The position numbers were made by a program, and so were the translations under genes. Below, in pieces: positions 1-64,000 of a stretch of 64,000 nt of DNA (its first letter is position 1; each line of letters begins with the position of its first letter). The notes under the pieces were generated by a model. It was given only the letters and a program-made list of their open reading frames with translations, had not been told where the DNA came from and ran no database searches. Origin of the DNA: Thermosynechococcaceae cyanobacterium Okahandja (lineage in GTDB: Bacteria; Cyanobacteriota; Cyanobacteriia; Thermosynechococcales; Thermosynechococcaceae); contig CP136945.1 in NCBI GenBank assembly GCA_041530395.1, positions 1,984,001-2,048,000 of the forward strand. The letters run 5' to 3'.

Positions 1-1
1 G

Positions 2-1066
2 GTACCGGAAACCCAAGTTGTCGTGCCCGACGATGTCCCAGTGGCCAGCGTAACTCATGACTCCCCGCCGCCAACAATGGCCGCTGGAACGGATCCGGAT
101 ACGGTGGAAACCCAGCTAGGTCTTGAGCCTGAGGATGCCACACCGGATACCCCAGATACCACTGATAGCATTGTGCCGCCGAGTACAACCCCTTCCCCGC
201 CCCTACCGAAAACAACCGTGATCACGGATATTCATGGGGCGACTGAATCCTTACCCCATGTCTTGGGGGGGCGCTATCAAGTCGTAAGCCAGTTGGGGGA
301 AGGTGGCTTTGGCCGCACCTTTTTAGCCGCGGATCAACACCTGCCGGATCATCCCATCTGCGTGGTGAAGCAGTTGGTTCCCTCCCGTAACGACGAGCGG
401 TTCTTAGCCATTGCGCGGCGCTTGTTCCAGCGGGAAGCCCAAACCCTTGCCCAGTTGGGTCAGCACGAGCGCATTCCGCGGCTGCTGGCCTATTTCGAGG
501 AAGATGGCATCTTTTACCTCACCCAAGAGTATGTGGAGGGGCAATCCCTGAAGGAAGAGTTTGCCCAAAAAATAACCCTTTCCCAACCAGAGGCGATCGC
601 CATCCTCAAAAGCATTCTGGAGCTACTCCAGTACGTGCATCAGTTGGGGGTCATTCACCGCGACATTAAACCCGCGAACATCATGCGCCGCCGCAGCGAC
701 CAGCAACTGTTTCTCATTGATTTTGGGGCGGTACGTCACGTCCAACCCGAGGATCTACAAAAGCACGGCAAATATACGATCTCAATTGGTACCCGTGGCT
801 ATGCCCCCAGCGAACAGATGGCCGGGCGACCCGTCATAGCCAGTGACATCTACTCCTTGGGGATGGTTATTATTGAAGGCTTAACCGGTTTGGCACCGAT
901 GGATTTACCCAATGACCCGGTAACGGGAGATGTTGTCTGGGAGCCGGGTAAGCATCTGGCACCAGCGTTTGTTGCCATCCTAAACCGGATGATTAAGTAT
1001 AACTTTCGCGATCGCTACCAGAGTGCGGCAGAGGTTTTAGCAGCGTTAACAGCGGCAGGCTTCTAG
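2..1066 (+). CDS. Serine/threonine protein kinase (5' end cut by window edge)
   Basis: Eukaryotic-type (Hanks) protein kinase, expected to phosphorylate Ser/Thr on unknown partners. Counting from the GTG at 23, the first ~80 residues are Pro/Thr/Asp-rich and low complexity, followed by a complete kinase domain at ~84-345: the glycine loop LGEGGFGRTF (91-100), the ATP-binding Lys in VVKQL (K116), the catalytic loop HRDIKPANI (D214), DFGAVR (D233) and the activation-segment end GTRGYAPSEQ. There is no C-terminal extension or membrane segment. The frame is open to base 2, so the true start may lie left of the window and the GTG at 23 should not be taken as proven. pxcA follows 84 bp downstream on the same strand. 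Substrate unknown. Confidence 0.88.
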   Translation, partial: VPETQVVVPDDVPVASVTHDSPPPTMAAGTDPDTVETQLGLEPEDATPDTPDTTDSIVPPSTTPSPPLPKTTVITDIHGATESLPHVLGGRYQVVSQLGEGGFGRTFLAADQHLPDHPICVVKQLVPSRNDERFLAIARRLFQREAQTLAQLGQHERIPRLLAYFEEDGIFYLTQEYVEGQSLKEEFAQKITLSQPEAIAILKSILELLQYVHQLGVIHRDIKPANIMRRRSDQQLFLIDFGAVRHVQPEDLQKHGKYTISIGTRGYAPSEQMAGRPVIASDIYSLGMVIIEGLTGLAPMDLPNDPVTGDVVWEPGKHLAPAFVAILNRMIKYNFRDRYQSAAEVLAALTAAGF

Positions 1067-1150
1067 CTGTGGGTTTGGTTAGCCTCAGGTCGCCACTGCG
1101 TCCCTAGACGATTAGACTAGGAGGCAGCCCCTGTTTATGTTCATAGAACT

Positions 1151-2347
1151 ATGTGGCGGTACTGGTTTCAGCGCTGGCAACTGGGTGCCCTTGAAAAAGC
1201 CTATCAGGGGGCGATCGCCCTCAAAACCATTGAAGATAAGCACTTTAACGGTGCACCGGTGGGTCAGGCTGCCCAACTTCCCCACACGGTTTTTGAATAT
1301 CTGCAAAGCCGCGTTGAACGCCAGCTTAATGCCATTGCCTTTAACCTGAATCAGTTCAAGCTCAGTGGCTGGATGAGCCAAGATAGCAGTGATCCCCAAG
1401 AGGCAGAAATCCTCTCGAAGCTAAGTTTCATTGAGTCCGTTATTAGCCGCTACCCCACTGTTGCAACTTCCCCCACCAGCACCACCCCGAACACCGACAC
1501 CACCGCCAATGGCGTGATCATTACCGACCCACTCACCTTCAACAGTGAAACCCTCTTAACCGCTGATCAGCCCCGCCGCCCTTCGTTTCTGTCCCGCTGG
1601 GGCACCCCCAAGGCGGACTACGAGGAACAGGTGGTGCAGCAACTGCGCACCCAACGGAAGCACGAGGCGATCGCGGCCCGCTGGCTGGCCATTTTAGTGC
1701 TGGTGCCCCTCTTGGTGCAGATCGCCAGCCGTAATCTTGTATTTGAGCCGCTTCTGGATGCCTACTGGAACCGCTCCCCCAACCCTGTAGCCGTTCAGGA
1801 AAACCCCGAGGTCAGCGCCGACTTTTTGCGGGAGTACACCACCTACAAGGAACTGCTGGAAATTCAGGAGCTCCTTGGCTTGTCACCCCCCCTTGATGCG
1901 GCCACTCGTCGCCAAAAATTGCAAGAGAAAGTTGCAGAACTGTATGAAAAATCCGGCTATCGCACCCTCGACGGGCTAAAAAACATTTTGGCGGATCTCT
2001 TGGGCTTAGTGGCCTTTGTGATCCTAGCGGTCATTGGCCGCCGCCAGTTAGTGATTACGCGGCAGGTGATCAGTCGCCGTTTTCAAGGACTGAGCAACCC
2101 GGTGAAGATTTTTCTAATTATTTTGATTACCGATTTATTTGTGGGCTTTCACTCTCCCGAAGGATGGGATGTACTGCTGGGGGGGGTTTACCATCACTTT
2201 GGCTTAGTTGAAAATGAGACGGTCATCAAAGCCTTTATTGCCACGGTGCCAGTGCTCATGGACTCGTGGTTTAAGTTTTGGGTATTTAACTACTTGACCC
2301 GCAACTCGCCCTCCGCTGTGGCAATCTATGAAAAGATGAACCAGTAG
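1151..2347 (+). CDS. pxcA: Proton extrusion protein PxcA (CemA family)
   Basis: 398-residue CemA/PxcA family inner-envelope protein, which in cyanobacteria is needed for light-driven proton release and adaptation of ion balance. The cytoplasmic N-terminal half is followed by hydrophobic segments at about 178-195, 279-297, 316-334 and 358-382. The family signature GFHSPEGWDVLLGG lies at ~332-345 and the conserved C-terminal block DSWFKFWVFNYL at ~371-382. The middle region (105-150) is Thr/Pro-rich and variable. ATG 1151 is the only good in-frame start; the AGGAGG at 1119-1124 is better spaced for an out-of-frame ATG at 1137, so initiation here is not ideal. The kinase upstream may share its transcript. 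Confidence 0.9.
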   Translation: MWRYWFQRWQLGALEKAYQGAIALKTIEDKHFNGAPVGQAAQLPHTVFEYLQSRVERQLNAIAFNLNQFKLSGWMSQDSSDPQEAEILSKLSFIESVISRYPTVATSPTSTTPNTDTTANGVIITDPLTFNSETLLTADQPRRPSFLSRWGTPKADYEEQVVQQLRTQRKHEAIAARWLAILVLVPLLVQIASRNLVFEPLLDAYWNRSPNPVAVQENPEVSADFLREYTTYKELLEIQELLGLSPPLDAATRRQKLQEKVAELYEKSGYRTLDGLKNILADLLGLVAFVILAVIGRRQLVITRQVISRRFQGLSNPVKIFLIILITDLFVGFHSPEGWDVLLGGVYHHFGLVENETVIKAFIATVPVLMDSWFKFWVFNYLTRNSPSAVAIYEKMNQ

Positions 2348-2359
2348 GTAACAGCAGTA

Positions 2360-2686
2360 ATGATACCCGCCACCCGTATGGTCTGGATTGTTGTTGGGTG
2401 CAATTGCCTGATTGCCATCGGTGCTCTTTGGCTGGCATGGCAGTTGGTGAAACTGCGGCAGACCTTACGGGGAGTTGCCCGGGCGCTTTTGGATGCAGAG
2501 CGAAGTACCCATGGGGTGCTCGGGGGTGCGCCGCAGGTGATTATTATTGGCCAGCGTGGAGTGGCCGGGTTGCGATCGCAACTGCCCCGCTGGGGACGAC
2601 AGCAGCGCAATGTGCGCCTGTTTTTAACCTTGATAAGCTGGATAAGTCGGTACAGTACCCCGTGGCTACGGCAGCGAAGGAGATAA
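2360..2686 (+). CDS. Small membrane-anchored hypothetical protein
   Basis: 108 residues, not recognised. One N-terminal membrane segment (about residues 7-27, VWIVVGCNCLIAIGALWLAW) is followed by a basic region (RQTLRGVARALLDAE) and an Arg-rich tail ending LRQRRR. It begins 12 bp after pxcA and ends two bases before the next gene, so pxcA and the two small genes probably form one transcript. The positive tail suggests a membrane-bound protein with a cytoplasmic basic domain; function unknown. Confidence 0.65.
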   Translation: MIPATRMVWIVVGCNCLIAIGALWLAWQLVKLRQTLRGVARALLDAERSTHGVLGGAPQVIIIGQRGVAGLRSQLPRWGRQQRNVRLFLTLISWISRYSTPWLRQRRR

Positions 2687-2688
2687 CC

Positions 2689-3054
2689 ATGGCAAATCAG
2701 CAAGGGAGTGGTGGTGCCTTTTTCGGAGGGCTGCTCCTTGGAGGAGCAATTGGGACGCTCGTTGGCCTGTTGGTTGCCCCCCGCTCTGGCAAAGAAACGC
2801 GACAACTGCTACAAAAATCTGCCGATGCTCTACCTGAACTGCTCGAAGACATTACCACGAGCTTTGAGCAACATCGCGATCGCCTGTCGGAAACCACCCA
2901 AGAACGCTGGCAAGCCACCCTAGACCGTCTCAAAGAGGCGATCGCCGTGGGGATTGAGGTCACTCAGCAGCAGCGCCAAACCTTTAGTCGCGAAGCCAAT
3001 GGCATGGCCCTTAGCGATCCCGATGACGAGAATTCTGGCAGTCTGCGACAGTAG
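2689..3054 (+). CDS. YtxH domain-containing protein
   Basis: 121 residues. Glycine-rich hydrophobic N-terminus (GGAFFGGLLLGGAIGTLVGLLVAP) followed by RSGKETRQLLQKSADALPEL and a coiled, charged C-terminal region: the pattern of YtxH/gas-vesicle-like small proteins, which are one-TM proteins often linked to envelope or general stress. ATG 2689 is preceded by AAGGAG at 2677-2682 with good spacing. An upstream in-frame ATG at 2398 would run through the preceding gene and is rejected. Role unproven. Confidence 0.75.
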   Translation: MANQQGSGGAFFGGLLLGGAIGTLVGLLVAPRSGKETRQLLQKSADALPELLEDITTSFEQHRDRLSETTQERWQATLDRLKEAIAVGIEVTQQQRQTFSREANGMALSDPDDENSGSLRQ

Positions 3055-3112
3055 CGATCTATTGCGTTGGCGGCCAGCAGGGTTAGACGTTGCCTCAGAG
3101 GTTGCCGAAATC

Positions 3113-3143
3113 AAAAACTCCCCGCCAGCGTAGGGCGAGGAGT
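3113..3143 (-). terminator. Intrinsic terminator of psbD
   Basis: On the minus strand the 10-bp arms at 3143-3134 and 3126-3117 pair almost perfectly (one G-T) around a 7-base loop, followed by TTTTT. It lies 27 bp after the psbD stop, so the psbD message ends here and does not continue into another photosystem gene. Confidence 0.85.
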
Positions 3144-3169
3144 CTTCAGGGATTAGGCTAAGCCAACGC

Positions 3170-4339
<1,170 letters not shown>

Positions 4340-4389
4340 CTAGCAAAGGTCTTTTGGGGATTTCAAGCGGAAGGGGTGGGGTTTAAGCT

Positions 4390-4896
4390 TTAGGGTCTCG
4401 GGGGCTGATCATCCATTCCGGCGAGTTGGTGCAGTGCGTCCCCCTGCAAGCGGCAGATGCGCCAGTCGGGCAGCACCGTGGCACCCATCCCTTCATAGAA
4501 GGCAATGGCACTCTGGTTCCAGTCAAGGACGCTCCATTCCATACGTCCGTAGTTGCGATCGCGGGCAATGGTGGCCAATGCCCTCAGCAGAGCGGTACCA
4601 ACTCCTTGGCGGCGATAGTTGGGCCGCACAAACAAGTCTTCGAGGTACAGTCCCGGCCGGGTGAGGAAGGTGGAGTAGGTGGTAAAAAAGAGGGCGTAGG
4701 CTATCACCTCACCATGGCATTCCGCCAAGAGGGCTTCGGCGTAGGGGCGATCGCCAAAGAGATGTGCCTGCAATTGAGCCACCGTACCCACCACGCCATG
4801 GCTCAGGTTTTCGTAGGCGGCAAGGGCTTGGATGAGCGCAAACAGGACGGGCACATCCTCAACAGTGGCCGCCCGAATCTGAAAGTTCAACGTCAT
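4390..4896 (-). CDS. GNAT family N-acetyltransferase, diamine-acetyltransferase-like
   Basis: 168 residues with one GNAT fold. The acetyl-CoA loop RRQGVGTALLRAL (~95-107) and the following W-N-x-x-A-I-x-F-Y block are clear. The stretch FFTTYSTFLTRPGLYLEDLFVRP matches the spermidine/spermine (SSAT) and thialysine acetyltransferase branch, so a polyamine or amino-acid amine is a plausible acceptor, as inference. It lies 20 bp downstream of the ABC ATPase gene on the same strand and could be co-transcribed. Confidence 0.85.
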   Translation of the reverse strand: MTLNFQIRAATVEDVPVLFALIQALAAYENLSHGVVGTVAQLQAHLFGDRPYAEALLAECHGEVIAYALFFTTYSTFLTRPGLYLEDLFVRPNYRRQGVGTALLRALATIARDRNYGRMEWSVLDWNQSAIAFYEGMGATVLPDWRICRLQGDALHQLAGMDDQPPRP

Positions 4897-4916
4897 AAGG
4901 TTCTATGGGCAACGGG

Positions 4917-5633
4917 TTAGGAGGCCGCAGGCGTGACCACGGGGATATTGGGCGCATCGGAGCGAATCCGGCCATCGCGAAAATGGATAATGCGCCGCGT
5001 AATGCTCGCCACATCCGGCTCGTGGGTCACCATCACAACCGTCATGCCCGCCGCGTTCAACTGGCTAAAGATGGCCAGAATTTCAGCCGTGGTTTGGCTA
5101 TCAAGGGCACCGGTTGGCTCATCGGCTAATAGCAATAGGGGATGATTGACAATGGCGCGGGCGATCGCCACCCGTTGCTGCTGCCCCCCCGATAACTGAT
5201 TGGGACGGTTGTGTAAGCGATGCCCCAGCCCTACCTTTTCCAGTGCCTCAATGGCGCGATCGCGGCGTTCCTTGGGGGGAACTTGGGCATAAATCATCGG
5301 CAGCATCACATTTTCCAGCGCGGTGAGTTGCCCCAACAAGTGAAACTGCTGAAAGACAAAGCCAATTTTGGCATTGCGGATATGAGCCAGTTCATCGTCC
5401 GTAAGCTGTGAAACATCTTGGCCATCTAGACAGTAGCGCCCAAACGTAGGTCGATCTAAACAGCCAATAATGTTCATCATGGTGGACTTTCCCGACCCGG
5501 ACGCGCCCATGATGGCACAGTACTCCCCGGGCTGAATTTGCAGGTCAACGCCATTGAGCGCCCGCACTTCTGTTTCGCCCTGACCGTAAACTTTTTGCAG
5601 GTGCTCAAGATAAATCAGGGGAGGCATGCTCAT
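4917..5633 (-). CDS. ABC transporter ATP-binding protein, MacB/LolD type
   Basis: 238-residue ATPase of the MacB/LolD/DevA class. Walker A GASGSGKST (~43-51), Q-loop FVFQQFHLLGQLT, signature LSGGQQQRVAIARA, Walker B LLLADEPTGALD and the switch His in VTHEP are all present. Such ATPases pair with a MacB/DevC-type permease and move lipoproteins, lipids or peptides across the envelope, but no permease is encoded nearby. It shares the strand with the acetyltransferase downstream. Confidence 0.9.
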   Translation of the reverse strand: MSMPPLIYLEHLQKVYGQGETEVRALNGVDLQIQPGEYCAIMGASGSGKSTMMNIIGCLDRPTFGRYCLDGQDVSQLTDDELAHIRNAKIGFVFQQFHLLGQLTALENVMLPMIYAQVPPKERRDRAIEALEKVGLGHRLHNRPNQLSGGQQQRVAIARAIVNHPLLLLADEPTGALDSQTTAEILAIFSQLNAAGMTVVMVTHEPDVASITRRIIHFRDGRIRSDAPNIPVVTPAAS

Positions 5634-5755
5634 TAATTCGGTGAGTCAAGTCCAGCAACTCCATATCAAAAATTGTAAACTAGGCCGCTCCGTTCTAGGC
5701 CCGATTTCTTTGATAAGCTGAACTGGTTACGCGTTTTGCCTACCGTGCTAGGTTT

Positions 5756-6883
5756 ATGGTTGCTACGCCCATTCCCCTGTGTATTACTCTCGGTACCCGT
5801 CCGGAGGCCATTAAGCTAGCACCGGTCATTCAAGCCTTTCGGCGATCGCCCCAGTTTGCGCCCTACGTGGTTCTCACCGGCCAGCACCGCGAAATGGTGA
5901 CCCAAGTCATGGAGCTATTTGACCTGAGTGCCGATCGCGATCTGGCCATTATGCAGCCCAAACAAACCCTGACGGACATTACCTGCCTCTCGCTACAAGG
6001 CTTAGAGCAACTCTATCAAGAGCTACAGCCGAAACTGGTTCTGGTGCAGGGAGATACCACCACCGCCTTTGCTGCCACCCTCGCCGCATTTTATCAACAA
6101 ATTCCGGTGGGTCATGTGGAGGCCGGCCTACGCACCGATCACCTCTACAACCCCTACCCGGAAGAGGCCAATCGGCGGCTCATTTCCCAATTAAGCCAAC
6201 TCCACTTTGCGCCCACTCCCCAGGCGGTCGCCAACCTCAAGGCCTCGGGGGTGGTGGGTAGCATTCATTTGACGGGCAATACCGTGATTGATGCCCTGCT
6301 CCAGGTGGCCGATCGCCAGCCAGTCTGCAACATCCCCGGCCTCGATTGGCAACGGTACCGGGTGCTATTGGCTACGGTGCACCGCCGTGAAAATTGGGGC
6401 ACCCCCCTTGCCGACATTGCCGCTGGCTTCCTCGAAATTTTAGACACCCTCCCCGATACCGCCTTACTGCTGCCGTTACACCGCAATCCGGTCGTGCGCG
6501 AACCCCTGCAAGCGCTTCTCGGGCAGCACCCGCGGGTCTTCTTAACGGAACCCTTAGACTATCCTGCCCTTGTGGCCGCCATTAAACACTGTACGCTGCT
6601 GCTGACGGACTCCGGCGGCCTGCAGGAAGAAGCCCCCAGTCTGGGCAAGCCCGTCCTTGTGTTGCGGGAAACCACAGAACGCCCAGAAGCAGTTACGGCG
6701 GGTACTGCTAAGCTCGTGGGTACCGCCACCGCCAGCATTGCCGCTGCGGCGCTGGATCTGCTGAGCAACCCGGAGGCCTACCACCGTATGGCCAACGCCA
6801 TTAACCCCTTTGGGGATGGTCGCGCCAGCGATCGCATCCTCACGATTGTGGAGCAGTTTTTTGCTGAGGCCGCATCGCCATGA
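5756..6883 (+). CDS. wecB: UDP-N-acetylglucosamine 2-epimerase (non-hydrolysing)
   Basis: 375 residues. Converts UDP-GlcNAc to UDP-ManNAc for cell-surface polysaccharide. The N-terminal signature GTRPEAIKLAPVI, the GHVEAGLRT motif and the C-terminal nucleotide-binding block LTDSGGLQEEAPSLGKPVLVLRETTERPE (quoted in part: TDSGGLQEEA, RETTERPE) are typical of the WecB fold. The last four bases overlap the start of the phytol kinase gene (ATGA), so the two are translationally coupled although their pathways are unrelated. Confidence 0.95.
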   Translation: MVATPIPLCITLGTRPEAIKLAPVIQAFRRSPQFAPYVVLTGQHREMVTQVMELFDLSADRDLAIMQPKQTLTDITCLSLQGLEQLYQELQPKLVLVQGDTTTAFAATLAAFYQQIPVGHVEAGLRTDHLYNPYPEEANRRLISQLSQLHFAPTPQAVANLKASGVVGSIHLTGNTVIDALLQVADRQPVCNIPGLDWQRYRVLLATVHRRENWGTPLADIAAGFLEILDTLPDTALLLPLHRNPVVREPLQALLGQHPRVFLTEPLDYPALVAAIKHCTLLLTDSGGLQEEAPSLGKPVLVLRETTERPEAVTAGTAKLVGTATASIAAAALDLLSNPEAYHRMANAINPFGDGRASDRILTIVEQFFAEAASP

Positions 6884-7536
6884 ACGTGACAGCCCCCCTA
6901 TGGGCTGCCCTGTGGGTCACCAGTTGGCTCGGACTGGTGTTGTTGGCAGCCGAACTGGTGCACTACTGGTTTCCCAATGCCAAAGAGTGGTCCCGCAAAG
7001 TGGTGCATATTGGCTGCGGCCAAGTGATTCTAATTGCCTATGCGCTGCGGGTGCCCACCCACTGGGGCATCATTGCCGCCATCATTGCCGCGGTGGTGAC
7101 CCTGCTCTCCTACCGGATTCCCCTCCTTGAGAGTATTAGCAGTGTTGGTCGCCAAAGTTGGGGGACGTTTTTTTATGCGGTTAGTATCGGCACCCTGATG
7201 ACGCTCTTTTGGGATACGCGGCCAGAATTAGCCGTCTTGGGTATTTTAATTATGGCCTGGGGAGATGGCCTCGCCGCCTTGGTGGGCATGACGCTGGGGC
7301 ACCATCCCTTTCGTGTTGCTGGTGCAACCAAAAGCTGGGAAGGCACCCTTGCAATGGGGTTCATTAGCACCCTTGTGGCTCTGCTCTCCCTGTGGCCTTT
7401 GGCGGCTCAATGGTGGATTGCCCCCGTGGTGGGCCTCAGTGCAACGTTGCTGGAACTGGTGGCATGGCGCGGTCTCGATAACCTCACCGTGCCTATTGGC
7501 AGTGCCCTCATTGCCTATGCCTTGCTGCTGCTGTGA
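6880..7536 (+). CDS. Phytol/dolichol kinase-family membrane protein (VTE5-like)
   Basis: 218 residues and about six or seven membrane helices. CTP-dependent kinases of this family phosphorylate phytol from chlorophyll breakdown for tocopherol or chlorophyll re-synthesis in phototrophs. The conserved motifs REWSRKVVHIGCG (here KEWSRKVVH), MAWGDGLAALVG and the G-A-T-K-S-W-E-G-T block are all visible. It overlaps wecB by 4 bp. Phytol rather than another prenol as substrate is inferred from the cyanobacterial family. Confidence 0.85.
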   Translation: MNVTAPLWAALWVTSWLGLVLLAAELVHYWFPNAKEWSRKVVHIGCGQVILIAYALRVPTHWGIIAAIIAAVVTLLSYRIPLLESISSVGRQSWGTFFYAVSIGTLMTLFWDTRPELAVLGILIMAWGDGLAALVGMTLGHHPFRVAGATKSWEGTLAMGFISTLVALLSLWPLAAQWWIAPVVGLSATLLELVAWRGLDNLTVPIGSALIAYALLLL

Positions 7537-7539
7537 GGG

Positions 7540-8313
7540 TTAGGCCCACGTTGAGGTGCCTAATTGGGGCGGCACGTCCTGCCAGCGACCTGGGCCAACT
7601 GCCCGTAGGGCTTCCTTGAGATCCACCGCTCCGGTATAGAGGGCTTTGCCTACAATGGCCCCGCTTAAGCCATGGGGATGCAGGGCAAACAGACTCAAAA
7701 TATCCGTGAGGGAGCTAACCCCGCCAGAGGCAATCACCGGGCGATCGGTGGCCGCCAGTAACTGCCGCAGGGCCTCAAGGTTTGGCCCTTGCAGGGTGCC
7801 ATCCCGCTGAATATCGGTGTAGATAAAGCCCGCGACCCCCACCGCCGCCATCTGCTGTGCCAAGTCTGTGGCCAACACCGTCGAAGTCTCGAGCCAGCCG
7901 CGGGTGGCCACATAGCCTTGGCGGGCATCTAAACCCACCCAAATCCGCTCGGGAAAGTCAGCCGCCACGTCTGCCACTAAGTCGGGGTTCTCAAGGGCCG
8001 CCGTGCCTAAAATGGCGCGATCTACGCCAAGAGCCAGCAACTCCCGAACCGTTTGGCGCGATCGCAGCCCACCCCCCACTTGTACCGGAATTGTCAACGC
8101 TTCTACAATGGCGGCAATCATGGGGTAATTGGTGGGTTCACCCGTCTTGGCACCATCCAAATCGACAACGTGCAGGCGCGGTGCCCCCAAAGCCTGCCAG
8201 TGCTCAGCCATGCGTACCGGATTGGTATCGAACACCTCTACTTGGGCGTAGTCCCCCTGAAAGAGGCGGACACACTGGCCTGCTAGCAGGTCAATGGCGG
8301 GGATGACATCCAT
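7540..8313 (-). CDS. hisA: Phosphoribosylformimino-5-aminoimidazole carboxamide ribotide isomerase
   Basis: 257 residues, a TIM-barrel enzyme of histidine biosynthesis (the fourth step). The N-terminal catalytic region [20 protein letters not shown], the phosphate-binding GGGLRS and the second catalytic Asp in [10 protein letters not shown], followed by IASGGVSS, define HisA rather than HisF. It converges on the phytol kinase gene with only 3 bp between stops. No other his gene is nearby, as usual for scattered cyanobacterial his genes. Confidence 0.95.
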
Positions 8314-8346
8314 AGACTGATGTTGGCGAACGTATTCCCTCTGATC

Positions 8347-8712
8347 CTAGCAGTCGCGGGGGCGGTACTCGCGGCAATTCTCACACGGGCCATTGGGGTT
8401 AACGGCACACCGGAGTAGGGGGGAATGGGCATTCCAACGGCAGGAGGCATCGCCAATGATCCACTGCTCCTCAACGAGGTGGCGATCGCCCGCGTCTGGA
8501 TGAGACACTTGGACGTAAAGGGCAATTTTCTGGAGCTGGTACCGCCCACCCCGAAACTGATAGCGGTGACGGCGTTCCAGTACCGTGTAGGTTTCACCCT
8601 CATGATCCACATGACAGCCGGGCTGCGGCACCCAGTCTAAATGGACGTGCCCGAGCGATCGCCGCGGGTGAACCAGATGTAATTCCGTAGGTAAATCCGT
8701 CGGGGAGGCCAT
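8347..8712 (-). CDS. Small conserved cyanobacterial protein (DUF6464-like)
   Basis: 121 residues. LVHPRRSLGHVHLDWVPQPG, YTVLERRHRYQF and the C-terminal CAVNPNGPCENCREY resemble a small protein family that I know from cyanobacteria (DUF6464 from memory). Three or four Cys at the C-terminus (RCAVNPNGPCENC) could bind a metal. No membrane segment. Function unknown. It lies downstream of the AEC transporter on the same strand with 131 bp between. Confidence 0.7.
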   Translation of the reverse strand: MASPTDLPTELHLVHPRRSLGHVHLDWVPQPGCHVDHEGETYTVLERRHRYQFRGGRYQLQKIALYVQVSHPDAGDRHLVEEQWIIGDASCRWNAHSPLLRCAVNPNGPCENCREYRPRDC

Positions 8713-8843
8713 GACAAAGCCGCGGAAAATAGTATTTTATACCCCCAAAGTGGGGTGCTCTAGACTACACTCCCCCTATCCTAACCTTCCACCTTCCGGT
8801 TGGAAAAGTGCGACTGTGCCTGTTACTTTCAGTCAATTCGTTT

Positions 8844-9815
8844 TTACAACACACCAAACAGCAGCAGCCACAGGGGCAACAGCAAGACTAAGGCCAGCAA
8901 GCTAACCATAATCAGACTGGCGGCAAAGGGGCGATCCAAGCGATATACATCTGCCAGCACAAGGGTCATAAAGGCAGGAGGCATCCCCGACTGTAGCACA
9001 ATCCCTAGGCGCGGCAACCCATCAATTCCGGTGAGGGTCAACCCCAGTCCCACCAGTAGGGGCACCAGCACCATCTTGATCCCCAGACAGGGCAGAATGC
9101 GCGACCAATCTAGGCGCAGCTTTGCCTCGCCAAGGCACATCCCCATATAGACCAACCCGGCCAAAACCATCAGCCACGCCACGCTCAGCAACCCCCTCTG
9201 GGCGATTGACGGCAACGGATACTGCCGCAGCGCCAGCCCCAGCCCCACACACCAGAGCGTGGGATTGCGGCCAATATGCCACAGCAACTTTGTTGGCGAC
9301 ATATACTTTTGGCCAAAACTGGCGGCCAAGCCAATACCGGCACTGTAGGAAATGAGGAGGGACCCCATCAAGTCGTAAAACAGCGCCCAACTAAAATGAC
9401 TTTCCCCCAACAGCCGCCACGCAATGGGATAGCCAATAAAGCCCGTATTGCCAACCATGGTGGCCAACAAAAAACTGCCTGCCCCTTGGCGAGTGGCGGC
9501 GGGCTGCCAGCGCAACCACAGCCACGCCAGACCGACCCCCAACCCCATACCGACCCATGCCATCAGGGGCGCTAAGCTACTACTGCCGGTGAGGGTAGTC
9601 GTTAAAATAAAACTCAAGGCCGTTAGGGGTGCCCCGACCCAAAATAGCGCCTGTGCCAGCCCCGTTGTGGTTGACGTGGGCACAAAGCGAACCCCTACGT
9701 AACCCACCCCCATACACGCAAAAATGAGGCCATAGAGTTGCGCAAGCGTGGGTAGCAACGTCCAGAGCGAGGTCACGCCGGTCATCCCCCCAACAACAGC
9801 AAAGTACTCGCCCAT
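8844..9815 (-). CDS. AEC family transporter (auxin efflux carrier type)
   Basis: 323 residues with about ten hydrophobic helices arranged as two five-helix halves, as in the AEC/BART family of secondary carriers. Typical blocks are LFWVGAPLTALSFI, MVGNTGFIGYPIAW and the C-terminal LQSGMPPAFMTLVLADVYRLD. Substrates of bacterial members are usually small organic acids or amino acids; nothing here fixes the substrate. Its upstream side faces the TnpB element at 9.9 kb. Confidence 0.85.
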   Translation of the reverse strand: MGEYFAVVGGMTGVTSLWTLLPTLAQLYGLIFACMGVGYVGVRFVPTSTTTGLAQALFWVGAPLTALSFILTTTLTGSSSLAPLMAWVGMGLGVGLAWLWLRWQPAATRQGAGSFLLATMVGNTGFIGYPIAWRLLGESHFSWALFYDLMGSLLISYSAGIGLAASFGQKYMSPTKLLWHIGRNPTLWCVGLGLALRQYPLPSIAQRGLLSVAWLMVLAGLVYMGMCLGEAKLRLDWSRILPCLGIKMVLVPLLVGLGLTLTGIDGLPRLGIVLQSGMPPAFMTLVLADVYRLDRPFAASLIMVSLLALVLLLPLWLLLFGVL

Positions 9816-9929
9816 GTGGGCAATATGGTCTGCATCAACTGTGAGCTCCTCTTGCGGCTACCATCACCAGTATGCAGGGCGCGTCCGGCTCACGGAACTC
9901 AGTTGCTTCAGCTAAAAAGCAGCAGGAGC

Positions 9930-9958
9930 CCCGCACTCTGGCAAGGCCGAGTGTCGGG
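9930..9958 (+). repeat. Left-end hairpin of the TnpB element
   Basis: Imperfect palindrome: CCCG (9930-9933), CACTC (9934-9938), bulged T, GGC, loop AAG (9943-9945), GCC, GAGTG (9949-9953), bulged T (9954), CGGG (9955-9958). The same plan (CCCG, five-base arm, T, inner stem, three-base loop, T bulge, CGGG) recurs at the right end at 11214-11246. IS200/IS605 elements are recognised through such subterminal hairpins. The true left cut site lies somewhere 5' of 9930 and cannot be fixed here. Confidence 0.7.
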
Positions 9959-10038
9959 AGGAATGCGAGTCCGACATAGGGACTAAGCCTGATATCGGTC
10001 ATGCAGACAACCTTCTTCTGATGAGATACACTAAAGCT

Positions 10039-11232
10039 ATGAATCAAGTCCTGACTATCTCCTGCAAGCTAAAGGTATCCGAGTCGCAAGCCGCAAAACT
10101 GGACGCGACAGTGGATGCATTTGCAAAAGCGTTGAACTGGGTAAACCAGAATACGCCAGAGAAGATAGTCAATGCGGTCAAGCTGCAATCCCTTTGCTAT
10201 CACGAGATTCGTGCTCGGTTTGGCTTGTCGAGTAATTTGGCTCAGCAAGTTTGCCGTCGAGTTGCCGGGTCTCGTAAGGTGGCGAGGCAAAAACAACGCC
10301 CAGTCAAAGCATTCAAAACTGGCTTTGTTACCTATGACGCTCGCATCTTCTCCTTTCGTGAGCGGGACTGGACGGTCTCGCTCACGACCGTGGATGGTCG
10401 TGAGCGGTTTGAACTGGCCATCGGCAACTACCAAAGAGGGATGCTAAAGGGATCTGCCCCTAAGTCTGCAACGCTGGTCAAGCGGCAAGACGGCTCCTAC
10501 TACATCCAGATTTGCGTGGCGTCGGAACTGCCAACCCCGCAGGATAGCGATAAGGTTTTGGGGGTGGACTTAGGACGTACAGACATTGCACACACGTCGG
10601 AGGGACAACACTGGGATGGGCAAGACGTAACCAAGGTTCGAGACCACTTTGCCAACTTGAGAGCCGCGCTCCAGCACAAGGCCAGTCAGGGCACACGCAG
10701 TTCGAGACGGAGATGCCGTCAACTGCTGCAACGGCTGTCTGGTCGCGAGCATCGGTTCCAAGCATGGGTCAACCACAATGTTTCTAAACGCATCGTTGAA
10801 ACCGCTAGGTCTCTTTCTGCCAGCATTGCCATTGAAGATTTGACGGGCATTCGAGAGCGTACCAACCAGCAGCCTCGCAGCAAAACGGAACGCAGACGCA
10901 GTAATAGTTGGGCGTTCCACCAGTTGAGGTTGTTTGTGGAGTACAAAGCTTGGCGTGCTGGGGTGAAGGTTTATGCCGTTAACCCCAGATACACGTCTCA
11001 AATGTGTCATCGATGCCTGCATATTCATCCCGACCCCAACACGTCCTATCGGAACGGCAAGCGATTTGAGTGCGGGCACTGTGGTTGGCAGGGTGATGCT
11101 GATTTTAACGGTGCGAAGAATATCGCTGCATTGGGGGCGCTTGTAAACCGCCCTGGAGGTTCGGGAGCAATGTCTTGTTCGTTGCAGGACGTTGTTCTCA
11201 GGGCTGCTGAAAGCCCGCTCCGTACCGCTTAG
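10039..11232 (+). CDS. tnpB: TnpB RNA-guided endonuclease (IS605 OrfB family)
   Basis: 397 residues from ATG 10039 (an in-frame ATG at 10021 adds six). TnpB proteins use a guide RNA from the element's right end to cut DNA, helping the element persist. All three RuvC acidic residues appear intact: D in GVDLGRTD, E in IAIEDL and D in DADFNGAKN (D177, E266, D355 from this start). Between the second and third lies a zinc ribbon CHRC...CGHC. The N-terminal region begins with the usual VLTISCKLK strand. The stop codon TAG sits in the loop of the right-end hairpin. No tnpA is present. The protein looks functional by sequence. Confidence 0.93.
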   Translation: MNQVLTISCKLKVSESQAAKLDATVDAFAKALNWVNQNTPEKIVNAVKLQSLCYHEIRARFGLSSNLAQQVCRRVAGSRKVARQKQRPVKAFKTGFVTYDARIFSFRERDWTVSLTTVDGRERFELAIGNYQRGMLKGSAPKSATLVKRQDGSYYIQICVASELPTPQDSDKVLGVDLGRTDIAHTSEGQHWDGQDVTKVRDHFANLRAALQHKASQGTRSSRRRCRQLLQRLSGREHRFQAWVNHNVSKRIVETARSLSASIAIEDLTGIRERTNQQPRSKTERRRSNSWAFHQLRLFVEYKAWRAGVKVYAVNPRYTSQMCHRCLHIHPDPNTSYRNGKRFECGHCGWQGDADFNGAKNIAALGALVNRPGGSGAMSCSLQDVVLRAAESPLRTA

Positions 11233-11254
11233 CGGTCGGAGTCGGGTAGTTTAC
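11000..11254 (+). ncRNA. Candidate omega/reRNA region of TnpB
   Basis: In characterised TnpB systems the guide RNA scaffold is formed by the 3' part of tnpB plus the element's right end, with the guide directly downstream. Here the end of tnpB and the strong hairpin at 11214-11246 occupy the corresponding place. The 5' limit is arbitrary; only the hairpin is seen directly. If the boundary at 11254 is right, the guide would begin at 11255. Confidence 0.45.
11214..11246 (+). repeat. Right-end hairpin of the TnpB element
   Basis: CCCG (11214-11217), CTCCG (11218-11222), T bulge, ACCGC (11224-11228), loop TTA, GCGGT (11232-11236), CGGAG (11237-11241), T bulge, CGGG (11243-11246). All arms pair perfectly. 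The outer CCCG/CGGG and both T bulges match the left-end hairpin, while the arm sequences differ but co-vary. The tnpB stop overlaps the loop. Confidence 0.8.
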
Positions 11255-11326
11255 TGGCACCTTACCTCCGGCAATGGCGATCGCTCCCATAACCTAACGC
11301 TCACGCTAGACTAATAGCTATAAGGA

Positions 11327-11758
11327 GTGAATAATCCCGTCAAAATCAGTACGCTTACCGAGCACTTTGTGACTTCCTTAGATGCCCACGGCTTTTTGAG
11401 CCGTTACGCCCCAGCAATTATTAACCAAAACAGGGCTATAGAACTCGTCAAGGCTTACGAGGCGGGTCAGCGTGACTTTCGTCGCGTCGATCTCCGGGGT
11501 GTCACCCTTGAGGATGTGGATTTGACAGGCATTGATCTGAGTGGGGCGGATTTATCCACGGCTAGCCTGACCAACGTAGATCTGAGTGAGGCCAAGCTGA
11601 TTGAGGCAAAGTTCATCAATGCTGAGCTAACTCATGTTCAACTGCGCCAGGCTAACCTAAGTCGTGCCAATTTACGGGGGGCAACCCTCACCCACACTCC
11701 CCTTGTGACGGCCACACTGCGGGGAACCGTGCTCCCCAATGGCCGAACGTCAGATTGA
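11327..11758 (+). CDS. Pentapeptide repeat protein
   Basis: 143 residues. About 45 N-terminal residues precede a run of pentapeptide repeats (LRGVTLEDVDLTGIDLSGAD and on to ANLRGATL), which fold as a right-handed quadrilateral beta helix. Such proteins are numerous in cyanobacteria and mostly of unknown role. The start is doubtful: the in-frame GTG at 11327 overlaps an AAGGAG at 11322-11327, an in-frame stop lies at 11321, and the next candidate is GTG 11369. It begins about 70 bp after the TnpB element. Confidence 0.75.
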   Translation: MNNPVKISTLTEHFVTSLDAHGFLSRYAPAIINQNRAIELVKAYEAGQRDFRRVDLRGVTLEDVDLTGIDLSGADLSTASLTNVDLSEAKLIEAKFINAELTHVQLRQANLSRANLRGATLTHTPLVTATLRGTVLPNGRTSD

Positions 11759-11819
11759 TAGGGGAAATGGCGCTAAATTGGCTACAATGGGTTCTTGTTA
11801 ACTAGAGCCACAACCTCCC

Positions 11820-11921
11820 ATGGCAGAAGAAATTTTCAATACGGCAGTGATTTCCTTTACCCTTGTTTTGGTGGGTCTTGGGGCAGGTTACCTGCTGTTG
11901 CGCCTCACCCCCGATGATTAG
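11820..11921 (+). CDS. petM: Cytochrome b6f complex subunit PetM (subunit VII)
   Basis: 33 residues, starting [10 protein letters not shown] and ending LLLRLTPDD, with one membrane helix. The start MA-x-EIF and the LxxVGLGxGxLLL core match PetM of cyanobacteria, a peripheral stabilising helix of the cytochrome b6f complex that carries electrons between the photosystems. Too short for a length-filtered gene list. A TACAAT at 11783-11788 could be its -10 box, though no good -35 is seen. No strong Shine-Dalgarno. Confidence 0.85.
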
Positions 11922-11969
11922 GGTTTTGTTTGGTTCAGCCCCCAGCTAAGCACTGATGGAGGCTTAGAA

Positions 11970-12401
11970 ATGCGCAGTTTGAAGAGCCTTTGGCTGTGGG
12001 GGCTGCTGCTGGGGATGGTGCCTCTAAGCGTTGCTGTGCTCAGCCCTACCGCCTTGGCCCGACGGCGGGAAGCCCCGAAAGTTGTGAAGGTCACCGCGGT
12101 AAACCTGCAAAGTGAAAACATTGCCGGGGTATGGTACCACCGTTTAACGGGACGGTTAATCAATGAAACTACTGAACCCGCCCGCAATATCCAAATCTAT
12201 TACGAAATCTATGCCCCCGACAGCAATCGCATTGTTGATGCGGGTTCGACAACGTTGCGATCGCGGGTGGTGAATAGTCAAGGCGAAGCGGAGTTTTTAA
12301 TTATTCCCAATGCGGCGGGGCGGGTGAGAATTACCCTAGTGGAGTGGCTCAGTGGCGATCGCAACTACCGCTCCCATGCTCAAATGCAGGATTTCCCCTA
12401 G
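11970..12401 (+). CDS. Exported hypothetical protein (FxLYD-like)
   Basis: 143 residues. A signal peptide (MRSLKSLWLWGLLLGMVPLS..., cleavage likely near ALA-RR at ~31) precedes a single beta-sandwich-like domain with VTAVNLQSENIAGVWYHRLTGRLINETTEPARNIQIYYEIYA (quoted in part: TGRLINETTEPARNIQIYY), a pattern seen in FxLYD domains of secreted proteins. Likely periplasmic. Its TAG stop shares the tetranucleotide CTAG with the stop of the next, convergent gene. Function unknown. Confidence 0.7.
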   Translation: MRSLKSLWLWGLLLGMVPLSVAVLSPTALARRREAPKVVKVTAVNLQSENIAGVWYHRLTGRLINETTEPARNIQIYYEIYAPDSNRIVDAGSTTLRSRVVNSQGEAEFLIIPNAAGRVRITLVEWLSGDRNYRSHAQMQDFP

Positions 12402-12739
12402 TACTCATCACCCGTGGCTTCCATAAATAGCCATTCTGCTAGGCCGCGACTGTGGGCACCGAGGACGCTACTTGCCTCTTGAAAGCGCCCGCGCTGCACA
12501 TTTGCCTGACGCATCCGCTCTGGATAGGTGGTCATCAGCAGGTAGGGGGGGCTGTCACTGGCCTGGACAAAGGTTTCTACCCCCAGAACAAGGGAATGAC
12601 TCTCAAAGAAATGCTGTAGCGCCATGGCTTGGGTCAGGGTGTCGCTTTCGACGATGCCCAAAAAACGGGTCAGCGCGTCCCATATCTCCCGATCATCATC
12701 CCGGAAACTCACCTCGGTAACATAGCGAATTCCCATCAT
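12398..12739 (-). CDS. Hypothetical protein
   Basis: 113 residues from the ATG at 12739, or 112 from the adjacent ATG. Not recognised. It is acidic and soluble, with YVTEVSFRDDDREIWDALTRFLGI and a helical middle part. A longer reading frame up to 12907 exists but overlaps the next upstream gene's coding region and lacks a start signal, so the short form is chosen. It is convergent with the exported protein (shared CTAG at the stops) and follows a small membrane protein gene with 20 bp between. Confidence 0.6.
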   Translation of the reverse strand: MMGIRYVTEVSFRDDDREIWDALTRFLGIVESDTLTQAMALQHFFESHSLVLGVETFVQASDSPPYLLMTTYPERMRQANVQRGRFQEASSVLGAHSRGLAEWLFMEATGDEY

Positions 12740-12759
12740 GGATAAGACTGTTATTCCCG

Positions 12760-13065
12760 TTATTCGTATGGCGGATTCCCCAGCGAGGGTGCCATCGGCG
12801 GCTCTGGGGACATCTCTGAGATGCTGTTGAAATAGGCTACATCCGACATGGTTAGGGGTGACTCCGCCTCCATCCCTGAGTGCCCCTGACTCAAATAGCC
12901 TACACAACCATTCATGAGGCTGTAAACAAAAATAACACCGCCCGCAGAGATGGCCACTAGCCCACTGGCAAGCAGCAAAGAAAAATCCTGTAGGCGATAG
13001 GCACCGTGCAGGAGCCGCACGGACCAGAGCACTAATGCCAATACCAGTAGCAGTAAGATAGCCAT
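12760..13065 (-). CDS. Small two-helix membrane protein
   Basis: 101 residues with hydrophobic segments at about 2-19 (AILLLLVLALVLWSVRLL) and 28-51 (SLLLASGLVAISAGGVIFVY), then a polar C-terminal tail rich in Ser, Pro and Glu. Not recognised. It sits 20 bp upstream of the previous hypothetical gene on the same strand, so the two may be one transcript. Confidence 0.6.
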   Translation of the reverse strand: MAILLLLVLALVLWSVRLLHGAYRLQDFSLLLASGLVAISAGGVIFVYSLMNGCVGYLSQGHSGMEAESPLTMSDVAYFNSISEMSPEPPMAPSLGNPPYE

Positions 13066-13145
13066 ATGTAAACTATCTTAACAACTCTCAGGATTTTTCT
13101 CATCAATCTTTAGATTCTTCTAATAAATTTCTGTTTGGGGGGTGG

Positions 13146-13361
13146 CTAGCAAAGGGCGGTGGGTCGCTCTAAGCTACAGGTCAGATTAGCACCATAGCGG
13201 CCTAGATGGGTAATTTCAGGGGTGTAGGCCTCTAGGACCCGCCCAGTGCGATCGCACATGGTCATCACATAGTCGCAGTGGGGGCACTGGGTATGGCTCA
13301 CAGAACCGTAACGTTGCCGCAAGGCTAATTTACCACAGTGAGGACAGTGAATCGTTTGCAT
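13146..13361 (-). CDS. Small zinc-ribbon protein
   Basis: 71 residues from ATG 13361 (an ATG at 13370 adds three). CPHCGKLALRQ and CPHCDYVMTMC form a four-cysteine zinc ribbon near the N-terminus; the tail is CDRTGRVLEAYTPEI. This small protein type occurs in cyanobacteria and is sometimes mislabelled as a PriA fragment. A longer frame to 13505 covers an AT-rich stretch that does not look coding. Function unknown. Confidence 0.7.
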   Translation of the reverse strand: MQTIHCPHCGKLALRQRYGSVSHTQCPHCDYVMTMCDRTGRVLEAYTPEITHLGRYGANLTCSLERPTALC

Positions 13362-13370
13362 GGTCACCAT

Positions 13371-13784
13371 AATTAAATGATCCTTAAATTTTATTGTTGA
13401 AGGTTGAAGTTGTGATAGAGAGTGCTGCGTAGATTGGTGAGTCATAGGGTAACGAGAAACCAATAAGTATGACGCAACATTAAGGGAATTTATGATTGGG
13501 AACACTCTTTATTATGGGTGGAATTTCGGAGCCTGACAATGATCCCAATGTTAAAAAATATAGTTATTGCTGGGGATCAACGAATTCCACAAATGATGAA
13601 GGGAGTGTATTAAAAATTCCTAGGGATAACTAGATGTACGGTTGATTTAAGATTGGCTCTTAATCTAACGGGGATCACAAATTATGCAACAATTGGCAAC
13701 ACAATTCGCCAGCATGGCGTCCTCCCCTTACACTGGGAGAAACGTCAAAGGTAAATAAGATGTTACAAGAGGTTACGAGACTGA
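13371..13784. other. AT-rich intergenic region without recognised genes
   Basis: About 410 bp, visibly richer in A and T than its neighbours. Only very short frames (up to about 24 codons) occur. No tRNA, repeat array or convincing terminator was seen. It separates a minus-strand zinc-ribbon gene from the plus-strand amidase gene, so it probably holds the promoters of both. Confidence 0.6.
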
Positions 13785-15530
13785 GTGCGATGGTCATGGT
13801 TATCTAGCGTAGGGATTGGTGTGCTCCTAGGTCTGCCGGGGATGGTCGTGATGGCAGAACCGCGGTTGCAGGTGGTCTATCCACCGCCGCAGCACACCAC
13901 AACAGCGCCTCAAATTTTTTTTATTGGCACGGCTCCGCCGGAGACCGCTGTAGAGATTAATGGTGTTGTCGTGGGCGATCGCTCCCCTGCTGGCCACTTT
14001 GCCCCTAGTTTGCCCTTGGAACCCGGTGTAAACCCCTTCCGGATCACGGCTGGCGATCAGGTTCTAGAATTTACCATTACGCGCAAGGTACCGACACTGC
14101 CCACCACCCTCACACCGCTGGAGCCGACGGTAGATTTAGTACGGCAGCCCCAAGATCTGGTCTGCTTTACGGCCACCGCTCCGGCGCAGCGTGCCTTCAG
14201 CGTTCGTCTTGACCGTCATCAGTTGCCCTTAGAACCGCTGCCACCCCAAATTCAATTACCCCCGAACTTCGCCGCCCTCATTGACCAGTCCACTGCGGTC
14301 ACTCAGACCTCGCCCCTCTACCGCAACTGTTTGCAACTCAACCAAATAGGGGACTATGGCAGGCTGCAATGGCAGATGGGGGACAGCATCACCCTAGAGG
14401 GTGCCCGCATCCAAGTGGCCAATCCGGCGCAGTTACCGGTGGTGGAGGTCACCCGTGCCCTTGGGGGTGTGGCACGCACAGGTCCCGGCACGGACTACTC
14501 CCGCTTGACACCCCTACCTCAGGGAACCCGCGATCGGGTTCAACGCCAGACGGGGGACTGGCTACAACTGGCCTACGGCGGGTGGATTCGCGCCAATGAG
14601 GTACAGTTTTTGCCCAGTGCCTTGCCAACGACGGCAACGATTCGCAGTATTACAAGTCGCCAAACTAGCGGCTGGACGGAGGTGATCTTTCCCCTTGATG
14701 TACCGGTGCCCGTTGCTGTGCAGCAGGGCGATCGCCACCTTACCCTCACCCTTTACAACACCATTCCCCAAACCGATATTATTCGCCTTGATGCCGATCC
14801 CGTCATTCAGCGCCTTGACTGGCAGATGATTGGCACAGATCAGGTGCAATACCGCTTTCATTTACACCACCCTCAGCAGTGGGGCTACCGCCTTGCCTAC
14901 GATCAACATCGTCTGGTGCTGCAACTGCGGCACCCTCCCCAACTACAGCGGGGAGCACGCCCCCTCACGGGGCTAACTATTTTGCTGGATCCCGGCCATG
15001 GCGGTCCGGAGGATCTGGGAGCACGCGGTCCCGACGGCACACCGGAAAAAGCGGTAACCCTCACTCTTGCCCAAAAACTGGCACCGGAACTGGAGGCGCT
15101 GGGGGCAACTGTTATCCTCACCCGCACCGCCGATATTGACCTTGATTTACCGGAGCGGATCATGGCCATTGAGGCGGCAGCACCGACCCTTGCCCTCAGT
15201 TTGCACTACAATGCCCTACCGGATGCGGGTGATGCCCGTAACACCCAAGGGATTGGCACCTTCTGGTACCATCCCCAGAGCCACGACTTGGCGCTATTTT
15301 TAGAAGGCTACCTCAGCCGTGAGTTGGGACGGCAGCAGTACGGGGTATTTTGGAATAACTTGGCGCTAACGCGCCCGACGGTGGCTCCGGCGGTTCTTTT
15401 AGAGTTAGGGTTTATGATTCACCCAGAAGAATTTGAGTGGATTGTGAATCCGCAGGCGCAGCAGCAGCTTGCCCGTACCTTGGCGCAAGGAATTCGCCGC
15501 TGGCTGGAGCAGGCCACCCCAAGGCCCTAG
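13785..15530 (+). CDS. N-acetylmuramoyl-L-alanine amidase (AmiC type)
   Basis: 581 residues. Cleaves the amide bond between MurNAc and the peptide in the cell wall, usually at the septum. Signal peptide at the N-terminus (SSVGIGVLLGLPGMVVMA), an Ig-like stretch, an SH3b-like domain (~220-278), an AMIN-like beta domain (~285-385) and a C-terminal Amidase_3 domain (~395-575). The zinc and catalytic motifs DPGHGGPED, E in TPEKAVTL, SLHYNA and LELGF are visible. The GTG start at 13785 is chosen because it puts the signal peptide directly at the N-terminus. Confidence 0.92.
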   Translation: MRWSWLSSVGIGVLLGLPGMVVMAEPRLQVVYPPPQHTTTAPQIFFIGTAPPETAVEINGVVVGDRSPAGHFAPSLPLEPGVNPFRITAGDQVLEFTITRKVPTLPTTLTPLEPTVDLVRQPQDLVCFTATAPAQRAFSVRLDRHQLPLEPLPPQIQLPPNFAALIDQSTAVTQTSPLYRNCLQLNQIGDYGRLQWQMGDSITLEGARIQVANPAQLPVVEVTRALGGVARTGPGTDYSRLTPLPQGTRDRVQRQTGDWLQLAYGGWIRANEVQFLPSALPTTATIRSITSRQTSGWTEVIFPLDVPVPVAVQQGDRHLTLTLYNTIPQTDIIRLDADPVIQRLDWQMIGTDQVQYRFHLHHPQQWGYRLAYDQHRLVLQLRHPPQLQRGARPLTGLTILLDPGHGGPEDLGARGPDGTPEKAVTLTLAQKLAPELEALGATVILTRTADIDLDLPERIMAIEAAAPTLALSLHYNALPDAGDARNTQGIGTFWYHPQSHDLALFLEGYLSRELGRQQYGVFWNNLALTRPTVAPAVLLELGFMIHPEEFEWIVNPQAQQQLARTLAQGIRRWLEQATPRP

Positions 15531-15537
15531 TGCTTAG

Positions 15538-15555
15538 CCCCCTAGCGGTAGGGGG
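15538..15555 (+). repeat. Strong hairpin between amidase and ssb
   Basis: CCCCCTA (15538-15544), loop GCGG, TAGGGGG (15549-15555): a perfect 7-bp stem just after the amidase stop. No run of T follows on either strand, so it is not a standard intrinsic terminator; it may stabilise the 3' end of the message. Confidence 0.5.
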
Positions 15556-15605
15556 AGAACGCATGGCACACTGGCAACATGTAGGCCGTCATGGGGATGA
15601 GAACG

Positions 15606-16037
15606 ATGAATAGCTGTGTCCTCTTTGCCGAGGTGATTGAAGCGCCGGAATTGCGCTATACCCAAGAGAATCAGATGGCAGTGGCCACAATGGTGGTGCA
15701 GTTTCAAGGCCCTCGCAGCGAAGAGCCGCCGATGAGTTTGCGGGTGGTGGGTTGGGGCGGCCTAGGTCAGAAAATGCAAGCGGAGTGCCACGTGGGCGAT
15801 CGCCTCATCCTTGAAGGCCGCTTGAAGATGGATACCATTGACCGCGCCGAAGGGTTTAAGGAAAAACGCGCCGAATTAGTGGTGAGTCGTTTTTATGCGG
15901 TGGAGGGCAATGTGGTGGATCACAGCGCCCAGAGCGCAACAGCGGTGGAACCCCCGACCGCCTATAGCGCCCCGCCAGCCGCCGTCACGCCGCCCCCGCC
16001 ACCGGAAGATTTGAACCTCGACGAGGTGCCCTTCTAG
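15606..16037 (+). CDS. ssb: Single-stranded DNA-binding protein
   Basis: 143 residues from ATG 15606 (MNSCVLFAEV); an ATG at 15591 would add five. OB-fold with VGWGGLGQKMQ and the GDRLILEGRLKMDT block, then a Pro/Ala linker and the acidic tail NLDEVPF that recruits repair and replication partners. It binds ssDNA in replication. This resembles the cyanobacterial short SSB rather than the E. coli type in sequence. Its stop overlaps that of the convergent mannosidase gene at CTAG 16034-16037. Confidence 0.88.
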   Translation: MNSCVLFAEVIEAPELRYTQENQMAVATMVVQFQGPRSEEPPMSLRVVGWGGLGQKMQAECHVGDRLILEGRLKMDTIDRAEGFKEKRAELVVSRFYAVEGNVVDHSAQSATAVEPPTAYSAPPAAVTPPPPPEDLNLDEVPF

Positions 16038-19000
16038 GCATCGAGGTGCAAGGTTAGAAGTTGCCATGGCTCAAGGTCGGCGACCTCAGCCCGCCAGTCT
16101 AGGGGGTCTTCTAGAAGGGTTTGCTGCTGCCGTAGGTGCCACGTCAGTAGGCTTGGCTCAAGGGTAAACCGCCCCCCCGTTCCATAGGCATCGCAGACGC
16201 GCAATACCCAACCCTCACCCGTTTCGGCTTGTTTGAGCGCCATTAACTGTAAATGGGGATCTGACCAAGCCAGCAGTGCCCCATGGCTCGCTAAACCGCC
16301 AGCAGCGCCCGCACCCCCTATCGCTGCTGTCAGGGGCTGGTTAAAGGCCGCCGCCTGAGCCGGTACCCGTGCCGCCTGCCACCCTTGAGCATGGGGAAAG
16401 ATACCATAGCTAAACTGATGCCTGCCGCGATCGCTCGCCGGGTCTGGCCATGTGGGCGATCGCAACAGGGTGAGCCGCAATTGATCGGGTCGGACATCCA
16501 CCCCATGCTTGGCATTGCTCAAAAGGCTGACCCCGTACTCCGGCGTACTTACATCCACCCATGTGAGAAAGGGGACTTCCCATTTGGCTTGGGCATGAGG
16601 ATCGAGAGCCGGATTGGGCAGGGTGGGGCGCTCGGTGATGCCCCCCGGCGTTTCGCAGGTGATTGTTGGCGCGGTAATGGCTAAGGGAAAGGCGGCTTTC
16701 AGCAGAATATGCTCCTCTTGCCAGTCGATGTGGCTGTCAATCCGCAGCCAAGGGGTCTGGTACTCTAGTACGTACTCCTGCTGAATCCGCGAGGACCGGA
16801 AGCGCCACGTCACCCGTAGCCGCTGCTCCAGTTGATGCCAGCTTACCCATTCAATCGACTCTAGGGTTGCCCCTGCCAGTGGCTTCTGGTCGTAGTGGGG
16901 GTCAATGTTCCACGCATCCCAGTACTGGCCGCTGTCGCGGAAAAATTGCAGTTGATTGCCACGATCCCTCAGACAAGGGCGGTGGTTCAGTTTGTCGTAA
17001 AGGTTGGTAATCTCGCCGGTGCTGGGATTAATCTCAACATGGAGATAATTATTTTCTAGGACATAGCCTAGGGGTGGGGTGGGCAGGGTATCCGGTTGCG
17101 ATCGCGGGCACAGCCAGAGCAGGGTATAGCCCATCCTAGGAACCTCCTGCGCCCAGAAACTCAGGCACTGCTGCGGTGGGTTCAGTTGCGCGGGTAACGC
17201 GTACTCGCCGCGGGGGCAATAAACCCGCCAAGAGGGTACACTGGCGGGTAGGTCGGCCACCCTCAGATGAATCACACCGGCGCGATCGCCCCCGAGACCA
17301 TTAAAAATCACCACCGGAATGGCTCCCGTCATGGGGGGAGAGCCATAATCTATCGCGTCGAGAATGGCGGACTGGGCTTGGTGGATTAGGGCTTGGGTTT
17401 CCTCAAGCAGAATTTGCCATGTGGGGTTTACCTCGGCATAAACTTCAGGAATTGAGGACCCCGGGAGAATATCGTGAAACTGGTTAAACAGCAGGTGCTG
17501 CCATAGGGTGTTGAGGGTGGCTTGGGGATAGGGGGTTGCCGTGGCCACGGTGGCCAAGCTTAACCACAGTTCCGCCTGTTGTAACTGCCGCTGGGCGCGA
17601 TCGTGGGCGGCTTTTTGATCTCCATGGCTGGTGTAACAGCCGCGATGAAATTCCAGATAGAGTTCATCCTGCCATAGCGCCACCGGAGGGGACTCTGCCG
17701 TTAACTGCTCTAGGTAGGTACGCACGGTGGTCCACTGCCACTGGGGGCCAATGCCCCCTAGGCGCTGCCAGCGGCGCACCATCTCCACCATATCGGCGGT
17801 GGGGCCGCCACCATGATCGCCAACGCCCGGCAGCCAAAGACTGCGCCGTGAGTCTGTTTGCTCAAACCATTCTTGGGCATAGGTAGCCATCTTCACCGGA
17901 TCAATGCCTTCACCAATGGGGGCAGACATGAGGCTGGGCAGCGTGGCACCGGCGACATCCTGCCACTGAAACCAACCGTGGGGGAAACGAGTGGTGTCGT
18001 TCCAGCGCAACTTTTGGGTGACAAAGTAACGAATGCCCGCTTGGGTGAGGAAACTGGGCAACCGCGCCGGAAACCCAAACGTATCCGGCAGCCAAGCAAT
18101 GGGGCTGACCTCGCCAAAGGCGTGCTGGACGTATCGTTGTCCCCAGAGCAGTTGGCGGACAATCGACTCGCCGCTAATCAGGTTTAGCTCTGGCTCGACC
18201 CACAGGCCCGCCGCCACATCCCACCAGCCGTCGGCTACAGCCGCTTGGATGGCTCGAAACAGCGCCGGATCATGGTGTTCTAGGTGGGCGTACAGGGCTG
18301 GGCTGGAATGGGTAAACGTGAGTTCTGGGTAACGATCCTTTAAGGAGAGCACTGACCGAAATGTGGCTTGGGCCACCGACCAAGTTTCGGCAATCGGCCA
18401 CAGCCACGCTAAGTCAAGATGGGCATGGCCGCACAGGTGCATCTGAAACTGGCGCAGCGGCTGGGCACACTCCTGTAGCTCTTCGTGGAAGTGCTCTAGG
18501 CACGGGTCTAAACGATCGCGATCGCTCCCGATTTCCAACACCTTGGCCAGTAACGGTACCAGTGGCTCAGGTGTTAACTGGCGGGCAAAGCGTTGAAGAA
18601 TTTCTAGCTCAGCGGCGATAAAGCTGGGGTCAACCGCCTCTGGCGACTCCCATACCACCTGCGATCGCACCAAGGCACCTGCATCGTGGTGCGGACTGAC
18701 CAATTCTAAGACCACCTCCCACGTCTGGCCGGGAGTCACCGCTTCCTCAAGGCACAACCGCACCGAATGATCAAACAAGTCGCCGTGGTGGACGGCATGG
18801 CCATTGACATAGACCGTTGCCCGAGTGGCCCACCAAGTTAGCGCCAAGCGCAACGTCAACCCCTTTAGCTTATAGCCTTGTAACGTCTCTGGCACCGTAA
18901 TTCGCTGCCCCAACCAGAGAACCTGTCCCCCTTTCCCCCACGCCAGATGCCCCTTCCCATTGCAGGGGTAAGGTATCCCCTCTCTAGGCAAGGGATCGGT

Positions 19001-19096
19001 GGCCGACCCTAGGGGGAACCACCGCCGCTGCAGATTAATCTCTGTCAATTGACGTAGGTGTTCGCAATTTTTAGTGATTAATTCCGTCAAAACCAT
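16034..19096 (-). CDS. Alpha-mannosidase, glycoside hydrolase family 38
   Basis: 1020 residues. Retaining alpha-mannosidase of class II. An N-terminal beta domain (~1-215), then the catalytic domain with the zinc motif GHAHLDLAW (H226, D228), nucleophile D338 in AWLPDTFG, and GVGDHGGGPT (~425-434), followed by the large C-terminal beta domains. No signal peptide is visible, so it is probably cytoplasmic. Bacterial GH38 enzymes remove mannose from glycans or recycle alpha-mannosides; the natural substrate is unknown. It shares a divergent upstream region with an exported protein, where a perfect palindrome lies. Confidence 0.92.
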   Translation of the reverse strand: MVLTELITKNCEHLRQLTEINLQRRWFPLGSATDPLPREGIPYPCNGKGHLAWGKGGQVLWLGQRITVPETLQGYKLKGLTLRLALTWWATRATVYVNGHAVHHGDLFDHSVRLCLEEAVTPGQTWEVVLELVSPHHDAGALVRSQVVWESPEAVDPSFIAAELEILQRFARQLTPEPLVPLLAKVLEIGSDRDRLDPCLEHFHEELQECAQPLRQFQMHLCGHAHLDLAWLWPIAETWSVAQATFRSVLSLKDRYPELTFTHSSPALYAHLEHHDPALFRAIQAAVADGWWDVAAGLWVEPELNLISGESIVRQLLWGQRYVQHAFGEVSPIAWLPDTFGFPARLPSFLTQAGIRYFVTQKLRWNDTTRFPHGWFQWQDVAGATLPSLMSAPIGEGIDPVKMATYAQEWFEQTDSRRSLWLPGVGDHGGGPTADMVEMVRRWQRLGGIGPQWQWTTVRTYLEQLTAESPPVALWQDELYLEFHRGCYTSHGDQKAAHDRAQRQLQQAELWLSLATVATATPYPQATLNTLWQHLLFNQFHDILPGSSIPEVYAEVNPTWQILLEETQALIHQAQSAILDAIDYGSPPMTGAIPVVIFNGLGGDRAGVIHLRVADLPASVPSWRVYCPRGEYALPAQLNPPQQCLSFWAQEVPRMGYTLLWLCPRSQPDTLPTPPLGYVLENNYLHVEINPSTGEITNLYDKLNHRPCLRDRGNQLQFFRDSGQYWDAWNIDPHYDQKPLAGATLESIEWVSWHQLEQRLRVTWRFRSSRIQQEYVLEYQTPWLRIDSHIDWQEEHILLKAAFPLAITAPTITCETPGGITERPTLPNPALDPHAQAKWEVPFLTWVDVSTPEYGVSLLSNAKHGVDVRPDQLRLTLLRSPTWPDPASDRGRHQFSYGIFPHAQGWQAARVPAQAAAFNQPLTAAIGGAGAAGGLASHGALLAWSDPHLQLMALKQAETGEGWVLRVCDAYGTGGRFTLEPSLLTWHLRQQQTLLEDPLDWRAEVADLEPWQLLTLHLDA

Positions 19097-19119
19097 AAAA
19101 AATCGTTAACCTTCCTGCG

Positions 19120-19135
19120 ATTGGCCTAGGCCAAT
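19120..19135. promoter_or_regulatory. Perfect 16-bp palindrome in a divergent intergenic region
   Basis: ATTGGCCTAGGCCAAT is its own reverse complement. It lies 24 bp upstream of the mannosidase start and about 100 bp upstream of the next plus-strand gene, with a possible -10 box TATGCT at 19139-19144. The position is right for an operator, but no regulator consensus is recognised. Confidence 0.4.
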
Positions 19136-19235
19136 TGCTATGCTAGAGAGGTGAGGAGCCGTTGCCATTCGTTGGCTGACCTAATTACCCAAGTACGTAA
19201 CCCACTAACGCTGTTTTCCGGGGAGGAGTGACCCA

Positions 19236-20033
19236 ATGGTAACCCGATTTGAGCAGTGGCGGGGTATTTTAGCCTCCTCACTGTGGGCACTGCTGACAAC
19301 TGCGGCAGTTGCTCCCGGGGCACTGGCGCAGCCGGAGGTGACTCCCCGCATCGATCAGCCGCTACAGGTGGTACCCACCGACCCGTTACAAAGTCCTTTT
19401 CCGTTGCCGTGGGCATGGATTGAACAGGGGCACGCGGCGGCGCTCAAGGCCAACGCACCACGCACCTACACGCAACAGACGGCGCGCTATGTCTCGCCGG
19501 ATGGTCGCTATGTAGCGCAGGCAACCCTTCACTTTCAGGCGGCTCCCCAAGCGTTTCAGCAGCGGCTGGTGAGTACCCTCGAAATTACCGACCGGCACAC
19601 GGGCGATCGCCAACGTATTGAGAGCGTGCAGGAAGTCCCCCCCGAGTTTTTAGCCGAAGTGCCCAGCGGTCAAGGGCTGATTGCGGTACTGGTTCCCGTC
19701 GGTTGGTCTCAAACCGGCAATCGCCTGCTGGTGCGCCAATTTATGGGACTATTTGCCTCAGATTTAGTGAGTGATGCGGCATGGATTTGGCAGCCCGACC
19801 GCGGCCATGTGGCCACCGTGTATCCCACGGCAGCAGACTATGACTTTGCTACCCTCTTAGGCTGGAGTGATACTCACCCTGAGCAGGTGCTCTTTCAAAC
19901 TCAGGTGCTGGGAGAGCCGCAGGCGATGGTGTGGGCTGTCGATAGTCAGGGCAGCAGCCAACTGGCACAGGGCGATCGCCCCGCCGTCTATGGCACCACC
20001 CTACCGGCCACCGCGAATGCCCGCCAACCCTAG
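19236..20033 (+). CDS. Exported hypothetical protein
   Basis: 265 residues, not recognised. N-terminal signal peptide (cleavage likely after APGALA at ~31). The mature part has alternating beta strands with repeated YVSPDGRYVAQATLHF- and LLVRQFMGLFASDLVSDAAWIW-like segments (quoted in part), suggesting a beta-propeller-like or WD40-type arrangement. Likely periplasmic. GGGGAGGAG lies eight bases upstream of ATG 19236. It ends 3 bp before the GT2 gene, so the two are probably co-transcribed. Confidence 0.7.
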   Translation: MVTRFEQWRGILASSLWALLTTAAVAPGALAQPEVTPRIDQPLQVVPTDPLQSPFPLPWAWIEQGHAAALKANAPRTYTQQTARYVSPDGRYVAQATLHFQAAPQAFQQRLVSTLEITDRHTGDRQRIESVQEVPPEFLAEVPSGQGLIAVLVPVGWSQTGNRLLVRQFMGLFASDLVSDAAWIWQPDRGHVATVYPTAADYDFATLLGWSDTHPEQVLFQTQVLGEPQAMVWAVDSQGSSQLAQGDRPAVYGTTLPATANARQP

Positions 20034-20036
20034 AAG

Positions 20037-21008
20037 ATGGGGAACCTGCCGCCCACCCTCTCGATTGTCATTCCCTGTTTTAACGAAGAAGCCAATCTGG
20101 ACGCACTGTTTCAAGAACTGTTGCCAGTCTTGGCGCACTTACAATTGCCCTACGAAATTATTTGTGTTAACGATGGCAGTCGCGATCGCACCCTCAGTGT
20201 CCTGCTCCAGTGGCGCGATCGCCATCCCACGATTAAGGTGCTGGATTTATCCCGCAACTTTGGCAAAGAAATTGCCCTCACTGCCGGCATCGATGCTGCC
20301 AGTGGCTTAGCCGTCATTCCCATGGATGCGGACTTACAGGATCCGCCCGCCGTGATTCCGGCACTTGTGGAACGTTGGCAACAGGGAGCGGACGTGGTTT
20401 ATGCCACCCGTCGCCGCCGCCAAGACTCGTGGCTGAAGCGCTGGAGTGCCGCTGCCTTTTATGCCGTGCTCCAAGGGCTGAGTTCTGTGCCCATTCCCGC
20501 CAACACCGGCGACTTTCGGCTGTTGGATCGGCGGGTAGTGGAGGCCCTTAAGCAACTGCCAGAGCGGGGACGCTTTATGAAGGGACTGTTTAGTTGGGTG
20601 GGGTATCGCCAGACGGCGGTGTATTTTGAGCGACCCTCCCGCCACCAAGGCAGTAGCAAGTGGAGTTACTGGCAACTGTGGAACTTTGCCCTCAGCGCCA
20701 TTTTTGCCTTTAGCGTTAAACCCCTGCAAGTGTGGCTCTACGTGGGCTTGGCCGTCTCGGGGGTGGCGCTCCTCTACGCCCTGTGGCTAGTGGTGCGCAC
20801 GCTCCTGTTCGGGGCGGACCTGCCGGGCTACCCCTCCCTGATGGTGGCCATTTTGTTTATGGGGGGGGTGCAACTGCTCACCCTTGGCATCATTGGCGAA
20901 TATATTGGCCGCATTTACGATGAAGTGAAGCAGCGCCCCCTCTACTTGGTGCGCGATCGCTACGGTTTTGCCGCTAAATCTGCCCCAGATAGCGATCCAG
21001 CACACTAA
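20037..21008 (+). CDS. Polyprenyl-phosphate glycosyltransferase (GT2, GtrB/DPM-like)
   Basis: 323 residues. Transfers a sugar (typically glucose or mannose) from a nucleotide to polyprenyl phosphate on the inner face of the membrane. The GT-A domain begins LSIVIPCFNEEANLDALF, carries PMDADLQDPP (the DxD-like metal site) and QGSSKWSYWQL, and ends with two C-terminal membrane helices (~222-250 and ~258-285). It is the DPMS2/GtrB branch. The preceding exported protein may share its transcript, and the wecB and GH38 genes in this window also concern surface sugars. Confidence 0.88.
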   Translation: MGNLPPTLSIVIPCFNEEANLDALFQELLPVLAHLQLPYEIICVNDGSRDRTLSVLLQWRDRHPTIKVLDLSRNFGKEIALTAGIDAASGLAVIPMDADLQDPPAVIPALVERWQQGADVVYATRRRRQDSWLKRWSAAAFYAVLQGLSSVPIPANTGDFRLLDRRVVEALKQLPERGRFMKGLFSWVGYRQTAVYFERPSRHQGSSKWSYWQLWNFALSAIFAFSVKPLQVWLYVGLAVSGVALLYALWLVVRTLLFGADLPGYPSLMVAILFMGGVQLLTLGIIGEYIGRIYDEVKQRPLYLVRDRYGFAAKSAPDSDPAH

Positions 21009-21834
21009 CCATTACCGCCGGGCACTCCAACTGTGGTGTTAGCCCCACATCAGGAAGAACATCAAAGGCCCGAATCGCGTCGGGATTCAGTTGGGCAAGG
21101 CGTTGTCCCACGGACAGGGGCGGGAGTTTGGCCTGCTCGCCCCACACCATATAGGTCGGCACCCGTAAGTGGGGCAGACTATGGCTCAGATCGCAGCAGA
21201 GATCACCGCGGACAAAGGCCAAGGCCGCCACCTCTGCACCTGCGGCTTGGGCAACTTGGGTGTAAGTGGCCACCATTTCCGGGCTAATGCGAGCGGGGCG
21301 GGCAAACTGCTGATTTACCATAAATGACTGCACCCCCAAGGGATTGGCCACCGCCAGCCGGTAAAAGGCCAAATCAAGATAGGGCTGGCGCGCCACTTGG
21401 GCAATTAAACTCTGACGGTAGTCTTGACCAAAATCCGATAACCCCGTTGGACACACCAGAATCAGGGCGCGAAAATGCTGCGGCTGGGCGATCGCCGCCT
21501 GAACCGCAAAGGCTGCCGTCAGCGACGACGCAACCACCACCGCTGGCTCAGGGGCTAACTGGTCTAAACATTCCCCTAGGTGGTCAACGTAGGCCGCCAG
21601 CGTGTAAGGCTGATCCCCATGGACAGACGCCCCCCACCCGGGCAAATCGAGGGCAAACACCGGATACTCCGCCGCAAAGGCCGGATATACCGCCGACCAT
21701 TCGTAAGCACTTGAGCCACCCCCCAGCCCGTGCCAAAAAAAGAGCGGTGGCGCCCCCCCCTGGGGAGTATTCGTGGTGTAAGCGACCTCGCCAAGGCGAG
21801 TCGTGAGGGTGTGCGATCGCAACAACTCGAACAT
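20974..21834 (-). CDS. Alpha/beta fold hydrolase
   Basis: 286 residues from ATG 21834 (MFELLRSHTL). The nucleophile elbow is in VVVASSLTAAF (S-x-S rather than a standard G-x-S-x-G) with the oxyanion HGLGGGSSAYEW region, so the catalytic serine is likely S in ASSLTA. Family of alpha/beta hydrolases with wide substrate range; none assigned. A longer frame to 22098 overlaps secE on the other strand and is rejected. Its 3' end overlaps the GT2 gene by 35 bp. Confidence 0.75.
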   Translation of the reverse strand: MFELLRSHTLTTRLGEVAYTTNTPQGGAPPLFFWHGLGGGSSAYEWSAVYPAFAAEYPVFALDLPGWGASVHGDQPYTLAAYVDHLGECLDQLAPEPAVVVASSLTAAFAVQAAIAQPQHFRALILVCPTGLSDFGQDYRQSLIAQVARQPYLDLAFYRLAVANPLGVQSFMVNQQFARPARISPEMVATYTQVAQAAGAEVAALAFVRGDLCCDLSHSLPHLRVPTYMVWGEQAKLPPLSVGQRLAQLNPDAIRAFDVLPDVGLTPQLECPAVMVSVLDRYLGQI

Positions 21835-21931
21835 GGGATTTCCTAAACTGAAGAAACCTGCTACGATAATAAGTCGCGCTGAATTAGACTGGTAGTAGCG
21901 GGCTGCCATCTCTACCCCAAGGAGTTCTGCC

Positions 21932-22147
21932 GTGACCAAAAGCACCGAAGGCGAAAAGCCCAGCACTGGCTTCAACCCCAGTGAGTTTTTCCGCGAAACC
22001 AAGGAAGAACTCAACAAAGTGGTGTGGCCAGATCGCCAGCGTTTAATTGGCGAATCTGCCGCTGTCATTTTAATTGTCTCCCTTTCGGCAGCGGTCATTT
22101 ACTTGGTAGATGAACTGTTTCGCTGGTTGGCACAACTCATTTTCTAG
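21932..22147 (+). CDS. secE: Preprotein translocase subunit SecE
   Basis: 71 residues, single-helix SecE of the cyanobacterial type. A cytoplasmic N-terminal part with SEFFRETKEELNKVVWPDRQ precedes one membrane helix (IGESAAVILIVSLSAAVIYL). It completes the SecYEG channel. GTG start with AAGGAG eight bases before. It is the first gene of the secE-nusG-rplK-rplA-rplJ-rplL cluster, the usual order in bacteria. Confidence 0.95.
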   Translation: MTKSTEGEKPSTGFNPSEFFRETKEELNKVVWPDRQRLIGESAAVILIVSLSAAVIYLVDELFRWLAQLIF

Positions 22148-22177
22148 GCAGCCCACCCCCATTACGAGTACGCGCCT

Positions 22178-22849
22178 ATGGTTAGCGAATTTACCGATTA
22201 CGATCAACCTAACGAGCATCTCAGTGACACCGATGGCGAATCCGTTGCATCGGCCAAGCGCTTTTGGTATGCGGTGCAGGTCGCTTCCGGCTGCGAAAAA
22301 AAAGTAAAAAGTACGATCGAGCAGCGGCTGCACACCCTTGATGTGGCGGATCGCATTTTCCGCATTGAAATTCCCCAAACGCCGGTGATCAAAATTAAAA
22401 AAGACGGCTCGCGGCAAACCATTGAAGAAAAAGTGTTCCCGGGCTATGTCCTCATTCAAGTACGTGCCCAACAGTCACCGGAAACGGGTGAGTGGCAAAT
22501 TGATGATGAAGCGTGGCAGGTGATTAAAAACACCCCGAACGTCATTAATTTTGTTGGTGCCGAACAGCGCCGCAGCACCGGTCGTGGCCGTGGTCACGTC
22601 AAGCCCATGCCCCTGAGTCCTACGGAAGTGGATCGCATCTTCCGTAAAGTCCAAGAGCAGGAACCCGTGCATCGGATTGATCTCAACAGTGGTGATAAGA
22701 TTAAAGTTCTCAGTGGCCCCTTCAAAGATTTTGAAGGCGAAGTCATTGAAGTCAGTGCTGAGCGCAGCAAACTCAAAGCCTTACTCTCGATTTTTGGCCG
22801 CGAAACACCGGTTGAACTCGAGGTGAATCAAGTGGAAAAAGAAGGATAG
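22178..22849 (+). CDS. nusG: Transcription termination/antitermination protein NusG
   Basis: 223 residues. NGN domain (WYAVQVASGCEKKVK..., ~31-150) and C-terminal KOW domain (SGDKIKVLSGPFKDFEGEVIEVS, quoted in part). Modulates RNA polymerase pausing and couples to Rho and ribosomes. The N-terminal extension of ~28 acidic residues is usual for cyanobacteria. It lies 30 bp after secE. Confidence 0.96.
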   Translation: MVSEFTDYDQPNEHLSDTDGESVASAKRFWYAVQVASGCEKKVKSTIEQRLHTLDVADRIFRIEIPQTPVIKIKKDGSRQTIEEKVFPGYVLIQVRAQQSPETGEWQIDDEAWQVIKNTPNVINFVGAEQRRSTGRGRGHVKPMPLSPTEVDRIFRKVQEQEPVHRIDLNSGDKIKVLSGPFKDFEGEVIEVSAERSKLKALLSIFGRETPVELEVNQVEKEG

Positions 22850-22860
22850 GACGCTAAATC

Positions 22861-23286
22861 ATGGCGAAAAAAGTCGTCGCAATTATTAAGTTGGCGATTC
22901 AAGCAGGTAAAGCTAACCCTGCCCCCCCCATTGGCCCGGCATTGGGTCAGCACGGCGTGAACATCATGATGTTCTGCAAAGAATATAATGCCCGCACCGC
23001 CGATCAAGTGGGTACCGTGGTGCCCGTGGAAATTTCGGTCTATGAAGATCGCAGTTTTACCTTTGTCCTGAAAACCCCACCTGCTTCGGTGCTCATCCAG
23101 AAGGCCGCAGGCATTGAAAAGGGGTCAGGGGAGCCAAACAAGAAAAAAGTGGGCAGCATTACCCGTGCCCAACTGCGGGAGATTGCCGAGAAAAAAATGC
23201 CGGACTTAAACGCCAACGACATTGAAGCGGCAATGCGCATCATTGAAGGGACGGCCCGGAATATGGGGGTCACCGTTACCGACTAA
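22861..23286 (+). CDS. rplK: 50S ribosomal protein L11
   Basis: 141 residues. Binds 23S rRNA at the GTPase centre. The start [20 protein letters not shown] and the [15 protein letters not shown] block are standard. It begins 11 bp after nusG. Between it and rplA lies an 86-bp spacer with a small hairpin. Confidence 0.98.
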
Positions 23287-23372
23287 CGTATTTTAAGTGT
23301 GTTGTTCCTGTTGAATGTGTTGTGTTGGGGGAGAAACCCGGTTTCGCTTGCACCCCGTTGGAGGTTAACAAA

Positions 23373-24086
23373 ATGCCTAAAGTCTCGCGACGACTACGTG
23401 AACTCTATGCCAAGGTAGAGGATCGCCCTTACCTGCCCCTTGAGGCACTGCAACTGCTCAAGGAAACGGCCACCGCCAAATTTCCGGAATCGGCAGAAGC
23501 CCACATCCGCCTAGGGATTGATCCCAAATACACGGATCAGCAACTGCGTACCACCGTGGCGCTGCCCAAGGGAACGGGGCAAACCATTCGGGTGGCGGTG
23601 ATTGCCCGCGGTGAGAAAGTGACGGAAGCTAATGCCGCTGGGGCGGATATTGCTGGCTCTGAGGAGCTAATTGAGGAGATTCAAAAGGGGCGGATGGATT
23701 TTGACCTGCTCATTGCCACGCCCGATATGATGCCCCAAGTGGCCAAAGTGGGTCGGATTCTGGGGCCACGGGGGCTGATGCCCTCGCCTAAGGCCGGCAC
23801 GGTGACGTTTGACTTGCCGCAGGCGATTGCCGAATTTAAGGCGGGTAAGGTGGAATTCCGGGCTGATCGCACCGGGATTGTCCACGTCCTCTTTGGCAAA
23901 GCCAACTTCAGTGTCGAAGACTTGCTAGTGAACCTAAAAGCCTTGCAGGAAGCCATTGACCGCAACCGTCCCAGCGGTGCCAAGGGGCGCTACTGGCGCA
24001 GTGTCTATGTGGCGGCAACGATGGGGCCGAGTATCCAGGTGGATATTAATGCCCTGCGGGATCTGAAGCTAGCGGAAGTGGCCTAA
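23373..24086 (+). CDS. rplA: 50S ribosomal protein L1
   Basis: 237 residues from ATG 23373, which is preceded by GGAGG at 23360-23364. L1 forms the stalk at the E site and often represses its own operon by binding m[34 protein letters not shown] and [16 protein letters not shown] (quoted in part) are typical. A reading frame from 23322 is rejected for lack of a ribosome binding site. Confidence 0.97.
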
Positions 24087-24272
24087 GGAGGACGCGCCTA
24101 TTGCCCAACCCCCCACAACTTGAGTCCTTGAAACCGAAGACCGCAGGGGTCTGGCTACTGCCAAGACGTAAGGATCCTGCCGAGGTTTGCGAAGTCCATC
24201 TTTCGGGATTGGGCGATCGCCCCGGCAGCACTGCTGGGGTTTTTTCTTGAACACCATAGGGAGGTGATTCGC
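24087..24272 (+). promoter_or_regulatory. L10-leader-type regulatory region of rplJ-rplL
   Basis: 186-bp spacer before rplJ with several matching elements of an L10/L12 autoregulatory leader: GCCCAA (24103-24108) can pair with TTGGGC (24209-24214), AGACC/GGTCT (24138-24142 and 24148-24152) forms a short inner hairpin, and an intrinsic terminator closes the region. In this leader class the L10-L12 complex binds the RNA to shut off expression. The fold is read by eye, not computed. Confidence 0.6.
24220..24246 (+). terminator. Attenuator terminator upstream of rplJ
   Basis: CCCC-G-GCAG ... CTGC-T-GGGG (24220-24239) followed by six T at 24240-24245: a strong intrinsic terminator. It lies inside the rplJ leader, before the rplJ ribosome binding site, so it probably controls read-through into rplJ-rplL. 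The TTGGGC arm of the long-range pair is just upstream, so the two structures may compete. Confidence 0.75.
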
Positions 24273-24800
24273 GTGGGACGCACGCTAGAAAACAAAAAAC
24301 AAATTGTGGCGGAACTCAAAGAGCGGTTGAGCCACACCCAAATGGCCTTGGTGATTGACTACCAAGGTCTTACCGACAGTGAACTGAAGGATTTACGGCA
24401 GCGCTTGCGCAAGTGCAATGCCAGTTGCAAAGTCACTAAAAACACGCTGATGGAATTGGCGGTCAAAGATAGTGAGCACTGGCAGCCGATGACCCAGTTT
24501 TTGCACGGGCCGTCTGCGTTTTTGCTGGCCACGGATGACTTGGGGGGTGCCATCAAGGCCTACCAAGAGTTCCAAAAAGCCACCAAAAAGACCGCCTTGC
24601 GAGGTGGCGTGCTCGAAGGACGCGCCCTTGATGAAGCGCAAGTGAAGGCCATTGGCGATCTGCCCTCGAAAGAGCAACTCATGGCGCAAATTGCCGGTGC
24701 CCTCAACGCTGTCACTGCCAAGATTGCCATCGGCATCAAGGAGGTTCCTGCTTCCTTGGCGCGGGCAACGCAGGCGATCGCCGACAAAGAAGCGGCATAG
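24273..24800 (+). CDS. rplJ: 50S ribosomal protein L10
   Basis: 175 residues from GTG 24273 (MGRTLENKKQ). An excellent Shine-Dalgarno GGGAGGTGAT at 24259-24268 fits this GTG, and an in-frame GTG at 24264 lies within that sequence, so the later start is chosen. L10 anchors the L7/L12 stalk. Typical family blocks VTKNTLMELAV and LHGPSAFLLATDDLGGA are present. Follows an attenuator. Confidence 0.95.
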   Translation: MGRTLENKKQIVAELKERLSHTQMALVIDYQGLTDSELKDLRQRLRKCNASCKVTKNTLMELAVKDSEHWQPMTQFLHGPSAFLLATDDLGGAIKAYQEFQKATKKTALRGGVLEGRALDEAQVKAIGDLPSKEQLMAQIAGALNAVTAKIAIGIKEVPASLARATQAIADKEAA

Positions 24801-24870
24801 ATCGATCCTGCTTGGGGGTCTCTTAGGGACACCCACTGTTGTTTTACTTACCGTACTTTAGGAGTTTACA

Positions 24871-25266
24871 ATGTCTGCTGCAACTGATGAAATTCTTGAA
24901 AAGTTGAAATCGTTGACCCTCTTGGAAGCCGCCGAACTGGTCAAGCAAATTGAAGAAGCCTTTGGCGTCAGTGCGGCGGCACCGGTTGGTGGTGTGGTGA
25001 TGGCTGCTCCTGCCGCAGGTGCGGCTGCTCCGGCAGAGGAAGTGGAAGAGAAAACCGCCTTTGATGTCATCCTCGAAGAAGTGCCCGCCGACAAGAAAAT
25101 TGCCGTCCTGAAAGTGGTGCGTTCCTTGACAGGGCTTGGGCTGAAGGAAGCCAAAGAGGTGGTGGAATCCACCCCCAAACCGGTGAAAGAGGGTGCCACC
25201 AAGGAAGATGCCGAAGCCGCCAAGAAAGAACTGGAAGAGGCGGGTGCCAAAGTCAGCATCAAGTAG
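24871..25266 (+). CDS. rplL: 50S ribosomal protein L7/L12
   Basis: 131 residues. N-terminal dimerisation helices ([20 protein letters not shown]), an Ala/Pro/Gly-rich hinge ([19 protein letters not shown]) and the conserved C-terminal domain ([20 protein letters not shown], then [12 protein letters not shown]). Recruits translation GTPases. Preceded by TAGGAG at ~7 bases. 70 bp separate it from rplJ. Confidence 0.98.
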
Positions 25267-25291
25267 ATTGCCGGCCAGTTCACAGCGTATC

Positions 25292-25330
25292 GATCAATCT
25301 AGAGATCAATTGGAGATCAATTAGATCAAT
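25292..25330 (+). repeat. Four short direct repeats of GATCAAT
   Basis: GATCAAT occurs at 25292-25298, 25304-25310, 25315-25321 and 25324-25330, at steps of 12, 11 and 9 bases, between the rplL stop and its likely terminator. It is AT-rich against a GC-rich background. Function unknown. Confidence 0.6.
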
Positions 25331-25337
25331 AATCGTA

Positions 25338-25375
25338 GGGGTAGTCTTAGGGCTGCCCCATTCTTTATGTCTTTC
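25338..25375 (+). terminator. Likely terminator of the ribosomal protein cluster
   Basis: GGGGTAG (25338-25344), 8-base loop, CTGCCCC (25353-25359) pairs over 7 bp with one T-G, followed by a T-rich but interrupted run (ATTCTTTATGTCTTTC). Position after rplL and the repeats is right. The T run is imperfect, hence moderate confidence. Confidence 0.55.
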
Positions 25376-25416
25376 TGTGCCTCTTTCGATGTCTGTTTCT
25401 GTCTTACTGAGTGCCC

Positions 25417-26019
25417 ATGCTAACTGATGAACAACACCGGCAAAAAATGCAGCAACGCAAAGCTGTACAAGCGCAGCGTCTGGCGGAACGCGATCGCGAA
25501 AAGGGTCTGATTATTGTTCACACGGGTAACGGTAAGGGCAAAACAACTGCTGCTTTGGGCATGGTGTTGCGCAGCCTTGGCCATGGCTACCGGGTTGCCA
25601 TTATTCAATTTATTAAGGGGGCATGGGAGCCTGCTGAAAAGGCCGTGCTGAGTCAGTGGTCCGATCAGTTAGCCTTCCATGCCATGGGGGAAGGGTTTAC
25701 GTGGGAAACACAGGATCGGCAGCGGGATATTGCCCACGCCACGGCGGCTTGGGAGTTGGCGCTCCGCTATCTTGGGAACCCTGACTATCGCCTCGTGTTG
25801 CTGGATGAAATTAACGTTGCCCTCAAGCTTGGGTATCTAGCGCTGGAGCCAATTCTTGCGGGGTTAACCCAAAAACCAGCCATGACCCATGTGATTCTCA
25901 CGGGTCGCGGCGCTCCGCCAGCCCTCATCGAGGCCGCAGATCTGGTGACGGAAATGACCCTTGTCAAACATCCCTTCCGCGAGCAGGGGGTAAAGGCGCA
26001 ACCGGGGATTGAATTTTAA
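25417..26019 (+). CDS. cobO: Cob(I)yrinic acid a,c-diamide adenosyltransferase
   Basis: 200 residues from ATG 25417 (a GTG at 25411 adds two). Attaches the adenosyl group in cobalamin biosynthesis or salvage. P-loop GNGKGKTTAALG (~31-42), GYRVAIIQFIKG, the FTWETQDRQRD motif and LLDEINVALKLGYL identify the CobO/BtuR family. Lone gene after the ribosomal cluster; cobA is found at 30.3 kb. Confidence 0.94.
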   Translation: MLTDEQHRQKMQQRKAVQAQRLAERDREKGLIIVHTGNGKGKTTAALGMVLRSLGHGYRVAIIQFIKGAWEPAEKAVLSQWSDQLAFHAMGEGFTWETQDRQRDIAHATAAWELALRYLGNPDYRLVLLDEINVALKLGYLALEPILAGLTQKPAMTHVILTGRGAPPALIEAADLVTEMTLVKHPFREQGVKAQPGIEF

Positions 26020-26067
26020 GGGGGGGAGTAGGAGATCCCTCTGAGGCGATCGCAACTAGCGCGTAGT

Positions 26068-26868
26068 TTATGGAGGCGCAATTAGCTCTCCCTGCAATAC
26101 GGTGACGGCTTGACCCAGCAGGAGAACGCGATCGCCCCCCCCTTGCACCTTGACCACCCCCCCTCGTGCTGAGGCTTGATAACCCACCAGTGTCTCCTTG
26201 CCAAGGCGCTCGTGCCAGTAGGGATAAAGACTGCAATGGGCAGAGCCGGTCACAGGGTCTTCGGGAATACCGACCTGTGGCGCAAAAAAGCGAGAGACAA
26301 AGTCGTAGGCCAGCGAATGGCTAACAGCGGTGACAATCACACCGCGACACGGAAGGGTGGCCAGTTGGGCAACATCAGGGGTTAACTGCCGCACCCTGGT
26401 TTCGCTCTCGAGCACCACAAACAGATCGCTGGCGGTTTGACCGATCTCTGTAGGGGTGACCCCCAGCGCAGCAGTGAGCGTTGCCCTAAGGTCGCTGTTC
26501 TCTTGGGGGATGACCGGTTGCTGCGGAAAATCAAGGGCAATCCATTCACCCTCTGGGCGTGCCACCAGCAAGCCACTGCGGGTGTGGAAATGGAGTTCAC
26601 CAACGCTGCCCTGATGCTGCCAGAGGGCATGGGCGGCAGCTAATGTGGCATGACCACATAAATCCACCTCCGTTGTTGGCGTGAACCAACGCAGGGCAAT
26701 GCCTGTTACCTGAGGAACAACAAACGCAGTTTCTGAAAGGTTCATTTCTTGGGCGATCGCCTGAAGCTGCTCCTCCCGCAGGAAGGCTGGCAGCACACAT
26801 ACCGCTGCCGGGTTGCCGCCAAAGGGGGTACTGGTAAACGCATCAACTTGGTAGAGTGGAAACCCCAT
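26068..26868 (-). CDS. PhzF family isomerase-like protein
   Basis: 266 residues with the duplicated PhzF/diaminopimelate-epimerase fold: the N-terminal VDAFTSTPFGGNPAAVCVLP, the catalytic Glu in NLSETAFVV and the C-terminal EDPVTGSAHCSLYPYW. The family isomerises small amphipathic substrates; most members, this one included, are not linked to phenazines. It is divergent from ndk with 45 bp between starts. Confidence 0.88.
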   Translation of the reverse strand: MGFPLYQVDAFTSTPFGGNPAAVCVLPAFLREEQLQAIAQEMNLSETAFVVPQVTGIALRWFTPTTEVDLCGHATLAAAHALWQHQGSVGELHFHTRSGLLVARPEGEWIALDFPQQPVIPQENSDLRATLTAALGVTPTEIGQTASDLFVVLESETRVRQLTPDVAQLATLPCRGVIVTAVSHSLAYDFVSRFFAPQVGIPEDPVTGSAHCSLYPYWHERLGKETLVGYQASARGGVVKVQGGGDRVLLLGQAVTVLQGELIAPP

Positions 26869-26913
26869 AAACCCGTAAAATTTATGCTGTAGAGCAAGCA
26901 GAGGAACGACTGC

Positions 26914-27366
26914 GTGGAACGGACATTTCTAGCCATTAAGCCCGACGGCGTCCAGCGTGGGCTGGTGGGGACGATTATCCAACGATTTGAGCAAAAAGGC
27001 TATACCTTGGTGGGGCTGAAAATGCTGCGGGTGAGCCGCGAACTGGCGGAGCAACACTACGGGGAGCACAAGGACAAGCCCTTCTTTCCCGGTTTAGTTA
27101 ACTTTATTACCTCGGGTCCGGTGGTAGCCATGGTCTGGGAAGGCCGTGGCGTAATTGCCGCTGCCCGTAAACTCATTGGTGCTACAAACCCCCTCAATGC
27201 TGAACCCGGCACCCTGCGCGGTGACTTTGGTGTGGATGTGGGGCGCAATATCATCCATGGCTCCGATGCGCCCGAAACAGCAGAGCGGGAAATTAACCTT
27301 TGGTTCCAAACCCAAGAATTGGTACCTTGGGAGCCATCGCTTACCTCTTGGGTGTACGAGATGTAG
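26914..27366 (+). CDS. ndk: Nucleoside diphosphate kinase
   Basis: 150 residues. Balances NTP pools through a phospho-His intermediate. [18 protein letters not shown], the active-site [13 protein letters not shown] (catalytic His) and the C-terminal [15 protein letters not shown] are textbook. GTG start; upstream AGAGGAACG gives a weak ribosome binding site. Its 3' end overlaps the convergent TerC gene by 26 bp. Confidence 0.97.
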
Positions 27367-28111
27367 GCTCCTGCGATGGAGTGGTTGTTACAGTAGGCGG
27401 GGTTGGGTTCTCCTCCACCCCGCGTTTTTTGGAAAAGCCCCAGAGAAAACAAAGACCAATGAGGCTAATCATCACCCAGTCTGGGGGAACCAGCGTGTCG
27501 TTCACCACCCGCAACAGCAGCCGCAAGCCCACCAGCGTCACGGTTAAATAGCCCGCATCCTCAAGGCGGGGAAACTCCTGTAACCAGCGAATAAATAACT
27601 CCGCCATAAACCGCAGCATAATCACGCCAATAGTGCCCCCTAGGAGTACCAACCAGCGCTCATCCGAGAGGGCGATCGCCGTCGTGACGCTATCTAAGGA
27701 AAAGGCAAGATCTGCAAGGGCTAACAGGGGCACCGCCTGCCAAAAGGAACGAATGACGCGCTCGTGGTCGTGCTCCGGCTCCTTGGTAAAGAAAAAGTAC
27801 TTAATGGCCAACCAGAGCAGGTACAGTGCGCCTGCCAGTTCAAACTGCCAGAACCTGAGCACCCATGTTGCCGTAAAAATGAGGCCAATGCGAAAAATAT
27901 AAGAGATAGCCAAGCCCAAATTCAGGGCATTGCGTTGCTCGTGGGGATCTTCAATACCTTGCACCAGTGCCGCAAGGGCAATAGCATTATCAGCAGAAAG
28001 AATCGCTTCTAGCGCCAACAACACCACCAGTAATAATAGCGTGTCCACCCCCCAATTGGGTGAAAGTTCCAGCAAATCATCAATCATTGGGGTAGGGCTT
28101 GTCTCCAACAC
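27341..28111 (-). CDS. TerC family integral membrane protein
   Basis: 256 residues, about seven hydrophobic helices. TerC/Alx family: [34 protein letters not shown] and the acidic-rich membrane residues are conserved. Members move metal ions (manganese) or assist membrane protein insertion; plant/cyanobacterial homologues take part in thylakoid biogenesis. The polar C-terminal tail ([20 protein letters not shown]) is variable. An ATG at 28087 is an equally good start. Overlaps ndk at the 3' end. Confidence 0.85.
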
Positions 28112-28140
28112 TCAACCCTGACCATGCACGGCCATTATGT

Positions 28141-29466
28141 CTATGGTCGCATACCCGCTTCGGAAATCTGCCATGGTTGCTCCGCAGGACGCGGCGAAGC
28201 TTCCTGATAAATTTGGGTAATGGTTGCTGCCAAGCGCTCCATCCCTAGGACAATTTCCTCGTCACTGGCAGTAAGACTAATGCGTAAACACTCTTGCTTG
28301 TGCCGCCAGTCGTCACTCAGCCCCGGGAAAAAGGAACTGCCGGGCACGACAATTACGCCCGCCTGCTTCAAGTGCTGGTAGAGAGACCAGTCGCTCATGG
28401 GTAAATCCCGCAGCCATAGCCACGCAAAAATTGCCCCTTCGCCGCGGTGCAAGAACCAAGGCACATCTTGGGGTAAGGCGGTTCTGAGCGTCTCTTCCAA
28501 AATGCTAAATTTGCGCTGGTAAAAGGGACGGATCGTGCTCACCGAAACCTCCGCCAAGGCACCATTGGCAATGGCAAGAGCGGCGATCGCCTGTCCGTAA
28601 CGGGAGGCATGAATACAGGCATTGGTCTGAAAGGCTTCCAGCACACTAAGAATGTCGCGATCGCCAATGGCAATCCCCACCCGCTCCCCCGGCAGTCCGG
28701 CCTTCGACAAACTCAGACAGTGAACGATGTTGCCCCCAAAGACGGGCACCAGTTCCGTAAAATTCAAGCTGGGATAGGGAGGACCATAGGCGGCATCAAT
28801 CAGCACCGGCACCCCGTAGGGCAGCGCCATGTCCGCAATTTGACGCACCTCCACATCCGTAAGGACATTGCCGGTGGGGTTACAGGGACGCGAAAAAATG
28901 ACGCAGCCGGTGGTTTCGTCAATGTGAAGCTGCTGAAAATCTGGGCGATACTTAAAGGCGTGCTCCGCTTCAAAAATATCAAGGCGCGGACGATAGGCTA
29001 CCACGGTATGGGGCGTTAAACTCACCCCCCCATAGCCGGTATATTCAGGGCTAAGGGGCAGCACCACTTTTTTGGCGTGACCATTCACCGCGGGACCACC
29101 AAAGGCATTGGCGGCAAAAAAATAAATTGCTTGGCTCCCCGGAGTCACAAGGACATTGTGCTCTGTGAGCTTTAAGCCATAGCGACGGTTAAAATCATCC
29201 ACCACCGCCGCAATGAGCGGTTCATAGCCTTGACTGGTGCCGTAGCGGCACACCACCTGGCCAAATTCGGGGCTGGCCATCAGTTCTTGGGTGCATTCCC
29301 GCCACAGTTGCTCCACCTCCGGTACAATCAGCGGGTTACCGGCACTCAGGTTAATTAAGTCTTGACCCCGATTGAGCCGCAGCGTTTCAATAATATCCTT
29401 CATAATTGCCCGTACTCCCGTTAATTGGGACATTTGCTGGCCAATCTGGGAAAGGGCAGGATTCAT
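28141..29466 (-). CDS. avtA: Class I aminotransferase, valine-pyruvate transaminase-like
   Basis: 441 residues from ATG 29466 (MNPALSQIGQQMS). Fold-type I PLP enzyme; the lysine is in SLSKAGLPGERVG (~244) and NPLIVPEVEQLW and SRPCNPTGNVLTD are present, matching valine-pyruvate aminotransferases (AvtA). A longer frame to 29664 overlaps the divergent Sua5-type gene and is rejected. Symbol by family resemblance. Divergent from the Sua5 gene with 97 bp between. Confidence 0.85.
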   Translation of the reverse strand: MNPALSQIGQQMSQLTGVRAIMKDIIETLRLNRGQDLINLSAGNPLIVPEVEQLWRECTQELMASPEFGQVVCRYGTSQGYEPLIAAVVDDFNRRYGLKLTEHNVLVTPGSQAIYFFAANAFGGPAVNGHAKKVVLPLSPEYTGYGGVSLTPHTVVAYRPRLDIFEAEHAFKYRPDFQQLHIDETTGCVIFSRPCNPTGNVLTDVEVRQIADMALPYGVPVLIDAAYGPPYPSLNFTELVPVFGGNIVHCLSLSKAGLPGERVGIAIGDRDILSVLEAFQTNACIHASRYGQAIAALAIANGALAEVSVSTIRPFYQRKFSILEETLRTALPQDVPWFLHRGEGAIFAWLWLRDLPMSDWSLYQHLKQAGVIVVPGSSFFPGLSDDWRHKQECLRISLTASDEEIVLGMERLAATITQIYQEASPRPAEQPWQISEAGMRP

Positions 29467-29563
29467 AAGCGCTGAGGAATAATAACAATACAGGCTAGAA
29501 TAACATTTCGAGCAGTGTCCCTGTGCGAGTTCAGCGCAGGGGACTGTCACCATAGACATCCCC

Positions 29564-30205
29564 ATGGCCGAAATATTGACCCTCCACCCCCTAAATCCGC
29601 AACAGCGCACCGTTGAGCAAATTGTGGCGGCGCTGCGCCAAGGGGCCATTATGCTGTATCCCACCGATACGGTCTATGCCATTGGCTGCGACATGAACCA
29701 TAAGGGAGCGGTACAGCGGGTCCGCCAACTCAAGCAACTCTCTAACGACAAGCCCGTCACGTTTCTGTGCTCGTCCCTATCGAATATTGCCCACTATGCC
29801 TACGTCAGTGATGCGGCCTACCGGCTGATGCGCCGCCTGATCCCGGGTCCCTATACCTTTTTGCTCCCCGCCACCAAGCTTGTGCCCCGCCTTGTCCAAA
29901 ACCCCAAACGCAAGACCACCGGTATCCGGGTACCGGATCATGCCGTGAGTCAGGCTCTCCTCACCGCTTTGGGCAACCCAATTATCTCGACCTCGGCCCG
30001 CTTACCCGAGGACGAAACCTATTATGTGAATACCGCAGAACTCTTTGATGCCTTCCACAAGCGCGTTGATCTGATCCTTGATACGGGGGAGCCGCCCGGG
30101 CAGCAAATGTCGAGTATTCTTGACCTAACGGTGGAACCGCCCGCATTAGTGCGTAAAGGACAGGGCTGGGAGAACCTCCCGCCAGAATTATTGGCGATAG
30201 AGTAA
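29564..30205 (+). CDS. Sua5/YciO/YrdC family protein (threonylcarbamoyl-AMP synthase-like)
   Basis: 213 residues. The YrdC domain binds ATP, threonine and bicarbonate to make threonylcarbamoyl-AMP for the t6A tRNA modification. LYPTDTVYAIGCDM, RQLKQLSNDKPVTFL and TGIRVPDHA are characteristic. The KxR/SxN set is present in YciO-like form, so a YciO branch with unclear activity is also possible. A polypurine spacer separates it from cobA. Confidence 0.88.
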   Translation: MAEILTLHPLNPQQRTVEQIVAALRQGAIMLYPTDTVYAIGCDMNHKGAVQRVRQLKQLSNDKPVTFLCSSLSNIAHYAYVSDAAYRLMRRLIPGPYTFLLPATKLVPRLVQNPKRKTTGIRVPDHAVSQALLTALGNPIISTSARLPEDETYYVNTAELFDAFHKRVDLILDTGEPPGQQMSSILDLTVEPPALVRKGQGWENLPPELLAIE

Positions 30206-30254
30206 GGGGAGTAAAGAGGATAGAGAATCGAGCAAAGAGGGTAAAGAAACGCGG

Positions 30255-31013
30255 ATGAGTGAGCCGGTAATTCTCGGTAAAGTGTACCTCGTGGGGGCAG
30301 GGCCAGGGGATGTTGGCCTCTTAACGGTGCGTGCCAAAAGCCTGTTGGAATGCGCCGATGTGGTGCTCTACGATGCCCTCATTAGCCCTGAAATTTTGCA
30401 GATCATCAACCCCCACGCCCGCCAAATTCACGTGGGGAAGCGGCGCGGCAATCATACGCTCTCGCAGGCGCAAATTAGTGAGCAACTCATTGCCTTAGCC
30501 CATGAGCACGCAGTCATTGTGCGGCTGAAAGGGGGGGATCCCTTTATTTTTGGCCGGGGGGGGGAAGAGTGCCTAGCCTTGGTAGAGGCGGGCATTCCAG
30601 TGGAGGTAGTGCCTGGGGTCACCAGTGGCATTGCCGCACCCGCCTATGCCCAGATTCCGTTAACGCACCGTGACTTGAGTTCGTCGGTAGTGTTTGTAAC
30701 CGGTCATGAGGCGGCAGGCCGCTATCAGCCGCGGGTCAATTGGTCAGCGTTGGCCACAGCGGTGGATACCATCGTCATTTATATGGGGTTGCACCATTTA
30801 GGCGAGATTGTGCCCGCCCTGTTAGCGGGGGGGCGATCGCCCCAGACTCCCCTAGGGTTTATTGAAGCGGGCACCACACCCCAGCAGCGGGTTGTTGTTA
30901 CCACCCTTGGCGGCGCGATCGCCACCTGCGCCCAAGAGCAGATTCAAACCCCCGCCCTGATTGTCCTTGGGGATGTCGTAAACCTGCGACAATACTGGCA
31001 GTACTCCCCTTGA
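30255..31013 (+). CDS. cobA: Uroporphyrinogen-III C-methyltransferase
   Basis: 252 residues. Adds two methyl groups to uroporphyrinogen III, the entry to sirohaem and cobalamin. GKVYLVGAGPGDVGLLTVRA, DVVLYDALISPEIL, GGDPFIFGRGGEE and VPGVTSGIAAPAY match the stand-alone CobA/SUMT type. Preceded by a weak ribosome binding site within a purine tract. The stop TGA overlaps the following ScpB frame. Confidence 0.95.
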   Translation: MSEPVILGKVYLVGAGPGDVGLLTVRAKSLLECADVVLYDALISPEILQIINPHARQIHVGKRRGNHTLSQAQISEQLIALAHEHAVIVRLKGGDPFIFGRGGEECLALVEAGIPVEVVPGVTSGIAAPAYAQIPLTHRDLSSSVVFVTGHEAAGRYQPRVNWSALATAVDTIVIYMGLHHLGEIVPALLAGGRSPQTPLGFIEAGTTPQQRVVVTTLGGAIATCAQEQIQTPALIVLGDVVNLRQYWQYSP

Positions 31014-31021
31014 GTGTGCAG

Positions 31022-31567
31022 ATGGCTACTGAACCGGATTCCCGGCCCGTCTCTGAAGCAGCCTTGGCCGACCTTGCCGAGTTAACCATGCGGGTGGAAG
31101 CTATCCTCTATCTTAAGGCGCAACCCTTGAGCCTCAGCCAATTAGCGGAGTTGGCCGGGCGTGAGGCTACTGCTGTGGAACTGGCGCTCATTGAGCTACT
31201 CAATGACTATGCGCACCGTCAAACGGCCCTGGAAATTGTGGAAGTCGAGGGCAAGTATAGCCTGCAACTCAAGCCACGCTACCAGGATTTGGTGCAGTCT
31301 CTGGTGCCCGTTGAGTTGGGCATTGGGGTGCAGCGCACGTTGGCGATGATTGCTTTCCGTGGGCCGATTCGCCAAACCGAACTGATTGAACTGCGAGGCT
31401 CCAGTGCCTATCAACACATTCATGAGCTAATCGAGCTTGGTTTTGTCCAACGGCGCCGGGAAAGCCATGGCCGCTCCTATACCCTACAGGTGACCGAACG
31501 CTTTCATCAGTATTTTGCCGTGGATCAGTTGCCCGCTGCTACTGGGGCAGAGACGGCGGCTGATTGA
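31022..31567 (+). CDS. scpB: Segregation and condensation protein B
   Basis: 181 residues from ATG 31022; in-frame TTG 31010 and GTG 31016 are alternatives that overlap cobA. Partner of ScpA and SMC in chromosome compaction. Two winged-helix domains are present: LRVEAILYLKAQPLSLSQLA (here starting MRVEAILYL), and TLAMIAFRGPIRQTELIELRG; the C-terminus is divergent. No scpA in the window. Overlaps the convergent FHA gene by 29 bp at the 3' end. Confidence 0.88.
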   Translation: MATEPDSRPVSEAALADLAELTMRVEAILYLKAQPLSLSQLAELAGREATAVELALIELLNDYAHRQTALEIVEVEGKYSLQLKPRYQDLVQSLVPVELGIGVQRTLAMIAFRGPIRQTELIELRGSSAYQHIHELIELGFVQRRRESHGRSYTLQVTERFHQYFAVDQLPAATGAETAAD

Positions 31568-32417
31568 TGTACTCACCCAGTAATTGCGAGGGCAAATCAT
31601 CATTCGTGGCCAGTTGCAGGTTCAGGAGTGCGACCGCCAATTTTTCCTGTTCTAGCTTAGAACGCCCTAACGCCTTGAGCACGCGCTTTAACTGGGCGGC
31701 AATTTCTGATCCATACATGGTCAAGTTATCGTCTGGGAGGGCAGGCAACCAATCAATGGCACCGTTTTGGGTGGCCCACTGCCGCTGCATCGGCGAAATG
31801 TGGTTGTCGTAGCGGTCAATAATAAAGCTGCGCAGCTTAGGATACGTTGCTTTCACCCACTCCAAGAGCTTGCTAATATCCGGGGTCTCTAGTTGGGAAT
31901 CTAGCATCAGCACGTCAGGGTTCCGGCGCATGACGGTAATAAAGTCACTGATAATGCGGCGACTGTTAATTTGCCCCGACTCGACAATGACCTCCAAACC
32001 TTGGCTGCGGAGCAACTCTTGCCAAATCTGCACTTGGATTCCGGGCGGTTGAATAATGAGCACCAGCGGTTGCAGCGACGCCGGGGTTTCTGGTGGCATC
32101 GTGGAAACCGCTTCGTCGGTGCGAAATTCTAGGGTGGTTTTGCCAATAACGAAGCGATCGCCCGTTTTCAGGAGGGTTGGTACTTGAATGGGTTGGCCGT
32201 TCAGAACACAGCCGTTGCGACTGCCCAAGTCAATCAGGTAGTAATCTTCGGTGTCTAAACGCTGCACCATGGCGTGTCGCCGTGAGGACCAGCGATCGGC
32301 AAGGACGATGGTACAGTCCTTCCCTCGGCCAATGACCCAGGAGTTACCTTGGGTGAGGGGGACAATATAGGTACTGGCATCTGTGGAGATGACCAGTTGC
32401 GGATACTGTGCAGGCAA
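31539..32417 (-). CDS. FHA domain protein with degenerate receiver-like domain
   Basis: 292 residues. An N-terminal FHA domain (~25-100: WVIGRGKDCTIVLADRWSSR, RHAMVQ, IDLGSRNGC) that binds phosphothreonine, a linker, then a receiver-like fold (~115-240: VLIIQPPGIQVQIWQELLRS, MLDSQLETPDISKLLEW). The Asp in VLMLDSQL is present, but the usual acidic pair and the catalytic Lys are not, so the second domain is probably a pseudoreceiver. A role in kinase signalling is an inference. Convergent with scpB. Confidence 0.85.
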   Translation of the reverse strand: MPAQYPQLVISTDASTYIVPLTQGNSWVIGRGKDCTIVLADRWSSRRHAMVQRLDTEDYYLIDLGSRNGCVLNGQPIQVPTLLKTGDRFVIGKTTLEFRTDEAVSTMPPETPASLQPLVLIIQPPGIQVQIWQELLRSQGLEVIVESGQINSRRIISDFITVMRRNPDVLMLDSQLETPDISKLLEWVKATYPKLRSFIIDRYDNHISPMQRQWATQNGAIDWLPALPDDNLTMYGSEIAAQLKRVLKALGRSKLEQEKLAVALLNLQLATNDDLPSQLLGEYINQPPSLPQ

Positions 32418-32468
32418 TGTTATCCCTCTTCCAAACGTATGGAGTGGTGAATCCGAGCGAAGGAGTAA

Positions 32469-32711
32469 TTACTCGCCGCCATAATCCGGACAGTGAATAG
32501 CTGCCTCTGTGGCGGCCCAGTCAGGATGGAGAGAACACTTGAGGCGATAGTCTCCCGAAAAGAAACGACATTGGGAACAGGGAATTTGGTGCATTCGCCG
32601 GGCAATCTCCCAACTATCGTGCAGGAACCGCCAAAGATTCCATGCGAGGAGCGCTAATAAGACCCATGCTACACAAAAGCATAGGGCACTTGTATCGACT
32701 GTGATGCCCAT
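32469..32711 (-). CDS. Small membrane-anchored cysteine-motif protein
   Basis: 80 residues. One membrane helix (~8-29: LCFCVAWVLLALLAWNLWRFL) followed by CSQCRFFSGDYRLKCSLHPD and C-P-D-Y at the end: four cysteines in a tight cluster likely to bind a metal. I recognise the pattern RFFSGDYRLKCSLHP as occurring in small cyanobacterial proteins but cannot name a family. Function unknown. Confidence 0.7.
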   Translation of the reverse strand: MGITVDTSALCFCVAWVLLALLAWNLWRFLHDSWEIARRMHQIPCSQCRFFSGDYRLKCSLHPDWAATEAAIHCPDYGGE

Positions 32712-33039
32712 AGTTCGGTGATTGACCTAACTCCTGAGCGCTATATTTATTTCTATGCTAATTTTATCATTTGACCATAAAGTTGAGTTGGCACTATTGC
32801 CGAAACGTAACAGCGTCTAGCGCCGCTCCCACCATGACCGCCTATGCCCATACGCCGAATGAGAAGGGACACTGGCATTCACTGCCGCATCACTTACAGA
32901 AAGTGGCGCTTTTGGGGGAGAGAGATTTAAGGTGAGGGCGGCAAAGGTGACATAATTGAGATCGTCAGTGTAAGAAGGGCAAAGAAGTTTACTCGAATAT
33001 CGTGTTATAGGGTCAAAAACACTCGCAAAGGTTGATTGC
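32712..33039. other. Intergenic region upstream of a small ORF
   Basis: About 330 bp, AT-rich in its first third. A minus-strand reading frame (32817-33128) is composed mostly of unconvincing sequence and overlaps the small plus-strand ORF; it is not called. No structure or repeat stands out. Confidence 0.5.
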
Positions 33040-33192
33040 ATGAGGTTTACGCTTCTGACTGTTGCTGTTGTGGTTGCTTTGGTTGCCCTGTACGCTTGGG
33101 GTGGCAGTTGGCTCAGAAACCTTGGCACGTTGGCTGTCCTGATTCTCTACTGGTTTGCGGCCTTTCAACCCCCCAATAATTCAGCCTTTTGA
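33040..33192 (+). CDS. Putative 50-residue membrane protein
   Basis: Reading frame MRFTLLTVAVVVALVALYAW ... ending FQPPNNSAF: two hydrophobic stretches (3-20 and 27-44) separated by GGSWLRN. AAAGG lies eight bases before the ATG. Size (about 5.5 kDa) and composition resemble the small subunits found in thylakoid complexes, but no identity is claimed. Whether it is expressed is unknown. Confidence 0.5.
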   Translation: MRFTLLTVAVVVALVALYAWGGSWLRNLGTLAVLILYWFAAFQPPNNSAF

Positions 33193-33551
33193 GGTATGAC
33201 TAGGATAAAAGCGCTAGGTTGCGATCGCCCTATACCTATGGCTGGCTTCGCCAACTGGGCGATCGAGGATTGAAACCGTCTGCAACGAGTGGGGATAAAA
33301 CCACCCCCACAGCACCCCACCCAGCAGCAACAACCCAACACCTACAACTAGGGGAGTGCGGTGCCACCAACAATTAGGACGGCTCACTGAGCAATGGCTC
33401 CGTGCCAAACAGTTTCGTAACTATCTTACTCGCGCAGGTTTGATCATGCACAACCGCAGGCTGAGCCGCTGACGGTGGCGTAGCCCTCTCGCCTGTGGCT
33501 GCTAGTATGACTGTGGAACCTGTTGCCAGTGGGGTAATCAAAAACTAAAAG
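33193..33551. other. Intergenic region with a nested inverted repeat
   Basis: About 360 bp. Contains CGATCGCCC (33222-33230) and its complement GGGCGATCG (33257-33265) with an inner hairpin TGGC-TTC-GCCA (33243-33253). A minus-strand frame (33214-33387, 57 residues, one hydrophobic stretch GVGLLLLGGVLWGW) covers the repeat; it is reported here only as a weak possibility. The sppA promoter should lie towards the right end. Confidence 0.5.
33214..33387 (-). CDS. Doubtful small membrane protein
   Basis: 57 residues from GTG 33387, with a single membrane-like segment LVVGVGLLLLGGVLWGWFYP. No ribosome binding site or known family. The inverted repeat at 33222-33265 overlaps its C-terminal codons. 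Kept at low confidence because the hydrophobic core is coherent. Confidence 0.25.
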   Translation of the reverse strand: MSRPNCWWHRTPLVVGVGLLLLGGVLWGWFYPHSLQTVSILDRPVGEASHRYRAIAT

Positions 33552-34661
33552 ATGACTCGTTCTCTTCCGCCGTTTTGGCCATCTGTTGTGCACCGCTGCG
33601 GCACTATCTTTTTCGGTACTCTTGCCTTCTTCTTTACCTTGGGGGTTGTGGGCATCAGTACCACCCTATTTTTTGCCATCTTAGGCGTACTGCTGACCCC
33701 CGCCGAACAGCAAAGCCCTTACCAGCACGTTAGTGGCAAGGAAAATAGTCGCGATCGCATTCTTGTCATTGATGTAATTGGGCCAATCCTCGGCAGCCCC
33801 CAAAACGAGGAAGATACCCTATTTTCCTCGATTATTGGTGTAACCTACGGCTACCAAGTGCAGCAGGACTTAGAAGCCGCGGCTGAGGACGAGAGTGTCA
33901 AAGCCATTCTGCTCAATGTTGTCACCCCCGGCGGGACAATTTTTGGCTCTCAGGCGATCGCCGACGGCATTACCGCCTACCGTGAAGCCACTCAAAAACC
34001 CGTCTATGCCTTTGTGGAAGGGCTGTCCGCCTCTGGGGGAGTTTGGGCAATGGTGGCCGCCGATAAAATCTACGCGGACCACGGTAGCCTCATTGGTAGT
34101 ATTGGCATTATTGGCCCGAGTGTCCTCTTCTACGATCGCCCCACCAGCCTCGATAGCGGTCTATTCCAGGGCGGTGTCACGGCCAACACCATTGAAGAGC
34201 GCACCCTCAGTGCCGGTCGTGGCAAAGACTTTGGCAACCCCTTCCGCCGCCTTAGCCCCGCTGAAATTCAAGTGTTCCAAGCGGGTCTAGAGCAGGAGTA
34301 CAGTCGCTTTGTGGCTCATGTGGCCAAGTTTCGTGGCATTGACCCCAACGTCATCCGCAACCAAATGGGCGCAATGGTGTTCAGCAACGATCAGGCGCAG
34401 CAGTATCGCCTCATTGACGGTACCCTCAGCCGCCCACAGGTCATCACGGCGCTGGCCACAGCGGCGCAGTTAGAGGAAGACTATGCAGTGGTTCGACGAC
34501 GGCGCGATCGCACCCCTCTCATTAACCAACTCTTTGGCGTGCAGCCCGCTCGCCCCTCCCAGCAGGAGCAGTTCCGTTGGCAACAGCAGCAACTGTGCCC
34601 CCTTGCCCAGCAGCGCGCCCTTGCCTACTACGGTCAACTTGCCTCCCTATGCCGACCCTAA
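33552..34661 (+). CDS. sppA: Signal peptide peptidase SppA-type (S49) protease
   Basis: 369 residues. Membrane-anchored serine protease that degrades cleaved signal peptides; one N-terminal helix (~17-48). The S49 core has VTPGGTIFGSQAIADGI, the nucleophile Ser in GLSASGGVW (S161) and a candidate general-base Lys in SAGRGKDFGNPFR (~225). The catalytic environment differs slightly from the usual SGGYY. The C-terminal tail is Gln-rich. It ends 3 bp before trmD. Confidence 0.88.
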   Translation: MTRSLPPFWPSVVHRCGTIFFGTLAFFFTLGVVGISTTLFFAILGVLLTPAEQQSPYQHVSGKENSRDRILVIDVIGPILGSPQNEEDTLFSSIIGVTYGYQVQQDLEAAAEDESVKAILLNVVTPGGTIFGSQAIADGITAYREATQKPVYAFVEGLSASGGVWAMVAADKIYADHGSLIGSIGIIGPSVLFYDRPTSLDSGLFQGGVTANTIEERTLSAGRGKDFGNPFRRLSPAEIQVFQAGLEQEYSRFVAHVAKFRGIDPNVIRNQMGAMVFSNDQAQQYRLIDGTLSRPQVITALATAAQLEEDYAVVRRRRDRTPLINQLFGVQPARPSQQEQFRWQQQQLCPLAQQRALAYYGQLASLCRP

Positions 34662-34664
34662 GTC

Positions 34665-35360
34665 ATGCGGTTTGACATTATTACCCTCTTTCCTGAATTT
34701 TTCAGTAGCCCCCTCAAGACAGGTCTAATGGCCAAAGCCCTAGCCCGGGGCATTGCCAGCGTTGTGCTCACCAACCCCCGCGACTTTACCGAGGATCGGC
34801 ACCACAAAGTGGATGACGAACCCTACGGCGGGGGTGTAGGCATGGTGATGAAGCCCGCCCCCCTCTTTGCGGCGGTGGAATCGCTACCCGTTTTGCCGCG
34901 ACGGGAAATTATTTATGTGACCCCCCAAGGTCAGCCCCTGCGCCAACAGCATCTGTGGCAATGGGCAAGGGAGTGCCATCAACTGGTGATCCTGTGTGGC
35001 CACTACGAAGGGGTGGACGAGCGCGTGATTGAGCATTTGGTCACCCAAGAAATTTCCATTGGCGATTTTGTCCTCACCTGTGGCGAAATTCCCGCCCTGA
35101 CCATTCTTAACGGCGTACTGCGGCTGTTGCCCGGCACCGTGGGCAAGCCCGAGTCCCTGCATCAAGATAGTTTTGAAGAGGGGTTGCTCGACTATCCCCA
35201 CTACACGCGACCGGCAGAGTTTCGCGGCTGGTCAGTGCCGCCGGTGCTGCTTTCAGGCGACCATGGCAAAATTGCCGCATGGCGCAAAGCCCAGCAAATT
35301 CAGCGTACCCAGCAGCGCCGCCCCGATCTGTACCAGCGATGGCTGGCAGAGCACCCCTAG
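34665..35360 (+). CDS. trmD: tRNA (guanine(37)-N1)-methyltransferase
   Basis: 231 residues. Methylates G37 next to the anticodon to prevent frameshifting. A trefoil-knot SPOUT enzyme; MRFDIITLFPEFF, DDEPYGGGVGMVMK, VILCGHYEGVDERV and ISIGDFVLTCGEIPAL are all standard. Its TAG stop shares CTAG at 35357-35360 with the stop of the convergent Rieske gene. sppA lies directly upstream. Confidence 0.97.
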   Translation: MRFDIITLFPEFFSSPLKTGLMAKALARGIASVVLTNPRDFTEDRHHKVDDEPYGGGVGMVMKPAPLFAAVESLPVLPRREIIYVTPQGQPLRQQHLWQWARECHQLVILCGHYEGVDERVIEHLVTQEISIGDFVLTCGEIPALTILNGVLRLLPGTVGKPESLHQDSFEEGLLDYPHYTRPAEFRGWSVPPVLLSGDHGKIAAWRKAQQIQRTQQRRPDLYQRWLAEHP

Positions 35361-36430
35361 CGCCAGCGCAACACTTGGGTTTTCATGGGGTTCACAAATT
35401 CCCGCTGCTCTTGGATAGCTTTGGCGTACTCCCGCTTAATTTGGTAGTACCACTTGGCCTGGTTATCCGCCTCCTTAATGAGCGTCAGGGGGGGATTGTA
35501 GGCAAGGCCCTCGCTTTGTTTGGCCACAATGCGCAAATCTTGGTTAATAAATTCGCGGGCAAAGGGAGCCAGCAGCGGCTTGAGGGGAGCCAACCACGGA
35601 AACGTCCAGTAAAACGTGGCCGTGAGTTCCGTTTGCTGCTCGTTAATGGGGGTCAGGGTAATTAAAAAGCAAAAGGTGTGGCGATCGGTGTAGTTGGTTT
35701 CAATGCGAATGCCGGGTAAGCGGTAGATAATTTCCACCTCTGGGTGACCGCCTAAAATGTGGTGTGCCCACGATTTACGCAGCAGGGGGTGCCGCCGCAT
35801 CGTAAAGCCGTAGGGGGAGGGGTCAAAGGTTTTAGCCTTTTCAAAGAGCTTGCCGCGGGTTCGCCACCACCATGCCCCGTGGACAAAGGGGGCGTGGGCG
35901 GGATCCATGAAGTTAATAAACACTTGGTCTAAGTGTCCCGGAAAAATAAAGGTCTGTACTGCTTGGGGCTGAGTTGTGGCACTAAAGCCGGGCACAAGGG
36001 GCACCTCCAAAGAGGGCTTAGGGGTTTGTCGATCCTTTGCGGGCATATAGATCCAGAGATTGCCTTGAACCTCTTGCACAGGATAACTGAGAACCCCAAA
36101 CTGTTTGGGATCAACGTCACTGTCACTGGTGAGGGAGGGGATAAGGGTGCACTGGCCATGCCGGTTAAACTGCCAGCCATGGTAAGGGCAGACCACGTTG
36201 TCCCCTTCAAAATAACCGTAGTGCAGTGGAATGCCACGATGCGGGCAGAGGTTGCGCAGGGCAAAGGGGGTGCCATCACGGGTGCGACCAAATAAAATTG
36301 GCTCCCCCAGAATCACCTTGGCCTTCAGTTGCCGTGGCTTTAACTGGACGGCGGGCAAGCCAAAATACCAAATATCCCGCAGGAAGCTGCCAAAATCATG
36401 GAGTGAAACGGTTGTGGTCGGTGTACTCAT
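35357..36430 (-). CDS. Rieske 2Fe-2S oxygenase (PaO/CAO/Tic55-like)
   Basis: 357 residues. Rieske cluster ligands C62, H64, C81, H84 (CPHRGIP, CPYHGW), then the mononuclear iron site D176, H179, H184 in FMDPAHAPFVHG. The DPAHxPFxH pattern resembles the pheophorbide oxygenase/CAO group rather than benzoate-type enzymes, so a pigment or isoprenoid ring substrate is possible. No C-terminal membrane helix. No ferredoxin or reductase gene adjacent. Its upstream neighbour on the same strand, 2 bp away, is the RNB-family gene. Confidence 0.85.
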   Translation of the reverse strand: MSTPTTTVSLHDFGSFLRDIWYFGLPAVQLKPRQLKAKVILGEPILFGRTRDGTPFALRNLCPHRGIPLHYGYFEGDNVVCPYHGWQFNRHGQCTLIPSLTSDSDVDPKQFGVLSYPVQEVQGNLWIYMPAKDRQTPKPSLEVPLVPGFSATTQPQAVQTFIFPGHLDQVFINFMDPAHAPFVHGAWWWRTRGKLFEKAKTFDPSPYGFTMRRHPLLRKSWAHHILGGHPEVEIIYRLPGIRIETNYTDRHTFCFLITLTPINEQQTELTATFYWTFPWLAPLKPLLAPFAREFINQDLRIVAKQSEGLAYNPPLTLIKEADNQAKWYYQIKREYAKAIQEQREFVNPMKTQVLRWR

Positions 36431-36432
36431 AG

Positions 36433-38715
36433 CTAGGCACGGGGGTCATCCTCAACTATCGACTCATCGGTTGACTCATCGGTCTCAAGGGCCTCAGCAG
36501 TCTCAGCCCCAGGGCCAAGATCCTCTTCGCTGGCTTGGGAGCCACCCCCCATGACCGTTAAGTCCACCTGCTGGCGGTAAGAGTCAACATTTTTAATCAA
36601 TACATCGACGCGATCGCCTAGGCGGTAGCGCAGTCGGTTCCGCCGTCCGGTGAGGGTTTGGGCATGGGCACGGTACTCATACCAATCATCCTTGAGGGAA
36701 CTCACGTGAACTAGCCCTTCCACATTAAAATCAATCAGTTCCACAAAAAAGCCGTAGGACTGCACCCCCGTGATAATGCCGGGGCGTACTTCTCCAATGC
36801 AGGCTTGGACTTGGCGCACCCGCTGTAGGCCAACCAGATCTTTCCAAGCACTCTGGGTTTGGCGTTCCCGCTCCTGCAGGTGGGCGACAATTTCTTTGAG
36901 GAGGGCTTCGATCTCCCGCTGGGTGTCGGTGGTTAAAACTTGCCAATTCACCTGCTCAAGGCAACTGGAATGGCCGAGGTTTACCCGCTCTTTGGCACGG
37001 GGACTGCGGCGATCGCGCCCTTGGGTGAGCAGGGTATGCAAAATCCGCTGGTTGACAATATCGCTGTAGCGCTGTAGCGGTGAGCAAAAGTGAGCATAAC
37101 CAGAGGCAAGCGCCAAACTAAAGTGGGGCAACGGGGTGACTGAGTTCGTCGCGGGTTTGAGGGTCTCCAGCAGCAGTTCTTGGAGCACCGGCGCTAGATC
37201 CGATGCCCCTAACTGGCCGAAAAACCGCTGCATATCTTTGGGAGCCACACTGGTGCTCTCCCCAAGACTCAGGGGTAAGTTCAGGTTTTGGCAGAGCTTC
37301 AGAAACTCCTGCACGTTCGCGACATCCGGCACCTGCTGCGTACGGTACAGCGCGGGTACCCCAAGGCGGACGAGGTGGGTGCCCAACAGTTCGTTGGCCA
37401 GCACCACTAAGCTCGTCCAAGGGGCGGGGGTCGAGAGAGGAATAGCGGTCGCCAAGCCCTCGTCGGCATAGGCTAGGCTTAGGCTCACCGCAGGGCTGAT
37501 TTCAATACTGCCCCGCTGCTGGCGCTGCTGGCTAACGGCGGTCGCCAACTGAATGAGGGTGCGCAGCCAGTCGCCGGAGCTATCCCCCCGAGCAAGGGTA
37601 TCAAGGACCTGCTGACTCTCCACACAGGCATCTACGGTAATGCGGCTGCGGTGGATGGTGTAGGACTGCACCACCCCAGCGCTGGTCAGATGAATCAGTA
37701 GGGAAATGGCGGCGCGATCGCCCCCCGGCAACAGTCGCACCCAAGTAAGTTCAGGGGGTAACAGGGGCACACTCAACTCCGGAGTTGCCAGCGTCATCCC
37801 TTGGCGGCGAGCTGCGCGATCTAGCGGGTCATCCAAGGGCAGTACCCCGCCCACATCGGCAATGTGAATACCCAACTGCCACAGGTCGGCCTCAAGGGCA
37901 TCCAAGGAAAAAGCCACCTGTGGTTCTTGACCGGGAGCCACAAGGGTAATGGTCACTAAGTCCCGCAAATCCTGTCGCTGCTCAAACTCAGCCGTTTGTA
38001 ATTGCTGGTTGAGGCGGGTGGCCGCTGCCTGCAAAGCGGGGCTAAACTGCCGCACAACGTTGTGCTTACAACAGATCAGGTCAAGGGCAGGGGCAGACTG
38101 GGCATCGGTGCCCAGAATTTGCCCAATATCCCCGATGGGCAGATACCCCCCCAAGGGATAACGGCGGATGTTCACGTGCACCAACTGATCCACCACCTGG
38201 GTTAAATCGGGCACGAGGTCATTGGGTTCAAGGGCAATTTCAAACAGGAGGCGATCGTCGAGGGGCGTGGCGCGAAAGCCGTGCTCGGTCTGCTTCACCC
38301 GGGCAATGACCGAGGGGTTGCCGCGCTCAAGAATCAGTTTGACTTCCCCTTCCGGCGATTTTTTACGCCGTCCTTCGCGGGTGACTCGCACCAGAACGCG
38401 ATCGCCATTCCAAGCGGTACTGAGTTGATTTTCCCGGACAAAAATATCCTCTGCCCCTTCGGTATCCTGAATGGCAAAGCAGAAGCCTTTACTAGAGCAG
38501 CGCAGTCGCCCTTCAATAAGACCATCGTCGCTGGCGCGGCGGTACTTGCCCCGCTCCTTCGTCAACAGGCCAATGCGTTCAAGGGCATCAAGGGCAATTT
38601 CCAACTCCCGTTGGCTTTGTTCATCATCACAGCCCAATTTTTTTTCTAGGGCCTTTGGGGCAACAAACTTATCTTCAGTGAAATTTGCAAGCAGGCTGGC
38701 AATTGTAAAATGCAT
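36433..38715 (-). CDS. RNase II/R (RNB) family protein, catalytic residues apparently lost
   Basis: 760 residues. N-terminal winged-helix and cold-shock-like RNA-binding parts, an RNB domain (~250-600) and a C-terminal S1 domain (~642-715: GEVRPGIITGVQSYGFFVEL). Family members are 3'-5' exoribonucleases. The usual Asp cluster LVTIDGEDARDFDDA is replaced by LVTITLVAPGQEPQVAFSLD (~253-272), and the Arg of SPIRxYxD is Gln in SPLQRYSD (545-552). The remaining fold motifs, such as LGIHIADVGG and LANELLG, are kept. I infer a non-catalytic RNA-binding protein, possibly like the cyanobacterial Zam protein. Ends directly upstream of the Rieske gene. Confidence 0.9.
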   Translation of the reverse strand: MHFTIASLLANFTEDKFVAPKALEKKLGCDDEQSQRELEIALDALERIGLLTKERGKYRRASDDGLIEGRLRCSSKGFCFAIQDTEGAEDIFVRENQLSTAWNGDRVLVRVTREGRRKKSPEGEVKLILERGNPSVIARVKQTEHGFRATPLDDRLLFEIALEPNDLVPDLTQVVDQLVHVNIRRYPLGGYLPIGDIGQILGTDAQSAPALDLICCKHNVVRQFSPALQAAATRLNQQLQTAEFEQRQDLRDLVTITLVAPGQEPQVAFSLDALEADLWQLGIHIADVGGVLPLDDPLDRAARRQGMTLATPELSVPLLPPELTWVRLLPGGDRAAISLLIHLTSAGVVQSYTIHRSRITVDACVESQQVLDTLARGDSSGDWLRTLIQLATAVSQQRQQRGSIEISPAVSLSLAYADEGLATAIPLSTPAPWTSLVVLANELLGTHLVRLGVPALYRTQQVPDVANVQEFLKLCQNLNLPLSLGESTSVAPKDMQRFFGQLGASDLAPVLQELLLETLKPATNSVTPLPHFSLALASGYAHFCSPLQRYSDIVNQRILHTLLTQGRDRRSPRAKERVNLGHSSCLEQVNWQVLTTDTQREIEALLKEIVAHLQERERQTQSAWKDLVGLQRVRQVQACIGEVRPGIITGVQSYGFFVELIDFNVEGLVHVSSLKDDWYEYRAHAQTLTGRRNRLRYRLGDRVDVLIKNVDSYRQQVDLTVMGGGSQASEEDLGPGAETAEALETDESTDESIVEDDPRA

Positions 38716-38838
38716 CGGTCACTCAGTAACGGGTAGCAACAACAAACGTGGACTGTAGCGATGGCGGCCAAAAGCGTCGTCAAAAGGCCATGATATTCAT
38801 GATGTAGCTTATCATAGCTAGGCTCGTTGCCACGATCT

Positions 38839-38869
38839 TTGTGGCGATACCCCCAATGTGTCCTATAAT
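38839..38869 (+). promoter_or_regulatory. Candidate sigma70-type promoter of acpP
   Basis: Perfect TATAAT at 38864-38869 with a rough -35 TTGTGG at 38839-38844, spacer 19 (long). About 100 bp upstream of the acpP start. The -10 box is convincing, the -35 less so. Confidence 0.4.
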
Positions 38870-38971
38870 TGTGTCGCGTTGATTCTGGGCACGAAACATC
38901 CTAGATTTGAGGAATGGCGATCGCCCGCATCATCTTTTAATTCGTCCATCCATTGAAATCTACAGGCATCT

Positions 38972-39217
38972 ATGACTGACTCTGAAATTTTCGAAAAAGT
39001 AAAATCTATTGTTGCCGATCAACTCAGTGTTGATGCTGAAAAAGTCGTGCCCGAGGCCAGCTTTGCAGACGATTTGAACGCCGACTCCCTTGACTCTGTG
39101 GAACTCATCATGGCGTTGGAAGAGGCCTTCGGGGTCGAAATTCCGGACGAAGAAGCGGAAAAACTGAAAACCGTGCAAGATGTCCTAGACTTTATCTCCA
39201 GTAAGGCAGCTGCGTAA
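38972..39217 (+). CDS. acpP: Acyl carrier protein
   Basis: 81 residues. Carries fatty acyl chains on a phosphopantetheine arm on the Ser of [14 protein letters not shown]. Highly acidic, typical ACP. First gene of acpP-fabF-tktA; fabF starts 5 bp later. Confidence 0.97.
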
Positions 39218-39222
39218 GACCC

Positions 39223-40485
39223 ATGACGAAGGCTCACCAAAAACGGGTGGTTGTCACCGGCATGGGCGCCATCACCCCCCTTGGCAACACCCTAGCGGAG
39301 TATTGGGACGGCCTAATGGCCGGGCGCAATGGCATTGATCGGATTACCCTCTTTGATGCCAGTCGTCATGATTGCCGCATTGCTGGTGAAGTGCGCGGGT
39401 TTGACCCCACCCTCTACATGGATCGCAAAGATGCCAAGCGCATGGATCGCTTCGCCCAGTTTGGGGTGGCCGCCAGTAAACAAGCCCTTGCGGATGCTCA
39501 ACTGACCATTGACGAGAGCAACGCCACCGACATTGGCATCATTATTGGCACGGGAGTGGGGGGTCTGCGGGTGATGGAAGATCAGCAGGAGGTCTATCTC
39601 ACCAAAGGGCCGGATCGCTGTAGCCCCTTCATGATTCCGATGATGATTGCCAACATGGCCGCGGGGCTAACGGCCATTCACACAGGAGCCAAAGGGCCGA
39701 ACTCCTGCTCGGTGACCGCCTGTGCCGCTGGCTCTAATGCCATTGGGGATGCCCTGCGCCTGATTCAGCACGGCTACGCCAAGGCCATGATCTGTGGTGG
39801 CACCGAAGCTGCCATTACCCCCCTCTCGGTGGCCGGGTTTGCCGCGGCTCGTGCCCTCTCGACCCGCAATGATGACCCCCACCACGCCAGTCGCCCCTTC
39901 GATAAAGATCGCGATGGCTTTGTTCTGGGGGAAGGCGCCGGTATCTTAATTTTGGAAGAGCTAGAGTTTGCCCTTGCGCGGGGTGCCCGCATCTATGCAG
40001 AAATGGTGGGCTATGGCCTCACCTGCGATGCCTACCACATGACCGCACCCTCGCCGGGGGGGGAAGGGGCGGCGCGCGCCATTGAAGGATGCCTCAAGGA
40101 TGCCGGCATTGCCCCCGACCAAGTGAGTTACATCAATGCCCACGGCACCAGTACCCCCGCCAATGACAGCACCGAAACCGCCGCGATTAAACGTGCCCTT
40201 GGGGAAGAGAATGCGCGCCGTGTGGCCATTAGTTCCACCAAGTCCATGACCGGACATTTACTGGGGGGATCTGGGGGAATCGAGGCGATCGCCACAGTCA
40301 TGGCCGTTGCCCACGACCGCATCCCCCCTACAATTAACTTGGAGCATCCCGATCCAGCCTGTGATCTGGACTACGTCCCCCACCATAGTCGTGCCTGCCC
40401 GGTGACAGTTGCCCTTTCCAACTCCTTTGGCTTTGGCGGTCACAATGTCACCTTGGCGTTCCGTAAATTTTTACCAAGCGCTTAG
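39223..40485 (+). CDS. fabF: 3-oxoacyl-[ACP] synthase II
   Basis: 420 residues. Elongates acyl-ACP in fatty acid synthesis. Thiolase fold with the catalytic Cys in VTACAAGSNAIGDA, His in NAHGTSTPANDS and His in SMTGHLLGGSGG, plus NSFGFGGHNV at the end. The acpP-fabF pairing is the usual bacterial arrangement. The region between fabF and tktA is 38 bp. Confidence 0.97.
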   Translation: MTKAHQKRVVVTGMGAITPLGNTLAEYWDGLMAGRNGIDRITLFDASRHDCRIAGEVRGFDPTLYMDRKDAKRMDRFAQFGVAASKQALADAQLTIDESNATDIGIIIGTGVGGLRVMEDQQEVYLTKGPDRCSPFMIPMMIANMAAGLTAIHTGAKGPNSCSVTACAAGSNAIGDALRLIQHGYAKAMICGGTEAAITPLSVAGFAAARALSTRNDDPHHASRPFDKDRDGFVLGEGAGILILEELEFALARGARIYAEMVGYGLTCDAYHMTAPSPGGEGAARAIEGCLKDAGIAPDQVSYINAHGTSTPANDSTETAAIKRALGEENARRVAISSTKSMTGHLLGGSGGIEAIATVMAVAHDRIPPTINLEHPDPACDLDYVPHHSRACPVTVALSNSFGFGGHNVTLAFRKFLPSA

Positions 40486-40523
40486 CTGCTTGCTGCACAC
40501 CCCATTCGTAGAGAGAGAAAGCA

Positions 40524-42518
40524 ATGCCTGCGGTAACTCAATCCCTTGACGACCTCTGCATTAACGCGATTCGCTTCTTGGCAATCGATGCGGTGCAAAA
40601 AGCCAACTCTGGCCACCCGGGTTTACCCATGGGAGCCGCTCCAATGGCCTACGTCCTCTGGAACCAATTTATGCGGTACAACCCCAAAAATCCGCAGTGG
40701 TTCAACCGCGATCGCTTCGTCCTCTCCGCCGGTCACGGCTGCATGTTGCAGTACGCCATGCTCTACCTCACCGGCTACGATAGCGTGACCATTGAGGATA
40801 TTAAACAGTTTCGCCAATGGGGGTCGCGCACCCCAGGTCACCCCGAAAATTTTGAAACCCCGGGGGTTGAAGTCACCACTGGCCCCCTAGGGCAGGGGAT
40901 TTGTAATGCGGTGGGGCTAGCCGTGGCAGAAGCCCATTTGGCGGCTCGCTTTAACAAGCCCGATGTCAAACTGGTGGATCACTACACCTACGTCATCCTT
41001 GGGGATGGCTGCAACATGGAGGGGATTTCCGGTGAAGCCTGCTCTTTGGCCGGGCACTGGGGCTTAGGCAAACTCATTGCCCTCTACGATGACAACCATA
41101 TTTCCATTGATGGCTCCACCGATATTGCCTTTACCGAAGATGTGTGCAAACGCTTTGAGGCCTACGGCTGGCACGTGCAGCACGTGGCCAATGGCAATAC
41201 CGACTTGGCGGCGATCGCCCAGGCCATTGAAGCGGCAAAAGCGGTAACCGACAAACCCTCCCTCATTAAAGTGACCACCACCATTGGCTATGGCTCCCCC
41301 AACAAAGCCAATACCGCCGGTGTGCACGGGGCGGCGCTTGGGCCAGACGAAGTCAAACTAACGCGCGAGAATTTGGGTTGGAACTATGACCCCTTTGTGG
41401 TGCCCGATGAGGTGCTTGCGCACTTCCGCAAAGCCATTGAGCGGGGAGCCGCCGCCGAAGCCGAGTGGCAGCAAACCCTAGCCACCTACCGCCAACAGTA
41501 CCCCACAGAAGCGGCGGAATTTGAACGGCTACTGCGGGGTGAGTTACCCGCCAACTGGGATGCCAACTTGCCCAGTTATACCCCAGAAGACAAGGCGGTG
41601 GCCACCCGTAAGCACTCCGAACTTTGCCTGAACGCGATCGCCCCCAATCTGCCAGAACTCATTGGTGGCTCAGCGGATCTCACCCACTCCAACCTCACGG
41701 AACTCAAGTGCTCCGGTGACTTCCAAAAAGGGCAGTACCAGAATCGGAATATCCGCTTTGGCGTACGCGAGCACGGCATGGCCGCCATCTGTAACGGCAT
41801 TGCTCTGCACAACTCTGGCCTGATTCCCTACTGTGCCACTTTCCTTGTCTTTGCCGACTACCTGCGACCGGCACTGCGCCTCTCGGCCCTCTCCCAAGCA
41901 GGGGTCATCTACGTCATGACCCACGACTCCATTGCCCTTGGCGAAGATGGCCCGACCCACCAACCGGTGGAAACCCTTGCCTCCCTGCGCGCCATTCCCA
42001 ACCTACTGGTCATTCGTCCCGCAGACGGGAACGAAACCTCCGGCGCGTACCAAGTGGCGGTACAGCGGCGTAAGCAGCCAACGCTACTCGCCTTGACGCG
42101 GCAAAATTTGCCCAACTTGGCCGGTAGCTCCGCCGCCAACGTGGCCAAGGGTGCCTACACCCTCGTTGAGTGCGACGGCACACCCGATCTCATTTTGATT
42201 GGTACCGGCTCAGAAGTCTCCCTGTGCGTGAAGGCAGCAGAGGTGCTCAGCAGCAGTGGCACCAAGGTACGCGTTGTCTCGATGCCCTCCTGGGAACTCT
42301 TTGCCGAGCAATCTAGCGAGTACCAAGCCAGCGTGCTGCCAGCGGGGGTAAAACGCCTCGCGGTGGAAGCGGCCACAAGCTTTGGCTGGTGTCGTTATGC
42401 GGATGCCACCCTAAGTGTGGATCGGTTTGGGGCCTCGGCACCCGGCGGCGTGCTGATGGAAAAATTTGGCTTTACGGTGGATAACGTTGTAGCTAAAGCG
42501 AAGGCACTGCTGGCCTAG
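40524..42518 (+). CDS. tktA: Transketolase
   Basis: 664 residues. TPP-dependent enzyme of the Calvin cycle and pentose phosphate pathway. [18 protein letters not shown], the TPP motif GDGCNMEG...DDNHISIDG (quoted in part) and [10 protein letters not shown] are typical. Full length. It follows acpP-fabF on the same strand and is closed by a clear intrinsic terminator. Confidence 0.97.
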
Positions 42519-42565
42519 GGTCTGTGGTTGCCACCGCCCCACCTTTCACCGGAAAATAAATATAC

Positions 42566-42609
42566 AAGCAGGGTAGGGGGGCGTTCACTCTCTGCCCTGC
42601 TTAACTTTT
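42566..42609 (+). terminator. Intrinsic terminator after tktA
   Basis: AAGCAGGGTAG (42566-42576) pairs with CTGCCCTGCTT (42592-42602) over 11 bp with one T-G, 15-base loop, followed by AACTTTT. Positioned 48 bp after the transketolase stop. Confidence 0.75.
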
Positions 42610-42621
42610 CGGGGAGTCACT

Positions 42622-43023
42622 ATGCCGCGTCGTCGTAAACAATTTCCTTGCGGTCATCAAGGCTATGGCCAAGTGTGCCATCGCTGTGCCCAAGCGCAGG
42701 CGGTAAAGGCACAGGAAGATATCCTGCGGGAGCGAGCGCGGCTAGAGCGCCAAGAATGGCAGGCCACGTTTGCGGCGGATGTGATTGAACTACAGGGACT
42801 GCCTAAAACCATTGTCCTCAAAGCTCGCCAAGTGATTGCTGAACTGATGGCGGGCACCGACTATCGTCAGTTTAAGGGCAAGCGCCTGAACCACGACCGC
42901 AGCGTGATTAGCATTCCCCTCAGCTACGATTACCGCTTGATTTGCCATGATGTGGGCGATCGCATCGAACCCCGCAGTGTCCTCTCCCATGAAGACTACA
43001 ACGTCAAAAAACCCAAAGGTTAG
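42622..43023 (+). CDS. Zinc-finger protein with RelE/ParE-like C-terminal domain
   Basis: 133 residues. The N-terminal CGHQGYGQVCHRC (C10, H12, C19, C22) is a zinc-binding motif; a helical linker follows; the C-terminal part YRQFKGKRLNHDRSVISIPL, SYDYRLICHD and VLSHEDYN has the strand pattern and end residues of RelE/YoeB/ParE-type toxins. No antitoxin gene is adjacent, so a toxin role is doubtful. I recognise it as a cyanobacterial conserved protein (DUF7682-like from memory). It lies 9 bp before purD. Confidence 0.7.
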   Translation: MPRRRKQFPCGHQGYGQVCHRCAQAQAVKAQEDILRERARLERQEWQATFAADVIELQGLPKTIVLKARQVIAELMAGTDYRQFKGKRLNHDRSVISIPLSYDYRLICHDVGDRIEPRSVLSHEDYNVKKPKG

Positions 43024-43032
43024 GAGCAACCC

Positions 43033-44310
43033 GTGAACGTCATTGTCATCGGCAGTGGTGGGCGTGAACATGCCATTGCCTGGAAGCTGTTAGAGTCTCC
43101 CCAAGTGAGCCATGTGTTTTGTTTGCCGGGGAATGGGGGCACCGCCTGCCTCGATCGCTGCACGAACGTGGCCATTGAAGCCACAGATCTGGCCGCCATT
43201 GGCCAATTTGCCCAGGATCAGCAGGTGGACTTGGTGGTGGTCGGCCCAGAAGTGCCCCTCGCCGCAGGGGTGGCAGACAACCTGCGCGCCCTAGGGATTC
43301 CCGTCTTTGGCCCCGGGCAAGCGGGCGCACAAATTGAAGCCAGTAAGGCATGGGCAAAGGCGCTGATGCAGGAGGCCAACATCCCCACCGCTACCGCAAA
43401 GGTGTTTACCACCTATCCTGAGGCGATCGCCTACGTCCAGCAACAGGGTGCCCCGATTGTGATTAAGGCGGATGGCCTAGCGGCGGGGAAAGGGGTCACC
43501 GTTGCCACCACCGAAGCACAGGCGATCGCGGCCCTTGAGCGCGTCTTTGGCGGTGAGTTTGGAGCGGCAGGCCAGCAAGTGGTGATTGAATCGGTACTCG
43601 AAGGGCAGGAGGTCTCGGTTTTAGCGGTCACAGACGGTCAGACGATTGTGCCCCTACTGCCCGCTCAAGATCACAAGCGCATTGGCGAAGGGGATACCGG
43701 CGCGAATACCGGTGGTATGGGGGTCTATGCACCGGTGCCCTGGGTAACCCCCGCCCTCATGCAGCGGATTCAAACCCAAATTCTTGAGCCTGCCCTCAAG
43801 GGGCTACAGGCGCGGGGCATTCCCTACTGTGGGGTACTCTACGCGGGTCTGATGATTACCCCAGAAGGGGATCCCTACGTGGTGGAGTTTAACTGTCGCT
43901 TTGGGGATCCCGAGACGCAGGTGGTGCTGCCCCTGTTGGAAACACCCCTGATTGATCTGTTGCTGGCCTGTGTGGAGGGGCGGCTCGGCAGCTTTGAGCC
44001 ATTGCGCTGGCGGGAAGCCGTGGCACTCTCGGTTGTGATGGCGGCGGGGGGGTATCCGGAACGCTATCGTAAAGGGGATGTCATTACGGGCATTGGGGCG
44101 GCCACCGCCCAAGGGGTGCAAATCTTCCATGCGGGAACGCGCTGGCACGAGGGAGAATGGCTCACCAATGGCGGGCGGGTGCTGAATGTCACTGCCATTG
44201 CGGCCAATTTTGCCACCGCCAAGGCCAAGGCCTACGCTGCCGTCGAAGCCATCCACTTTGCCGATGCCTACTATCGTCGGGACATTGGCTACCGTATCCT
44301 AGAGGCATAG
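43033..44310 (+). CDS. purD: Phosphoribosylamine-glycine ligase
   Basis: 425 residues. Second step of purine synthesis, ATP-grasp. [51 protein letters not shown] and [19 protein letters not shown] are standard. GTG start at 43033 with TTAGGAG upstream. Followed 18 bp later by a small membrane protein. Confidence 0.97.
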
Positions 44311-44328
44311 CCTGTTTACCATCCACCC

Positions 44329-44613
44329 ATGACTGCACCAACAACGCCTCTCCGTTGCCTGACGGGTGCCTGCATTGCCGGTACGCTGGGGCTGTTACTG
44401 TACCGCTTAACCGGGGCGATCGCCTACAGCTTTGCCAGCCATGCCGTCAGTCCCCATAACCAACTCGTCTATAGCCTGACGGTTGCGGTGCGCACCCTTG
44501 TAGTGGGGCTGTGTACCCTCGGCACCGGGGTATTTAGTATTATTGGGGTGGGGTTAGTGACGCTGAGCGTCCAGCTTGTGTGGCAACGTTGGACTCAGCC
44601 CTCCCAAGACTAA
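44329..44613 (+). CDS. Small membrane protein (DUF3082-like)
   Basis: 94 residues. Two hydrophobic segments (CIAGTLGLLLYRLTGAIAYS and [20 protein letters not shown]). The pattern fits the cyanobacterial DUF3082 family. It follows purD with 18 bp between. Function unknown. Confidence 0.7.
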   Translation: MTAPTTPLRCLTGACIAGTLGLLLYRLTGAIAYSFASHAVSPHNQLVYSLTVAVRTLVVGLCTLGTGVFSIIGVGLVTLSVQLVWQRWTQPSQD

Positions 44614-44617
44614 CCCA

Positions 44618-44646
44618 TTGCGCTTGTGTTCCTTTTTCGCTATTCT
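44618..44646 (+). promoter_or_regulatory. Promoter of tRNA-Lys
   Basis: TTGCGC (44618-44623), 17-bp spacer, TATTCT (44641-44646). Transcription would begin near 44653, 15 bp before the tRNA. Good spacing and near-consensus hexamers. Confidence 0.45.
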
Positions 44647-44667
44647 AGAAAAGCTGTGAAACACAAT

Positions 44668-44739
44668 GGGTCGCTAGCTCAGTGGTAGAGCACTCGGCTT
44701 TTAACCGATTGGTCCTGGGTTCGAGCCCCAGGCGACCCA
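44668..44739 (+). tRNA. trnK: tRNA-Lys (UUU)
   Basis: Full cloverleaf over 72 bases: acceptor GGGTCGC/GCGACCC, D-arm GCTC AGTGGTA GAGC, anticodon arm CTCGG CTTTTAA CCGAT with anticodon TTT, T-arm CTGGG TTCGAGC CCCAG, discriminator A. One C-T mismatch at the base of the anticodon stem. The 3' CCA is not encoded. Confidence 0.97.
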
Positions 44740-44771
44740 CTTTCGAGTCCGCCGCAGTTATGGGAGATTCC

Positions 44772-45815
44772 TTAAGCGCCCACACCCAAGGGCGGAGAGG
44801 GTGGTCGTTGCAGTAAGCTACTCAGAAGCAGCGCTGGCGGCTGGCCATGGGGCCAAGCAAAGGCATGGCGAAAGGCGGCTTCTTGACAGGCTTGCAGTTC
44901 CTTAAAGTTAAGGATGTCGTGGGTGAGCAGGTTTTCGTACTCGAAGGGCAAACGCACATTGTGCAGGCCAGCATTATCGGTACAGATGGCTACATCCACC
45001 CCCGCCTCAAAACAGCGGCTAAACACCAAACGTAACTGGTCGTAGCTTTCGAGGGTACCCGTCTGGAAATAGGTGGTGGGGCACACCTCAAGGCATTGAC
45101 CGGCGGCAGCAACCTCGGGTAACAACTCCGGATAGTGGAGCGGAATTTGAATGCCGTGACCAATGCGCTGAAGGTAGGGCAGTAACTGGGGATAGCAGCC
45201 GTTGGCGGTTTCGTACAGGTGTCCGGTTGTCTTGAGGCCGCGATCGCGGGCGTAGCGATACAGTTCGATGAACTCCGGCAGGCGATCGCCATAGACGGAG
45301 TCTCCCCCCGCCAAATCAATGCCACAGACAAATTGGGGTAACTCAGCGGCCAAATCCACAATGGCACGGTTAACCGCGTAGGGGAGCCGCGTATGCATAC
45401 AGAGAATTTGGCTCGTGACAATCGGGTACTCGGGAACTTGACAGGCCAACCCCACGGTTTTTACCACCTCGGCCATTTGCTCAATGCGGCTGGCCTCATT
45501 CAGGTGGGGATTGGTGCGCAGGTAGGGTGTATAGCGCAACTCAAGATAGGCCAAATTTTCAAAAATATAGGCACCGCGAATTAAGCGAAAAATAAAATAG
45601 GGGAGCGTCTGGGGGGTTTGCACACTTTCTACGAGGGTGTGCAGTTCTAAATACTCCTCAAGGGATTGGCGCGGTCGGGTATAAAACGCTTCAAATTCGG
45701 GATAGTCGGGAAAGCGTGCCGCAAGCTGCTCATCGTTGCGCTGAAAGTAACGCCACAAAATGCGGGGCACAACGGAGCCACCGAGATGCCGATGCAGTTC
45801 TGCGTAAAGTGCCAT
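44772..45815 (-). CDS. Adenosine deaminase-family metallohydrolase
   Basis: 347 residues, amidohydrolase TIM barrel of the adenosine/AMP deaminase branch. Metal ligands H8 and H10 (LHRHLGGS), H199 with catalytic E202 in GHLYE (the usual HAGE spacing), H220 in RIGHGI, and D280 in ICTDNAG. The usual second Asp of TDDP is Asn (N281), and DxG of the first loop is GGS. A purine or other amino-heterocycle as substrate is uncertain. It lies opposite the tRNA gene. Confidence 0.8.
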   Translation of the reverse strand: MALYAELHRHLGGSVVPRILWRYFQRNDEQLAARFPDYPEFEAFYTRPRQSLEEYLELHTLVESVQTPQTLPYFIFRLIRGAYIFENLAYLELRYTPYLRTNPHLNEASRIEQMAEVVKTVGLACQVPEYPIVTSQILCMHTRLPYAVNRAIVDLAAELPQFVCGIDLAGGDSVYGDRLPEFIELYRYARDRGLKTTGHLYETANGCYPQLLPYLQRIGHGIQIPLHYPELLPEVAAAGQCLEVCPTTYFQTGTLESYDQLRLVFSRCFEAGVDVAICTDNAGLHNVRLPFEYENLLTHDILNFKELQACQEAAFRHAFAWPHGQPPALLLSSLLQRPPSPPLGVGA

Positions 45816-46020
45816 AGGAACTCCCTAATGCTGGCCAAACAAAGGTTATGGAAAAGCTGACCCGATGTTCTAGCGCCAACATCGAAGCCATCGACCGCAC
45901 ACGAAGGGTGGAATGGAGCAACCACAGCAGTACAGACTCAAGTGGAGAGCAGCAGGAGAGCCTCGGAGCGGCTTATCCTTGATGCTTGGCTGCTGGTGCA
46001 AATAGTGATTTGTTACAATT

Positions 46021-46698
46021 CTAAACCAAATGATTTTCGAGGGCAAAGCGCACCAGTTCGGTACGGCTGCTGGTGCCTGTTTTCACAAATAGGCGACTGA
46101 CGTACTTTTCAATGTTGCGCACACTGGTATTGAGCCGACTGGCAATTTCTTTATTCATTAGCCCCTGCACCACTAGCTCTAAGACGCTGGCTTCCCGCGG
46201 CGTTAAATCGAGTTGAAGAGTGGGGTTGGGTTTTGGGCGGGCACCCTCCTGCAGGAGCATGGCGCGCAGTTCGGCAATTTGCTGCGCAAGACTGGCAAGG
46301 TTGGGTTCAGCATCATCACGGGCTGCCGCTTGTCGCCGTAAAATATTGTTGATAATGGCCACTAGTTCATCGGGGTCAAAGGGCTTGGAGAGGTAAGCAT
46401 CACATCCGGCATCATAGCCCTGAATCCGATCCCGCTTCATGCCCCGCGCCGTTAAAAAGATGACCGGAATGTGGTTCAGGTGGGGTTGCTGCCGCACCTG
46501 TTCTAAAAAGGCATACCCATCCATTTGCGGCATCATAATATCGGTGATGATGAGGTCGGGCACATGGTGCTGCAAGTAGTCGAGGGCCGCTTGGCCGCTG
46601 GGCACGGCGGCGACCTCAAAGCCGCTTTCTTCGAGATAGGCAGTGACCGCCTCCCGCAGACCCGGTTCATCATCCACTAACAGTAAGGTTGCAGCCAT
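46021..46698 (-). CDS. rre1: Response regulator with LuxR-type HTH (Rre1/Ycf29-like)
   Basis: 225 residues. Receiver domain (LLLVDDEPGLREAVTAYLEE, phospho-Asp in IITDIMMPQMDGYAFL, SKPFDPDELV) and a C-terminal NarL/LuxR helix-turn-helix (LTPREASVLELVVQGLMNKE, SVRNIEKYVSRLFVKTGT). In cyanobacteria this type (Rre1, the Ycf29 orthologue) acts with Hik34/Hik2 in stress response. The symbol is by family resemblance. It follows ftrV with 10 bp between stop and start, on the same strand, so the two are likely one operon. Confidence 0.88.
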   Translation of the reverse strand: MAATLLLVDDEPGLREAVTAYLEESGFEVAAVPSGQAALDYLQHHVPDLIITDIMMPQMDGYAFLEQVRQQPHLNHIPVIFLTARGMKRDRIQGYDAGCDAYLSKPFDPDELVAIINNILRRQAAARDDAEPNLASLAQQIAELRAMLLQEGARPKPNPTLQLDLTPREASVLELVVQGLMNKEIASRLNTSVRNIEKYVSRLFVKTGTSSRTELVRFALENHLV

Positions 46699-46708
46699 AG
46701 GAATAGCC

Positions 46709-46969
46709 CTAATGGGCGGACGAGTCGATGATCTCTAGTTCGTCAACGTGTAGGTGTGCCATAAACTTGGGGTTAAAGCGTACTTGGTAGGGGTAATTGG
46801 GACTAATGGGACGACCTTGCCAATCGCTGAGGATAGCGATAATTTCCCCTTCCATGCCCTGAATGTCAAAGGGTTGACCGCGGTGATCCGGGTGATGGTA
46901 AACAATCACTGAGGACTTGACGCGCACCCGTAATCCTAAACTTAATGCTTGTTGTTCCATGACATTCAT
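46709..46969 (-). CDS. ftrV: Ferredoxin-thioredoxin reductase variable chain
   Basis: 86 residues. FtrV is the non-catalytic subunit that supports the [4Fe-4S] catalytic chain in light-dependent thioredoxin reduction. RVRVKSSVIVYHHPDHRGQP, FDIQGMEGEI and WQGRPISPNYPYQVRF are characteristic. ATG 46969 or the next ATG (46960) may be the start. Co-directional with the rre1 gene downstream, 10 bp apart. Confidence 0.93.
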   Translation of the reverse strand: MNVMEQQALSLGLRVRVKSSVIVYHHPDHRGQPFDIQGMEGEIIAILSDWQGRPISPNYPYQVRFNPKFMAHLHVDELEIIDSSAH

Positions 46970-47092
46970 GCTGGTGTTGCTCCTCGACTGGCAGGGGTTT
47001 TATTTTTATGGTCGCATACGGACTGACAGGGGCGATCGCTCCGCCACAATTGAAAATATGAAAATAATGGTGTAATTAAAGTTTGATGCTCA

Positions 47093-48232
47093 ATGGCACC
47101 CCTGCTGTCTCTGTGCATGATTGTTAAAAATGAAGCCCATCACCTGCGGCGCTGCTTAGCCTCGGTGCAGCCGTGGGTAGATGAAACCATTGTGGTGGAT
47201 ACCGGCTCAACGGACGAAACCATAGCTATTGCCCGCGAGTTTACACCCCACGTTTACTCGTTTGAGTGGCAACAGGATTTTGCTGCGGCTCGTAACTATT
47301 CGTTACAGTGGGCAGCGGGAGAGTGGATTTTTTATATCGATGCTGACGAAGAGTTGGTAGTTACGGATCCCCAGTGGCGATCGCAACTGCTGCATACGGA
47401 GTGTGCGGGCTTTTGTCTGCTGCGCCAAGAGGTGAATTCCCACCACAACTGGAGTGAATTTAGCAACTGCCGCGTGGCTCGCCAGCAACCAAGTTTACGC
47501 TTTGTCGGGGCACTGCACGAGCAACTGCGCTGGGATACAGGTCCTGTTGGTCACCTTGAGGGGGTACACCTTGTTCACCACAACCACCACAGCCGTGAAC
47601 AATTTTTGCAAAAAATCCGCGACCGCAATATTCCCATTTTGGAGCGGATGGTGCAGCAGGGCGATCGCCGCCTAATGAATTTGGTTTGCCTTGGGGATCA
47701 CTACGCCGCCTGCGGTGAAACCCAGCAGTCCCAGTACTGGTACCAGCAGGCGTTAGCGGCAATTGCTGCCGATATTGAACAGTGGCAGCGCCCCCAAGAT
47801 ACCACATGGCTGCGCCACCTCCTGTTTTGGGCCGCCTACACGGCCTTTACCGCCAAGGACTACGACACGGCTCAGACCTATGCCACCTACGGCCTCACCT
47901 TTTTTGACACCTACCCGCCGTTACTTTACGTGACGGGGCTGCTGATTTTTGAGCTTGGGTTACCGCGGGGCGCACTGCCCTACTTTCAGCGCTGTTTAGA
48001 CCTCTTTGCCAGCGGCACCTACGATCACACTGAACCCTTCGATCGCCAGTGGATGACCACCCAGCCCGCCTATAGCTTGGGCTTTACCTACCTGACCCTC
48101 AACGAACCCGAGGCCGCCATCACCTATTTCCAGAAGGCGCTGGCCTTTAACCCCCAGTACCAACCCGCCCAATACCATTTACAGCAGCTTTTGGCCGCTA
48201 AAGCCCATTCAACCGACCCTTCAGCCAGTTAA
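47093..48232 (+). CDS. Glycosyltransferase family 2 with TPR C-terminus
   Basis: 379 residues. N-terminal GT-A domain (~1-240) with SLCMIVKNEAHHLRRCL, VDTGSTDET and the DxD motif in YIDADEELV, followed by TPR-like helices (~260-375). SunS-like or cell-surface transferases share this plan. Likely acts on peptides or surface glycans; acceptor unknown. Divergent from ftrV and 3'-overlapping the next gene by 35 bp. Confidence 0.85.
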   Translation: MAPLLSLCMIVKNEAHHLRRCLASVQPWVDETIVVDTGSTDETIAIAREFTPHVYSFEWQQDFAAARNYSLQWAAGEWIFYIDADEELVVTDPQWRSQLLHTECAGFCLLRQEVNSHHNWSEFSNCRVARQQPSLRFVGALHEQLRWDTGPVGHLEGVHLVHHNHHSREQFLQKIRDRNIPILERMVQQGDRRLMNLVCLGDHYAACGETQQSQYWYQQALAAIAADIEQWQRPQDTTWLRHLLFWAAYTAFTAKDYDTAQTYATYGLTFFDTYPPLLYVTGLLIFELGLPRGALPYFQRCLDLFASGTYDHTEPFDRQWMTTQPAYSLGFTYLTLNEPEAAITYFQKALAFNPQYQPAQYHLQQLLAAKAHSTDPSAS

Positions 48233-49430
48233 CGAAGGCCATCAGTCGCTCCTCGATCCACAACAGCAGGCGATCGCACCACAACAGCAGCACCTCAAAC
48301 CAGTGCAGTTCATAACCCACAAAGGCGGCCTCAACATCCACAACCCGCCGATCGCTATCCATTACATCCATACCCCTTGGTGTAACCGTCAAGGGAGTGG
48401 CGGCAGCATCACTCACGAGCGAGGGCAGCGCGGGGAGTGGCTCTGTGGCCGCGAGCAGGGGGGAAGGCCGTAGGGGAGAGACGCCCGCCAACCAGTAGGA
48501 GACATGGCTCAACCAGTGCTGGGTGGATGCCTGTAGGGGACTCAGATGGCGCTCAATCCATGCCAAAATCTGCTGCTGCTGTTCGGCGCTAAAGGTGTAG
48601 AGGATCGACTGATCCGTACCAATGAGGACGATGGCACGGTTCTCAAGCTGGCTAGCAATGCCTTGAACCCGCACCTGCGACAGGGCACCACGGCGGACGA
48701 GCGGTAGGCGCGATCGCCACCGTTGCCAGAGTTGGCCGAGGGGAGATAAGGCGGGCACCTCAACGCTGAGAACGCTCGCTGGCGCAGACGTTACCCTAAG
48801 CTGCTGTAGGAACTGGGTGGTTAAACAGGCGGGCACAGTGCTTTGCCCCGGTAAGTGCCACCGACGACGGTGATGGCGCTGCCGATACCACTGCCGTAGC
48901 CGCTGGAAGTAGCAGGCCAGTTCATAGTAAATTCGCTGTTCAACCCGTTGCTGCTCCTCAGGGGTTAAGGTTTTCAGGGGGGTTCCTGTACTTGTTAGGA
49001 GGATGAACGAGCGGTGATGGCGATCGCAGGCCAAGTAGCAAGGTTCTTGGGTTGTTAAGGCACCCTCAGGCACCGGGGGGTTCAGCGGCGGGAATAGGCG
49101 CTGCCACCACGAACGGCGGCGGGGGAGGGGCCTGAGTTGCACCGTCAGTGGGTGATGGTCGTTCCGGCAAAGCTGGATCGCCGCGCTCACAGCTTGCAAT
49201 GCCGAGTCAGCCGGAGGACAAGAGGAGCCGGCTAAGCGGGCTTGGTGTTGGCTGCCCTTTAACTGCGGCAGTCCCTGTTGCCACAGGTAGGTAAAGATGC
49301 CAGTGATGAGTTGCCATACGCCACTGAGGGTACTTTCAACCTGCCACTGTTGCCGCTGCCACTGTTGCTGCCAGCGATGCCATTGCTGCCGCCAAAACAG
49401 GAAAAAGCGACTTTGATAGGAAACTGCCAT
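48198..49430 (-). CDS. Hypothetical W/Q-rich protein
   Basis: 410 residues, not recognised. The first ~45 residues are unusually rich in Trp and Gln (FWRQQWHRWQQQWQRQQWQ), suggesting an amphipathic helix that could rest on a membrane. A middle region is Arg/His-rich (YRQRHHRRRWH), and the C-terminal end is amphipathic (HWFEVLLLWCDRLLLWIEER). Overlaps the convergent GT2-TPR gene by 35 bp. Function unknown. Confidence 0.65.
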   Translation of the reverse strand: MAVSYQSRFFLFWRQQWHRWQQQWQRQQWQVESTLSGVWQLITGIFTYLWQQGLPQLKGSQHQARLAGSSCPPADSALQAVSAAIQLCRNDHHPLTVQLRPLPRRRSWWQRLFPPLNPPVPEGALTTQEPCYLACDRHHRSFILLTSTGTPLKTLTPEEQQRVEQRIYYELACYFQRLRQWYRQRHHRRRWHLPGQSTVPACLTTQFLQQLRVTSAPASVLSVEVPALSPLGQLWQRWRSRLPLVRRGALSQVRVQGIASQLENRAIVLIGTDQSILYTFSAEQQQQILAWIERHLSPLQASTQHWLSHVSYWLAGVSPLRPSPLLAATEPLPALPSLVSDAAATPLTVTPRGMDVMDSDRRVVDVEAAFVGYELHWFEVLLLWCDRLLLWIEERLMAFVNWLKGRLNGL

Positions 49431-49531
49431 AGCACCCTGCCGATGGTCTTGCTGCCAAAAACGGAAAAAGCCGACACATTGTCCCTGCAGCTAGCTTATC
49501 GTGAAACGGCGACCCCACCCTCCTGCCCACA

Positions 49532-50668
49532 TCAAGGGCAAGCGCAACCTTGTTCCGCCCTAACCCATTGTTCTGCAAGCTTAGCGGCAAGGTGGGTATT
49601 GCCAGACACTAGGATAATCATTCCATTGCCGGTGACCGGATTGAACCGCAGCGTATGGCCAAAGGCGGGTAAATTGATCCCGTCGTGCCCCCAAATGTAG
49701 GCCCCTGAGGCGGTCTTGCCGTAGAGGGCAGGGCCTAAGCCCCAACGGTTGCGGGTGCCGGGTTGGGGGGTAGCCATCTGTTGCAAGCTCGCGGCACTTA
49801 GCACCGGGTTTGGGCGGGCAAAGGCCTGTAGCCACCGCTGCAAATCCTTGGGGGTGGCATACAGTGCTGCCGCTGCCGGTGCCGCATAACGCCGTGGCAA
49901 ATCCGGTTGTTGGCGGTCATTGTAGCTGGTGGCCAAGGTTGCTGTAGGCAGGGTGGTCACATCAAAACTGGCGTGGGTCATCCCCAACGGCTCCAAGACC
50001 TGCGCCTGCATAAAGGTGGCAAAGGGCTGGCCCGTGATCTCTTCAATGACCAGTTGCAGCACAGCGTAGCCGCCGCCGGAATAGCGCCATCGCTTGCCCG
50101 GGGGGCGGCGGACAGTCACCCCGCGAGGCTTGCCGCTGACAACATCCTCCGTGCGGTTGAGGGATTCAAGGAGGGTTTGTACCTGCTGCTGGGGTAAAAA
50201 CCCGGCATAGCCAAAGCCATCCTCTAGGCCACCCGTATGGCTGAGCAGATGACGCAAGGTGACGCGATCGCGGTATGGGCTGGGGGGAAATTGCCAGCGC
50301 CGCAAATAGGTCATGACCGGTGCCTCGAGGTCTAACTTCCCCTGCTCCACAAGGTGGAGAATGCCCCACGCGGTCATCAGCTTACTCACCGAAGCCATAA
50401 TAAAGCGGCTCTCTGCGCCGGTGGTTGATTGAGGGGTATTGGCTTGGGGCTGGCCAAAGGATTCAACGGCAGTAATCTTGCCGCCGTCCATGAGAATCAG
50501 CACCGCACTGCCGTAGTCTGGGCGGGCGTGCTCAAGCTGCTGCCGCAGGTGGTTCAGGCATGAGGCTGGCGCTGCGGCGGGTGGCGATGACCCCTCTAAC
50601 GCTGCCGCTACAGACGCTGTTGCCAACCACAGCCCCAAACTGGCCGCGATGAGGTTAGTACTGATCAC
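49532..50668 (-). CDS. Serine hydrolase of the beta-lactamase fold
   Basis: 378 residues from GTG 50668 ([13 protein letters not shown]) with a signal peptide or N-terminal anchor. Class C/AmpH-type motifs: the nucleophile S-x-x-K in [12 protein letters not shown]-x-x/N-type [10 protein letters not shown] and the third motif HDGI in [10 protein letters not shown]. It resembles EstB/D-alanyl-D-alanine carboxypeptidase type hydrolases. The GTG lies inside the end of gloB (overlap of 14 bp), so translation is coupled; a longer frame to 50878 would overlap most of gloB's end and is rejected. Confidence 0.82.
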
Positions 50669-51407
50669 GTTTGCCCCGCAGGCGGGTAAAGGTTTGCAGG
50701 GGCGTACTGGCCTGAACGGCTGCTTGCAGAGCCGGGTCGTGGCAGCGTAAAAACGGATTGGTGGCGTTTTCCAGACCGATGCAGCTAGGAATGGTACTTT
50801 TGCCTTGGGCGCGATCGCGACACACTTGGGCATAGCGCTCCTGGAGCACCGGATTCTCGCCATCCACCGTGAGGGCAAAGGCGAGATTTTTTTGGGTATA
50901 TTCGTGGGCGCACCAGACGCGAGTGGCTGCCGGAAGCTGCGCCAGTTGCCTCAGCGAGGTGAGCATCTGCTCGGGGGTGCCCTCAAACAAGCGGCCACAG
51001 CCACCACCAAACAGGGTATCACCGCAAAACAGTTCCCCTCCCCCGTAATAGGCAATGTGCCCCCGGGTGTGACCGGGCACAAACAGCACCTCAAGGGTGA
51101 GATCCCCTATGGTGACGCGATCGCCCGCCTCTAGCTCCACCGACTGCTCTGGAATGCGCCCCCGATCAACACGGCTGCCATACACCTGCACATCCGGGAA
51201 GTGGCGGCGCAGGAGTTGATTGGCACCCACATGATCCCAGTGGTGGTGGGTATTCAAAATTGCAGTAAGGCGCGCCCCCAGTTCCGCTAACTTGGCTAGG
51301 ACGGGTGCTGCCTCCGCCGGATCAACGACGGCAGCCGTAGCCGTTTGCGGGTCGTGGAGCAAAAAAATATAGTTATCTTGAAGGGCGGGCAGGCGATAAA
51401 TATCCAT
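50655..51407 (-). CDS. gloB: Hydroxyacylglutathione hydrolase (glyoxalase II)
   Basis: 250 residues. Metallo-beta-lactamase fold enzyme that hydrolyses S-lactoylglutathione to lactate in methylglyoxal detoxification. The motif [15 protein letters not shown] and the substrate/metal blocks [13 protein letters not shown] and [16 protein letters not shown] are standard. Its end overlaps the beta-lactamase-fold gene. Confidence 0.95.
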
Positions 51408-51438
51408 TGGGGGTCAGGTCGGGGGCAACAGCAATAGC

Positions 51439-51909
51439 CTACAAAAGGGCAAACAGATCGCTATCTAACTCGTAGCCCAAGACGGTTGCCATGGCTTTGA
51501 TTTTTTCAGTAGCGGGCTGCCCCTGCCCCTGCAACCACTGCCATAGGGTAAACACCTTCGCCATGACAAAAATGTCCAAGGCTTGAGGGTTAAACAGGAT
51601 TCCCTGCTGCGGATGGAATTCGTGGGGCACCAGCATAGCTGTGTAGCGCACCAGCTCACCTTCTGACCAGTTCAGTAGGTAGGGTAGCCACGGATAGCAC
51701 ACATCCGCCCGCAAAAACCACAGGCGTACAGGCGCGAGTTCGGACAGTTCTAAATCGGGTTCGTCGGCAGGACGGGGGTAGTCAATTGTAAACGTTAGCG
51801 CCTGATGGTGCTCTAGGAGGGTACCTTGAGCCATGAGCGGCTCTAGCACCGCGCTCAAGGGAGTTAGATCAAGACGATCAATGGTCTCCGGTGTCAGCGC
51901 GATCGCCAC
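51439..51909 (-). CDS. CRR6-family NDH-1 assembly factor
   Basis: 156 residues. Conserved blocks FTIDYPRPADEPDLELSELA and YTAMLVPHEFHPQQGILFNP match the CRR6 family, required in chloroplasts and cyanobacteria for maturation of NdhI in the NDH-1 complex. Soluble. It lies between gloB and the NifU-like gene on the same strand. Confidence 0.82.
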   Translation of the reverse strand: MAIALTPETIDRLDLTPLSAVLEPLMAQGTLLEHHQALTFTIDYPRPADEPDLELSELAPVRLWFLRADVCYPWLPYLLNWSEGELVRYTAMLVPHEFHPQQGILFNPQALDIFVMAKVFTLWQWLQGQGQPATEKIKAMATVLGYELDSDLFALL

Positions 51910-51949
51910 GGATGTCTTTCCCCCCTACTTCAGTTGCGAAGTCACGAAG

Positions 51950-52192
51950 CTACAGCACTTGCTGCACTTCAGCAATTTCGGGAATGGCTTCTTTGAGCTT
52001 GCGTTCAATCCCCATGCGCAGGGTCATCGTGGAGCTAGGGCAAGAGCCACAAGCCCCCTGGAGGCGCAGCCGCACCACTGGCCCTTCAATTTCCACAAGT
52101 TCAACATTGCCGCCATCCGCCATCAGGTAGGGGCGCAGTTCATCCAGAACTTTTTCAACGTTTTCATTACACAGTTCAAGGGTTGCTGCCAT
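51950..52192 (-). CDS. NifU-like Fe-S scaffold protein
   Basis: 80 residues from ATG 52192 ([13 protein letters not shown]). NifU C-terminal domain of the cyanobacterial Nfu type: [20 protein letters not shown] and the cluster-binding [13 protein letters not shown] (Cys-x-x-Cys). It holds and delivers [4Fe-4S] or [2Fe-2S] clusters. A start at 52198 adds two residues. Confidence 0.93.
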
Positions 52193-52385
52193 ACACACTA
52201 TCCTTGGCCGAAGCTCGGTACATCAACACATTTAAGGCCATTCTATCACCTGTGGCTGATGCCCGAGGCTTACAATTCCTTGGGATGCGGATGGATCTAA
52301 CTCTAGAGAAATCGGCGGTGGGCGATCGCCGGAGTTGGGGCACCAGAACGGTACAATGGTAGCTTGGTGAACTGCACGGTAGGAC

Positions 52386-52943
52386 ATGATTTCTAGTAAT
52401 GATTTTCGCCCGGGTGTGAGTATTGAGTTGGATGGTTCTGTCTGGCGGGTGGTGGAGTTTTTACACGTCAAACCCGGTAAAGGTTCCGCCTTTGTGCGTA
52501 CCAAGCTCAAGAATGTGCAGACCGGCAATGTGATTGAGCGCACCTTCCGTGCAGGTGAAACGGTTCCCCAAGCCACGCTTGAAAAACGCACCATGCAACA
52601 TACCTATAAAGACGGCGAAGATTTTGTCTTTATGGATATGGAGAGCTACGAGGAGGCACGTTTGTCCCCCACTCAAATGGGCGATCGCGCCAAGTACCTC
52701 AAAGAGGGCATGGAAGTGAATATCGTTAAATGGGGAGAGCAAGTGCTTGAGGTGGAGTTGCCCAACTCCGTTACCCTAGAGGTCACCCAAACAGATCCCG
52801 GGGTTAAGGGGGATACCGCGACCGGCGGCACCAAACCCGCCATTGTCGAGACCGGCGCCCAAGTCATGGTACCGTTATTTATCTCGGTGGGTGAGCGGAT
52901 TCGTATTGATACCCGCACCGATTCTTACCTTGGCCGCGAATAG
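52386..52943 (+). CDS. efp: Elongation factor P
   Basis: 185 residues. Relieves ribosome stalling at polyproline. [20 protein letters not shown], the modification loop [14 protein letters not shown] and domain [23 protein letters not shown] are standard. First of an efp-accB pair, the usual cyanobacterial order. Confidence 0.97.
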
Positions 52944-52954
52944 GAGTAACGGGT

Positions 52955-53413
52955 GTGGAGCTTGACCTCAACCAAGTACGCGAACTGCTGCTGATGTTTG
53001 ATCAAACCAGTGTCACCGAACTGAGCCTGAAAAGCGGTGAACTGGAACTGCAACTGCGTAAGTGTGAACCATCCAGTAGCCCGGCTCCACCCGTGGTGAC
53101 GGCGGCACCTCCCCCAGTTGTGGCTACTGCACCTGCCGAGGTCGAACCCACCCCACCCCCCACTAATCGTAAAACCGTGGATGTGGTTGCGCCGATGGTG
53201 GGCACCTTCTACCGCGCTCCGGCACCCGATGAGCCACCCTTTGTCGATGTTGGCGACACCGTTAAAAAAGGACAGGTGGTCTGCATCATCGAGGCCATGA
53301 AACTGATGAACGAAATTGAAGCCGAGGTCAACGGTCAAGTGGTGGAGATTCTAGTGCAAAATGCGGAGCCGATTGAGTACGGCCAACCCTTGATGCGGAT
53401 TTTACCCAACTAA
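52955..53413 (+). CDS. accB: Biotin carboxyl carrier protein of acetyl-CoA carboxylase
   Basis: 152 residues from GTG 52955. Carries biotin on the Lys of EAMKLMNEIEAE; a Pro/Ala-rich linker (~50-70) joins the N-terminal region to the biotinyl domain. It begins 12 bp after efp with AGGAG five to ten bases upstream of the GTG. Confidence 0.96.
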   Translation: MELDLNQVRELLLMFDQTSVTELSLKSGELELQLRKCEPSSSPAPPVVTAAPPPVVATAPAEVEPTPPPTNRKTVDVVAPMVGTFYRAPAPDEPPFVDVGDTVKKGQVVCIIEAMKLMNEIEAEVNGQVVEILVQNAEPIEYGQPLMRILPN

Positions 53414-53474
53414 GACTTGTTACAAAACTTCAAAAAGTGCCATCCTAAGGATCAGGTATGGTCTTTGGGGGAGC

Positions 53475-54974
53475 ATGATGACCCGTGACGTTGTCGTGAT
53501 TGGCGCTGGCATTGGTGGCCTAACGGCGGCTGCCCTACTGGCACGCCACGGCTACCACGTCACTGTTTTCGAGCAGGCGCAGCAATTGGGGGGCTGTGCC
53601 TCCACGTTTACGCGGCGCGGTTTTACCTTTGATGTGGGGGCAACCCAAGTGGCGGGGTTAGAACCCGGGGGGATTCACGCCGAAATTTTCAGGGAATTGG
53701 ATCTACCCCTACCGGCGGCCACCCCCTGCGATCCGGCCTGTGCGGTATATCTGCCCGGGGAGGACACGCCGATTCAACTCTGGCGCGATCGCGCCCGCTG
53801 GCAAACCGAACGCCAACAACAGTTTCCCGGCAGTGAGGGCTTTTGGCAAAGCATAGAGCAGCTTTTTGCCATTAGTTGGCGCTTTCAACAACGACAGCCG
53901 ATTTTGCCGCCCCGCAATGGTTTTGATCTGGGGCAGTTGGTGCAGGCGCTGCGTCCCGATACCTTGCTGACACTGCCCGTGAGCCTGATGACGGTAACTG
54001 ACTGGTTACACCTGTGGGGGTTGGGGGGCGATCGCCGTCTGCGGCAGTTTTTGGATCTGCAACTGAAGCTCTACTCCCAAGTGGATGCCTCAGAAACCGC
54101 CCTCCTCTACGCTGCCACCGCCCTGTGCTTGTCCCAAGCGCCCCACGGCCTCTACCACCTACACGGCAGTATGCAGGTGCTCAGCGATGCCTTGGCTAAC
54201 GCCCTGCAACGGTATGGTGGGCAGATTCACACCCGCCATCTGGTGAGCCACATTCACGTGGCCCAAGGTCGGGCCGTAGCCCTAACGGTTGAGAACGTTG
54301 CCACGAAAACCACCACCCGCGTTGAGGCGGATCACATTATTGCCAACGTCCCCGCCCAAAACCTACCGGCGCTACTGGGGGAGGCCATTCCCCCCGGCTA
54401 CGCCCGGCGTCTGAAAACCCTGCCGCCCGCGTCCGGAGCCTTTGTCCTTTACCTTGGGGTACACGAGGCCGCCATTCCGGCAAACTGCCCCCCCCACCTA
54501 CAATTTCTCTACGATGGGGATGGCCCCATTGGCGAAAATAACTCCCTCTTTGTCTCCGTCAGCCAACCGGCGGATGGCCGCGCCCCTGACGGTTACCGTA
54601 CCCTGATTGCCTCGAGTTTTACGGAGCCGGAGTTTTGGCGGCAGCCCCACCTCGACTATCGCGCCACAAAAGCCGCCTACACCCAACAAGCCCTTGACCG
54701 CCTCGGGAAATTTTTTGACCTACGGCCAGCGCACATCCTCCACTGCGAGGCCGCAACCCCGCGCACGTTTGCCCGCTACACGGCTCGCTGGCACGGTATT
54801 GTCGGCGGCATTAGCCAGCGCCTGAGTACCTTTGGCCCCTTTGGCCTGGCCACCCGTACCCCCATTCCCCACCTCTGGCTGGTGGGGGACTCCGTCCATC
54901 CCGGCGAAGGGACGGCGGGGGTGAGCTACGGGGCGCGATCGCTGGTGCAGCAATTACTGGCTACCGACCGCTGA
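53475..54974 (+). CDS. crtD: Carotenoid desaturase (CrtD type, C-3',4')
   Basis: 499 residues. FAD-binding amine-oxidase fold: DVVVIGAGIGGLTAAALLAR at the N-terminus, GGCASTFTRRGFTFDVGATQ and a C-terminal LVGDSVHPGEGTAGVSYGAR motif. The family includes CrtD/CrtO/CrtI-like enzymes; this set of features fits the cyanobacterial CrtD type, used for myxol-type carotenoids. The exact bond desaturated is an inference. Confidence 0.82.
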   Translation: MMTRDVVVIGAGIGGLTAAALLARHGYHVTVFEQAQQLGGCASTFTRRGFTFDVGATQVAGLEPGGIHAEIFRELDLPLPAATPCDPACAVYLPGEDTPIQLWRDRARWQTERQQQFPGSEGFWQSIEQLFAISWRFQQRQPILPPRNGFDLGQLVQALRPDTLLTLPVSLMTVTDWLHLWGLGGDRRLRQFLDLQLKLYSQVDASETALLYAATALCLSQAPHGLYHLHGSMQVLSDALANALQRYGGQIHTRHLVSHIHVAQGRAVALTVENVATKTTTRVEADHIIANVPAQNLPALLGEAIPPGYARRLKTLPPASGAFVLYLGVHEAAIPANCPPHLQFLYDGDGPIGENNSLFVSVSQPADGRAPDGYRTLIASSFTEPEFWRQPHLDYRATKAAYTQQALDRLGKFFDLRPAHILHCEAATPRTFARYTARWHGIVGGISQRLSTFGPFGLATRTPIPHLWLVGDSVHPGEGTAGVSYGARSLVQQLLATDR

Positions 54975-54992
54975 AATTTTGGTAAAAGTTAC

Positions 54993-54998
54993 TATAAT
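54993..54998 (+). promoter_or_regulatory. Candidate -10 box of nadA
   Basis: TATAAT at 54993-54998, 43 bp before the nadA start; no clear -35 hexamer at 17 bp. Also the region is AT-rich against the crtD end. Confidence 0.3.
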
Positions 54999-55040
54999 AG
55001 AGTTACCCATTCGGCCAACTGAAAGGACGTATCAGCCACC

Positions 55041-56000
55041 GTGTTTGCCACCCTTACCCCTTCCCAGCCTCCCCTACCCCGCGACTTAGTGACGGCGATT
55101 CAATCCTTGAAGCAGGAATTGAATGCGGTAATCTTGGCGCACTACTACCAAGACCCGGCCATTCAAGATGTAGCGGACTATATTGGCGACTCGCTGGGCT
55201 TGTCGCGTCAGGCCGCCCAGACCACGGCGGATGTGATTGTGTTTGCTGGGGTTCACTTCATGGCCGAAACCGCCAAAATCCTCAACCCCGATAAGCTGGT
55301 GTTGCTGCCGGATTTAGCGGCAGGCTGCTCCCTTGCCGATAGCTGTCCTGCCGAGGCCTTTGCCGCCTTTAAGGCGCAGCACCCCGACCATTTAGTGATT
55401 TCCTACATTAACTGCACCGCCGAGATTAAAGCCCTCAGCGATATTATTTGCACCAGTGCCAACGCCGTTAACATTATCCAGCAACTACCCCCCGATCAAC
55501 CCCTGATTTTTGCCCCCGATCGCAACCTAGGGCGCTACGTGATGGCACAAACGGGACGGCCAATGGTGCTATGGGAGGGCAGTTGTATTGTCCACGAAAC
55601 GTTTTCCGAACGGCGCATTCTGGAACTAAAAGCTCAGCATCCTACCGCCCAAGTGATTGCCCATCCGGAGTGTGAGGAAGGGGTACTCCGCCACGCGGAT
55701 TTTATTGGTTCGACCACGGCGCTGCTGAACTATAGCGACACCCAAACCCACGATACGTTTATTGTGGTTACCGAGCCGGGAATTTTGCACCAAATGCAGC
55801 GGCGCAATCCCACCAAAACCTTTATTCCAGCCCCCCCGCAGGATCACACCTGCAACTGTAATGAATGTCCCTTTATGCGCTTGAACACGCTAGAAAAGCT
55901 ATACCTGTGTATGCGCGATCGCCAGCCCCAGATTGAGCTACCGGAAGAGATTCGGCGGGCGGCTCTTAAGCCCATTCAGCGGATGCTAGACCTTTCCTAG
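55041..56000 (+). CDS. nadA: Quinolinate synthase
   Basis: 319 residues. Iron-sulphur enzyme that makes quinolinate for NAD. Three cluster cysteines in [17 protein letters not shown] and [28 protein letters not shown] and the [20 protein letters not shown] block are standard. GTG start with AAAGGA upstream. Its 3' end overlaps glcF by 15 bp, convergent. Confidence 0.96.
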
Positions 56001-57314
56001 GGGTTCGCCGCGAATGGCGCTAGCGAGTAACTGCATGGGGTGGTAAATCGGCACCCGAGCGCCTTGCTCTTGCAGGTGACGGTTGAGTTGCACGCTACAG
56101 CCGACGTTGGCGGAGACAATGACATCGGGACGGGTATTGAGGAGGTGGCGCACCTTCTGCCGCCCCAATTCTGCTGCAATCTCCGGCTGGAAGATGTTAT
56201 AAACACCAGCACTACCACAACAGAGGGCGGCATCTACCGGTTCGCGCAATTGCACCTGGGGAATTTGCCGCAGCAGTTGACGCGGTTCAAGGCGAATCTT
56301 TTGGCCGTGGATCATATGGCAGGCATCCTGATAAACCAACGTCAAGGGACGATCGCTTAAGGGGTGGAGGGGGGTCACCAATCCCCTTTGGGCTAAAAAT
56401 ACCTGCACATCCTCGACCTTGGCCACAAACGCCCGGGCGCGATCGCCATAGTCAGCATCCGCCGCCAGTAGGTGATGATACTCCTTTAGGGTGTGACCAC
56501 AACCGGACGCATTAATCAGTACCGCATCCACCGCCGCCGTCTCAAAGCAATCAATCATGTTTCGCGCCAGATCTTGCGCTTGGCGCTCTTCCCCTTGGTG
56601 GTGCGGCAGGGCACCACAACAGCCTTGCTGGGGGGGTAGAACCACCTCAAAGCCATTGGCACTGAGTACCGCAATGGTGGCCTCATTAACCGCAGGTAAA
56701 AATAGCCGCTGCACACACCCCAGAATCACGCCAACCCGACCGCGCCGCTCCCCTTGTGCCGGAATCACCGTGGGCTGGGGATCCCGAAAACTGGCCGCCG
56801 AAAGGGGTGGCAGCATCTGGTACATGGCCGCAAGGGGCTTCGGCAACAGGCGCGTGAGCAGCCCTAAGCGCCGCTCGATTGCGCCTAATCCGAGGGCTTG
56901 GTACCCCCACAGGGGCAGCAGCAGGGCACGCAGGCGGTTGGGATAGGGCAGGGTTTGGAAAATAAACCGGCGGAAGAGTTGGGTAATGGCTGGACGGGGA
57001 TAGTTGCGCTGTACTTGGGCACGGGTTGCGGTAATTAGCTTGTCGTACTGCACCCCCGAGGGACAGGTGGTGACACAGGCCAAGCAACCTAAACAGGTAT
57101 CGAAGTGGTGAGCCACATCCTCCAGTGCCGCCTCACCGTTATTAATGGCATCCATCAGATAGATGCGCCCGCGGGGCGAATCGGCTTCGGTGCCCAATAC
57201 CCGATAACTGGGGCAGGTGGCCAAGCAAAAACCGCAATGCACGCAGGCATCAATAAGCTGTGGGCTAGGGGGAGAGTGCGGATCAAACCCCACCACCGGA
57301 TCAGTTGCTGTCAT
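55986..57314 (-). CDS. glcF: Glycolate dehydrogenase iron-sulphur subunit
   Basis: 442 residues. Two ferredoxin-type 4Fe-4S sites ([28 protein letters not shown]) and two C-terminal CCG motifs ([20 protein letters not shown]). Passes electrons from GlcD/GlcE in photorespiratory glycolate oxidation. It follows glcE with 44 bp between and ends overlapping nadA. glcD is not in the window. Confidence 0.95.
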
Positions 57315-57358
57315 CTCAACCTCCGTGAGACCCCTATGGGTCTGTCCACCTGTTGCGC

Positions 57359-58612
57359 CTAGAGTTGACCAACAAACGTGCCAGCCCCAAAGACACCGGT
57401 TGCATCCAATTGTTGCTTAAGATTTCGCATCAATTCAAGGGCATTGCCCCGATAATCCCACGGATCAAGCTGCTGCTTCAGAGCAAGGGGTGCGGCCAAA
57501 AGGGTAACATAACCGGGCTGTACCCACTGGCGCAACTGCTGGATTAACTGCTGTAGGGCGGAAATATCACCGTGAAGATAGGCATAACCCACCCCTGACC
57601 CAACGGCCAACGTGGCTTGGCACTCGCAGTTTAAGCGGCGAGCCTGCTCGTGCAGGTGAACCAGCCCCTTCAGGGCATCGCTGGGACGCAACCCCAACTT
57701 GAGGATTACCTGTTCCGGGGTTGGGTTAAAAATAATCCCCTTGGGTTCCTGAAGCTCTAGGCTCAGGTGACTTGTAGCAGCAATTGCCCCCAAGCGATCG
57801 CCGAGGGTGCCTGTGGCCAGCACCTCTCGTAGGGTATGGAATTCCAACTCCAGCCGTTGTTCGCCGCTGCGCTCTAGAACTAGATCCAGCCGTGCCGGTG
57901 TCAGGGAACTGGCCCACACCGCCTCTAGACCCGCAGCCAAGGCGGCGGTATCCCCACGCAATTGCCACCGCTGCACCGCATCCGGTAGCGGATAGACCCG
58001 CAGCGTCACGTCGGTGAGAATGCCTAAGCTCCCATAGCTGCCAATGAGCAACTTCATCAGATCGTAGCCCGCCACATTTTTCACCACCCGTCCGCCCGCC
58101 TTGACCAGTTGGCCATCACTGCGAATGAACCGCACCCCCAAGCACTGATCCCGCCAAGAACCGTAACGGTGGCGCAGGGTACCGTTGGCTTGGGTGGCCA
58201 AACAGCCGCCAAGGGTGGCGGTTTCCGGGTAAGGGGGATCCGCCGCAATCCACTGACCCGCCGTGGCAAGGTGGCGTTGCAATTGCTGATACCGAATTCC
58301 CACTTGGGTGGTCACGGTCATATCGGCGGCGGCGTGATCAATCACCTGCTGCCATGCCGCCGTGCTTAAGAGCACATCCACTTGGGGCTGCCTCCCGAGC
58401 CAGTTGAGCTTCGTGCCCGCTCCCATAGCTAAAATGCGCCAGCCTTCCCGATGGGCACAGGCCACAACGGCAGCGCCCTCCTCAGGGGTGGCGGGGGTCA
58501 CCATCAGGGCGTGCTCGGGTAAGTAGGGCCGCAACTGGGGTCGGCGATCGCCCAGTTCGGTAACGGGGGTGATGGCCGCCTCCCCCACCAAGGCGGTGAG
58601 TGTCCGTTTCAT
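57359..58612 (-). CDS. glcE: Glycolate dehydrogenase FAD-binding subunit GlcE
   Basis: 417 residues. FAD_binding_4 fold: MVTPATPEEGAAVVACAHRE, MGAGTKLNWLG, PYPETATLGGCLATQANG and KAGGRVVKNVAGYDLMKLLI. The C-terminal region is divergent, as usual for GlcE. It starts immediately after the stop of the response regulator upstream (TAAATG), so the two are one operon. Confidence 0.92.
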   Translation of the reverse strand: MKRTLTALVGEAAITPVTELGDRRPQLRPYLPEHALMVTPATPEEGAAVVACAHREGWRILAMGAGTKLNWLGRQPQVDVLLSTAAWQQVIDHAAADMTVTTQVGIRYQQLQRHLATAGQWIAADPPYPETATLGGCLATQANGTLRHRYGSWRDQCLGVRFIRSDGQLVKAGGRVVKNVAGYDLMKLLIGSYGSLGILTDVTLRVYPLPDAVQRWQLRGDTAALAAGLEAVWASSLTPARLDLVLERSGEQRLELEFHTLREVLATGTLGDRLGAIAATSHLSLELQEPKGIIFNPTPEQVILKLGLRPSDALKGLVHLHEQARRLNCECQATLAVGSGVGYAYLHGDISALQQLIQQLRQWVQPGYVTLLAAPLALKQQLDPWDYRGNALELMRNLKQQLDATGVFGAGTFVGQL

Positions 58613-59476
58613 TTAGTTGCGGGTGGGCAACTCAAACACAAAGCCCTCGTAGTAAAGGATCTGGCCATCCTCACTTTTGACGGGGCGGGCGCTTTCGCAA
58701 ATGGTGGTCACACTCTCATCAACGCGATACACCTTAGACACCAGATTGCGAACCACCCCACGGCTTTGAATTTGCTGCTGAAACTTGTCCCAGGCGCTGC
58801 TGTCCACGTAAGGGCGGGTGGTGTGGTGCTCAATGTCCGCCAGCCAATCTTGGGCATCGGCATAGCCATAGATGCGGGCGAGGGTGTCGTTGACCTTGAA
58901 ATAGACCCCCTCCGGCGAGCTTTGGTAAATACCAACAGCCGCTTCTTCAAACATTTGTCGATATTTTTCTTCCGCTGCTTGCAGCGAAGAGACTAACTCC
59001 CGCCGTTCCTCCACCACTTCCTGTAGCTGCTGGTTTTGCTTCTTGAGCAGGGCATTTTTTTGGCGCAGTTTCCGCTGCAGGAGAGCAATCATCAGTTGGT
59101 TTTTTACCCGTGCCAGCACTTCCGCCTGCTGAAAGGGCTTACTCACGTAATCGGCGGCCCCCACCTCAAAGGCTTTGACCTTGTCAAACACATCATCTAG
59201 CGCACTGATAAAAATCACTGGAATGGATTGGGTTTTAGGATTTTCCTTGAGGGTTTGACACACTTCGTAGCCATTCATGTCCGGCATCATAATATCGAGG
59301 AGAATGATATCCGGTGGCTCCGCTTCAATCCCCATCAGAGCCATCTGACCACTAATGGCACCGCGGACATCGTAGCCCTCCATTTGCAGCAGGGCTGTCA
59401 AGACTTCAACATTCTCCGGGGTATCATCGACAATTAAGATGCGACCTGCCCCTGCATCAAAGAGGTCGGTGGTCAT
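58613..59476 (-). CDS. Response regulator with PAS domain
   Basis: 287 residues from ATG 59476 (MTTDLFDAG); an ATG at 59491 adds five. An N-terminal receiver (LIVDDTPENVEVLTALLQME, phospho-Asp in IILLDIMMPDMNGYEV, YVSKPFQ), a coiled coil (~125-165: LRQKNALLKKQNQQLQEVVE) and a C-terminal PAS domain (YRQMFEEAAVGIYQSSPEG). No HTH or enzymatic output domain. It is followed without gap by glcE. Confidence 0.9.
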   Translation of the reverse strand: MTTDLFDAGAGRILIVDDTPENVEVLTALLQMEGYDVRGAISGQMALMGIEAEPPDIILLDIMMPDMNGYEVCQTLKENPKTQSIPVIFISALDDVFDKVKAFEVGAADYVSKPFQQAEVLARVKNQLMIALLQRKLRQKNALLKKQNQQLQEVVEERRELVSSLQAAEEKYRQMFEEAAVGIYQSSPEGVYFKVNDTLARIYGYADAQDWLADIEHHTTRPYVDSSAWDKFQQQIQSRGVVRNLVSKVYRVDESVTTICESARPVKSEDGQILYYEGFVFELPTRN

Positions 59477-59765
59477 GCGGTGGTCTCCCAATGGCGATCG
59501 CGCATCAGTGCGCTAATACCCCCCATCCTATCAAATCTCTGTCGCTCTCCTAGGGGGCGATCGCCCCACTGAAACAGCACCGTTTAGGGTGCGACGAAAT
59601 TTCTATGCTTGCCTAGCCAACAACGAAACTCTAAGCTACTATTATAGATCCAGTCAGAAAGTGTTCGAGCGATCGCTGGTATCATTGCGTATGGCACCCA
59701 CTCTGCCCGCTTGAGAACTCACTATACATCTTACTTTTCGTTAAAGGAGCTAGGAACATACTCGC

Positions 59766-60743
59766 ATGGTCAATCAGGAAAAAACCTTAGATGTGGGCTT
59801 TACGCACGCTGATTTTGCAGCCTTACTCGACCGATACGACTACCATTTCAACCCCGGTGACATTGTTGCAGGGACAGTTTTTAGCATCGAGCCCAAAGGC
59901 GCCCTGATTGACATTGGCGCAAAAACTGCTGCTTACATCCCCATCCAAGAAATGTCGATCAACCGCATCGACAGCCCCGAAGAAGTCCTCCAGTCCAACG
60001 AAACCCGCGAATTCTTCATCCTTGCCGATGAAAACGAAGAAGGGCAACTCACGCTCTCGATTCGGCGTATTGAGTATATGCGGGCATGGGAGCGGGTGCG
60101 GCAACTGCAAGCGGAAGATGCCACCGTGCGCTCACAAGTGTTTGCCACCAATCGCGGTGGGGCACTGGTGCGCATTGAGGGGCTGCGGGGCTTTATTCCC
60201 GGCTCCCACATTAGTACCCGCGTCAACAAAGAAGAGTTGGTGGGCGAAGAACTCCCCCTCAAATTCTTAGAAGTTGATGAAGAGCGCAATCGGCTCGTGC
60301 TCAGTCATCGGCGTGCCCTCGTCGAGCGGAAGATGAACAAGCTCGAGGTGTGCGAAGTGGTGGTGGGCACGGTGCGGGGCATCAAGCCCTACGGTGCTTT
60401 CATCGATATTGGTGGGGTTAGCGGCCTGCTCCACATTTCGGAAATTTCCCATGACCACATCGATACCCCCCACAGCGTCTTCAACGTCAACGATCAGTTG
60501 AAGGTGATGATTATTGATTTGGATGCCGAGCGGGGACGCATCTCCCTCTCCACCAAGCAGTTGGAGCCAGAACCGGGCGACATGGTCAAAAATCCGCAAC
60601 TGGTTTATGAAAAAGCGGAAGAAATGGCCGCCCGCTATCGGCAGCAGTTGCTACAGCAGCAAGAAGCCGCCGCCGCAGAAGCGGAGGAGGCCATCAGCGC
60701 CACCGATGAGGATGTGGCTGAACCCATTTTGCAAGAGGCCTAA
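59766..60743 (+). CDS. rpsA: 30S ribosomal protein S1
   Basis: 325 residues, cyanobacterial-length S1 with three S1 domains (~30-98, 115-180, 196-265: PGDIVAGTVFSIEPKGALID, NRGGALVRIEGLRGFIPGSH, VVVGTVRGIKPYGAFIDIGG) and an acidic Glu/Ala C-terminal tail. Brings mRNA to the 30S subunit. AAAGGAG upstream at 59743-59749. The pdxA start lies 5 bp after its stop. Confidence 0.96.
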   Translation: MVNQEKTLDVGFTHADFAALLDRYDYHFNPGDIVAGTVFSIEPKGALIDIGAKTAAYIPIQEMSINRIDSPEEVLQSNETREFFILADENEEGQLTLSIRRIEYMRAWERVRQLQAEDATVRSQVFATNRGGALVRIEGLRGFIPGSHISTRVNKEELVGEELPLKFLEVDEERNRLVLSHRRALVERKMNKLEVCEVVVGTVRGIKPYGAFIDIGGVSGLLHISEISHDHIDTPHSVFNVNDQLKVMIIDLDAERGRISLSTKQLEPEPGDMVKNPQLVYEKAEEMAARYRQQLLQQQEAAAAEAEEAISATDEDVAEPILQEA

Positions 60744-60747
60744 GCGG

Positions 60748-61788
60748 TTGCCCCTTGCCCTGACCCTTGGGGATCCCGCTGGTATTGGTCCCGAAATCCT
60801 GCTTAAAGCCCTAGCGCAATTCCCTGAGGAGGCGTTGGGGCAGTTTTTTATTAGCGGCAGCCGTGATGTCTTGGCCCAAACCTACTGGAGGCTCTGCCAG
60901 CAGGGGCACTCTGCCGTCGATCCTGACCGCTTACAGGTGTGGGATCACCCACTTTTAGCCCCTGTGCAGCCCGGGCAACCCAGTGCGGCAACGGGAGCCA
61001 TGAGCGTTGCCTACCTCGAAACCGCCATTGCTGCCGCTCAGGCCGGTACTGTCGCCGGTATTGTCACCGCCCCCATCAGTAAGGCGCTGTGGCAGGCGGC
61101 GGGCTACGGGTACCCGGGGCAAACGGAAGTTTTGGCGCACCATACCGGTTGTGCCGAGGTGGGGATGCTCTTTTTGGGGCGATCGCCCCGAACCGGTTGG
61201 GTCTTAGCCACCCTCTTAGCAACCACCCATATTCCCCTTGCCCAAGTGCCCCAGCACTTAACCCCCACCGTGCTACAGCAGAAGCTAGCGTTGCTGATCC
61301 GTTTTTTGCAGGACTGGCGTGGCCTGCGCCAGCCTCGCATTGCGGTGGCCGGTTTGAACCCCCACAGTGGTGAGCAGGGACACCTCGGTCGCGAAGAAGT
61401 TGACTGGCTTATCCCCTGCTTGGCCACCCTCCAGCAGCAGTACCCCAACGTTGAGATCACCGGACCGGTGCCACCGGACACCCTCTGGATTGGTGCGGCC
61501 CAAGCGTGGTGGGGCGAGCAGCCACAACACCCCAGCTACAATGCCTACCTTGCCCTGTACCACGATCAGGGGCTCATTCCGGTGAAACTGCTGGCCTTTC
61601 ATGAGGCGGTGAACACCACCATTGGCCTGCCCTTTATACGTACCTCACCCGACCATGGGACAGCCTTTGACATTGCCGGTCGCGGTAGTGCCGATGCCCG
61701 CAGCTTTTTAGCGGCCATTCACTGGGCACAGGAACTCACGACCCATAAGATCGGTTTTCCCGCCCAGACTTGCCCGAGAGAGGTTTGA
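60748..61788 (+). CDS. pdxA: 4-hydroxythreonine-4-phosphate dehydrogenase
   Basis: 346 residues from TTG 60748 (LPLALTLGDPAGIGPEILLK). Makes the 3-amino-1-hydroxyacetone phosphate used by PdxJ in the DXP-dependent vitamin B6 route. Family blocks TAPISKALWQ, HHTGCAEVGMLFL, GLNPHSGEQGHLGREE and LYHDQGLIPVKLLA are present. The start is a TTG because no better one precedes the conserved N-terminus; it is 5 bp from the rps1 stop, so translation may be coupled. A frame reaching back to 60514 lies inside rps1 and is rejected. Confidence 0.9.
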   Translation: MPLALTLGDPAGIGPEILLKALAQFPEEALGQFFISGSRDVLAQTYWRLCQQGHSAVDPDRLQVWDHPLLAPVQPGQPSAATGAMSVAYLETAIAAAQAGTVAGIVTAPISKALWQAAGYGYPGQTEVLAHHTGCAEVGMLFLGRSPRTGWVLATLLATTHIPLAQVPQHLTPTVLQQKLALLIRFLQDWRGLRQPRIAVAGLNPHSGEQGHLGREEVDWLIPCLATLQQQYPNVEITGPVPPDTLWIGAAQAWWGEQPQHPSYNAYLALYHDQGLIPVKLLAFHEAVNTTIGLPFIRTSPDHGTAFDIAGRGSADARSFLAAIHWAQELTTHKIGFPAQTCPREV

Positions 61789-61896
61789 TAAAATGCCAAC
61801 AGAGTCTTTAAGAGAACTAGTACTCTTGCCAACGCCTTACCTCCAGAGGCGCTGCATTCAAAACTCCGTTCATGGCTGTGTCGGGCAGAAACTATT

Positions 61897-62220
61897 ATGG
61901 GATTCTTTGATTCAGAAATTGTGCAACAAGAGGCGCAACAGCTTTTTCTGGATTACCAGCAATTGGTGCAGCTTGGCTCTGAGTACGGCAAATTTGACCG
62001 TGAAGGCAAAAAAATTTACATCGAAAAAATGGAAGAACTGATGGAGCGCTACCGCATCTTTATGAAGCGGTTCGAGCTATCGGATGACTTTATGGCTCAG
62101 ATGACGGTGAAGCAGCTAGAAACCCAGTTGAGCCAGTTTGGTATGTCAGCCCAGGCCATGTTTGATCAGATGCACCAAACCTTGGAGCGCATGAAGGCTG
62201 AATTAGAGCGCCAACCTTAA
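61897..62220 (+). CDS. Cyanobacterial protein of DUF1825 type
   Basis: 107 residues, almost wholly helical and acidic/basic mixed. MGFFDSEIVQQEAQQLFLDY, FDREGKKIYIEKMEELMERY and DDFMAQMTVKQLETQL match the DUF1825 family from cyanobacteria. Likely a small dimeric helical protein. Function unknown. Confidence 0.8.
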   Translation: MGFFDSEIVQQEAQQLFLDYQQLVQLGSEYGKFDREGKKIYIEKMEELMERYRIFMKRFELSDDFMAQMTVKQLETQLSQFGMSAQAMFDQMHQTLERMKAELERQP

Positions 62221-62232
62221 GGGTGTGAGGTC

Positions 62233-63087
62233 GTGCTGTTGTTTAACCTCGATGGTGTCATTAGTCGGGAAGCCTGTGTTTCCGTTTTAGATCGCGGTTT
62301 TCTCTACGGCGATAGTGTTTATGAGGTTATCCGTACCTACGGCAGTGTTCCCTTTGCCTTACCAGAACACCTCGCCCGTCTGCGAGCTTCGGCTGCTTAC
62401 CTTTATATGGCGGTGCCGTGGTCAGACGAGCACATCACCCAAGAGGTGGCGCGCACCTTAGCGGCTGCGCCAAAGGGGGAATATTACATTCGGATTGTAG
62501 TGACCCGTGGTGCCGATGAGCGGATTGGCCTGTGCCCTGAGCCAACGACCCAACCACGGCTGTTAATTATTTTGATGGGAATTGCCCCTGAGCCAACCCT
62601 GCACACCGAGGGCATCCGCTTAACCCTCAGCCAGCGACAACGCACAAGCATACGGGCGCTCTCCCCGGCAGCCAAGACCGGGAACTACCTAAATAACATT
62701 TTGGCACTGCTGGAGGCACAGCAGTCTGGCTTTGACGATGCCCTGCTCTTAAATGAGTCCGGCCAGATTACCGAGGCTACCACCAGCAATGTTTGGCTGG
62801 TGCGGCAGGGCGTAGTGGAAACCCCACCCACGAGTGTTGGTATTCTCCACGGCATTACCCGCGCTACCCTCCTCAATATCTTGCAGCAGCTAGAGATCCC
62901 CCACCGCGAAGTGGTGCTTACGCCAGCGGATATTGCTATGGCATCAGAGGCTTTTTTAAGCTCCTCGGTACGCCTACTTATGCCGATTCGCCAAGTGGAT
63001 GCAACCCTGTTTGAGTGCCCTGGCCCAGTGACCCAGCGGCTTTGGCAGGCCCTCCTGACGGTCATGGAGCCGGCTACAGGTAGTTGA
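62233..63087 (+). CDS. Class IV aminotransferase (PabC/IlvE/DAAT family)
   Basis: 284 residues. Fold-type IV PLP enzyme; the lysine is in [14 protein letters not shown] and the [15 protein letters not shown] opening and [17 protein letters not shown] are standard. It may be 4-amino-4-deoxychorismate lyase, a branched-chain or a D-amino acid aminotransferase; the sequence alone does not decide. GTG start at 62233. It lies 12 bp after the DUF1825 gene and 10 bp before pdxJ. Confidence 0.85.
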
Positions 63088-63097
63088 TACAATACTC

Positions 63098-63847
63098 GTG
63101 ACTTTATTGCAAAAAGAGGACTCTAGAACCTTGGCAACCCTTGGTGTCAATATTGATCATGTGGCAACCATTCGGCAAGCCCGCCGCACTGTCGAACCGG
63201 ATCCCGTTGCGGCTGCTGTCCTTGCCGAGCTAGGCGGCGCCGATGGCATTACAGTCCACCTGCGCGAAGATCGGCGGCATATTCAGGAGCGGGATGTGCG
63301 GCTATTACGGCAAACGGTGCGCACTCACTTGAACCTAGAGATGGCCGCCACGCCAGAGATGGTAGCGATCGCCCTTGACCTTGGCCCAGATTATGTAACC
63401 CTTGTGCCGGAACGCCGCGAGGAAGTGACCACCGAGGGGGGGCTAGATGTCTTAGGGCAGCAGCAGAGCCTTACCTCAGCGGTGCAGACGCTCCAGGGCA
63501 AGGGCATCCCCGTGAGTTTATTTATCGATGCAGACCCGGCACAGATCAAGGCCGCCGCCGCCACCGGTGCGGTATTTATTGAACTGCACACCGGTCGCTA
63601 CGCGGATGTCAAGGGGGACGTGGCGCAGCAGCAAGAACTCGCCCTACTGGCACGGGGCGTGGAAATTGCCAAAGGGCTGGGGCTGCGGGTGAATGCGGGG
63701 CATGGCCTCACCTACCAAAATGTGGCCGCCGTTGCTCACCTTGCGGGTATCGAGGAGTTGAATATTGGCCACACAATTATTAGCCGCGCCGTCTTGGTGG
63801 GAATGGTGCAGGCGGTACGGGATATGAAGGCGCTGATTAGCGGCTAG
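63098..63847 (+). CDS. pdxJ: Pyridoxine 5'-phosphate synthase
   Basis: 249 residues from GTG 63098; the conserved part begins at [17 protein letters not shown], so a shorter TTG start at 63131 is possible. Last step of the DXP-dependent vitamin B6 route. [37 protein letters not shown] and [10 protein letters not shown] are typical. It is in the same direction as pdxA 1.3 kb upstream. Confidence 0.95.
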
Positions 63848-63897
63848 GGGACGCTCTATGGCACAATAATCAATGCTGTTTTGACGATACTCTGCCT

Positions 63898-64000
63898 GTG
63901 GCTGCTACCGTTGTCCCCCGTCGGCCCGTGTTTCCCTTTACGGCAATTGTGGGCCAAGACGAAATGAAGCTTTCCTTGTTGCTGAATGTCATTGACCCCA
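63898..64000 (+). CDS. chlI: Magnesium chelatase subunit ChlI (3' end beyond window)
   Basis: N-terminal 34 residues visible from GTG 63898: AATVVPRRPVFPFTAIVGQD then EMKLSLLLNVIDP. The block PFTAIVGQ-x-EMKLxLLLNVIDP is the conserved start of ChlI/BchI, the AAA+ subunit that drives Mg insertion into protoporphyrin IX for chlorophyll. The P-loop lies beyond the window. Confidence 0.9.
   Translation, partial: MAATVVPRRPVFPFTAIVGQDEMKLSLLLNVIDP

What the first reader, a model, noticed from the sequence alone, without database searches (positions are those of the whole stretch)
58613..59476. Response regulator-PAS protein fused into the glycolate dehydrogenase operon
The response regulator stop and glcE start are back to back (TAAATG), followed by glcF. 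The regulator lacks a DNA-binding or enzymatic output but has a PAS domain and a coiled coil. A protein-level signalling link to photorespiration is suggested.
Basis: partly seen in the sequence, partly recalled or inferred. Interest (0 to 1): 0.5.

Follow-up and report, generated by a model that had tools for sequence, protein, structure and literature searches.

The report
Signalling gene heading glycolate dehydrogenase operon
In one lineage of cyanobacteria a small signalling protein gene sits directly in front of two genes for an enzyme of glycolate salvage; they are probably transcribed together, but nothing yet shows that the protein controls the enzyme.

Summary
On the minus strand a 287-aa response regulator (58613-59476) ends TAA directly against the ATG of a glcE-like gene (57359-58612); a glcF-like gene follows 44 bp on. 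The regulator is a receiver domain, a 62-residue helix and a PAS-type domain, with no recognised output domain. The trio is a conserved block: adjacent in 12 of 13 family genomes with the regulator, including two other genera, with a 4-nt ATGA stop/start overlap in the nine other same-genus genomes with an intact junction, while flanking genes differ. It is clade-limited: 14 of 388 class genomes have a close stand-alone regulator (E <= 1e-70), it is not beside glcE in the one of these outside the family, and 18 of 30 glcE loci examined have no regulator match beside them. In the closest relative, IS605-type copies lie exactly at the junction and the halves are 0.95 Mb apart, both intact. The regulator changes more slowly than GlcE in 8 of 8 pairs; against GlcF the difference vanishes in the two deepest pairs. 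Best reading: a lineage-specific operon headed by an adaptor-type REC-PAS regulator that shares expression with glcEF but probably acts at least partly elsewhere. A direct link to glycolate oxidation is possible but unshown.

The parts
58613..59476 (-). REC-helix-PAS response regulator, 287 aa, no recognised output domain; D17 D18 D61 S91 K113 invariant in 14 of 14 aligned sequences (window included; their catalytic role is recalled)
57359..58612 (-). glcE-like FAD-binding subunit; ATG abuts the regulator's stop
55986..57314 (-). glcF-like Fe-S (CCG domain) subunit, 44 bp after glcE
58610..58615 (-). junction TAA|ATG (stop of regulator, start of glcE); CCATGA overlap in the nine other same-genus genomes with an intact junction
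59521..59535 (-). TTTGATAGGATGGGG, promoter-like block (could be an extended -10, TGATAGGAT), identical in 11 of 11 genus genomes and ending 44 bp before the regulator's ATG; not seen in G012 or G019; not called by the simple sigma-70 scan
59477..59520 (-). probable 5' leader: inverted repeat (GTCAG-N4-CTGAC in nine relatives, degenerate here and in G003) and GGGAG motif

Best explanation
This is a three-gene operon, regulator-glcE-glcF, that most likely arose once in the ancestor of this genus and two sister genera. Transcription probably starts just before the regulator, and glcE is probably translated by coupling to the regulator's stop codon (inferred from the ATGA/TAAATG junctions). The regulator is a receiver with all expected phosphorylation residues, joined by a long helix to a PAS domain. 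Phosphorylation by a kinase encoded elsewhere and/or a ligand in the PAS domain would change its dimer state, and it would then act by binding another protein, since no DNA-binding or enzyme part is recognised (inferred). Sharing a transcript ties its amount to that of GlcEF. Its partner is probably not GlcEF alone, because it changes more slowly than GlcE and is kept where the operon is broken.
For: Junction and domains. Adjacent in 12 of 13 family genomes with the regulator at E <= 1e-60. ATGA overlap in nine genomes. The trio is the only gene-order block shared by the contexts of G000, the G001/G005/G008 group, G012 and G019 in the 14-16 kb stretches compared. A glcE+glcF tree groups the genus with G012 and G019 (supports 1.000, 0.994, 0.990), which suits one origin. 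Promoter-like block identical in 11 of 11 genus genomes, also in G003 where the regulator is alone. dN regulator/glcE/glcF 0.032/0.124/0.087 (G000-G003) and 0.067/0.219/0.148 (G000-G001); over 8 pairs dN of glcE is 1.4 to 3.9 times that of the regulator. Receiver residues invariant in 14 of 14.
Against: No transcript data were available. The scan found no sigma-70 promoter (0 found, 1.2 expected), and the promoter-like block is not seen in G012 or G019. Control: tight co-directional pairs are kept in 8 of 14 (G019 to G003), 9 of 15 (G019 to G001), 5 of 5 (G019 to G000), 11 of 16 (G001 to G003), 3 of 5 (G000 to G001) and 12 of 14 (G000 to G003) cases, counts that can include the trio's own pairs, so the conservation is ordinary for an operon. 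Against GlcF the regulator is slower by up to 2.7 times in near pairs but equal in G000-G019 and G012-G019 (ratios 1.07 and 0.99). Low dN may reflect folding demands rather than another partner. The date of the split in G003 is unknown.
Confidence: 0.5

Rival explanations
1. The regulator is a dedicated partner of GlcDEF: phosphorylated or ligand-bound, it binds the complex and changes glycolate oxidation, for example in response to carbon supply or redox state.
For: Conserved adjacency while both flanks changed and a tree that suits a single origin; no recognised output domain, so a protein partner is expected; in the deepest pairs it changes at the same rate as GlcF.
Against: 14 of 16 family genomes without the regulator at E <= 1e-60 still have a strong GlcE match; G035 has the regulator apart from glcD-glcE-glcF; G003 keeps both after separation; regulator changes more slowly than GlcE in 8 of 8 pairs.
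Confidence: 0.25
2. Passenger: the regulator and glcEF came together by chance, share a transcript and have unrelated jobs; the order is kept because breaking a translationally coupled junction harms glcE expression.
For: Control shows that half or more of tight pairs are kept over similar distances; split found in G003 with both parts intact; linkage limited to one clade in the genomes examined.
Against: The order survived in three genera in different surroundings. The two sister-genus genomes have a looser junction (about 100 bp in G012; in G019 a 19-nt gap or 35-nt overlap depending on the start codon) and still keep the order.
Confidence: 0.2
3. A decayed regulator that lost its cyclase or kinase output and is now non-functional.
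For: Nearest outside homologues mostly carry cyclase, second PAS or kinase domains.
Against: dN/dS 0.024 to 0.086 in the six pairs where it could be computed, invariant receiver residues in 14 of 14, same architecture in G035 of another family.
Confidence: 0.03

Closest known systems
REC-PAS response regulators without output domain (described for archaea, mostly methanogens, in PMC5847659; passages read)
   Same: Receiver plus PAS and no obvious output; the paper expects dimerisation and/or ligand-dependent changes that affect protein interactions
   Different: Here a cyanobacterial protein with a 62-residue helix, encoded first in an operon with glcE and glcF
Cyanobacterial REC-PAS-class III nucleotide cyclases (G037, G033, G030, G079 here)
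   Same: 43-50% identity over receiver, helix and PAS domain
   Different: The cyclase domain is absent here
Other stand-alone REC-PAS-like proteins of cyanobacteria (L070 Chroococcus sp., 273 aa; L071 Pegethrix bostrychoides, 268 aa)
   Same: Receiver and a C-terminal part of similar length, no output domain in Pfam; 43-44% identity
   Different: More distant; Pfam finds PAS in L070 but not in L071; their surroundings were not examined
RssB-type adaptor response regulators (3f7a found by Foldseek; adaptor role recalled)
   Same: Receiver, signalling helix and a C-terminal domain; works by protein contact (recalled)
   Different: C-terminal fold differs (recalled); whole-chain superposition is poor (rmsd 11.8)
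glcDEF operon of Cupriavidus necator (PMC7486775; passages read)
   Same: glcE and glcF subunits side by side
   Different: glcD is elsewhere and a response regulator takes the head of the operon

Membership tests
REC-PAS response regulator without output | Receiver domain with complete phosphorylation site | tested here: met
   PF00072 E 2.8e-31; D17, D18, D61, S91, K113 invariant in 14 of 14 (roles recalled)
REC-PAS response regulator without output | PAS domain | tested here: met
   PAS-like order of strands and helices in the model; Pfam below cut-off in the window protein and L050, above it in L049 and L051; no PAS-named row among the 50 Foldseek matches shown
REC-PAS response regulator without output | No DNA-binding or enzymatic domain | tested here: met
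   (25 of 103 NCBIfam rows seen)
REC-PAS-class III cyclase | Guanylate_cyc domain (PF00211) | tested here: not met
   absent; present in L052, L053, L054, L068
Glycolate dehydrogenase GlcDEF | GlcE and GlcF above curated equivalog cut-offs | tested here: not met
   149.2 of 284 and 319.7 of 333 bits, although GlcE and GlcF are the best models
Glycolate dehydrogenase GlcDEF | GlcD in the same genome | tested here: inconclusive
   one full-length match, 563.4 of 567.9 bits
Glycolate dehydrogenase GlcDEF | Enzyme activity on glycolate | not testable with these tools
   needs assay
Operon | Close co-directional genes kept together while flanks change | tested here: met
   one exception, G003
Operon | Single transcript | not testable with these tools
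   needs RNA data

The most novel reading that the evidence does not exclude
The regulator is a phosphorylation- and ligand-controlled subunit or adaptor of glycolate dehydrogenase, a direct two-component control of photorespiration at the protein level.
Probability: 0.12. Interest if true: 0.65.

Novelty: new member of a known kind. Interest (0 to 1): 0.27.

Why it matters
Four literature searches for a two-component regulator of glycolate dehydrogenase or phosphoglycolate salvage in cyanobacteria (0 papers; 2; 15, 12 listed; 9) gave no title or abstract beginning that describes such a link; apart from passages of one of these papers (PMC7486775) only the listings were seen. If this regulator did act on glycolate oxidation it would open that step to study. 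As it stands it is a clear, testable operon in one cyanobacterial lineage, and the relative in which insertion-element copies separate the two halves is a ready natural comparison.

Tried and rejected
Rejected: chance neighbours with no shared unit (junction and block conservation); a protein fusion (separate reading frames); a truncated pseudogene (dN/dS). PMC9953108, a survey of two-component genes in thermophilic cyanobacteria, was seen in passages; 'glycolate' occurs 0 times in the text held. Two further paper searches served to find these background papers.

Limits: in the class search only the 6 best candidates per genome were scored, and in the relatives search at most 42. The class sample was drawn from a larger group. 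The 30 glcE loci are the best-scoring ones of 56 genomes with a match, with about 1.5 kb held upstream, and only about 0.6 kb in L035. The conservation control used 20 stretches of 20 kb each from three genomes plus the trio regions, with ORFs called mechanically. The tree holds 21 genomes: of the 30 loci, 22 were picked for the script and 21 gave both proteins as full ORFs; it is a gene tree, rooted at the midpoint. The dN/dS values are simple pairwise counts, with dS high or beyond measure in several pairs, and do not isolate the branch after the split in G003. In G003 the two halves end in similar IS copies (97% over 900 bp and 95% over 139 bp), so the long-range separation could in principle be an assembly error through the repeat, but the element at the junction would stand. 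The names rpsA and nadA for neighbouring genes were given by eye from the translations, not from a family search.

Full report
What is there. On the minus strand, window 58613-59476 encodes a 287-residue response regulator. Its TAA is followed at once by the ATG of a GlcE-like gene (57359-58612), and a GlcF-like gene (55986-57314) starts 44 bp after that. The regulator has a strong receiver domain. The PAS match is below the cut-off in this protein and passes a cut-off in two of three orthologues scanned. The predicted structure (mean pLDDT 90.9) is a receiver, one helix of 62 residues and a PAS-like arrangement of strands and helices, with no stretch left for an output domain. The 50 Foldseek matches shown were receiver or receiver-plus-other-domain structures, none named PAS. 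Five receiver residues expected to form the phosphorylation site (role recalled) are invariant in the 14 sequences aligned, window included.

Enzyme names. GlcE and GlcF are the best NCBIfam models for the two downstream genes, but neither reaches its equivalog cut-off. One full-length GlcD match lies about 164 kb away, just under its cut-off. The label glycolate dehydrogenase is therefore inference from similarity.

Is the linkage real? Of 29 genomes of the family (window genome included), 13 have the regulator at E <= 1e-60, and in 12 of these it is next to glcE. In the nine other same-genus genomes with an intact junction the regulator's TGA overlaps the glcE ATG by four bases, ATGA. In G012 the gap is about 100 bp. 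In G019 it is a 19-nt gap or a 35-nt overlap, depending on the glcE start codon. Flanking genes differ: an S1-like gene (named by eye) in the window genome, a BFA1-like (DUF3598) gene in the G001/G005/G008 group, a biotin ligase and dapB in G012, a Uma2 gene in G019. In the 14-16 kb stretches compared the trio is the only gene-order block common to all four contexts. A tree of GlcE plus GlcF from 21 genomes groups the genus with G012 and G019 (supports 1.000, 0.994, 0.990), so the linkage most likely arose once.

How special is that? A control on sampled stretches found tight co-directional gene pairs still adjacent in 8 of 14 (G019 to G003), 9 of 15 (G019 to G001), 5 of 5 (G019 to G000), 11 of 16 (G001 to G003), 3 of 5 (G000 to G001) and 12 of 14 (G000 to G003) cases; the counts can include the trio's own pairs. 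The trio behaves like an ordinary operon, not an extraordinary one.

Evidence against a tight functional bond. First, in the closest relative, G003 (regulator 94% identical), the regulator lies at 0.437 Mb and glcEF at 1.390 Mb. Similar stretches with an IS605-type OrfB begin within a few bases of the regulator's stop and end within a few bases of the glcE start, and all three reading frames are intact. Only the OrfB frame beside the regulator was scanned with Pfam (201 aa); the one beside glcE is 97% identical to it in protein. Second, 16 of 29 family genomes lack the regulator at the threshold used, yet 14 of those 16 have a strong GlcE match. Of the 30 glcE loci held, 18 had no match to the regulator beside glcE at E 1e-3; G003 is one of the 18. 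Third, in G035, the one genome outside the family with a close stand-alone orthologue, the regulator has other genes on both sides, and glcE lies on another contig behind glcD. Fourth, the non-synonymous rate of glcE is 1.4 to 3.9 times that of the regulator in 8 of 8 genome pairs. For glcF the ratio is 1.5 to 2.7 in six pairs but 1.07 in G000-G019 and 0.99 in G012-G019. The regulator is thus clearly slower than GlcE but not always slower than GlcF, which weakens this argument.

Origin of the regulator. In the class-wide search 19 of 388 genomes passed E <= 1e-70. Fourteen have the stand-alone form. The other five lie in longer frames: two with a cyclase domain (G037, G079), two with a second PAS domain (G202, G260) and one with histidine kinase domains (G111, frame cut by the locus end). 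Two further homologues from the relatives search, G033 and G030, also carry a cyclase. More distant stand-alone proteins exist too: L070 and L071 of named cyanobacteria have a receiver and no output domain in Pfam, with PAS found in L070 only. The regulator thus resembles the front half of cyanobacterial REC-PAS-cyclase proteins. Whether an output was lost or never gained was not tested.

Likely mechanism. Shown: the gene order, junctions, receiver domain and selection. Inferred: one transcript from the conserved block TTTGATAGGATGGGG (identical in 11 of 11 genus genomes, not seen in G012 or G019; not called by the generic promoter scan), translational coupling at the junction, phosphorylation by an unlinked kinase, and action through protein contacts of a helix-joined dimer. 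Output-less REC-PAS regulators are a described kind, for which dimerisation and protein interaction are the expected output (PMC5847659, passages read).

Verdict. The photorespiration signalling idea is possible and testable and is supported by nothing beyond co-location.

Noticed in passing
window 55986-56000: The 3' ends of a nadA-like gene (+, named by eye) and glcF (-) overlap by 15 bp, convergent; in G003 the two genes also overlap convergently by 15 bp (8796-8810 in L056).
   Followed up: no
window 59477-59520; L040-L048 upstream of the regulator: Inverted repeat GTCAG-N4-CTGAC between the promoter-like block and the regulator start in nine of nine relatives, degenerate in the window genome and G003; matches of the pattern searched: 1 in G001, 2 in G006, 0 in G000 and G003.
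   Followed up: partly
L055 7728-8912 and L056 5112-6170: Similar stretches with an IS605-type OrfB at the broken ends in G003 suggest insertion at the junction followed by recombination between copies.
   Followed up: partly
L057 3391-5628: In G012 the longest frame of a Ser/Thr protein kinase with WD40 repeats overlaps the end of glcF by 4 bp on the same strand, a second signalling gene beside these genes.
   Followed up: no
L019 / L048: glcE of draft genome G010 has in-frame stops or a frame shift near residue 265, and its end matches another contig; either a sequencing error or a broken gene.
   Followed up: no
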